From: Tenericutes bacterium ADurb.Bin087
GTDB lineage: Bacteria > Bacillota_I > Bacilli_A > RFN20 > CAG-826
NCBI GenBank assembly: GCA_002070905.1
Contig: MWEF01000011.1
Location: forward strand, 1 to 35,042
Reading direction: 5' to 3'
DNA length: 35,042 nt
In this document: positions 1 through 35,042 of the stretch, piece after piece
Position numbering within the stretch: position 1 is the stretch's first letter
Layout of the letters: every line of letters starts with the position of its first letter
Translations under genes and position numbers: made by a program
Notes under the pieces: model-generated
Told to the model about the DNA's origin: nothing
The model's input: the letters and a program-made list of their open reading frames with translations, nothing else
The model's database searches: none

Positions 1-73
1 TCCCCGCATCTAAACACGCTAAAACGTTATTTCGTCCGTAGGCTAATTGTGTTCTTTGGTTATTATTATTCAT
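1..73 (-). CDS. rlmB: TrmH/SpoU-family rRNA methyltransferase (RlmB-like), N-terminal fragment
   Basis: Only the first 24 codons lie inside the window; the gene runs off the left edge. The fragment reads MNNNNQRTQLAYGRNNVLAC and then LDAG. The YGRNxVLxxLxxG segment is typical of the N-terminal substrate-binding domain of the TrmH-family 23S rRNA ribose methyltransferases (RlmB, YacO). The catalytic SPOUT domain is outside the window. The ATG overlaps the cysS stop as TAATG, so translation is probably coupled. In many Bacillota the order is cysS-mrnC-rlmB; here no Mini-RNase III gene lies between them. The family call rests on a short stretch plus this synteny. Confidence 0.72.
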   Translation of the reverse strand, partial: MNNNNQRTQLAYGRNNVLACLDAG

Positions 74-1407
74 TAGAAAATACCCCGTTTTTGCAACTCT
101 TCGCGTAAGGCGTCGCTACGCGCAAAATCCTTGTTTTTACGTGCATTTTCGTAGTCTTTTAGTAATTTAGTGTCTTCTTCATTTAGATTTTTAACACCTA
201 AGTCAAGTCCTAAAACGTCAAGCATTACTTCAAATGCGTGCGCTAATTTAGCGAGTTTTTCTTCTTCTTTTAACGGGTTTCGAAGTAAGATATTTAAGTC
301 TTTAACAACTGCATATAATTCACTTAAAGCGTTTGGTGTATTTAAGTCATCAGCTAAAGCTTCTTCAAATTTTAAGAGTAGTGAATCATCTATAACTTTA
401 AGCGGATGTAGCGCAAAATGACGGACAAGTGCTTGCTTAGTTCTTTGTAGGCGCAGTACTTCATTATTAGTGTTTTCAATTATATCCGCACTAAGATTTA
501 CTGGGCTCCGATAATGAGTAGATAAAAGTAATAAGCGTAATGATGTAGCGCCGTACTCGGCAATAAAATCTTTAGCGGTCACAAAGTTACCAGTGGACTT
601 TGCCATCTTTTGATTGTTTAAATTAATAAAGCCGTTATGCATCCAGTAATTAGCAAGCCCCGTATTAGCGTAAGCCCTCGCTTGCGCGATTTCGTTTTCG
701 TGATGCGGAAACTTAAGATCAAATCCGCCGCCATGAATATCAATTAAAGGCTTACCAAATATATCATTAATCATCACAACGCATTCTGTGTGCCATCCGG
801 GTCTTCCTGCACCCCACGGTGAATCCCATTTAATTCCTGCGTCATCCGTTTTCTTCCATAGTAAGAAATCATTTGGATGTTCTTTTTTTGGATTAGCATC
901 AATTCGCGCACCAACTTGAAGTTCATCTTGTGTGACATTTGACAATTCACCATAAGTTTCAACTTTTGACACACGGAAAAATACTTCGCCATCATTTTCA
1001 TAAGCAGCACCATTAGCGATTAACACTTTTATAAAAGCAATCATACTTTCAATATGCTGCGTTGCTTTTGGGGTAAATGTAGGTTTTAAGGCATTAATTT
1101 TAGTTGCCGAGTCTGCAAAAGCTTCAATATAAAATTCACTAATTTCCGTTTCTTTTTTATTAGTTTTCTGCGCTTTTTCAATGATTCTATCATCAACATC
1201 AGTGTAGTTAGAAACATAAATCACTTTATAACCAACATGATTAAAAAAGCGGCGTAATGTATCAAAGACGACAACAGGACGCATGTTGCCAACATGGACA
1301 TAGTCGTAAACTGTTGGGCCACATACATACATTGATACTTCGCCTTTACGCAGCGGAATGAATTCTTCTTTTTGTTTTGTAAGTGAGTTGTATAAAAGTA
1401 TTTTCAT
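73..1407 (-). CDS. cysS: Cysteinyl-tRNA synthetase
   Basis: Cytosolic class I aminoacyl-tRNA synthetase that charges tRNA-Cys with cysteine using ATP. At 444 aa it is close to the usual 460-470. The N-terminal Rossmann domain has the zinc and substrate Cys (C29 in VCGPTVYD), the HIGH-type signature HVGN (38-41), GWHTECV, the HHENE zinc segment and the KMSKS loop as KMAKS near residue 268. The C-terminal anticodon-binding region ends in KNKDFARSDALREELQKRG, a familiar end for this family. No Shine-Dalgarno precedes the ATG, and an extended -10 box lies 6 nt upstream, so the message may be leaderless. There is no T-box leader, although cysS has one in many Bacillota. It is followed by rlmB with a TAATG overlap. 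Confidence 0.98.
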   Translation of the reverse strand: MKILLYNSLTKQKEEFIPLRKGEVSMYVCGPTVYDYVHVGNMRPVVVFDTLRRFFNHVGYKVIYVSNYTDVDDRIIEKAQKTNKKETEISEFYIEAFADSATKINALKPTFTPKATQHIESMIAFIKVLIANGAAYENDGEVFFRVSKVETYGELSNVTQDELQVGARIDANPKKEHPNDFLLWKKTDDAGIKWDSPWGAGRPGWHTECVVMINDIFGKPLIDIHGGGFDLKFPHHENEIAQARAYANTGLANYWMHNGFINLNNQKMAKSTGNFVTAKDFIAEYGATSLRLLLLSTHYRSPVNLSADIIENTNNEVLRLQRTKQALVRHFALHPLKVIDDSLLLKFEEALADDLNTPNALSELYAVVKDLNILLRNPLKEEEKLAKLAHAFEVMLDVLGLDLGVKNLNEEDTKLLKDYENARKNKDFARSDALREELQKRGIF

Positions 1408-1413
1408 AGTAAT

Positions 1414-1422
1414 ATTTTATCA
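1414..1422 (-). promoter_or_regulatory. Extended -10 promoter of cysS, probably leaderless
   Basis: On the minus strand the sequence reads TGATAAAAT, an extended -10 element (TGn plus TAAAAT), followed by exactly six bases and then the cysS ATG. Standard spacing would start the transcript at the A of ATG. No convincing -35 hexamer is visible 17 bases upstream, which is common for extended -10 promoters. No Shine-Dalgarno exists in the short gap. Promoter identity is inferred from sequence only. Confidence 0.5.
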
Positions 1423-1453
1423 CGAACACAGGTAATTAACGCACTCTATGTTC

Positions 1454-2116
1454 CTAATTTATGTCTAAAGAAATAATGTCTGTTACTTTCTTTAAAAAGA
1501 TTACACCTTTATCTTTAATGCTTAACACTTTTTGATCGTAACCGTGCGGCACAATCGCACATTTTACACCAGCATTTTTCGCTGACATATAATCAACATA
1601 GCTATCGCCCACAAACATAATTGTTTCAAGTGGGTCATTAATATTTTTAATAATCGCATTTAAAAATTTTGGATTAGGTTTAATAATCCCGTCTCCTTTA
1701 TCGCCACGCACTTTAATAAAAACATTATCACCAAAATAATGTCTCACTACATCTTTAGCGACGTGATCCGGCTTATTAGTGGCAACATATAACTTAACAC
1801 CGCGCGCTTTTAATTCCGCTAGTGTTTCTTTTATGCCGGGGAATATTTCGGTATAAGTATTCGTGTTTTTAGCGTAATACACCGACAAAAGGGCATTAAC
1901 TTTCGCAAAATACTTTTCGTGACTAAGGCGTCTTGCATTGAGCGCTCTTCTTATTTGTTCGTCTTTACCGCTCCCTAAAAAGGTGGCCATTTCCGCCGTG
2001 CTAAATTTACCAGGTAATCCTAGCTCACTAAAAGTAGTGTTTAAGTTATAGAGCAAATCGGGAATCGTATCTAAGAGCGTCCCATCTAAATCAAAAATAA
2101 TATGTTTGTAATTCAT
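1454..2116 (-). CDS. HAD-superfamily phosphatase (phosphoglycolate/pyrophosphate phosphatase-like)
   Basis: A soluble 220-aa haloacid-dehalogenase-type phosphatase. Motif I is FDLDGTLLDT with nucleophile D9 and general acid D11. The cap follows (about 17-85). Motif II lies in YVATNK, the motif III lysine in IKPNP, and motif IV is FVGDSYVDYMSAKNAG. This layout matches the Gph/PpaX/YihX-like group that hydrolyses small phosphate esters, phosphoglycolate or PPi; the substrate cannot be read from sequence. The ATG is only 2 bases after the stop of the upstream membrane-protein gene and has no clear Shine-Dalgarno, so it is probably translated by reinitiation. A 46-bp gap separates it from cysS. 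Confidence 0.88.
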   Translation of the reverse strand: MNYKHIIFDLDGTLLDTIPDLLYNLNTTFSELGLPGKFSTAEMATFLGSGKDEQIRRALNARRLSHEKYFAKVNALLSVYYAKNTNTYTEIFPGIKETLAELKARGVKLYVATNKPDHVAKDVVRHYFGDNVFIKVRGDKGDGIIKPNPKFLNAIIKNINDPLETIMFVGDSYVDYMSAKNAGVKCAIVPHGYDQKVLSIKDKGVIFLKKVTDIISLDIN

Positions 2117-2118
2117 AG

Positions 2119-2661
2119 CTATTCAGTAACTTGGAACGTATCAAGGACAAGGAAAGTAACCCCTAGTACAATTGAAGCATACCCGATGACGAGCCATAGC
2201 TTTCGTGAAAATTCATCATTCGCGAGCAATACTTCACTAAACCCCGAGACAATAAAAGCTGTCCCAATAACAATCCGTAAAATGCCTACAATCAGCGTTA
2301 TCGTTGCTTTCGAACGGAAATATAACACAATGTCATATATCCCTAACATCACAAATAAAATCCCAATTACGAGTAATCCATAAGCTTGAATTTTTTCACT
2401 AAAGACGGCCACTAAAATTCCAGCAATCATTAGCAACACACTTAATGAGTATTCCGCGACTGTCACTTTCTGTTTTCGCCCCGAAATGTAATTTAAGAAA
2501 TTAATAAAACCAACAAGCGCAATAATAATTCCAATTAAGTAGAAAAGACTTTCCGCTAAATTGACATTATATTTAACAATCATTGCTCCAATAATAATGA
2601 GAGCAACACTAGTGAAGATCGTTACTCCAAAACTTACTTTTGTGTGTATCGATAGGCGCAT
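2119..2661 (-). CDS. DUF308/HdeD-like multi-pass membrane protein
   Basis: A 180-aa, very hydrophobic protein with about six transmembrane helices arranged as three two-helix units: roughly 10-30, 36-57, 70-88, 94-113, 120-142 and 153-173. Repeated patterns such as LIGIIIALVGFINFL and VIGILFVMLGIYDIVLYF, each with a polar or basic hinge, are typical of the DUF308/HdeD family. HdeD is linked to acid resistance in enterobacteria, but no general function is established and none is assigned here. A good Shine-Dalgarno (AAGGAG) precedes the ATG, and a promoter lies 30-50 bp upstream. The HAD phosphatase gene follows 2 bp after the stop, so the two form a small operon. Confidence 0.7.
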   Translation of the reverse strand: MRLSIHTKVSFGVTIFTSVALIIIGAMIVKYNVNLAESLFYLIGIIIALVGFINFLNYISGRKQKVTVAEYSLSVLLMIAGILVAVFSEKIQAYGLLVIGILFVMLGIYDIVLYFRSKATITLIVGILRIVIGTAFIVSGFSEVLLANDEFSRKLWLVIGYASIVLGVTFLVLDTFQVTE

Positions 2662-2687
2662 ACTTTTCTCCTTTGTTCCACTTTAAT

Positions 2688-2715
2688 ATTATATTAAACA
2701 CAGCGTTTTTGCAAA
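2688..2715 (-). promoter_or_regulatory. Promoter of the DUF308-like gene
   Basis: The minus strand has a perfect TATAAT (2688-2693), preceded after 16 bases by TTTGCA (2710-2715), a partial match to TTGACA. The predicted start gives a leader of about 20 nt that includes the AAGGAG Shine-Dalgarno of the 180-aa gene. It lies just downstream of the ribosomal-operon terminator, as expected for a new transcription unit. Confidence 0.55.
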
Positions 2716-2752
2716 GTATTATCACTTTCAAGTGCTCTCAATTTTCGTATTT

Positions 2753-2779
2753 AAAAAGCCTAACCTTGCGGCTAGGCTT
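2753..2779 (-). terminator. Rho-independent terminator of the ribosomal super-operon
   Basis: On the minus strand AAGCCTAGCC, loop GCAA, then GGTTAGGCTT form a 10-bp stem with one G-U pair, followed by a short T run. The loop is a GNRA tetraloop. It begins about 24 bp after the rplQ stop and ends the long S10-spc-alpha transcript. Confidence 0.88.
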
Positions 2780-2802
2780 AATTTAATTTAGTAGCATCCG
2801 TC

Positions 2803-3204
2803 TTATTCGACGAATTCTAAGATGACCATCGGGGCATTGTCGCCACGACGTGGGCCTAACTTAAGCATGCGGGTATAACCACCGACACGATCCTTAAAGC
2901 GTGGTCCTAGTTCATTAAAGAGTACATCAAGTGCTTTAACACCATCCGCTCTTTTAATGCCGTCGCGTAAGCGCGCCGCGGCAAGTCTGCGAGCGTGTAA
3001 GTCACCGCGTTTAGCAAGCGTAATTAAACGTTCAACTTCGCGTTGTACTTGACGACCAACTTTATCAATGAGCGTAACTTTGCCATAAACAATAAGTTCA
3101 CTACTGACATTACGCAACATTGCTTTGTCTTTGCTTCTTGTATATCCCGCTTTAAAGCGGACCCCGGCTTTACCCCGGACGTTTTTTCTACCTTGTGCTG
3201 GCAT
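2803..3204 (-). CDS. rplQ: 50S ribosomal protein L17
   Basis: Large-subunit protein lining the outer end of the peptide exit tunnel. The 133-aa sequence has the family's N-terminal pattern (basic start, then RSKDKAMLRNVSSELI) and the C-terminal GPRRGDNAPMVILEFVE ending, which matches the usual RxGDxAPMxxIELV-type tail. It is slightly longer than the ~120 aa common in Bacillota. It sits 9 bp after rpoA and is the last gene of the alpha part of the ribosomal cluster, followed by a strong terminator. The usual Bacillota continuation (ecfA1-ecfA2-ecfT-truA-rplM-rpsI) is not here. Confidence 0.97.
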   Translation of the reverse strand: MPAQGRKNVRGKAGVRFKAGYTRSKDKAMLRNVSSELIVYGKVTLIDKVGRQVQREVERLITLAKRGDLHARRLAAARLRDGIKRADGVKALDVLFNELGPRFKDRVGGYTRMLKLGPRRGDNAPMVILEFVE

Positions 3205-3213
3205 ATTCTACCT

Positions 3214-4191
3214 CTATTCTACACTGCCTCGGAAGTTAAGGCCGAGTTCTTTAAGTTTGTCTTTAATTTCCTTAAATGAGTTTTTACCTAAAGCACGTAC
3301 TTTAAGAATTTCTTCTTCGGTTTTACTTGCAAGTTCAAGTACGGTTTGAATTCCAGCGCGTTTTAAGCAGTTGTAAGAACGGACACTGATGTCAAGTTCT
3401 TCAATCTTCTTATCTTCCATTGCCGCTGGGGCTTGTGCTTCTTGTTCGGCGAAGACTTCAACATCAATTGTCGCGTCTTCTAAATCAAGGAATGGTTTAT
3501 AGTGCTCAATTAAGATTTTAGCACTAAGGGCGACCGCAGCTTGTGGGGTAACACTACCATTAGTCCACACTTCAAGCGTTAAGCGATCATAATTTTCATC
3601 GTGTCCAACACGGGTGTTTGACACAGTGTAATTAACTTTTGTCACTGGTGAATAGTTTGAATCAGTGGCAATAACACCAATCGCACCACCAACTTTTTGC
3701 CGTTCAGCTTTGTTTGCTTCACTAGTGACATAACCCCTGCCATTGCGGGCAAAGAGTGTCATTTTGAAGTGGCCGCGGTCAGCGACGTTAGCGATGACTA
3801 AGTCTTTGTTAATAACTTCGACACCGTAAGGAAGAGTAATATCCGCTCCAGTGACCACTGCTGGTCCTACAACATCAACTTCCAAACGTTTAATTGTCGT
3901 ATCTTTGTCTTCAATCTTGAGAATTAGTTGTTTAAGGTTAAGCGTAATCATTGTCACGTCTTCCACAACACCTGGTAGTGTTGCAAATTCATGACGCGCA
4001 CCGTCAATTGTAATCGCGAACACACTTGCGCCAGGCAGAGCGCTTAATAGTAAACGCCGGAATGAATTGCCAAGCGTTTGGCCAAAGCCTCGTTCAAGTG
4101 GTTCAAGGACGAATTTGCCGTAATTATCCGTTGCGTAATAATTCTTTTCCTTAAAAACAGTGGGATTGAATGGGATGATAATATTACTCAT
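3214..4191 (-). CDS. rpoA: DNA-directed RNA polymerase alpha subunit
   Basis: The 325-aa alpha subunit dimerises to nucleate RNA polymerase assembly and contacts UP elements and activators. The N-terminal domain shows FVLEPLERGFGQTLGNSFRRLLLSALPGASV (about 27-57) and continues to ~235. A short linker containing AQAPAAMEDK leads to the C-terminal domain, with IEELDISVRSYNCLKRAGI and the helix-hairpin-helix LRALGKNSFKEIKDKL-type motif. Full length with no odd features. It lies 9 bp after rpsK and 9 bp before rplQ, in the order rpsM-rpsK-rpoA-rplQ standard for Bacillota (no rpsD). Confidence 0.98.
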   Translation of the reverse strand: MSNIIIPFNPTVFKEKNYYATDNYGKFVLEPLERGFGQTLGNSFRRLLLSALPGASVFAITIDGARHEFATLPGVVEDVTMITLNLKQLILKIEDKDTTIKRLEVDVVGPAVVTGADITLPYGVEVINKDLVIANVADRGHFKMTLFARNGRGYVTSEANKAERQKVGGAIGVIATDSNYSPVTKVNYTVSNTRVGHDENYDRLTLEVWTNGSVTPQAAVALSAKILIEHYKPFLDLEDATIDVEVFAEQEAQAPAAMEDKKIEELDISVRSYNCLKRAGIQTVLELASKTEEEILKVRALGKNSFKEIKDKLKELGLNFRGSVE

Positions 4192-4200
4192 GTTGCCTCC

Positions 4201-4599
4201 TTATCCGCGTGGCCGTTTCGGGGGCCGACACCCGTTATGTGGAATTGGGGTTGTATCTTCAATTCCGGTAATCGTAAGTCCCGCTAAGGCGAGCGCGCGA
4301 ATGGCGGCTTCTCGGCCTTGGCCTGGACCTTTAACTCTCACATCGACCGTTTTAAGCCCTTGTTCGACTGCAACTTTCGCCGCAGCTTCCCCGGCTAATT
4401 GCGCGGCCCATGCTGTGCTTTTTTTACTACCTTTGAAACCTAAGGCACCAGCGCTACTCCAGCTGATGGCGTTGCCGTCTTCATCAGTGATTGTAACGAT
4501 TGTGTTATTAAAGGTTGAGTGAATATGCGCGATACAAGCAGTATAAGCGCGGCGTATTCTGCGCCGTCTCGTTGTCGTTTTGCGTGCTTTTTTAGACAT
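4201..4599 (-). CDS. rpsK: 30S ribosomal protein S11
   Basis: Small-subunit platform protein contacting 16S rRNA near the E site and the mRNA Shine-Dalgarno helix. The 132-aa sequence contains the family hallmarks [43 protein letters not shown] and the terminal [20 protein letters not shown]. The N-terminal basic stretch ([16 protein letters not shown]) is normal for Gram-positives. It is placed between rpsM and rpoA as in almost all Bacillota. Confidence 0.98.
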
Positions 4600-4619
4600 A
4601 ACTAACTTTCACTCCTTCC

Positions 4620-4997
4620 TTAACCTTGTGAGGCTTGCTTTTTATTAGCAATTGTTTTCTTTGGTCCTTTACGAGTCCGCGCATTTGTTTTTGTACGTTG
4701 ACCACGAACAGGTAAACCGCGACGATGACGAATCCCGCGATAAGAACCGATTTCTGTTAATCGTTTAATATTTAAGGCGACTTGCCGTCTTGCGTCCCCT
4801 TCAACACGATATTTTGTAATTTCTTGACGAATCGCGCCTAATTCTTCTTCGGTTAAATCTTTAACGCGTACGTTTTCGTCAATTTTAACGGCGGCTAATA
4901 TTTTTTTAGCGGTTGTTAAGCCAATACCATAAATGTATTGTAGGCTCACGACGACCCGCTTGTCGTTTGGAATATCTACACCAACAATCCGTGCCAT
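4620..4997 (-). CDS. rpsM: 30S ribosomal protein S13
   Basis: Head protein of the small subunit, bridging to L5/23S helix 38 and contacting P-site tRNA with its basic tail. The 125-aa sequence starts [26 protein letters not shown], carries the helix-two-turn-helix GLTTAKKIL region, and ends in the [27 protein letters not shown] motif. It lies between rpmJ and rpsK. Its partner L5 in this window carries an unusually long N-terminal tail. Confidence 0.98.
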
Positions 4998-5008
4998 ATT
5001 CTTTCCTC

Positions 5009-5122
5009 CTATCCTTGTCTTTGCTTATGCTTGGGGTTTTCGCAAATGACCATCACATTGCCTTTGCGGCGAATAACCCGGCATTTATCGCAAATTGGTT
5101 TGACTGAGGCTCTTACTTTCAT
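5009..5122 (-). CDS. rpmJ: 50S ribosomal protein L36 (zinc-binding form)
   Basis: A 37-residue protein, [20 protein letters not shown] then [17 protein letters not shown]. The zinc ligands C11, C14, C27 and H32 are all present, so this is the C+ form of L36. It sits deep in the large subunit near the peptidyl-transferase-proximal rRNA. A Shine-Dalgarno (GGAGG) is placed well before the ATG. It occupies its usual slot between infA and rpsM. Confidence 0.97.
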
Positions 5123-5143
5123 AATGATTTCCTCCATTTTCTT

Positions 5144-5362
5144 TTATCGATACCGATATGTAATGCGGCCCCGTGTTAAATCATAAGGCGAAATCTCCAC
5201 TGCGACACGATCACCTGGTAGAATGCGAATGTTATACATTCTGATTTTACCAGAAACGTGGGCCAAAATAATGTGTCCGTTGTCTAATTGAACGCGGAAG
5301 TTTACTCCCGGTAAACATTCAATTACTTTCGCCTCGACGGTAATAACGTTAGACTTACTCAT
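5144..5362 (-). CDS. infA: Translation initiation factor IF-1
   Basis: A 72-aa single OB-fold protein that occupies the 30S A site during initiation together with IF2 and IF3. Family motifs are [21 protein letters not shown], the [25 protein letters not shown] core and the [14 protein letters not shown] end. Its ATG overlaps the map stop as TAATG, which indicates translational coupling. The KOW-domain gene often found between map and infA in Bacilli is absent. Confidence 0.97.
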
Positions 5363-6120
5363 TAATTATCCTCCATAGTTAATACTTCGTAGCCATCTGC
5401 GGTAATAACGATGGTGTTTTCATAATGGCTTGCTAATTTACCATCTTTTGTTTTGACGGTCCAGCCGTCATTTAAGACGATAAGGTCGACCAACCCTTCG
5501 TTTAACATTGGTTCAATCGCTAAGGTCATCCCCGCTTTTAAGCGCGGCCCTGTTTTTGGTGTTCCAACGTTAGGTACAGCGGGTGCTTCGTGTAGTTTTC
5601 GCCCTACACCGTGCCCCGTGTAATCACGCGTGAGTGTATACCCACGACTTGACGCGTATTCATATATCGCGTGACTGATATCGCCGATATAATTTCCTGG
5701 TTTTGCAAAGTTGTCCACAGCATGCCAGAAACTTTCTTCGGTGACTTCCACAAGTTTACGGGCCCTTTCACTAACATTACCAACAAGGAATGTTCGCGCC
5801 GCATCAGCGACGTACCCGTCTTTTGTAACCCCGACATCGACACTGACAATGTCGCCGTCTTTAATCATTTCGCGTTTGCTCGGGATACCGTGAATTAACG
5901 TATCATTAACCGAGACACAGATATTGCCACTAAAGCCGCCATAACCCTTGAAAGTCGGGATGCCCCCTTCTTTTACGATTACATCAAGCGCTAGTTTATC
6001 AACATCCGCGGTTGACATTCCAGGTCTTAACTTAGCCTCTACTTCTTTAAAGACTAAGTTCACAATCCGACCTGCTTCTTTCATTAAGCGAATTTCGCGG
6101 GGTGACTTGAGACTAATCAC
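5362..6120 (-). CDS. map: Methionine aminopeptidase, type I
   Basis: Removes the initiator Met from nascent proteins. The pita-bread fold is evident: metal ligands lie in [20 protein letters not shown] (two Asp), [13 protein letters not shown] (His), AIEPMLNEG (Glu) and HYENTIVI (Glu). The reading frame stays open further upstream to 6225, but that stretch lies inside adk. The start chosen is the GTG at 6120: AGGGAG lies about 6 bases before it and the protein then begins (V/M)[16 protein letters not shown], as the family does. This gives 252 aa. The start overlaps the adk stop by 8 bp, as GTGATTAG. Confidence 0.95.
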
Positions 6121-6772
6121 ATTTCGCTCCCTCAATAATTTTTTGGGCGGCCTTAAGTGATTTTTTCGGCCCAATAGTGCTGTCAACAGCGTAGAGAACA
6201 CCTTTTTCGGCATAGAAGTCTTCAAGCGGCCTTGTATCAGCGTAATAATGATTTAAGCGCACTAAGAGACTCTCTTTGGTATCATCTTTGCGTTGATATA
6301 ATTCACCGCCACAACTGTCACACGTCCCATCAACCTTCGGTTTCATCGTGTCGACATGGTAAGGAGCGCCACATTTGCGACAAATGCGACGTCCACTAAT
6401 CCGCCGCACTAATTCATCTTCATCTGCGGTGATATTAATCACGGCATTAATCGGACGATTTAAGTCTTTACCAATCGTGTCAAGCGCCTCCGCTTGTGGG
6501 ATGGTGCGTGGAAACCCATCAAGTAAGTAACCATTCACACAATCTTTTTGGGAGAGACGCTCTCTTACGAGGCTAATTGTTACTTCATCGGGTACGAGGT
6601 GTCCTTCATTAATATAACGCGCCGCAAGTCTACCAAGTGGCGTCCCGTCTTTGATTGCTTCACGGAACATATCACCCGTGGAGATATGCGGAATGTTATA
6701 GACACTAATAAGTTGTTTGGCGAGTGTGCCTTTACCAGCACCTGGGGGTCCTAATAAAATAATATTACACAT
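6113..6772 (-). CDS. adk: Adenylate kinase with zinc-binding lid
   Basis: Interconverts ATP+AMP and 2 ADP in the cytosol. At 219 aa it has the P-loop GPPGAGKGT (8-16), the AMP-binding region HISTGDMFREAI, the DGFPRT motif and the long LID. The lid contains CRKCGAPYHV and CDSCGG, a four-Cys zinc site typical of Gram-positive enzymes. It lies between secY and map, the conserved Bacillota order, 4 bp after secY and overlapping map by 8 bp. Nothing is missing. Confidence 0.98.
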   Translation of the reverse strand: MCNIILLGPPGAGKGTLAKQLISVYNIPHISTGDMFREAIKDGTPLGRLAARYINEGHLVPDEVTISLVRERLSQKDCVNGYLLDGFPRTIPQAEALDTIGKDLNRPINAVINITADEDELVRRISGRRICRKCGAPYHVDTMKPKVDGTCDSCGGELYQRKDDTKESLLVRLNHYYADTRPLEDFYAEKGVLYAVDSTIGPKKSLKAAQKIIEGAKCD

Positions 6773-6776
6773 ACGC

Positions 6777-8123
6777 CTAACCTCCTAATACACTTCCTTC
6801 ATCATATGATTTACCCGCAAGTAAACCGTCGATTTGGTTGTTGATTTCAATGGCGACCCCAACAACAATGATGAGGCCCGTGCCACCTAAGGCTAAGCTT
6901 TGATCAGGCACAACTTTAAGTAACACTAAGACAATCGGTAACGCGGCAATAACCGCAAGGCTGAAAGCCCCTAACACAGTAATCCGGTTAAGTACTTTTG
7001 CGACATAGCGTTCTGTTTCTGCCCCAGGACGAACTCCAGGAATATAACTACCATTCTTTTGGAAGTTTTCCGCGAGTTTTTCAGGGTTAATTTGTAGTTT
7101 AGCGTAGAAGAAGGCAAAGACGACGATGAGGAATAAGTAAATGAGTAATCCCCACGGCATTTGCCACGTCTTCTCATTAAACCATGGCATTGTCACTGTC
7201 GCACTGGAGTTAAAGATTTTTAACCATTCAGCGTCTAAATTTGAGCCACTGATAAAGGAAGCAATGATTGACGGCGCCATCATAATACTTGAGGCAAAGA
7301 TGACAGGGATAACCCCGGCACTATTAATCTTAATTGGTAAGAAGCTTGCTTGCGCCATCTTGCGGGTTTGCCCGCTTTTACCCGCGTGTTGCACGGGAAT
7401 TTTACGTTTACTCGATTCAATAAAGGTAATAAAACCAATAATGGCGAGGAAACTAAGAACATATACGCCAAATTGGAGTAAACCAAGGAATAATTGTTCA
7501 CTCCCCTGTCCAACTTTATCACTTAACCAATTTTGATAAGCACGGATAATTTGTTGCGGGAGACTACTAACGATCCCCGCGAAGATAATCATCGAGATCC
7601 CGTTACCAATGCCTTTACTACTAATTTGGTCACCTAGCCACATCACAAGCATCGTGCCCGCAAGCATGACGGTAATAATGTAAGCATAAGTCCAAAAGTT
7701 TGATTCTTTGAGCGTAATATAACTTTGATTTTCCATCGTAACAATAACGCCATAAGCTTGCACTGCTCCTAACATCAGCGTTAAGTATCGATTTGTCATT
7801 TCCATTTTCTTCCGGCCATAATCACCTTGGTTCGCTAGATCAGTAAGGGCGGGAAGGACGTCCATTGATAAAAGTTGGACAATAATAGATGCAGTAATAT
7901 AAGGACTGACCCCAAGCGCGAATACACTAAATTGTTGTAATGTACCGCCGCCTAGAAGGTTCATCAGTCCAAACGCATCGTTATTTTGGAATGAAAAGTC
8001 GCTAAGCGTGACGCCTGGAACGGTAATCGCGGCGCCAATTCGGAAGACAAACATAATCATGATCGTAAAGAAGATACGATCGACAATTTCTTTATTCTTG
8101 AAAATCGCGGCGATCTTTTTCAT
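6777..8123 (-). CDS. secY: Protein translocase subunit SecY
   Basis: The 448-aa channel subunit of the SecYEG translocon in the cytoplasmic membrane. About ten transmembrane helices are visible. Recognisable segments are FRIGAAITVPGV after the first helix, the plug-proximal LLGGGTLQQFSVFALGVSPYITASIIVQLL, the KIPVQHAGK loop and the FAFFYAKLQINPEKLAENFQKNGSYIPG loop, followed by the C-terminal AIEINNQIDGLLAGKSYDE. It lies in the spc operon between rplO and adk, starting 1 bp after the rplO stop, so the two are tightly coupled. Confidence 0.98.
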   Translation of the reverse strand: MKKIAAIFKNKEIVDRIFFTIMIMFVFRIGAAITVPGVTLSDFSFQNNDAFGLMNLLGGGTLQQFSVFALGVSPYITASIIVQLLSMDVLPALTDLANQGDYGRKKMEMTNRYLTLMLGAVQAYGVIVTMENQSYITLKESNFWTYAYIITVMLAGTMLVMWLGDQISSKGIGNGISMIIFAGIVSSLPQQIIRAYQNWLSDKVGQGSEQLFLGLLQFGVYVLSFLAIIGFITFIESSKRKIPVQHAGKSGQTRKMAQASFLPIKINSAGVIPVIFASSIMMAPSIIASFISGSNLDAEWLKIFNSSATVTMPWFNEKTWQMPWGLLIYLFLIVVFAFFYAKLQINPEKLAENFQKNGSYIPGVRPGAETERYVAKVLNRITVLGAFSLAVIAALPIVLVLLKVVPDQSLALGGTGLIIVVGVAIEINNQIDGLLAGKSYDEGSVLGG

Positions 8124-8124
8124 C

Positions 8125-8565
8125 TTAAATTACCTCTGCGGTTCCGCCAAGTTTAGCAATAGCGTCACTAGCTTGTTTTGAAAATCTGTGGGCTTTAACT
8201 GTTAATTTCTTTGTAAGTTCCCCGCGGGCTAAAACTTTCACACCAGCGAGTTCTTTTTTGACGATGCCCTTTTCCACTAAAAGTGTGGGGGTGACAACAG
8301 TGCCATCAGCAAACACATTTAATTCATCTAAATTAACAACGGCAAACTTTTTCGTATTTAAGTTTGTAAAGCCGCGTTTGGGAATCCGGCGATATAAAGG
8401 CATTTGTCCGCCTTCAAAGCCAAGGCGTGTGCCACCACCTGAACGGGACTTTTGACCTTTTTCCCCTTTACCACTTGTTTTCCCGGTACCAGAGCCTGGG
8501 CCCCGACCGAGCCGTTTACGAGCTTTTTTTGCTCCTTCTGTATAAGTAAGTTCGTGTAATTTCAT
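8125..8565 (-). CDS. rplO: 50S ribosomal protein L15
   Basis: Late-assembly large-subunit protein with a long extended N-terminal arm. The 146 aa include [22 protein letters not shown] and the [27 protein letters not shown] arm, then the globular domain to the end. It follows rpsE after only 13 bp. In most bacteria rpmD (L30) lies between them; here there is no room for it. Confidence 0.97.
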
Positions 8566-8578
8566 CCTTGACCTCCTC

Positions 8579-9226
8579 TTACACCGTGCCCCGGAGTCGT
8601 TTAATATCCGCAGCTCGTTTTAATCCGCGTAAACCATTATCCGTCGCTTTTAAGACGTTAAGCGCTGTCCGTGAACCGTAGACCTTAGAATAGACATTGC
8701 GGACACCCGCAAGTTCTAAGATTGCCCGCACTGGTCCACCAGCGATAACTCCAGTACCTTCTGGTGCTGGTTTTAAGAATACGGTACAGGCTCCAAATTT
8801 TCCAACGATTTCGTGCGCAATAGTGTCACCTTTAACAAGTTCAACCGTAAAGGTATTCTTTTTGGCCACTTCGATTGCTTTGCGAATCGCATCTGGGACT
8901 TCAGCGGCTTTGGCGTTCCCGTAGCCATATTTTCCTTTGCCGTAGCCAATTACGACTAAGGCTGTAAAGCGTAAGCGTCGGCCACCTTTTGTTGTTTTAC
9001 TAACACGATTAATGGCGACAACGCGTTCTTCAAATTCTTTGGGACGACGGGCTGGTGCGCCTTTGCGTCCGCGGCGCGGACCACCTTCACGGCGGTTACC
9101 ACCACGAGCACCCCGACGCTGAGCATCACCCTGCGGAGTTTGGTCGGTATCTTTTTCAAGCGTTTCCACTTCTTCAGTTTCAACTTCTTCAGTATCTTCT
9201 ACTAAATTATTCTTTTCTTTATCCAT
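8579..9226 (-). CDS. rpsE: 30S ribosomal protein S5 with acidic/RG-rich N-terminal extension
   Basis: S5 helps form the mRNA entry channel and influences decoding accuracy. The conserved part begins near residue 63 ([20 protein letters not shown]) and runs through [29 protein letters not shown] to [16 protein letters not shown]. At 215 aa it exceeds the usual 160-170. The extra N-terminus is an acidic half (about 1-34) followed by an Arg/Gly-rich half (about 35-62). No other ATG occurs before the core, and a proper Shine-Dalgarno (GAAGGAG) precedes this ATG, so the extension is probably translated. Its function is unknown. Confidence 0.96.
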
Positions 9227-9239
9227 AACTTTACTCCTT

Positions 9240-9596
9240 CTAGAACTCTAACCCGGCCGCACGGGCGGCATCGGCTAAAGCTTTAATGCGACCATGGTAT
9301 AAATACCCACCGCGATCAAAGACAACTTTGGTAATGCCTAATTTTTTCGCCACATTAGCAATTTCTGCACCAACTTTTGTGGCAGATTCAACGTTATCAC
9401 CATGGACTAATTTCATTTGTAATGAACTAGCGCTGCCTAAAGTAACACCTTTTGTATCATCAATTAATTGCACGGCAATATGTTTATTCGAACGGAAGAC
9501 GACAAGCCGTGGGACATCATGCGTACCACTGATTTTACGGCGAATACGGGCATGACGCCGTTTTCTAATTTCATTACGTTTAATTTGTTTAACCAT
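9240..9596 (-). CDS. rplR: 50S ribosomal protein L18
   Basis: 5S rRNA-binding protein of the central protuberance, acting with L5. The 118 aa show the basic N-terminus ([36 protein letters not shown]) and the C-terminal [28 protein letters not shown], both diagnostic. It lies 10 bp after the rplF stop and 13 bp before rpsE, and uses a GGTGA-type Shine-Dalgarno. Normal length. Confidence 0.97.
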
Positions 9597-9606
9597 AACT
9601 TTTCAC

Positions 9607-10155
9607 CTATTTCTTGGCGCCTGCGCGCTTTCCTTCCTTACGAATAATAACTTCGTCGCTATATTTAATTCCTTTACCTTTATAAGGTTCTGGACGACGG
9701 ACACCGCGAATAAGCGCTGCCGTTTGGCCAACAGCTTGCTTATTATAGCCAGTAACAACAACGTTATTAGGGTTTTCCACAGTAATTTTAGCCCCTGCTT
9801 CAGGAGCAATCACGGTTGGATGGCTATAGCCAACTTCTAATTTAACATTGTGACCATCTTGAATGGCACGATAGCCAATCCCGACAATTTGTAAGCGAAT
9901 GGTAAACCCATCATGGACACCAACGATCGCGTTGTTAAGCAGGGCGCGGGTTGTCCCATGGCTTTGTTTTGTTTGTTTTAATTCATTATCCCGTTTGATG
10001 TGAATTTCACCAACGTGACTTTGATCAAGAGTGATGTGCCGTGGTAAGGTAACATGATTTGTCCCTTTTGGCCCTTTAACGGTGATTAAATCACCTTCAA
10101 GTTTCACTTCAACTCCCGCTGGTACTTTAATTACTTTTAAACCAATTCTCGACAT
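9607..10155 (-). CDS. rplF: 50S ribosomal protein L6
   Basis: Large-subunit protein near the GTPase-associated region and the sarcin-ricin loop. The start is taken at 10155 (MSRIGLKVIKVPAGVEV), which has a strong GGGAGG a few bases upstream, giving 182 aa. The frame is open to 10194, but the 13 extra codons would sit inside the end of rpsH. Diagnostic segments are the two-fold repeated domain and the C-terminal GYNKQAVGQTAALIRGVRRPEPYKGKGIKYSDEVIIRKEGK. It follows rpsH by 10 bp. Confidence 0.96.
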   Translation of the reverse strand: MSRIGLKVIKVPAGVEVKLEGDLITVKGPKGTNHVTLPRHITLDQSHVGEIHIKRDNELKQTKQSHGTTRALLNNAIVGVHDGFTIRLQIVGIGYRAIQDGHNVKLEVGYSHPTVIAPEAGAKITVENPNNVVVTGYNKQAVGQTAALIRGVRRPEPYKGKGIKYSDEVIIRKEGKRAGAKK

Positions 10156-10165
10156 AATTACCTCC

Positions 10166-10561
10166 CTACCACACGTAGGCGACGACTTCGCCACCGACGC
10201 CTAAGGCGCGCGCTTTCTTATCAGTCATAACCCCTTGTGAAGTGGAAATAATCGCGATGCCTAAACCACGTAAAACGCGTGGTAATTTATCGCTTGTTGT
10301 CGTTACTCTTAGTCCAGGTTTAGAAATCCGTTTTAAACCAGAAATGACTTTTTCGCCATTTGGTCCATATTTAAGCACTAACGTTAAAACTTTTTTGACT
10401 TCGCCACTGATGACGTAGTCCGTAATATAGCCTTCTTCTTTTAAGATACGGGCAATATTAACTTTATTTTTGCTGCTCGGCATCGCAACTGCTTCGTGAC
10501 TTAAAGCATTAGCGTTCCGAATGCGGGTTAGCATATCTGCAATTGGATCTGTCATACTCAT
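10166..10561 (-). CDS. rpsH: 30S ribosomal protein S8
   Basis: Primary 16S rRNA-binding protein of the central domain and, in E. coli, the translational repressor of the spc operon (established there; not shown here). The 131 aa begin [17 protein letters not shown] (after an initial Met-Ser) and end in [37 protein letters not shown], with the STSxGxMT RNA-binding loop intact. It lies between rpsN and rplF. Confidence 0.97.
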
Positions 10562-10576
10562 ACTAGTTGCTCCTCC

Positions 10577-10762
10577 TTACCAGCTGGCCTTCTTCATGCC
10601 AGGAATTTCGCCGTTATATGCGAGTTCACGTAAACAAATGCGGCACACACCGAATTTGCGATAAACGCTATGAGGTCTTCCACAACGTGAACAACGACTA
10701 TAGGCGCGTACTTTAAATTTAGGTGTGCGTAATTGCGCTACTCTTTTACTTGTTTTTGCCAT
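10577..10762 (-). CDS. rpsN: 30S ribosomal protein S14, type Z (zinc)
   Basis: The 61-aa short form of S14 found in Gram-positives and Mollicutes. Zinc ligands C24, C27, C40 and C43 form two CxxC pairs in [20 protein letters not shown]. The C-terminal [16 protein letters not shown] is diagnostic. It sits between rplE and rpsH. With the C+ L36, this genome has at least two zinc-dependent ribosomal proteins here. Confidence 0.97.
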
Positions 10763-10776
10763 AATCTCTCCCTCCT

Positions 10777-11640
10777 CTAGCGTCTAAACGGCATACCGAG
10801 TAATTTTAATAATTCATATGCTTCGGCATCCGTTTTCGCGGTTGTGACAATTACAATGTCCATCCCGCGCACTTTATTTACTAAGTCAAAGTCAATTTCA
10901 GCGAAGATTAATTGTTCGCGGACCCCGAGTGTATAGTTCCCGTGACCATCGAAGCTATCTTTACTGACTCCGCGGAAGTCACGCACCCGTGGGAGCGCGA
11001 TACTAATTAACTTCTCGAAGAAGTCATACATTCTTTCACCGCGTAAGTCGACTTTACAACCAATTGCTGTTCCCGCGCGAAGTTTGAAGCTTGCTTCACT
11101 TTTCTTCGCAATCGTTACCACTGGTTTTTGACCGGCAATGACGGTTAATTCCCGCACTGCGTCTTCTAGTAATTTAGCGTTCTGTGTCGCGTCACCCACT
11201 CCCATATTAATGACAATCTTGCTTAATTTTGGGACTTGCATCACGCTTGTGTAGTTAAACTTTTCCATTAAGGCTTTAACGACAACATCTTCATATTGCC
11301 GCACGACACGATTCGTGCTCTTTTTTACTTCGTGCACATAACGTTCAACTTTATGTTCTTTTGCCACCTTTTTAACAGGGGCTTTTTCGTCTTTTTTAAC
11401 GTCCGCTTTTACTTCCTTTTTAACTTCTTCCTTTTTAGGTTCAGCTTTAGGCGCGGCTTGCTTTTCTTCAACTTTAGCGGCTTGTTTTGGTGCCGCTTTT
11501 GTTTCTTTTTTGACTTCAACTTTCTTATCTTCGGCTTTTTTCGTTGTCGTCTTTGTTACTGCTTCGGCTTTTGCTTTCGGAGCTGCTTTTTCGGGAGCGT
11601 CTTTTTTAGCAACCGTTTTCTTTGCTTTATCTTCGGCCAT
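10777..11640 (-). CDS. rplE: 50S ribosomal protein L5 with a ~108-residue low-complexity N-terminal extension
   Basis: L5 binds 5S rRNA and forms the bridge to S13 and P-site tRNA. The conserved domain starts near residue 109 and includes [58 protein letters not shown] and [19 protein letters not shown]. Total length is 287 aa against ~180 usual. The first 100 residues hold, by hand count, 32 Lys, 20 Ala, 15 Glu and 5 Asp and no Phe, Trp or Tyr: an intrinsically disordered, histone-H1-like composition. GGAGG lies 6 bases before the ATG and no other Met codon occurs before residue 124, so the tail is part of the gene. It lies 10 bp after rplX. Its function is unknown. Confidence 0.95.
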
Positions 11641-11650
11641 ACTGCACCTC

Positions 11651-11959
11651 CTATTTAATTACTTCGCCCGACTTTTTAGCGTAGCGAACTTTTTTGCCTT
11701 TCACTTCTTTCATCCCAACACGCGTTGGTTTTTTTGTTTTAGGATCGATTAAGGCCACGTTACTGACATGAATCGGTGCGTAGACTTCTAAGATTGATCC
11801 TTCTGGGTTTTGTTGGGTTGGTTTTTTATGTTTCTTACGAATGTTAACCCCTTCAACAACAACTTTTTCTAATTTCGGATACGCCCGTTGGACAATTCCG
11901 GTTTTACCTTTGTCTTCGCCAGTGATGACGATGACTTTATCACCTTTTTTAATTAACAT
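11651..11959 (-). CDS. rplX: 50S ribosomal protein L24
   Basis: Assembly-initiating large-subunit protein near the peptide exit. The 102 aa start [23 protein letters not shown], the KOW motif, and continue with [39 protein letters not shown] as expected. It lies between rplN and rplE. No anomaly. Confidence 0.97.
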
Positions 11960-11971
11960 ACTGGGCCCTCC

Positions 11972-12346
11972 TTATAATACTTCAGGAGCAAGGCTGACAA
12001 TTTTCATCGCGCCTTCTCCCTTTTCCCGTAATTCACGAGCCACGGGGCCGAATACCCGTGTCCCGATCATATTGCCGTCGTTATTAATAATAACCACAGC
12101 GTTATCATCAAAATTAATTTTGGATCCATCTGGCCGTAACACACCTTTTTTCGTGCGCACGACAATCGCCTTTACCATATCACCCTTTTTCACTTTGGAA
12201 TTAGGGACAGCTTGTCTGACACTGATGAGGACAATGTCCCCGATGTTACTGTGGCGACGGACACTACCACCATAGAGTCTAATAACTTTTCCGATTCGGG
12301 CACCGGAGTTATCAGCGATGTTTACTTTAGTTTCAACGTGAATCAT
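11972..12346 (-). CDS. rplN: 50S ribosomal protein L14
   Basis: Large-subunit protein at the 30S interface (bridge B8 region). From the ATG at 12346 it is 124 aa: [20 protein letters not shown], then the [31 protein letters not shown] core and [16 protein letters not shown] near the end. A GTG three bases upstream also opens the frame, but the AGGAGG is 6 bases from the ATG and only 3 from the GTG, so the ATG is preferred. The start overlaps the end of rpsQ by 14 bp because rpsQ has an extended C-terminus. Confidence 0.96.
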
Positions 12347-12671
12347 CACTTGCCTCCTTTATCTCTTCGAGAAGTTCGCCTTCTTCGTCAACGATGTCTT
12401 CAAGTTGCATTTCGGCAAGTTGTAACACTTTAACGAGCCGCCATCTTTTGAGGGCGCTAAGGGGACGTGTCGCTGTAATGCGGACAAAGTCACCTTCTTT
12501 GGCAACGTTTTCTTCATCATGAGCGTAGTATTTTTTCCGATATTTGACGCGCTTGCCATAAATCTTATGCCGTTTGTATGTTTCGACTAACACGGTAATT
12601 GTTTTGTCGTTTTTGTCACTGATGACAATGCCATCAAACGTAGCGCGTGCTTTTCTTACTGTTTGTTCCAT
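12333..12671 (-). CDS. rpsQ: 30S ribosomal protein S17 with acidic C-terminal extension
   Basis: Primary 16S rRNA-binding OB-fold protein. The core (about 1-84) has [43 protein letters not shown] and [19 protein letters not shown]17 normally ends there at ~85 aa; this one continues to 112 aa with an acidic tail ([22 protein letters not shown]) ending in TGA inside the rplN start. The Shine-Dalgarno of rplN lies within this tail's coding sequence. The tail gives an otherwise basic protein an acidic end; its role is unknown. Confidence 0.95.
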
Positions 12672-12685
12672 ATGATCACTGCTCC

Positions 12686-12883
12686 TTAATTAATCCCGAG
12701 TTCGCGTTCGCGTAATATAGTATATACACGCGCGATATCTTTCCGGACGCGAGTAATTTCTTTGCCGTGTTCTAATTGACCAACGGCTTGCTTGCGACGG
12801 AGGTGAAATAATTCTTCGATTAAAAGATATTGTTTTTCTTTTAATTCGGTTGTACTTAACGCACGAATGTCTTTAATCTTCAT
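12686..12883 (-). CDS. rpmC: 50S ribosomal protein L29
   Basis: Small helical hairpin protein at the exit tunnel next to L23. From the second of two adjacent ATGs it is 65 aa: [20 protein letters not shown], then [44 protein letters not shown] lies 7 bases before this ATG and only 4 before the first one (12886), so the second is preferred. The first ATG overlaps the rplP stop (TAATG). It sits between rplP and rpsQ. Confidence 0.95.
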
Positions 12884-12885
12884 CA

Positions 12886-13308
12886 TTAATCCTCCTTATT
12901 TTCCGCTTTTGACACAACGCGTGTCTTGATTGGTAATTTGTACGCTGCAAGGCGTAATGCTTCGCGTGCGACTTCTTCTTTAACACCACCGATTTCGAAT
13001 AGAATGCGGTTTTTCTTGACGACAGCGACCCATGAGTCGGGCGCCCCTTTACCGGAACCCATCCGCACTTCAAGTGGTTTTTTCGTTTTCGCTAAGTGTG
13101 GGAAGATCCGAATCCAAATCTTACCAACACGACGCGTATAACTCGCGAGCACAATCCGTGCACTTTCGATTTGGCGGTTTGTAATGTAGGCACCTTCTAA
13201 TGCTTGCAGTCCAAATTCACCAAATTCGATATTAGCGCCACCTTTTGTTAAGCCTTCGTAACTTAAGCGTTGCGGGCGACGGTATTTAGTACGTTTTGGT
13301 TGTAACAT
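12886..13308 (-). CDS. rplP: 50S ribosomal protein L16
   Basis: Large-subunit protein that contacts A- and P-site tRNA elbows. The 140 aa begin [20 protein letters not shown] and contain [64 protein letters not shown] and [17 protein letters not shown], all diagnostic. The rpmC Shine-Dalgarno is embedded in its last codons. It lies 2 bp after rpsC. Confidence 0.97.
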
Positions 13309-13310
13309 AG

Positions 13311-13976
13311 TTATTCTCCTCTCCCTTTACTTAAGTCATATTCACCGCGACAAATCCACACTTTAACGCCAAGACGGCCGTAAGTTGTGTGCGCTTCGGC
13401 GAGTGCATAATCAATGTCGCTGCGTAAGGTATGAAGCGGAATGATTCCGTCTTTATAACCTTCGCTACGGGCGATTTCGGCCCCGTTTAAGCGGCCACTG
13501 ACTAATGTTTTAATCCCTTTAGCGCCAGCGCGGCGGACACGTTGAATTGTTCTTTTTTGCACAATGCGGAATGAACCGCGGGCTTCAAGTTGACGCGCGA
13601 TGTCTTGCGCCACTAAACTGGCATTTAAGTCTGGCATTTTAATATCAACGACGTTAATTTTAACTTCGCCTGATTTGACGACTTGGGCTAATTTAGCGGT
13701 TAATTCTTTGACGCGTTCGCCTTGTTGACCAATGACGACACCAACCCGCGCAACGTGGACACTGACGATGACACTATAGCCACTTTCGAATGTGTTCACG
13801 CGATCAATTTCGATGTGTGAGAGTAATGCTTCTTTTAATTCTTTCGTTAAGAGTTCACGGATGTCCATGTCTTCTTTGAGGAAAGTAGCGAAGTCTTTGT
13901 TTTTGGCAAACCAGCGACTATTCCAGTTCCGGTAGATGCCATATCTCAGTCCATTTGGATTAACTTTTTGTCCCAT
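13311..13976 (-). CDS. rpsC: 30S ribosomal protein S3
   Basis: Small-subunit head protein at the mRNA entry tunnel, contributing helicase activity with S4 and S5. The 221 aa start [20 protein letters not shown], contain the KH-type domain ([24 protein letters not shown]) and the C-terminal domain ([44 protein letters not shown]). A strong AAGGAGG precedes the ATG. It lies between rplV and rplP. Normal length. Confidence 0.98.
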
Positions 13977-13989
13977 TACTTTTCCTCCT

Positions 13990-14400
13990 TTACACGCTTT
14001 CTTTTACTTTCACAACGATTGTGCTTGTCCGTTTGATAATCCCTGAGGCGCCACCTTTAGCGCGTGGGCGATATCGTTTTAATTTAATCGAATCATTAAT
14101 TTGTAATTCACTAATGTAGAGCCCTTCTTCTTTGAAGCCATGGTTATTAATGGCATTCGCCGCGGCACTTTCGATTGTTTTACGGAGTGGTACACTCGCG
14201 GCCTTATTAATGTTATGTAAGAGCGCGACTGCATCACTCACCTTTTTCCCGCGCACTAAGTCAGCGACAAGGCGCATTTTCCGCGGGGTGACACCAACGC
14301 TACGACTGATGGCGCGCGCTTCGGTCACGACCGGTTTTTCTTTTTTAACTTCTTTTGTTTCAACTTTTGCGGTTGTTTTTGGTTTTTTAACTCTTGCCAT
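13990..14400 (-). CDS. rplV: 50S ribosomal protein L22 with Lys-rich N-terminal tail
   Basis: Exit-tunnel protein whose loop lines the macrolide-binding constriction. The conserved part begins near residue 27 ([35 protein letters not shown]) and ends [16 protein letters not shown]; the tunnel loop region [13 protein letters not shown] is present. The total of 136 aa is ~25 longer than usual because of a Lys/Thr/Val/Glu-rich N-terminus ([19 protein letters not shown]). Its composition resembles the much longer tail on L5. It lies between rpsS and rpsC. Confidence 0.96.
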
Positions 14401-14407
14401 AATTCAC

Positions 14408-14713
14408 CTACCGTTTCTTTGTCGTTGAGGCCGCGGCCGCTTTATCTTCAGCGGTATGGCCTGTATGACCTTTATAACTTCTTGTGGGGGCGAATTCGCC
14501 GAGTTTATGACCGACCATATCTTCCGTCACATACACTGTAATGTGTTCACGTCCGTTATACACTGCGAATGTATGACCGACGAAGGATGGGAAGATGGTT
14601 GATCGGCGTGACCATGTTTTAACAATTTGTTTTTTGTTCGCTTTATTTAATGCGTCCACTTTCTTTAACAGTGAATCATCAGCGAACGAACCTTTTCTTA
14701 AACTTCTAGCCAT
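14408..14713 (-). CDS. rpsS: 30S ribosomal protein S19
   Basis: Head protein of the small subunit paired with S13. The 101 aa begin [20 protein letters not shown] and include [54 protein letters not shown], the family signature. The C-terminal ~10 residues are a basic/Ala-rich tail, slightly beyond the usual end. It lies between rplB and rplV. Confidence 0.97.
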
Positions 14714-14726
14714 GTTTCCTCACTCC

Positions 14727-15560
14727 TTATTTTTGTTTGCGACGTCTGATAATTAATTGCGTCGATTTCTTGTTTTGTTTACGCGTTTTGACCCCTAAGG
14801 CACGTTTGCCCCATGGTGTTCTTGGTGCGTCTTTACCAATTGGTGATTTACCTTCACCACCGCCGTGTGGGTGATCAACTGGGTTCATCACTGAGCCACG
14901 GACTGTTGGGCGAATGCCTTTCCAGCGGCTCTTACCAGCTTTTCCTAAGTTGATTAAGTTGTAGTCTTCATTACCAACTTGGCCGATGGTTGCGCGACAT
15001 GCTTGTAAGACTTTACGCACTTCACCGCTTTGGAGCCGGATGATAGCATATTTTCCTTCGCGTCCTAAGATTTGCACGCTTGTGCCTGCGGCTCTTGCAA
15101 GTTGACCGCCTTTGCCTGGGGTAAGTTCGACGTTATGCACAACACTACCTTCAGGAATAGCGGCAAGTGGCATAGCGTTACCGACTTTGATGTCGACTGC
15201 TTCACCCGAGACGATGCGATCACCGACCGCAAGTCCTTGAGGGTGTAAGATGTAACGCTTTTCACCATCGACATAATTAATAAGGGCGATGTTAGCGTTA
15301 CGATTTGGATCGTACTCAATAGCAGCAACAATGCCTTCGACGCCATCTTTTTCGCGCCGGAAGTCAACGAGACGATAGCGACGTTTGTGACCACCGCCAA
15401 TATGACGTGTGGTAATTTTTCCCATGTTATTACGACCACCAGTGCGTTTAAGTTCGACGGTTAAGCTTTTTTCTGGTTTCTTTTTCGTAATTTGTTCGAA
15501 TGTAAGATTCGTCATGTTCCGACGTGAGGGAGTTGTCGGTTTATATTTTCTAATTGCCAT
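14727..15560 (-). CDS. rplB: 50S ribosomal protein L2
   Basis: Large-subunit protein essential for subunit association and peptidyl-transferase assembly. The start is taken at 15560 ([19 protein letters not shown]), preceded by AAGGAG, giving 277 aa; the open frame extends 13 codons further, into the rplW-rplB gap. The functional His loop [21 protein letters not shown] and the [14 protein letters not shown] segment are present. It lies 19 bp after rplW. Confidence 0.97.
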
Positions 15561-15579
15561 AATGTTTCTCCTTCCCGTC

Positions 15580-15924
15580 TTATTCTTTGAAGAGGTCAAT
15601 AGCTTGGCCTTCAGCGACAGTAATCACGGCTTTCTTTACGCCAGGGATTGTGCCAAAGTAGCGACCACCTCTCCGTGTTTTCTTTGCGTTTGTGTTGATG
15701 ATTTTAACATCAGTGACTGTCACACCAAACACCGCTTCAAAGGCATCTTTAACACTTTCTTTGTTTGCAGTTTTATGGACTTCCATTGTCACTTTGTTTT
15801 GGTCTTGCATGAGCGCCATTGACTTTTCAGTAATGACGGGTCTTAGCAAGAGGTTGTACTGTTCAATCGTGGCTTTTTTAACTTGCACGACTTGTTCGGC
15901 TTTTTTGCGTGGACGTTTACTCAT
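15580..15924 (-). CDS. rplW: 50S ribosomal protein L23 with basic N-terminal tail
   Basis: Exit-site protein that docks trigger factor and SRP. The core begins near residue 25 with [21 protein letters not shown] and contains [39 protein letters not shown]. At 114 aa it has an extra ~20-residue basic N-terminus ([20 protein letters not shown]) compared with the usual ~95 aa. Its ATG overlaps the rplD stop by a single base (15924). Confidence 0.95.
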
Positions 15925-16568
15925 TATTCAAGTCCTCCTACATACGCAACTAAGGTTGCTTTTTCAACGACAATTTGGTCAGCGTTTAATAAGTCATAAA
16001 CGGCGACATTATCTTGACCAACGCTTTGCACGTTTGGTAAGTTGCGGGTAGCAAGTAATAAACTCTTATTGTCGTCATTAATTAATAAGACTTTGCCAGT
16101 AGCCCCGACATTTTTAAGTAATTCCGCAGCGGCTTTTGTTTTACCTTCAATTTCGATTGTGTCATCAATGACGATGAAGGCTTTTGCCGCGGCTTTGATA
16201 GAGAGCGCGCTCTTTAATGCGAGCGTGTGCGCTTTCTTATTCATTGATAATCGGTAATTTTGTTCTCCGGTTGGACCAAAAGTGACTCCACCGCCAACCC
16301 AGACAGGTGAACGCCGACTACCAGCGCGGGCACGACCCGTCCCTTTTTGCCGCCATGGTTTCTTACCACCACCGCGTACTTCTGCACGTGTTTTTGTTTT
16401 CGCAGTCGCTTGGCGACGGTTTGCTAAGTAAGTCACGACCGCTTGGTGGACGACATCAAGATGTGGCTCAATGGCGAAGATTTCACCAGCGAGCTTCATT
16501 GTGCCTACTTTTTCCCCTTTAGTGTTAACGACCGGATATGTAATAGTTTTCTTAACTTCTTTTGCCAT
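15924..16568 (-). CDS. rplD: 50S ribosomal protein L4
   Basis: Large-subunit protein with a tunnel-lining loop; in E. coli L4 also represses the S10 operon through its leader (established there). The 214 aa have the characteristic loop RAEVRGGGKKPWRQKGTGRARAGSRRSPVWVGGGVTFGP, then the globular domain with LALKSALSIKAA. GGAGG precedes the ATG. The S10 leader in this window is strongly structured, so L4 feedback is a reasonable but untested idea. Confidence 0.97.
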   Translation of the reverse strand: MAKEVKKTITYPVVNTKGEKVGTMKLAGEIFAIEPHLDVVHQAVVTYLANRRQATAKTKTRAEVRGGGKKPWRQKGTGRARAGSRRSPVWVGGGVTFGPTGEQNYRLSMNKKAHTLALKSALSIKAAAKAFIVIDDTIEIEGKTKAAAELLKNVGATGKVLLINDDNKSLLLATRNLPNVQSVGQDNVAVYDLLNADQIVVEKATLVAYVGGLE

Positions 16569-16585
16569 AACTATATCCTCCGTTC

Positions 16586-17263
16586 TTATTCTGTCGCGGT
16601 GCGATTAACTAAGTCTTTTACTTCGCGTTTGCGTAATTGTGTTTTAATCGCACTTCTAACTTTTACTACTCCGTATTTTGGGCCTGGAAGCGCACCTTTA
16701 ATTAAGAGTGCATTCTTTTCGGGTAAGACATCAACAACGAGTAAGTTTAAGACTGTTGTTTTTTGTGCCCCGTGATGTCCAGGCATTTTTGTTCCGGGAA
16801 TTACGCGTTGAATACGACCAACGCTAGCCATTGAGCCAACTCCGCGGTGATAACCAGAACCGTGGGCGGCGTTGCCAAGTTTGAAGCCATAGCGTTTAAT
16901 GACGCCCATGTAGCCTTTCCCTTTACTTGTTCCAGTTACATCGACGACGTCTCCTTTGTTGAAGATGTCGACTTTAATTTCGCTACCAACTGCGTAGCTA
17001 AGCATTTCTGCACCCTTTAATTCGTATAAACCGTATTTAGGGGTGACACCTGCTTTTTCGTATATGCCTTTTAATGGTTTATTTACCCGGCTCGGTTTTT
17101 TATCTTGATAGCCTACTTGGATGGCGGCATAGCCATCTTTTTCCACCGTTTTCACTTGAGTGACAACGTTTGGTAAGACTTCAACAACTGTAACGGGGTA
17201 GATACTGCCATCTTCGGCGAATACTTGGGTCATACCCATTTTGCGGCCAATAATTGCTTTCAT
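16586..17263 (-). CDS. rplC: 50S ribosomal protein L3
   Basis: Early-assembly large-subunit protein reaching towards the peptidyl-transferase centre. The 225 aa start MKAIIGRKMGMTQVFAEDG and contain the F/G-rich finger KGKGYMGVIKRYGFKLGNAAHGSGYHRGVGSMASVGRIQRVIPGTKMPGHHG. The length is slightly above ~209 owing to the C-terminus (VVKVRSAIKTQLRKREVKDLV). It lies 12 bp after rpsJ. Confidence 0.97.
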   Translation of the reverse strand: MKAIIGRKMGMTQVFAEDGSIYPVTVVEVLPNVVTQVKTVEKDGYAAIQVGYQDKKPSRVNKPLKGIYEKAGVTPKYGLYELKGAEMLSYAVGSEIKVDIFNKGDVVDVTGTSKGKGYMGVIKRYGFKLGNAAHGSGYHRGVGSMASVGRIQRVIPGTKMPGHHGAQKTTVLNLLVVDVLPEKNALLIKGALPGPKYGVVKVRSAIKTQLRKREVKDLVNRTATE

Positions 17264-17275
17264 GTTTCTACCTCC

Positions 17276-17587
17276 TTATAGTTTAATATCGATGTCGACA
17301 CCACTTGGGAGTTCAAACTTCCGTAAGAATTCCACTGTGCGTTTGTTTGGATCGACGATATCGATAAGCCGTTTGTGTGTTCTAATTTCGAATTGCTCAC
17401 GCGCATCTTTGTACTTGTGGACCGCTCGCAAGACCGTGTACACCTCACGTTGTGTCGGGAGCGGAATGGGGCCAACTACTTTAGCGCCACTTTCGACTGC
17501 TTGTTCGACGATCTTTGCCACTGCTTCATCAAGTAATGCGTGATCGTAACTTTGAAGCCGAACCCTAATCTTTTGTTTTCCTGCCAT
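17276..17587 (-). CDS. rpsJ: 30S ribosomal protein S10 (NusE)
   Basis: Head protein of the small subunit and, as NusE, partner of NusB/NusG in antitermination. The 103 aa read [20 protein letters not shown] onwards and include [45 protein letters not shown]. It is the first gene of the ribosomal super-operon, behind a consensus promoter and a ~123-nt structured leader. The AAGGAGG Shine-Dalgarno is about 10 bases from the ATG, a little further than in its neighbours. Confidence 0.98.
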
Positions 17588-17710
17588 GAATTATTTACCT
17601 CCTTACATCTACAGGCGCTAATGGTCCTCAACTACGAATTCCCCGACTACACTTCATGACAACGCTTGTAGGTGTGTCGGCAACCTCGCATTTCAACGCG
17701 ACCATTAACT
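17588..17710 (-). ncRNA. Structured 5' leader of the S10 operon
   Basis: The predicted leader starts at about 17710. Its first bases, GTTAATGGTC (17700-17709), pair with GACCATTAGC (17617-17626), giving 10 bp with one G-U. This closes a junction that holds a short hairpin (GCGT...ATGC, 17688-17699) and a longer arm. In the arm CCGAC and ACAC pair with GTGT and GTCGG around one bulged A (17672-17680 with 17643-17652), with an inner ACAAGCGTTGT hairpin (17659-17669). Downstream lies the AAGGAGG Shine-Dalgarno. Such leaders regulate S10 operons in other bacteria (L4 in E. coli); membership of a named RNA family was not tested. Confidence 0.62.
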
Positions 17711-17716
17711 TGCTAA

Positions 17717-17745
17717 ATAATACTAAAAGCATAATATAATGTCAA
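17717..17745 (-). promoter_or_regulatory. S10 operon promoter
   Basis: The minus strand reads TTGACA (17740-17745), 17 bases, then TATTAT (17717-17722): a perfect -35 and a 5/6 -10 at optimal spacing. An A/T-rich block immediately upstream resembles an UP element. It is placed to drive rpsJ through rplQ. It is the strongest housekeeping promoter visible in the window. Confidence 0.92.
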
Positions 17746-17842
17746 CCATAAACGATAAAAAATATATATTTTTATATATAAGGTCATAAAATTTAACTAA
17801 AAAGTCATTTTCAAACATTTAAACTTTTTGCCTTAAATCGTG

Positions 17843-17867
17843 AAAAAAACCACTTTTGCAAGCGGTT
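17843..17867 (-). terminator. Rho-independent terminator after queH
   Basis: On the minus strand AACCGCTT, loop GCAA, then AAGTGGTT form an 8-bp stem with one G-U pair, followed by seven T. The GNRA loop is the same as in the rplQ terminator. It begins about 47 bp after the queH stop and separates the queuosine unit from the S10 promoter. Confidence 0.92.
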
Positions 17868-17914
17868 CCATTTTTTCTTCAATTTATTCTTTTTGGTCCA
17901 AAATTCGTGAAAAA

Positions 17915-18577
17915 TTAATGATTTTCGTTATCTTTTTTCATTTTATTTCGTAAAACAGTGTCGCGAAAAGAGTATTCACAGCCGCAATATTCTTGTTGAT
18001 ATAAGTTATATTCTTCTTTCATTTCACGAACACGTAATAATCCCGCCTTTTTCTTAAAATCACTATAAAAATATTTGATAGTTGGGTAGTAGGGCGCAAT
18101 TTCTTTGGCGATTTCATTAATGACTTGCGAGTTCTTTTGACGCGAGATTGTAAGCGTTGTTGTCGCATATTCGAAGCCGTTTTCACTGCCATGTTTTAAC
18201 GCTGCTTCAATTCGTTTTCGGTAACATGCGTGGCATCTTTTCCCGCCCTCAGGTTCCGCGGCAAGTGCTCTAAGTTCTGCCATAAAGCTTTCGTGATTAT
18301 ATGGTAAGAATATAACTTTAACATCCTGTTTATTATTGATATTAAATTCTCTGACAAATCTTTCAATTTCGTCACGCCGTTTAATAAATTCTGCTTCGGG
18401 ATATATATTGCTATTTTGGTAAACGATTGTGACTTCAAAAAATGGCGTCAAAAACTCTAAAGTATGACTAGAACACGGGGCGCAGCAAGCATGGAGCGCT
18501 AGTTTTGGTCTAAGTCCTTTGTCTTTAAACTTATTAATTTCTTCAATCGCTACATTGTAATAATTAATCTTGTCCAT
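17915..18577 (-). CDS. queH: Epoxyqueuosine reductase QueH
   Basis: Catalyses the last step of queuosine synthesis, reducing epoxyqueuosine in tRNA to queuosine; QueH is the non-orthologous replacement for cobalamin-dependent QueG. The 220 aa contain LALHACCAPCSSHTLE (C31, C32, C35), the GGKRCHACYRKR motif (C115, C118) and EYCGC near the end (C198, C200). These are the Cys sets expected for the iron-sulfur/metal site of the DUF208 family. It overlaps queA by 14 bp and ends the queT-tgt-queA-queH unit before a terminator. Confidence 0.95.
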   Translation of the reverse strand: MDKINYYNVAIEEINKFKDKGLRPKLALHACCAPCSSHTLEFLTPFFEVTIVYQNSNIYPEAEFIKRRDEIERFVREFNINNKQDVKVIFLPYNHESFMAELRALAAEPEGGKRCHACYRKRIEAALKHGSENGFEYATTTLTISRQKNSQVINEIAKEIAPYYPTIKYFYSDFKKKAGLLRVREMKEEYNLYQQEYCGCEYSFRDTVLRNKMKKDNENH

Positions 18578-19597
18578 ATATATACATTACATCACCAAAG
18601 GAGAAAAAGCGATATCTTTCTTCTATTGCGTGGCGATAAGCCGCGAGAGTGTTTTCGCGACCTGCAAAAGCACTAACTAACATAATCAATGTTGACTTTG
18701 GTAAGTGAAAGTTCGTAATTAGTGCATTAATAACTTTAAATTTATAGCCTGGCGTAATAAATAAATTTGTGGCTTCGTTTGTGGCAACAATCTTTTGATA
18801 TTTAGCAAAATTTGCTTCTAGTGTCCTTGTCGCGGTTGTTCCAACACTGATGATTCTCCGTTTTTCTAGCAACGCTTTATTTAATATTTCTGCTGCTGCT
18901 TCACTAATTTCATAGGTTTCGTAATGCATTTTATGATCTTTAGTGTCACTAACACTCACAGGTTTAAAAGTGCCTAATCCAATATGTAATGTAATTTCCA
19001 CAATCTCTATCCCTTTGCGTTTAAGTTCCGCAAGTATTTCAGGGGTAAAGTGAAAACCCGCTGTTGGTGCCGCTGCACTCCCTGGCGCTTTTGCATACAC
19101 CGTTTGATAGCGCGCATATTTTTCACTTTTATCTTCAATATATGGTGGTAAGGGTGTCGTTCCTACTTTCTCTAAAACTTCAAGAAAAACACCTTCATAC
19201 TTAAACCTCACAGTGTGAATTCCTTCACCATGTTTAGCAAGACATTCCATTAAAAGTTTACCATCACCAAAAGCAACAATAGTTCCAACTTTAACGGCTT
19301 TAGCGTTACCAATTAACACTTCATATTCGTCATTTTTAAGCGCTTTTAAAAGGACAACTTCAATCTTTGCCCCCGTTGGCACTTTCACACCCCTAAGCCT
19401 AGCGGGTATAACTTTTGTATTATTCAAAACTAACACATCGCCGCGATTAAAATACTTAGTAATATCGTAAAAATGCTCATCTTTTAATTCATTTTTATCT
19501 TTGTTAAACACCAAAAGACGTGCATTTTGCCGTGAAAGAGCGGGATATTGCGCAATTAATTCTTTTGGTAAATCAAAATCAAAAAGATTAACATCCA

Positions 19598-19598
<1 letters not shown>
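18564..19598 (-). CDS. queA: S-adenosylmethionine:tRNA ribosyltransferase-isomerase QueA
   Basis: Transfers and isomerises the ribosyl group of SAM onto preQ1 at the wobble base of tRNA, making epoxyqueuosine. At 344 aa it is full length. Family motifs: FDFDLPKELIAQYP at the start, RQNARLLVF, DVLVLNNTKVIPARL, the PLPPYI segment, YAKAPGSAAAPTAGFHFT, LHIGLGTFKPV and ITNFHLPKSTLIMLVSAFAG. Its ATG overlaps the tgt stop (TAATG). Its presence shows that the Tgt here inserts preQ1 rather than finished queuine. Confidence 0.97.
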
Positions 19599-21230
<1,632 letters not shown>

Positions 21231-21231
21231 T

Positions 21232-21284
21232 TTTTCTCCTTGTTTTGATGGTGGTGGTTATGCAAGGACAACACCTAAACATCA
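21232..21284 (-). promoter_or_regulatory. Candidate preQ1 riboswitch controlling queT
   Basis: The RNA before queT folds as an H-type pseudoknot. Stem 1 pairs GGTG plus TG (21269-21275) with CA plus CACC (21250-21256), with one mismatch. The loop segment TCCTTG (21263-21268) pairs with CAAGGA (21237-21242), which contains the queT Shine-Dalgarno; the linker between them is A-rich (ATCAAAA). This P1-P2-A-rich-tail layout, the loop end TAACC and the tail CAAAACAAGG resemble preQ1 class I aptamers, as I recall the thermophilic Thermoanaerobacter (Tte) example. PreQ1 riboswitches are known upstream of queT. The class is uncertain; folding by eye only. Confidence 0.66.
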
Positions 21285-21290
21285 CTATCG

Positions 21291-22718
21291 TTATCGTTTA
21301 TCAATTTCTTGTTTCATGAGCTTGCTAGCAAGCGCTGGATTAACTTTTCCTTTGGTCTTTTTCATGACTTGGCCAACCAAGAAACCCATTGCTCTATCTT
21401 TGCCTGCTTTAATATCATCAATCACACTTAAGTTTTCATTGATAACTTCATTGATGACATCAAGAATAAAATCAGTGTCACTTACTTGCACTAAGTTAAG
21501 GGCTTTAGCTTTTGTTTCTGGGTCTTCATTAGTATCAATAATATGCGTAAATAATTCGCGTGCTTGACTATTAGAAATCGTACCATTATCAATTAAATTA
21601 ATAAGTTTAGCCGTATTTTGCGGGGATAATGAAACACTTTTAGCGTTTTTGCCTTCTTTATTTAAGTATGAACTAAATTCTCCGATTATCCAGTTAATGA
21701 GCATTTTATAATTACTGACATTCGCTGCTGCTTCATCAAAATAATGCGTTAATTCTTTATCTTGCAATAAGATATTTACTTCATGAGCATTAAGTTTAAA
21801 CTTAGCAAAATATCGTTCACGTTTAGCGCTTGGTAATTCTTTCATCGCCACGATTGTTTCTTTGATAAAGTCTTTACTTAAAGCGATTGGCAAAATATTT
21901 CCTTCAGGAATATAGCGATAATCCACTGCTTCGTCTTTCTGGCGCATGACAACAGTGTCTTTAAGGGAATCATCATAACGCCGTGTTTGACTTTCAACTT
22001 TAGCGCCCTTGTCTAACAATGCACTTTGGCGCATAATTTCCATTTCAATTGCTTTACCGATATTTGAAATGGAATTCATATTTTTAATTTCCACTTTATT
22101 CCCGAACTTTAAAGCGCCAATAGGACGAAGTGAAATGTTAACATCACAGCGGAGTGACCCCTCTTCCATCTTCCCATCACTTATTTCGAGAAAAGTAACA
22201 ATTTCACGCACAGCTTCAACGAACGCCATTGCTTCTTCTCCGCTTCGTAAGTCAGGTTCTGTGACAAGTTCCACTAGCGGAAGACCAGCGCGATTATAGT
22301 CAATAAGTGTTATATCCGCGAGATGAATTTGCTTCGCGGTATCTTCTTCCATATGAATCCTTTCAATGCGAATCCTCTTTTTAGTGTCATTAACAAAAAT
22401 ATCTAAATAACCATCACTCCCAATGGGTCGTCGTTGTTGCGTAATTTGATAACCTTTTGGTAAATCACTATAAAAATAATTTTTACGATCAAAATGAAGT
22501 TCTTCATCAATATTCATATTTAAGGCATGCGCTAACATAATCGCGTTTTTAACCGCTTTTTTATTTACAGTTGGTAGTGTGCCTGGGAAAGCCATGTCAA
22601 CAACATTCACATTTGTGTTTGCGGGCGCGTCAAAAAGACTTGATGAACTTGAAAACATCTTCGTTTTTGTTTTTGTTTCAATATGAATTTCTAAACCAAT
22701 AATTACTTCGTATTTCAT
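21291..22718 (-). CDS. gatB: Aspartyl/glutamyl-tRNA amidotransferase subunit B
   Basis: Kinase/tRNA-binding subunit of the GatCAB complex, which converts Glu-tRNA-Gln (and Asp-tRNA-Asn) to the amide. The 475 aa start YEVIIGLEIHIETKTKTKMF, contain ALNMNIDEELHFDRKNYFYSDLPKGYQITQ and EDTAKQIH...LIDYNRAGLPLVELVTEPDLRSGEEA, and end in the helical YqeY-like tail domain. It overlaps gatA by the 4-base ATGA. An asnS gene is also present, so Glu-tRNA-Gln is the likely main substrate. Confidence 0.98.
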   Translation of the reverse strand: MKYEVIIGLEIHIETKTKTKMFSSSSSLFDAPANTNVNVVDMAFPGTLPTVNKKAVKNAIMLAHALNMNIDEELHFDRKNYFYSDLPKGYQITQQRRPIGSDGYLDIFVNDTKKRIRIERIHMEEDTAKQIHLADITLIDYNRAGLPLVELVTEPDLRSGEEAMAFVEAVREIVTFLEISDGKMEEGSLRCDVNISLRPIGALKFGNKVEIKNMNSISNIGKAIEMEIMRQSALLDKGAKVESQTRRYDDSLKDTVVMRQKDEAVDYRYIPEGNILPIALSKDFIKETIVAMKELPSAKRERYFAKFKLNAHEVNILLQDKELTHYFDEAAANVSNYKMLINWIIGEFSSYLNKEGKNAKSVSLSPQNTAKLINLIDNGTISNSQARELFTHIIDTNEDPETKAKALNLVQVSDTDFILDVINEVINENLSVIDDIKAGKDRAMGFLVGQVMKKTKGKVNPALASKLMKQEIDKR

Positions 22719-24157
22719 AATTTTAGCCCCGCATGTAAGTTATATAGTTTGGTAATTTCTTCGATTTTAAGGGCAATATTTAAAACATTAAAGTCATCAA
22801 ACTGTTTGCCAGTTAAATTAATCCCTATTGGTAGTCCCTCATCTAAACAAAACGGTAATGTAAGCGAGGGATTGCCACCAAAATTAGCGATCGCCATATA
22901 GTTATTTTCGATTTCGCTATTTGGTTCGCTTGGTTTGTTGACTGTTGGAGCGTGATTTGGCGCTGCTGGTAACATAATAACGTCATAACTTGCTAAAACT
23001 TGATCTACTGCTTCAACAATTAAACGCCGTGCTTTTTGCGCTCTATCATAATACTTTTGTCTATTTTCTTTTTTAAGGGCGTACTGCCCTAACATTAACC
23101 GATGTTTAATGCGCGATGAGAAACCTTGCCCCCGAGTATTTGCAACAATTTCTTCATAACTTTCGCCGTCTTTCTTGTTACCAAAACCAATGCCCGTTAA
23201 ATTTGCCGTACTAATACTAGCTTCGGCACAACTTAAAATAAAGTAGGTTGGAAAAATAGCGGCCAAAATATCTTTATCAAACGGAACAAAGTCGACGACT
23301 GCTCCTTCTTGTCGTAATTGTTCCACTAAAGTATTAAATTCATTAATTAATAATTTATTTTTCATTAGCGCAAATAATGGTTCTAAAACGGCAATCCGTT
23401 TTCCCTTCAAAGTTGCCATTCCCGCTTCTTTTTGTAAAGTTCTCGCCATTGATGTTGCATCTTTTTTATCATAACCGCTTGTTTTTTCAAAAAGCACGCG
23501 CGCTTCACCGACACTGCGTGTAAAGAAACCAACATGATCTAAAGTCGGCATAAAAGCATAAAGACCAAAGCGTGAAATGGCACCCCATGTTGGTTTAAAA
23601 CCGACGAGTCCCGCAAAGCTTGCTGGTTTACGAATTGAGTCGCCAGTATCACTGCCAACTGCAAAAGGAACATAGCCACTAGCAACCCCGCTAGCGCTCC
23701 CGCTACTTGAGCCGCCAACAATTCGTGTTCTTTCTTTACCATAAGGATTGTATGTTGTGCCTTTATGACCCGTTTCACCACGGCCGCCCATACCAAATTC
23801 ATCAAGTGTTGTTTTAGCAACTGGGATTGCTTTAGCGGCGACAAGTTTTTCAATCACTTCCGCATTACAAAGTGGGACAAAGCCATTTAAAATATTACTG
23901 CTCCCTGTTGTTTCCACGCCCTTAGTAGTGAGATTATCTTTCACTAAAAAGGGTATGCCCCAGAGCACATTATCTTCTTCAACTTTAGTAAGACTAGCCG
24001 CCGCGGCGCGCGCTTTTTCATACATTGTTTTTTCTAAAATATTGTTTTGATCTTTTTCTAAAGCCGCAATTACTTCATTTATAACATCAAGCGGTGTTGC
24101 TTTGCCCGCGACGTAGAGCTCATGAAGTTCAGTCATTGTTAAACCAAGGTATTTCAT
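22715..24157 (-). CDS. gatA: Aspartyl/glutamyl-tRNA amidotransferase subunit A
   Basis: Glutaminase/amidase subunit of GatCAB that releases ammonia from Gln. At 480 aa it is full length. The Ser-cisSer-Lys triad fits K73 (PFLVKDNL), S150 (GGSSSGSASG) and S174 (GSDTGDSIRKPAS); the 24-residue spacing between the serines matches the family. It overlaps gatB by 4 bp and follows gatC by 1 bp, so the three subunits are co-translated. Nothing is missing. Confidence 0.98.
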   Translation of the reverse strand: MKYLGLTMTELHELYVAGKATPLDVINEVIAALEKDQNNILEKTMYEKARAAAASLTKVEEDNVLWGIPFLVKDNLTTKGVETTGSSNILNGFVPLCNAEVIEKLVAAKAIPVAKTTLDEFGMGGRGETGHKGTTYNPYGKERTRIVGGSSSGSASGVASGYVPFAVGSDTGDSIRKPASFAGLVGFKPTWGAISRFGLYAFMPTLDHVGFFTRSVGEARVLFEKTSGYDKKDATSMARTLQKEAGMATLKGKRIAVLEPLFALMKNKLLINEFNTLVEQLRQEGAVVDFVPFDKDILAAIFPTYFILSCAEASISTANLTGIGFGNKKDGESYEEIVANTRGQGFSSRIKHRLMLGQYALKKENRQKYYDRAQKARRLIVEAVDQVLASYDVIMLPAAPNHAPTVNKPSEPNSEIENNYMAIANFGGNPSLTLPFCLDEGLPIGINLTGKQFDDFNVLNIALKIEEITKLYNLHAGLKL

Positions 24158-24158
24158 C

Positions 24159-24446
24159 TTATTTCACCACCTTTGGAACAACGACAAAAGTATCTTTAAC
24201 ATTCTTACTATTTTTTAATATTTCTTTTGCGCCAGGACTAACTTCTGCTTCGTCTTCACGTAAATATGTTTGTGTCACCTTAAACGGGAATACCATCGGC
24301 GCCGTTTCATCAATGTTAGGCAGTACTTCTAAAAGTGCTGCTAATTTCTTAAAATACGCAAGTTCACTGGCAAAAGCCGCCTCTTCTTCGGGAGTAAGCG
24401 TTATTAGAATCTCGTTCGCTAACTTTTTTGTTTCATCTTTATTCAT
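24159..24446 (-). CDS. gatC: Aspartyl/glutamyl-tRNA amidotransferase subunit C
   Basis: Small subunit that wraps around GatA/GatB and stabilises the complex. The 95 aa include KKLANEILITLTPEEEAAFASELAYFKKLAALLEVLPNIDETAP, where the LxxEE...L...F and (V/I)xTxxxxP patterns of GatC are seen, and a C-terminus (LREDEAEVSPGAKEIL) where the family has LRxDxxxxS. The Shine-Dalgarno GGAG lies in the short gap after ligA. It is the first of gatC-gatA-gatB. Confidence 0.95.
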   Translation of the reverse strand: MNKDETKKLANEILITLTPEEEAAFASELAYFKKLAALLEVLPNIDETAPMVFPFKVTQTYLREDEAEVSPGAKEILKNSKNVKDTFVVVPKVVK

Positions 24447-24468
24447 AAATAACTCCGTTAGTAATATA

Positions 24469-28661
<4,193 letters not shown>

Positions 28662-28670
28662 ATCTAAAAT

Positions 28671-28679
28671 ATTATAACA
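28671..28679 (-). promoter_or_regulatory. Extended -10 promoter of pcrA
   Basis: The minus strand reads TGTTATAAT, an extended -10 with a perfect TATAAT, followed by nine bases and the pcrA ATG. The expected transcript would begin 0-3 bases before the start codon. It is divergent from the plus-strand promoter at 28702-28730, the two -10 boxes being about 50 bp apart. Inferred from sequence. Confidence 0.6.
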
Positions 28680-28701
28680 TAATATAGGGCGAAATTACTC
28701 C

Positions 28702-28730
28702 CTGATAGAAGCCCTTTTTTATGTTAAAAT
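28702..28730 (+). promoter_or_regulatory. Promoter of the plus-strand membrane-protein operon
   Basis: CTGATA (28702-28707, 4/6 match to TTGACA), 17 bases, then TAAAAT (28725-28730), with the extended -10 dinucleotide TG at 28722-28723. The predicted +1 is 28737, the A of an in-frame ATG, so the mRNA would be leaderless. This is the same geometry as the cysS promoter. Confidence 0.58.
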
Positions 28731-28736
28731 ATGACT

Positions 28737-29642
28737 ATGAAACTTAACTCATTATCACGCACCCATCAACTCGTTTTAGGGGCCCTTATGGGAGCAATCA
28801 ATGTCATATTTGCGCTTGTTAGCAGTTATTTATTTGCTTTCAGTTTATTAATCATGCTTTTTTTGCCACTTGCAAGTATCATCGTCGCGATTAATATTGA
28901 GCTTAAATACTATCCTGTATATTTGCTTGGTACACTTGCATTAGCGCTTGTCTTAAACCTTGGTAACATTGATAACACTCTCTTTTTCTTGCTTCCAATA
29001 TTAACAAGCGGATTAGCGTTTGGCCTTTTAATTAAGTACAACATCCCCGATATTATTATTTTACTTGTTGTAAGCGGTATTAATCTTTTAACCACTCTAA
29101 TAACTATTCCCATTATTAACTTAATATATGACATTAATTTTTTAGCGGTGTTTGCTACGTTTATTGGCTTTAATAATCTTGAATATGGCGCATTAGTGTT
29201 ACCATCTATCTTAACGCTTTTAGCGGTAATGCAAACACTGATAACGCTTGTGATTGTAACGCAAGACGCGGCGCTTTTTCGCTTAGAAATTAACACGAAT
29301 TATTGGCCTTATGTCAATCTAGTTAATTTAGTATTCAGCGCTCAACTATGTGTTATATCATTATTTTTTGTCAAAATTGGGTTAGCGTTATTATTCATTG
29401 TTATTTTATTAATGCTTTATCAAATCATTCATCTTTTCAAAAAACACCTCAATTTAGCGTGGTCAACATTACTTGCGGCAATAATCTTAGCAATTGTGGG
29501 AATTGCCATATTTGAAAATTACACACCCTTTCCATTTTATTTTGGTATCATTTTTGCTTTTATTCCAGTTGTGATTAGCGACGTTTTGTGGTTATATATT
29601 AGTAGAAAGAAAGACAAGGAACAAGATGAAGGGACTATTTAA
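28737..29642 (+). CDS. Uncharacterised polytopic membrane protein (YybS/DUF2232-like topology)
   Basis: A 301-aa protein with about eight or nine transmembrane helices and very few charges outside short loops. The start is taken at the second of two in-frame ATGs (28731 and 28737) because a -10 box ends at 28730 and would start the transcript at 28737. The N-terminus (LVLGALMGAINVIFALVSSY, then LFLPLASIIVAINIELKYYP) and the length recall YybS/DUF2232 proteins, but I could not confirm this. The highly charged C-terminus (SRKKDKEQDEG) is probably cytosolic. It overlaps the next gene by 17 bp. It is the first of three plus-strand genes in an otherwise minus-strand window. Confidence 0.8.
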   Translation: MKLNSLSRTHQLVLGALMGAINVIFALVSSYLFAFSLLIMLFLPLASIIVAINIELKYYPVYLLGTLALALVLNLGNIDNTLFFLLPILTSGLAFGLLIKYNIPDIIILLVVSGINLLTTLITIPIINLIYDINFLAVFATFIGFNNLEYGALVLPSILTLLAVMQTLITLVIVTQDAALFRLEINTNYWPYVNLVNLVFSAQLCVISLFFVKIGLALLFIVILLMLYQIIHLFKKHLNLAWSTLLAAIILAIVGIAIFENYTPFPFYFGIIFAFIPVVISDVLWLYISRKKDKEQDEGTI

Positions 29643-30048
29643 AAGATTAGGACAAGGATTGTTGTTTATCTTAGCGTTACCATTTGGGCTAATTATTTTC
29701 GCAATTTTCGCGGTATACGCTATTATGATGTTTTTCTATACGCTTTTTTCCGCTATTCCCGCTTTCTTTAAAGGTGAAAATGTGTTTGGACCAACCGAAT
29801 TAGATATTGCGGCTAGTACACGCCTAGCTGAACAAAAACTAGCGGCGCAACAACCACCGCCGCCACCAGTTGTGCAACCTTCAACAACAATCAACTTATT
29901 TACAGTGCAACAACCTGGTAGTGAACAAGTGCCACCACAAGTTACTTATACGCAAGGGGATGGTGTTACTTATCGCCGTGTTACTGAACAAGAAGTCGCA
30001 AAACTTCCTGAAGAAGCTATTATTGATCATAAAGAGGACCAAGAATGA
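29626..30048 (+). CDS. Unrecognised membrane-anchored protein with proline-rich soluble tail
   Basis: A 140-aa protein I do not recognise. Residues about 11-48 are hydrophobic (one long or two short membrane spans, LLFILALPFGLIIFAIFAV). A linker leads to a Pro/Gln-rich segment with five consecutive prolines (77-81), and the soluble tail ends in acidic residues (EEAIIDHKEDQE). AAGGA lies 5 bases before the ATG. It overlaps the upstream gene by 17 bp and the downstream gene by the 4-base ATGA, so all three are translationally coupled and likely work together in the membrane. No enzymatic motif is seen. Confidence 0.78.
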   Translation: MKGLFKRLGQGLLFILALPFGLIIFAIFAVYAIMMFFYTLFSAIPAFFKGENVFGPTELDIAASTRLAEQKLAAQQPPPPPVVQPSTTINLFTVQQPGSEQVPPQVTYTQGDGVTYRRVTEQEVAKLPEEAIIDHKEDQE

Positions 30049-30764
30049 TTTTGAATCCATATTTTTTATTAAAGCTAAGCGAGAGTGAAAAACGATTCTT
30101 AATCGTACTCTTTTTCCTGATTGTTGTCGTGCTTTTTGTGGGCGGACTTTTATATGAAGGCATCAGTAAATTCATGGCGCGCCAAGGCGAAGATATTGGG
30201 CGACTTATGGCAACCCAAGTTGAATCAGGTTATATTTCTTCGCTTAAACAATTTAAACGCAATTCCTATCGTAAATCACGCTTAGAATTTTATCGGCAAT
30301 TTGTAAAAACATTTATTATGATGCTTGTCTGGTTTGCGATTTATGGGACCGTAAGTATCTTTTATCGCCACTGGTTAGATTTATTTGATTACACTAGTGA
30401 AGGATTTACGACAATCTTATGGAAGTTTGATTACGCAAATACTCCGCGCAACACTTTCTTTGGCATCAGTGTCATTAGTGACTGGCCGCCATTACTCCAT
30501 AAACCATTTTTTAGCGCTAAAGCAATTCCTAGTTATCTTCTTGCACTCTTTGGCATTGTAATTATTATTTTGTTTGTCGGCCAAGTATTATCGTACTTAG
30601 CGCGTACCATCTTCATTATTCAACATGGTAAAAAGATGTTTACCCGTGATTTACGTGATTATAAATTAAGTGATTTAAGTGCCGCTCCTGCCGAATTACA
30701 AGAAAGCGGTGTCAATATTCCTGAAGTTACACCAAAGCAACAAGTGCCCCCCACTAACGGGTAA
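30045..30764 (+). CDS. Unrecognised three-span membrane protein
   Basis: A 239-aa protein I do not recognise. Likely transmembrane segments are 18-38, 87-107 and 163-186. Between the first two lies a basic, probably cytosolic segment (KQFKRNSYRKSRLEFYRQ). The 108-162 region, rich in aromatic residues (W, F, Y), would face the other side. The C-terminal ~50 residues are soluble, with a Pro-containing end (VTPKQQVPPTNG). GAGG lies 7 bases before the ATG, which overlaps the previous stop as ATGA. Its 3' end overlaps the end of the convergent 50-aa minus-strand gene by 11 bp. No catalytic motif is visible. Confidence 0.8.
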   Translation: MILNPYFLLKLSESEKRFLIVLFFLIVVVLFVGGLLYEGISKFMARQGEDIGRLMATQVESGYISSLKQFKRNSYRKSRLEFYRQFVKTFIMMLVWFAIYGTVSIFYRHWLDLFDYTSEGFTTILWKFDYANTPRNTFFGISVISDWPPLLHKPFFSAKAIPSYLLALFGIVIIILFVGQVLSYLARTIFIIQHGKKMFTRDLRDYKLSDLSAAPAELQESGVNIPEVTPKQQVPPTNG

Positions 30765-30906
30765 GCATTACACCAATTTGAATTCCGATAATAATTATTA
30801 AAATAATAATGATGATGCCTAAAACAAGGTTCCGTCTTTTATAACCACGGATTGCTATTTCTTCTTTTGTTAAGGGGATATCTTGTCCGTATTTATTCGT
30901 ATTCAC
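30754..30906 (-). CDS. 50-aa single-span membrane protein downstream of asnS
   Basis: A small gene starting with GTG at 30906 and ending TAG: MNTNKYGQDIPLTKEEIAIR, then GYKRRNLVLG, then a run of Ile/Leu ending GVMLTR. Residues ~1-25 are polar with a basic KRR stop-transfer-like cluster; ~27-47 form one strongly hydrophobic helix dominated by isoleucine. AGAGG, overlapping the asnS stop, lies 6 bases before the GTG, ideal spacing for coupled translation. By the positive-inside rule the N-terminus would be cytosolic. Family unknown. The 3' end overlaps the convergent plus-strand gene by 11 bp. Confidence 0.68.
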   Translation of the reverse strand: MNTNKYGQDIPLTKEEIAIRGYKRRNLVLGIIIIILIIIIGIQIGVMLTR

Positions 30907-30915
30907 TTTGCACCT

Positions 30916-32283
30916 CTAATATTTAATCGAGCCAAATACCCGTGCGTAAGGTTGAACGTCACGAATATTTTGCACTCCTGTTACGTACATTAATAAGCGG
31001 TCAAACCCAATCCCATACCCAGAATGAGGTACGCCACCATATTTGCGTAAGTCTAAATACCATTCTAAGTCTTTAAGGTTGCCACCATCAATCATCTTTT
31101 GTTTTAAAACGTCATAACGGTCTTCGCGTTGTGAGCCACCGACTAGTTCACCAACACCTGGCACTAATAAGTCACACGCCGCGACTGTTTTGCCATCATC
31201 ATTTAAGCGCATATAAAACGCCTTAATATCTTTTGGATAATCAGTAACAAAGACTGGGCCGCTTGTATAAACTTCACAAAGATATCGTTCGTGTTCACTG
31301 GCTAAATCCATGCCCCAGAAAATATTGTCAAATTGGAATTTAACCCCTTTTTGCTGGGCTTTTTGTAATATTTCAATCGCTTTCGTGTATGTGATGCGTA
31401 ACACTTTACTTTGCACTAAAGCTTCAAGCCGATTCCGTAAAGTTTTATCATAAAATTGCGTAAAGAAATCAATTTCATCAGGACACTTTTCTAGTACATA
31501 AGCAACCGAATACTTAATAATCTCTTCAATTGAATCCATGTTGCCGTTTAAATCGGTAAACGCTAATTCGGGTTCTAGCATCCAAAACTCCGCAGCGTGC
31601 CGTGTGGTATTACTTTCTTCAGCGCGAAAGGTTGGCCCAAAGGTATATACTTTACCGAATGTGAGAGCGAAAGGTTCAACATGAAGTTGTCCTGAAACAG
31701 TAAGCGATGATTCTTTACCAAAAAAGAAGTTTGAATCTTTATGGTCAGTAACAACATTAAAGACATTACCCGCTCCTTCAGCGTCGTTGCCAGTAATAAT
31801 TGGTGTATGAACATATACAAATTCGTGGTCATAAAGGTATTTATGAAGCGCATATGATAATTCACTCCGAAGCCGGAAGAGTGCAGTATGGGTATTAGTG
31901 CGCGGCCGTAAATGGGCAATCTCTCTTAAGAATTCAGGAGTGTGACGTTTCTTTTGCAATGGATAATCTTCCGCAACATCGCCAACAAGCACAACTTTAT
32001 CCGCGTGCACTTCAAATGGTTGCTTCATTTCTGGTGTTAACACAACTTTTCCAGAGACTTCAAGTGCGGCCCCGGTTCTAAATTTATCAACTTCGGCAAA
32101 GTTATCAATCTTATTTTTTTCATAAACAATTTGCACACCTTTAAAGGCACTACCATCATTAAATTCGATAAAACCAATAGTACCATTATTACGATTAGTT
32201 TTGACCCATCCTTGTAATTTAACAGGAATCGCTTTAAGTTCACCTTTAGCTAAGGCGGTATATAGTGCTTTTATATTTAACAT
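30916..32283 (-). CDS. asnS: Asparaginyl-tRNA synthetase
   Basis: Class II synthetase charging tRNA-Asn in the cytosol. The 455 aa have an N-terminal OB-fold anticodon-binding domain (VKLQGWVKTNRNNGTIGFIEFNDGS) and then the catalytic domain: motif 1 region LRSELSYALHKYLYDHEFVYVHTPIIT, motif 2 FGPTFRAEESNTTRHAAEFWMLEPE and motif 3 GGVPHSGYGIGFDRLLMYVTG. Direct asparaginylation makes the Asp-to-Asn activity of GatCAB dispensable. AGAGG precedes the ATG; a possible internal promoter lies at the end of tsaD. Confidence 0.98.
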   Translation of the reverse strand: MLNIKALYTALAKGELKAIPVKLQGWVKTNRNNGTIGFIEFNDGSAFKGVQIVYEKNKIDNFAEVDKFRTGAALEVSGKVVLTPEMKQPFEVHADKVVLVGDVAEDYPLQKKRHTPEFLREIAHLRPRTNTHTALFRLRSELSYALHKYLYDHEFVYVHTPIITGNDAEGAGNVFNVVTDHKDSNFFFGKESSLTVSGQLHVEPFALTFGKVYTFGPTFRAEESNTTRHAAEFWMLEPELAFTDLNGNMDSIEEIIKYSVAYVLEKCPDEIDFFTQFYDKTLRNRLEALVQSKVLRITYTKAIEILQKAQQKGVKFQFDNIFWGMDLASEHERYLCEVYTSGPVFVTDYPKDIKAFYMRLNDDGKTVAACDLLVPGVGELVGGSQREDRYDVLKQKMIDGGNLKDLEWYLDLRKYGGVPHSGYGIGFDRLLMYVTGVQNIRDVQPYARVFGSIKY

Positions 32284-32310
32284 ATTGTTACCTCTTTGAC
32301 TTCTTTATTA

Positions 32311-32341
32311 ATTATATCTTAAAACTCTCTAAAATCTTCAA
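32311..32341 (-). promoter_or_regulatory. Possible internal promoter for asnS
   Basis: At the tsaD-asnS junction the minus strand has a perfect TATAAT (32311-32316), with TTGAAG (32336-32341) 19 bases upstream. The spacing is long and there is no extended -10, so this is only a candidate. The predicted transcript would include the asnS Shine-Dalgarno. Confidence 0.35.
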
Positions 32342-33335
32342 TTTCCCAATTAGGATCAACCCCTAAGTCATAACCCGCCAAAACTTTTTCATCATATAAG
32401 TATGATGCTAGCTTAGCAATCATCGCTGCTTGGTCAGTACAACACCAGAGCGGAGGTATCGCCGGATCAACACCAATTTTGGGGAATTTAGCGAGTACTT
32501 CACTCCGTAAATAGGAATTTGCGCTGACACCACCAGCGATTACAACTTGTTTAACTTTATATTCTTTCGCCGCTTTTAATCCTTTTTTAATAATGGCATC
32601 AATTGCGACTTTTTGAAATGATGCACATAAGTTCGGCACATTTATTTCTTCACCCCGTTGTTTAGTGTTATTAACTAAATTAATAACATGCGTCTTTAAC
32701 CCTGAAAAAGAAAAGTCATAACTACCACCTAAAGCAGGACTGGGTAATTTATAAGTCGCTTCCCCTGTTTTTGCTAAGCGGTCAATTGGAATGCCGCCTG
32801 GATAACCTAAATTTAAGACACGCGCTATTTTGTCATAACACTCCCCAATCGCATCATCCCGCGTTTCACCAATTGTTTTAAAATCTAAATGTTTTTCCAT
32901 AACGACAAGCTCGGTGTTACCGCCACTTACAACAATGGCAAGCAGTGGAAAAACAAGCGGTTTAACAAATTCACTAGCGTATATATGCGCCGCTAAGTGA
33001 TGAACAGGAATCAGCGGTTTATGATAAAGGAGCGCCAATGTTTTAGCGGTTTGTAACCCAACATGGAGCGCCCCAATAAGTCCAGGACCACGAGTAACAG
33101 CAAAAGCATCAACTTCTTCAAGCTTAATATTCGCATCTTTTAAGGCGGTATCCAATGTATAAACAATGTTTTCCGTGTGAAGCCTTGACGCTAGTTCAGG
33201 CATAACTCCGCCATACTGTTGATGCATCGAAATTTGTGTACTAACAGCGTTAATTAAAAGTTTGTCACCACGCAAGATAGCAACAGCGGTTTCGTCACAA
33301 CTAGATTCAATTGCTAATATTACTCGTTCTTTCAT
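32319..33335 (-). CDS. tsaD: tRNA N6-threonylcarbamoyladenosine transferase TsaD
   Basis: Catalytic subunit that transfers the threonylcarbamoyl group to A37 of ANN-decoding tRNAs. At 338 aa it has the ASKHA fold: LAIESSCDETAVA (N-terminal phosphate loop), the metal-binding VHHLAAHIYAS His pair, VSGGNTELV, GECYDKIARVLNLGYPGG, YDFSFSGLKT and VIAGGVSANSYLR. It starts with an ATGA overlap at the end of rimI. All four conserved gene types of the tsaE-tsaB-rimI-tsaD block are present. Confidence 0.98.
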   Translation of the reverse strand: MKERVILAIESSCDETAVAILRGDKLLINAVSTQISMHQQYGGVMPELASRLHTENIVYTLDTALKDANIKLEEVDAFAVTRGPGLIGALHVGLQTAKTLALLYHKPLIPVHHLAAHIYASEFVKPLVFPLLAIVVSGGNTELVVMEKHLDFKTIGETRDDAIGECYDKIARVLNLGYPGGIPIDRLAKTGEATYKLPSPALGGSYDFSFSGLKTHVINLVNNTKQRGEEINVPNLCASFQKVAIDAIIKKGLKAAKEYKVKQVVIAGGVSANSYLRSEVLAKFPKIGVDPAIPPLWCCTDQAAMIAKLASYLYDEKVLAGYDLGVDPNWEIEDFREF

Positions 33336-33793
33336 TCCTTTAGTACCTTCACCATATAATAAGCATCTTCGCCGTCTTCATAATATTTCCGTTTCTTTGT
33401 GACAACATTAAAGCCGTATTTTAAGTAAAGATGCATTGCCTTATCATTACTCGTCCTTACTTCTAATGTAATAGCACGCACTTCTTCAAGCATTGACACT
33501 CTTTCAATTAGGTGTGCCATTAATAAGCTCCCAAGTCCCTTCCCTTGCGCAGCGGGATGCACGGCAAATTTAACAATAGTGGCACTGTCAAAGGTGATCC
33601 AAAAATGTGAGAACCCAAGAATCACATCCGCGTAAGTTAAGACAAATAGATATGCAAATTCATTTTTTAACTCTTGCGCATAAGTATATTTAGGCCACGG
33701 ATCAGGGAGCGCACTAAACGCTAATTCGTCAACAGCGTTAACATCTTCAATCGTCATCGGGCGAATAATAAGTTTCTTTTCTTTCGTTTCCAT
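33332..33793 (-). CDS. rimI: GNAT N-acetyltransferase, RimI type
   Basis: A 153-aa GNAT acetyltransferase; RimI acetylates the N-terminus of S18 in E. coli, and TsaBD-linked homologues are common. The acetyl-CoA loop is VHPAAQGKGLGSLLMAHLIE; LEVRTSNDKAMHLYLKYGFNVVTKKRKYYEDGEDAYYM is a familiar RimI C-terminus. A Shine-Dalgarno (AAGGG) lies before the ATG. It lies 4 bp after tsaB and overlaps tsaD by 4 bp. The substrate in this organism is not known. Confidence 0.9.
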   Translation of the reverse strand: METKEKKLIIRPMTIEDVNAVDELAFSALPDPWPKYTYAQELKNEFAYLFVLTYADVILGFSHFWITFDSATIVKFAVHPAAQGKGLGSLLMAHLIERVSMLEEVRAITLEVRTSNDKAMHLYLKYGFNVVTKKRKYYEDGEDAYYMVKVLKE

Positions 33794-33797
33794 CTTA

Positions 33798-34379
33798 TTA
33801 TCCCTTTAAATAGCGCGGCTTAAATGCTGCTATGTCCTTGACCCTATTTTCTTCACTAATGCTTTTAAGCATATTTTCAAAACGATTAAACTTTGCGGGT
33901 TCTACACCTAAGTGTTTTGTTTCGCCTGAAATTAAATAACCTTCACTTTTCGCTAATGCTAATATTTCGCTATTTTGCATTATTTGGTCCGGCAAAATGA
34001 TGTTATTTTGCGCGTAAACCCCAGCGAACGAGCGTTCCCTTCTCGCATCAAGGACACAGAGCGTTGGTTTAGTTTCATGACGATAAACACTTAAACTAGA
34101 AACAGCATAAAGCTCAACTTCTTTAGCGTACGCCCATACTTTAGCAATTGTGACCGCAATTCTTACACCAGTAAAAGAGCCCGGACCACTTGCGACTACG
34201 ATTCTTTTAATTTCATTAGGTGATATGTTTTCTTGCATTAACAGTTTATTAATTCTTTCAACCATTATTTCACTTTGCGTTTGAAAAGCCTTTTCTTCAA
34301 CAAAACTTAAAACCTTGTCACCCTTTGCGAGCGCAACACTTAGATGATGACTTGAACTATCTAACAGTAAAGTAATCAT
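33798..34379 (-). CDS. tsaB: tRNA threonylcarbamoyladenosine biosynthesis protein TsaB
   Basis: Inactive TsaD paralogue that scaffolds the t6A complex (TsaB-TsaD-TsaE). The 193 aa have the ASKHA N-terminal domain: TLLLDSSSHHLSVALAKGDK, the IVVASGPGSFTGVRIAVTIAK signature and LCVLDARRERSFAGVY. The C-terminus is short, as in small-genome Bacillota. Its ATG overlaps the tsaE stop by the 4-base ATGA. Confidence 0.95.
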   Translation of the reverse strand: MITLLLDSSSHHLSVALAKGDKVLSFVEEKAFQTQSEIMVERINKLLMQENISPNEIKRIVVASGPGSFTGVRIAVTIAKVWAYAKEVELYAVSSLSVYRHETKPTLCVLDARRERSFAGVYAQNNIILPDQIMQNSEILALAKSEGYLISGETKHLGVEPAKFNRFENMLKSISEENRVKDIAAFKPRYLKG

Positions 34380-34837
34380 TTGAACTCCTTCGCGATAGCG
34401 TTTACCACGTCCGCGTAATGACCTTCACCTTTTAAGGTAATATTTCTTGAAGTTAAATCGCGATGCGTAATATTAATTTCAAGTGCCTTTTCGGGTAAAA
34501 GATGCTTAATAAAGGCCGGCCACTCAATAACAGTAATACCTGCTTCACCAATATATTCATCTAGTCCAATATCTTTTTTATCATCTTCTAAACGATAAGC
34601 ATCAATATGAAATAATGGTTTATCACCTTTTAAATAAATTTTAAGAATATTAAAGGTCGGACTATTAACTTTTTCTGTAATGTTTAAACCGTTCGCTATT
34701 CCTTTGGTGATTGTTGTTTTACCAGCTCCTAAGTCACCAGTAAGAAGCACTACATCACCTAAATTTAATAATGTCGCTAGTCTTTTACCAAGAGCGATTG
34801 TTTGTTCTCTACTAATACTTGTAAATTCATGTTCCAT
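34376..34837 (-). CDS. tsaE: tRNA threonylcarbamoyladenosine ATPase TsaE
   Basis: P-loop ATPase of the t6A complex. The start is taken as the ATG at 34837 (MEHEFTSISREQTIALGKRL, 153 aa) and not the TTG three codons upstream, because a TATAAT lies so close that the TTG would be before the transcription start. Walker A is GDLGAGKTT (34-42); PTFNILKIYLKGDKPLFHIDAYRLEDD and VIEWP are family hallmarks. No Shine-Dalgarno is visible, so the mRNA is probably leaderless. First gene of the tsaE-tsaB-rimI-tsaD-asnS unit. Confidence 0.95.
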   Translation of the reverse strand: MEHEFTSISREQTIALGKRLATLLNLGDVVLLTGDLGAGKTTITKGIANGLNITEKVNSPTFNILKIYLKGDKPLFHIDAYRLEDDKKDIGLDEYIGEAGITVIEWPAFIKHLLPEKALEINITHRDLTSRNITLKGEGHYADVVNAIAKEFK

Positions 34838-34847
34838 AGACGCCAAA

Positions 34848-34856
34848 ATTATATCA
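34848..34856 (-). promoter_or_regulatory. Extended -10 promoter of tsaE
   Basis: The minus strand reads TGATATAAT (perfect TATAAT with the TGn extension), followed by ten bases and the tsaE ATG. The expected start site leaves 1-4 untranslated bases. No good -35 hexamer is present at 16-18 bases upstream. The end of the insertion element lies about 75 bp further upstream. Confidence 0.6.
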
Positions 34857-34930
34857 TATTATTATGATTTAACTTTATATTGAATAAAATATTAATAGTA
34901 TTTACAAACCGGTTGTTATATTATTAGGAT

Positions 34931-35042
34931 TGTGCACTAGTCAACTAAATGTAGACACTTTAATAATTTGATAGTCACTACTTTTGATTAAGTAGATAAT
35001 TTTGTTTAAATTGGGCTGGAGTTAAGTAATTTAAGGCATATG
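34931..35042 (-). mobile_element. IS3-family insertion sequence, 3' terminus (cut by window edge)
   Basis: The right edge of the window enters an IS3-family element whose transposase is read on the minus strand. The likely terminal inverted repeat starts at 34931 (TGTGCACTAGTCAACTAAAT) and continues into TGTAGACACTTT (34950-34961). The TG start and internal TAGACA are typical of IS3/IS150-group ends. The other end and target duplication are outside the window. The element is inserted in the intergenic region upstream of the tsaE promoter. Confidence 0.7.
34978..35042 (-). CDS. IS3-family transposase (OrfB/DDE integrase), C-terminal fragment
   Basis: Only the last 20 codons are inside the window, ending at TAG: YALNYLTPAQFKQNYLLNQK. 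The pattern YLTPxxFxxxYL is the usual end of IS3-family OrfB (rve-domain) transposases. The DDE catalytic residues lie outside the window. The stop codon is 47 bp from the inferred element tip, normal for this family. Confidence 0.82.
   Translation of the reverse strand, partial: YALNYLTPAQFKQNYLLNQK

Follow-up and report, generated by a model that had tools for sequence, protein, structure and literature searches.

An order-specific three-gene membrane unit built around a divergent DUF2232/YybS paralogue with ECF S-component-like features

CbiMN- and NikMN-type S-units consist of an S-type protein and a small dedicated membrane helper, and are encoded together with ATPase and T genes. ECF S-components are the part of vitamin importers that captures the substrate. 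They dock to EcfT by means of an AXXXA motif (Partipilo and Slotboom, PMC11109136). The same fold serves scaffolding and sensing in MreD, which works in a multi-protein membrane complex, and in the 5TMR sensor kinases, and the AXXXA motif is absent from both (PMC11109136). The widespread membrane family DUF2232 (Pfam PF09991), i.e. the family of YybS, goes unmentioned in the text of that paper (PMC11109136), and the literature that we searched contained nothing under this Pfam name. In B. subtilis, yybS, gdpP and rplI are listed as a single operon (PMC6568419), and a canonical DUF2232 gene lies between rpsR and gdpP elsewhere in the class of the organism considered here, including some genomes of its order.

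The locus described here lies on a stretch of 35,042 nucleotides (hereafter the window) from Tenericutes bacterium ADurb.Bin087, a member of the GTDB order RFN20 with Bacillales bacterium UBA1361 and Tenericutes bacterium ADurb.Bin239 as near relatives. It corresponds to contig C11 of an 88%-complete MAG of 1.09 Mb. A preliminary description had reported three overlapping plus-strand genes for membrane proteins within a region of minus-strand housekeeping genes, and we could confirm both the reading frames and the overlaps. P1 (28737-29642, plus strand; 301 aa, or 303 aa from an in-frame alternative ATG at 28731) overlaps P2 (29626-30048, plus strand; 140 aa) by 17 bp, and P2 overlaps P3 (30045-30764, plus strand; 239 aa) by 4 bp. 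Upstream of the trio are gatB, ligA and pcrA and downstream are asnS, tsaD, rimI, tsaB and tsaE, all on the minus strand; the remaining plus-strand ORFs of at least 90 aa are antisense to longer minus-strand ORFs. Immediately 5' of P1 is a promoter-like site with an extended -10 (28702-28730, plus strand; TG before TAAAAT), whose spacing to the ATG at 28737 would fit a leaderless transcript. It was found by a consensus scan only, with 9/12 matches, and as that scan returned 13 sites against 9.2 expected by chance, the evidence for it is weak. A riboswitch scan of 14 sequences found none beside the trio, and neither a riboswitch nor a neighbouring gene points to its substrate.

Other genes were seen close to the trio. 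On the opposite strand of the window, a 50-aa single-span ORF (30754-30906, minus strand) shares 11 bp with the end of P3, and small ORFs of ~47-60 aa occupy the same position beside asnS in many relatives. In ~20 relatives a gene on the opposite strand, for a thioredoxin-like lipoprotein, separates pcrA from P1; the window's genus lacks it. The copy at L024:9862-10269 has a weak PedC/BrcD match. Three f4 genomes (L038:1637-2164, minus strand; also L044 and L103) encode, directly after the trio, a 2TM protein that matches the PADLOC CBASS-type '2TM' effectors with an E value of 1.3e-19. A phage or defence origin was considered for the trio itself and rejected, as its proteins had no PHROGs or PADLOC matches and its synteny is vertical.

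The arrangement P1-P2-P3, in this gene order and orientation, recurs at ~40 loci across several families of the taxonomic order, most of them flanked by pcrA and asnS; in some f4, f5 and f8 genomes the trio is intact beside neighbours other than the usual ones. Because this recurrence is seen among relatives whose trio proteins mostly share 20-30% identity, the arrangement is far beyond chance, and the conservation also rules out chance or spurious ORFs. The P2-P3 junction is overlapping in 38 of 41 loci. At the P1-P2 junction the genes lie within 18 bp of each other in 31/39 loci and overlap in 14/39, so the strict overlap described earlier extends to the relatives for P2-P3 and not in every case for P1-P2. 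Stoichiometric production of the three proteins, which had been deduced from that overlap, may be a property of the unit.

P3 was detected in 116 of the 147 genomes of the order and P1 in 111 of them, and a comparison of the lists and totals placed every P1-positive genome among the P3-positive ones (111 of 116), i.e. in these 147 genomes P1 was not once found without P3. A search of 395 genomes of the class gave a single strong match outside the order, on one 3.9 kb contig (G298:C8, locus L097) from a genome of another family; this contig holds little besides the trio and may be misbinned. Weak matches in five further genomes of the class (G450, G274, G423, G410 and G273) were partial and without the trio. 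In trio-less genomes of the order the ligA-pcrA-asnS genes are still syntenic and the trio is cleanly absent (L242, L243 and L245 in genus g37; L246, L248 and L253 in family f3), with the thioredoxin-like lipoprotein between pcrA and asnS in some cases. The loss is therefore real and joint, i.e. the trio is lost as a unit. The expectation that the genes would stay together in relatives was likewise borne out, except that the unit is sometimes split in genera g37 and g39: P2-P3 stay beside asnS in L113 and likewise in L112, where P1 was not found, and in G122 and G099 P1 stays beside pcrA on another contig (L153 and L154). At the level of genomics, the trio is thus a genuine, conserved, order-specific membrane unit.

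P1 is polytopic, as had been described, with probably about 10 spans rather than the 8-9 first counted, there being nine hydrophobic peaks of which the first spans two helices. Searched alone, the P1 of the window matched nothing, PF09991 included. Among its homologues, however, 18/27 matched PF09991 (best E 1.8e-15), several of them above the cut-off, and an hhalign comparison of the trio P1s with the canonical proteins encoded in the rpsR-yybS-gdpP arrangement gave an E value of 8.8e-22, compared with 0.14 for the reversed control. By sequence comparison, P1 therefore belongs, at the family level, to DUF2232/YybS as a divergent member, and the two share an N-terminal core. In a maximum-likelihood tree, a branch with 100/99 support parts 43/43 trio P1s from 27/27 canonical copies, and the canonical side includes those of genomes in which the trio is present as well. 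This separation indicates that the trio P1 is an old DUF2232 paralogue. It differs from the canonical proteins not only in forming its own clade but also in its locus, pcrA/asnS in place of the rpsR-gdpP neighbourhood (the canonical copy, where present, is separate), and in its two dedicated partners. Two genomes of 0.8-0.9 Mb, G023 (L047/L096) and G030 (L146/L100), keep the trio together with a canonical yybS beside gdpP.

Profile comparisons also point to a relationship between DUF2232 and the ECF S-components. With the DUF2232 profiles pooled, and PF12822 members from the same order as the S-component set, hhalign gave 92.4% probability and an E value of 5.3e-7. In the same test an S-type control family, which we take to be QueT-like, scored 4e-5, and the controls FtsW, EcfT, P3 and reversed profiles scored 0.006 or worse. 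The similarity runs over the first helices and is in register. When helix 1 was removed from the canonical DUF2232 profile, the match remained in register at 2.7e-4 (reversed, 0.011) and was weaker than with helix 1; the trio-P1 profile alone gave 1.2e-4, and a weak 2.9e-3 without helix 1. Helix 1 carries an AxxxA-type motif, which in the P1 of the window reads ALMGA. A small-xxx-small pattern is present there in 41/43 trio P1s, 27/27 canonical proteins and 24/24 ECF-S controls, compared with a background of 5% in membrane segments, and strict A-A is found in 23/43 trio P1s and 16/24 ECF-S controls. The relationship of DUF2232 and P1 to S-components is thus moderately supported by profile and motif, and we read P1 as an S-component-like core of six helices followed by four further helices. 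These extra C-terminal helices set P1 apart from the S-components, as does the lack of any match to them in single-sequence searches; moreover, ordinary S-components have no counterpart of P2 or P3.

A further likeness to ECF systems is that a single shared EcfT is encoded elsewhere in the genome. Within the order 142/147 genomes have EcfT, among them G002 and G003, which belong to the window's genus. Two observations speak against an ECF link: the trio has no ECF genes alongside it, and searches for EcfT found none in two trio-bearing genomes, G079 and G012, or in the assembly that contains the window, which is 88% complete. Because EcfT is near-universal in the order its presence proves nothing; it is compatible with an ECF link without being discriminating. 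Elsewhere in the window, a minus-strand ORF that adjoins tgt and queA (20724-21230) and has no NCBIfam match is presumably a QueT-like ECF S-component, probably for a queuosine precursor.

No convincing match to Pfam, NCBIfam, PHROGs or PADLOC was obtained for P2 or P3. P2 has one conserved N-terminal hydrophobic stretch of ~45 residues, followed by a tail of low complexity in which P, Q, E and N are abundant. Where a membrane anchor with a cytosolic-type tail had been described, P2 looks like a short membrane hairpin from which the disordered tail would extend into the cytosol. The three spans claimed for P3 were also found (about 18-36, 88-106 and 165-183). Because the segment 37-87 is K/R-rich (mean 11.6 K+R), P3 is predicted to be N-out/C-in, which would place an aromatic loop on the extracytoplasmic side; conserved residues are W147, P148, P154, Y164, the near-invariant R187, F199 and L203. 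P3 had no sequence match in the PDB, and hhalign found no relation to EcfT, FtsW or S-components. AlphaFold models built from four sequences each were too poor to use (pLDDT 57 for P3 and 43 for P1), and a Foldseek search with the P3 model returned nothing significant (best E 2.1), although such a model cannot exclude a fold. P2 and P3 are two new protein families that are steady partners across the order; for them the earlier statement that no known system was recognisable holds, whereas for P1 it gives way to the DUF2232/YybS assignment and the S-component-like features. As the genes are conserved as a genuine unit and neither P2 nor P3 has been described before, it is reasonable to infer a membrane complex, in which P1, P2 and P3 may be in physical contact.

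We tentatively propose, as a reading that falls somewhat short of an even chance, that the products of the three genes work together in the membrane as a single unit of the S-component type. The first six helices of P1 would form the S-component-like core and bind a small extracellular molecule for import, and P1 would dock via the AxxxA-type face of helix 1 onto the single shared ECF motor of the cell (EcfA-A'-T), encoded elsewhere. By analogy with the CbiN/NikN-type helpers, this S-unit would have P2 and P3 as dedicated accessory subunits specific to the lineage, with P3 contributing its aromatic loop on the outer side and a helical region in the cytosol, and P2 a flexible cytosolic tail together with a membrane anchor. 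The analogy lies in the pairing of an S-type protein with a small membrane helper; the genes for the CbiMN/NikMN-type units differ in that they adjoin the ATPase and T genes. A broader version, which we consider rather doubtful, is that DUF2232 as a whole constitutes a class of ECF-type S-components that has been overlooked, and that in one order of Bacilli with reduced genomes, most of them wall-less, a paralogue gained P2 and P3 to give an undescribed three-protein S-unit.

The main alternative, though on the unlikely side, is that P1 has an S-type fold but that the trio serves structure or sensing and not import, like MreD and the 5TMR receptors, with which P1 may share a fold; in wall-less cells, for example, it might be a scaffold for the envelope or for cell shape, the P2 tail recruiting cytosolic partners. 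The known use of the fold in scaffolding and sensing (PMC11109136) would suit this, as would the additional C-terminal helices of P1, its pair of dedicated membrane partners and the long disordered tail of P2. Also in keeping with it, FtsW/RodA is absent from 127/147 genomes of the order, including that of the window, so most of the order appears to be wall-less, which is compatible with a report on parts of RFN20 (PMC10868615). Against it, P1 keeps the AxxxA-type motif, whose loss from MreD and the kinases has been reported. In addition, the trio occurs in 18/20 FtsW-positive and about 98/127 FtsW-negative genomes and has been lost in several lineages, and is therefore not general to wall-less cells. 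As it is present both with and without FtsW/RodA it is not tied to peptidoglycan either, and a cell-wall role as its main function was rejected.

That the trio retains a YybS-type role linked to GdpP/c-di-AMP or osmotic control, relocated from gdpP, seems improbable. The position of canonical DUF2232 genes beside gdpP, including the B. subtilis operon, and the presence of the DAC cyclase in 142/147 genomes of the order would fit such a role, but DAC is near-universal, which makes c-di-AMP profiling uninformative, and does not track the trio. In G023, which carries the trio, DAC was not found; moreover, the trio P1s are a separate clade and coexist with canonical copies in some genomes. Slightly less probable still is the idea that P3 does the work, with P1 and P2 as its partners. 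With three spans, an outside N-terminus and a helical hairpin in the cytosol, P3 would formally resemble the Oxa1/Get1/EMC3 insertases or ExbB/TolQ motors. In favour are the topology, long helices (13-60 and 67-114) in a low-confidence model, non-significant Foldseek matches to TolQ/ExbB (E 4-9) and the g37 loci in which P2-P3 stay together with no P1 alongside. Against it, the topology is a common one, the model has a pLDDT of 57, P3 has no sequence match in Pfam, NCBIfam or the PDB, and an ExbD/TolR-like partner is lacking.

The unit rests on a known but uncharacterised family, and so is not wholly unrecognised. The S-component-like reading, with the EcfT-docking motif kept, is a first testable reading for DUF2232, and the locus defines two new families within an order whose members are for the most part uncultured and wall-less. 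If this reading is true, the trio would point to a nutrient that is imported by these reduced genomes.
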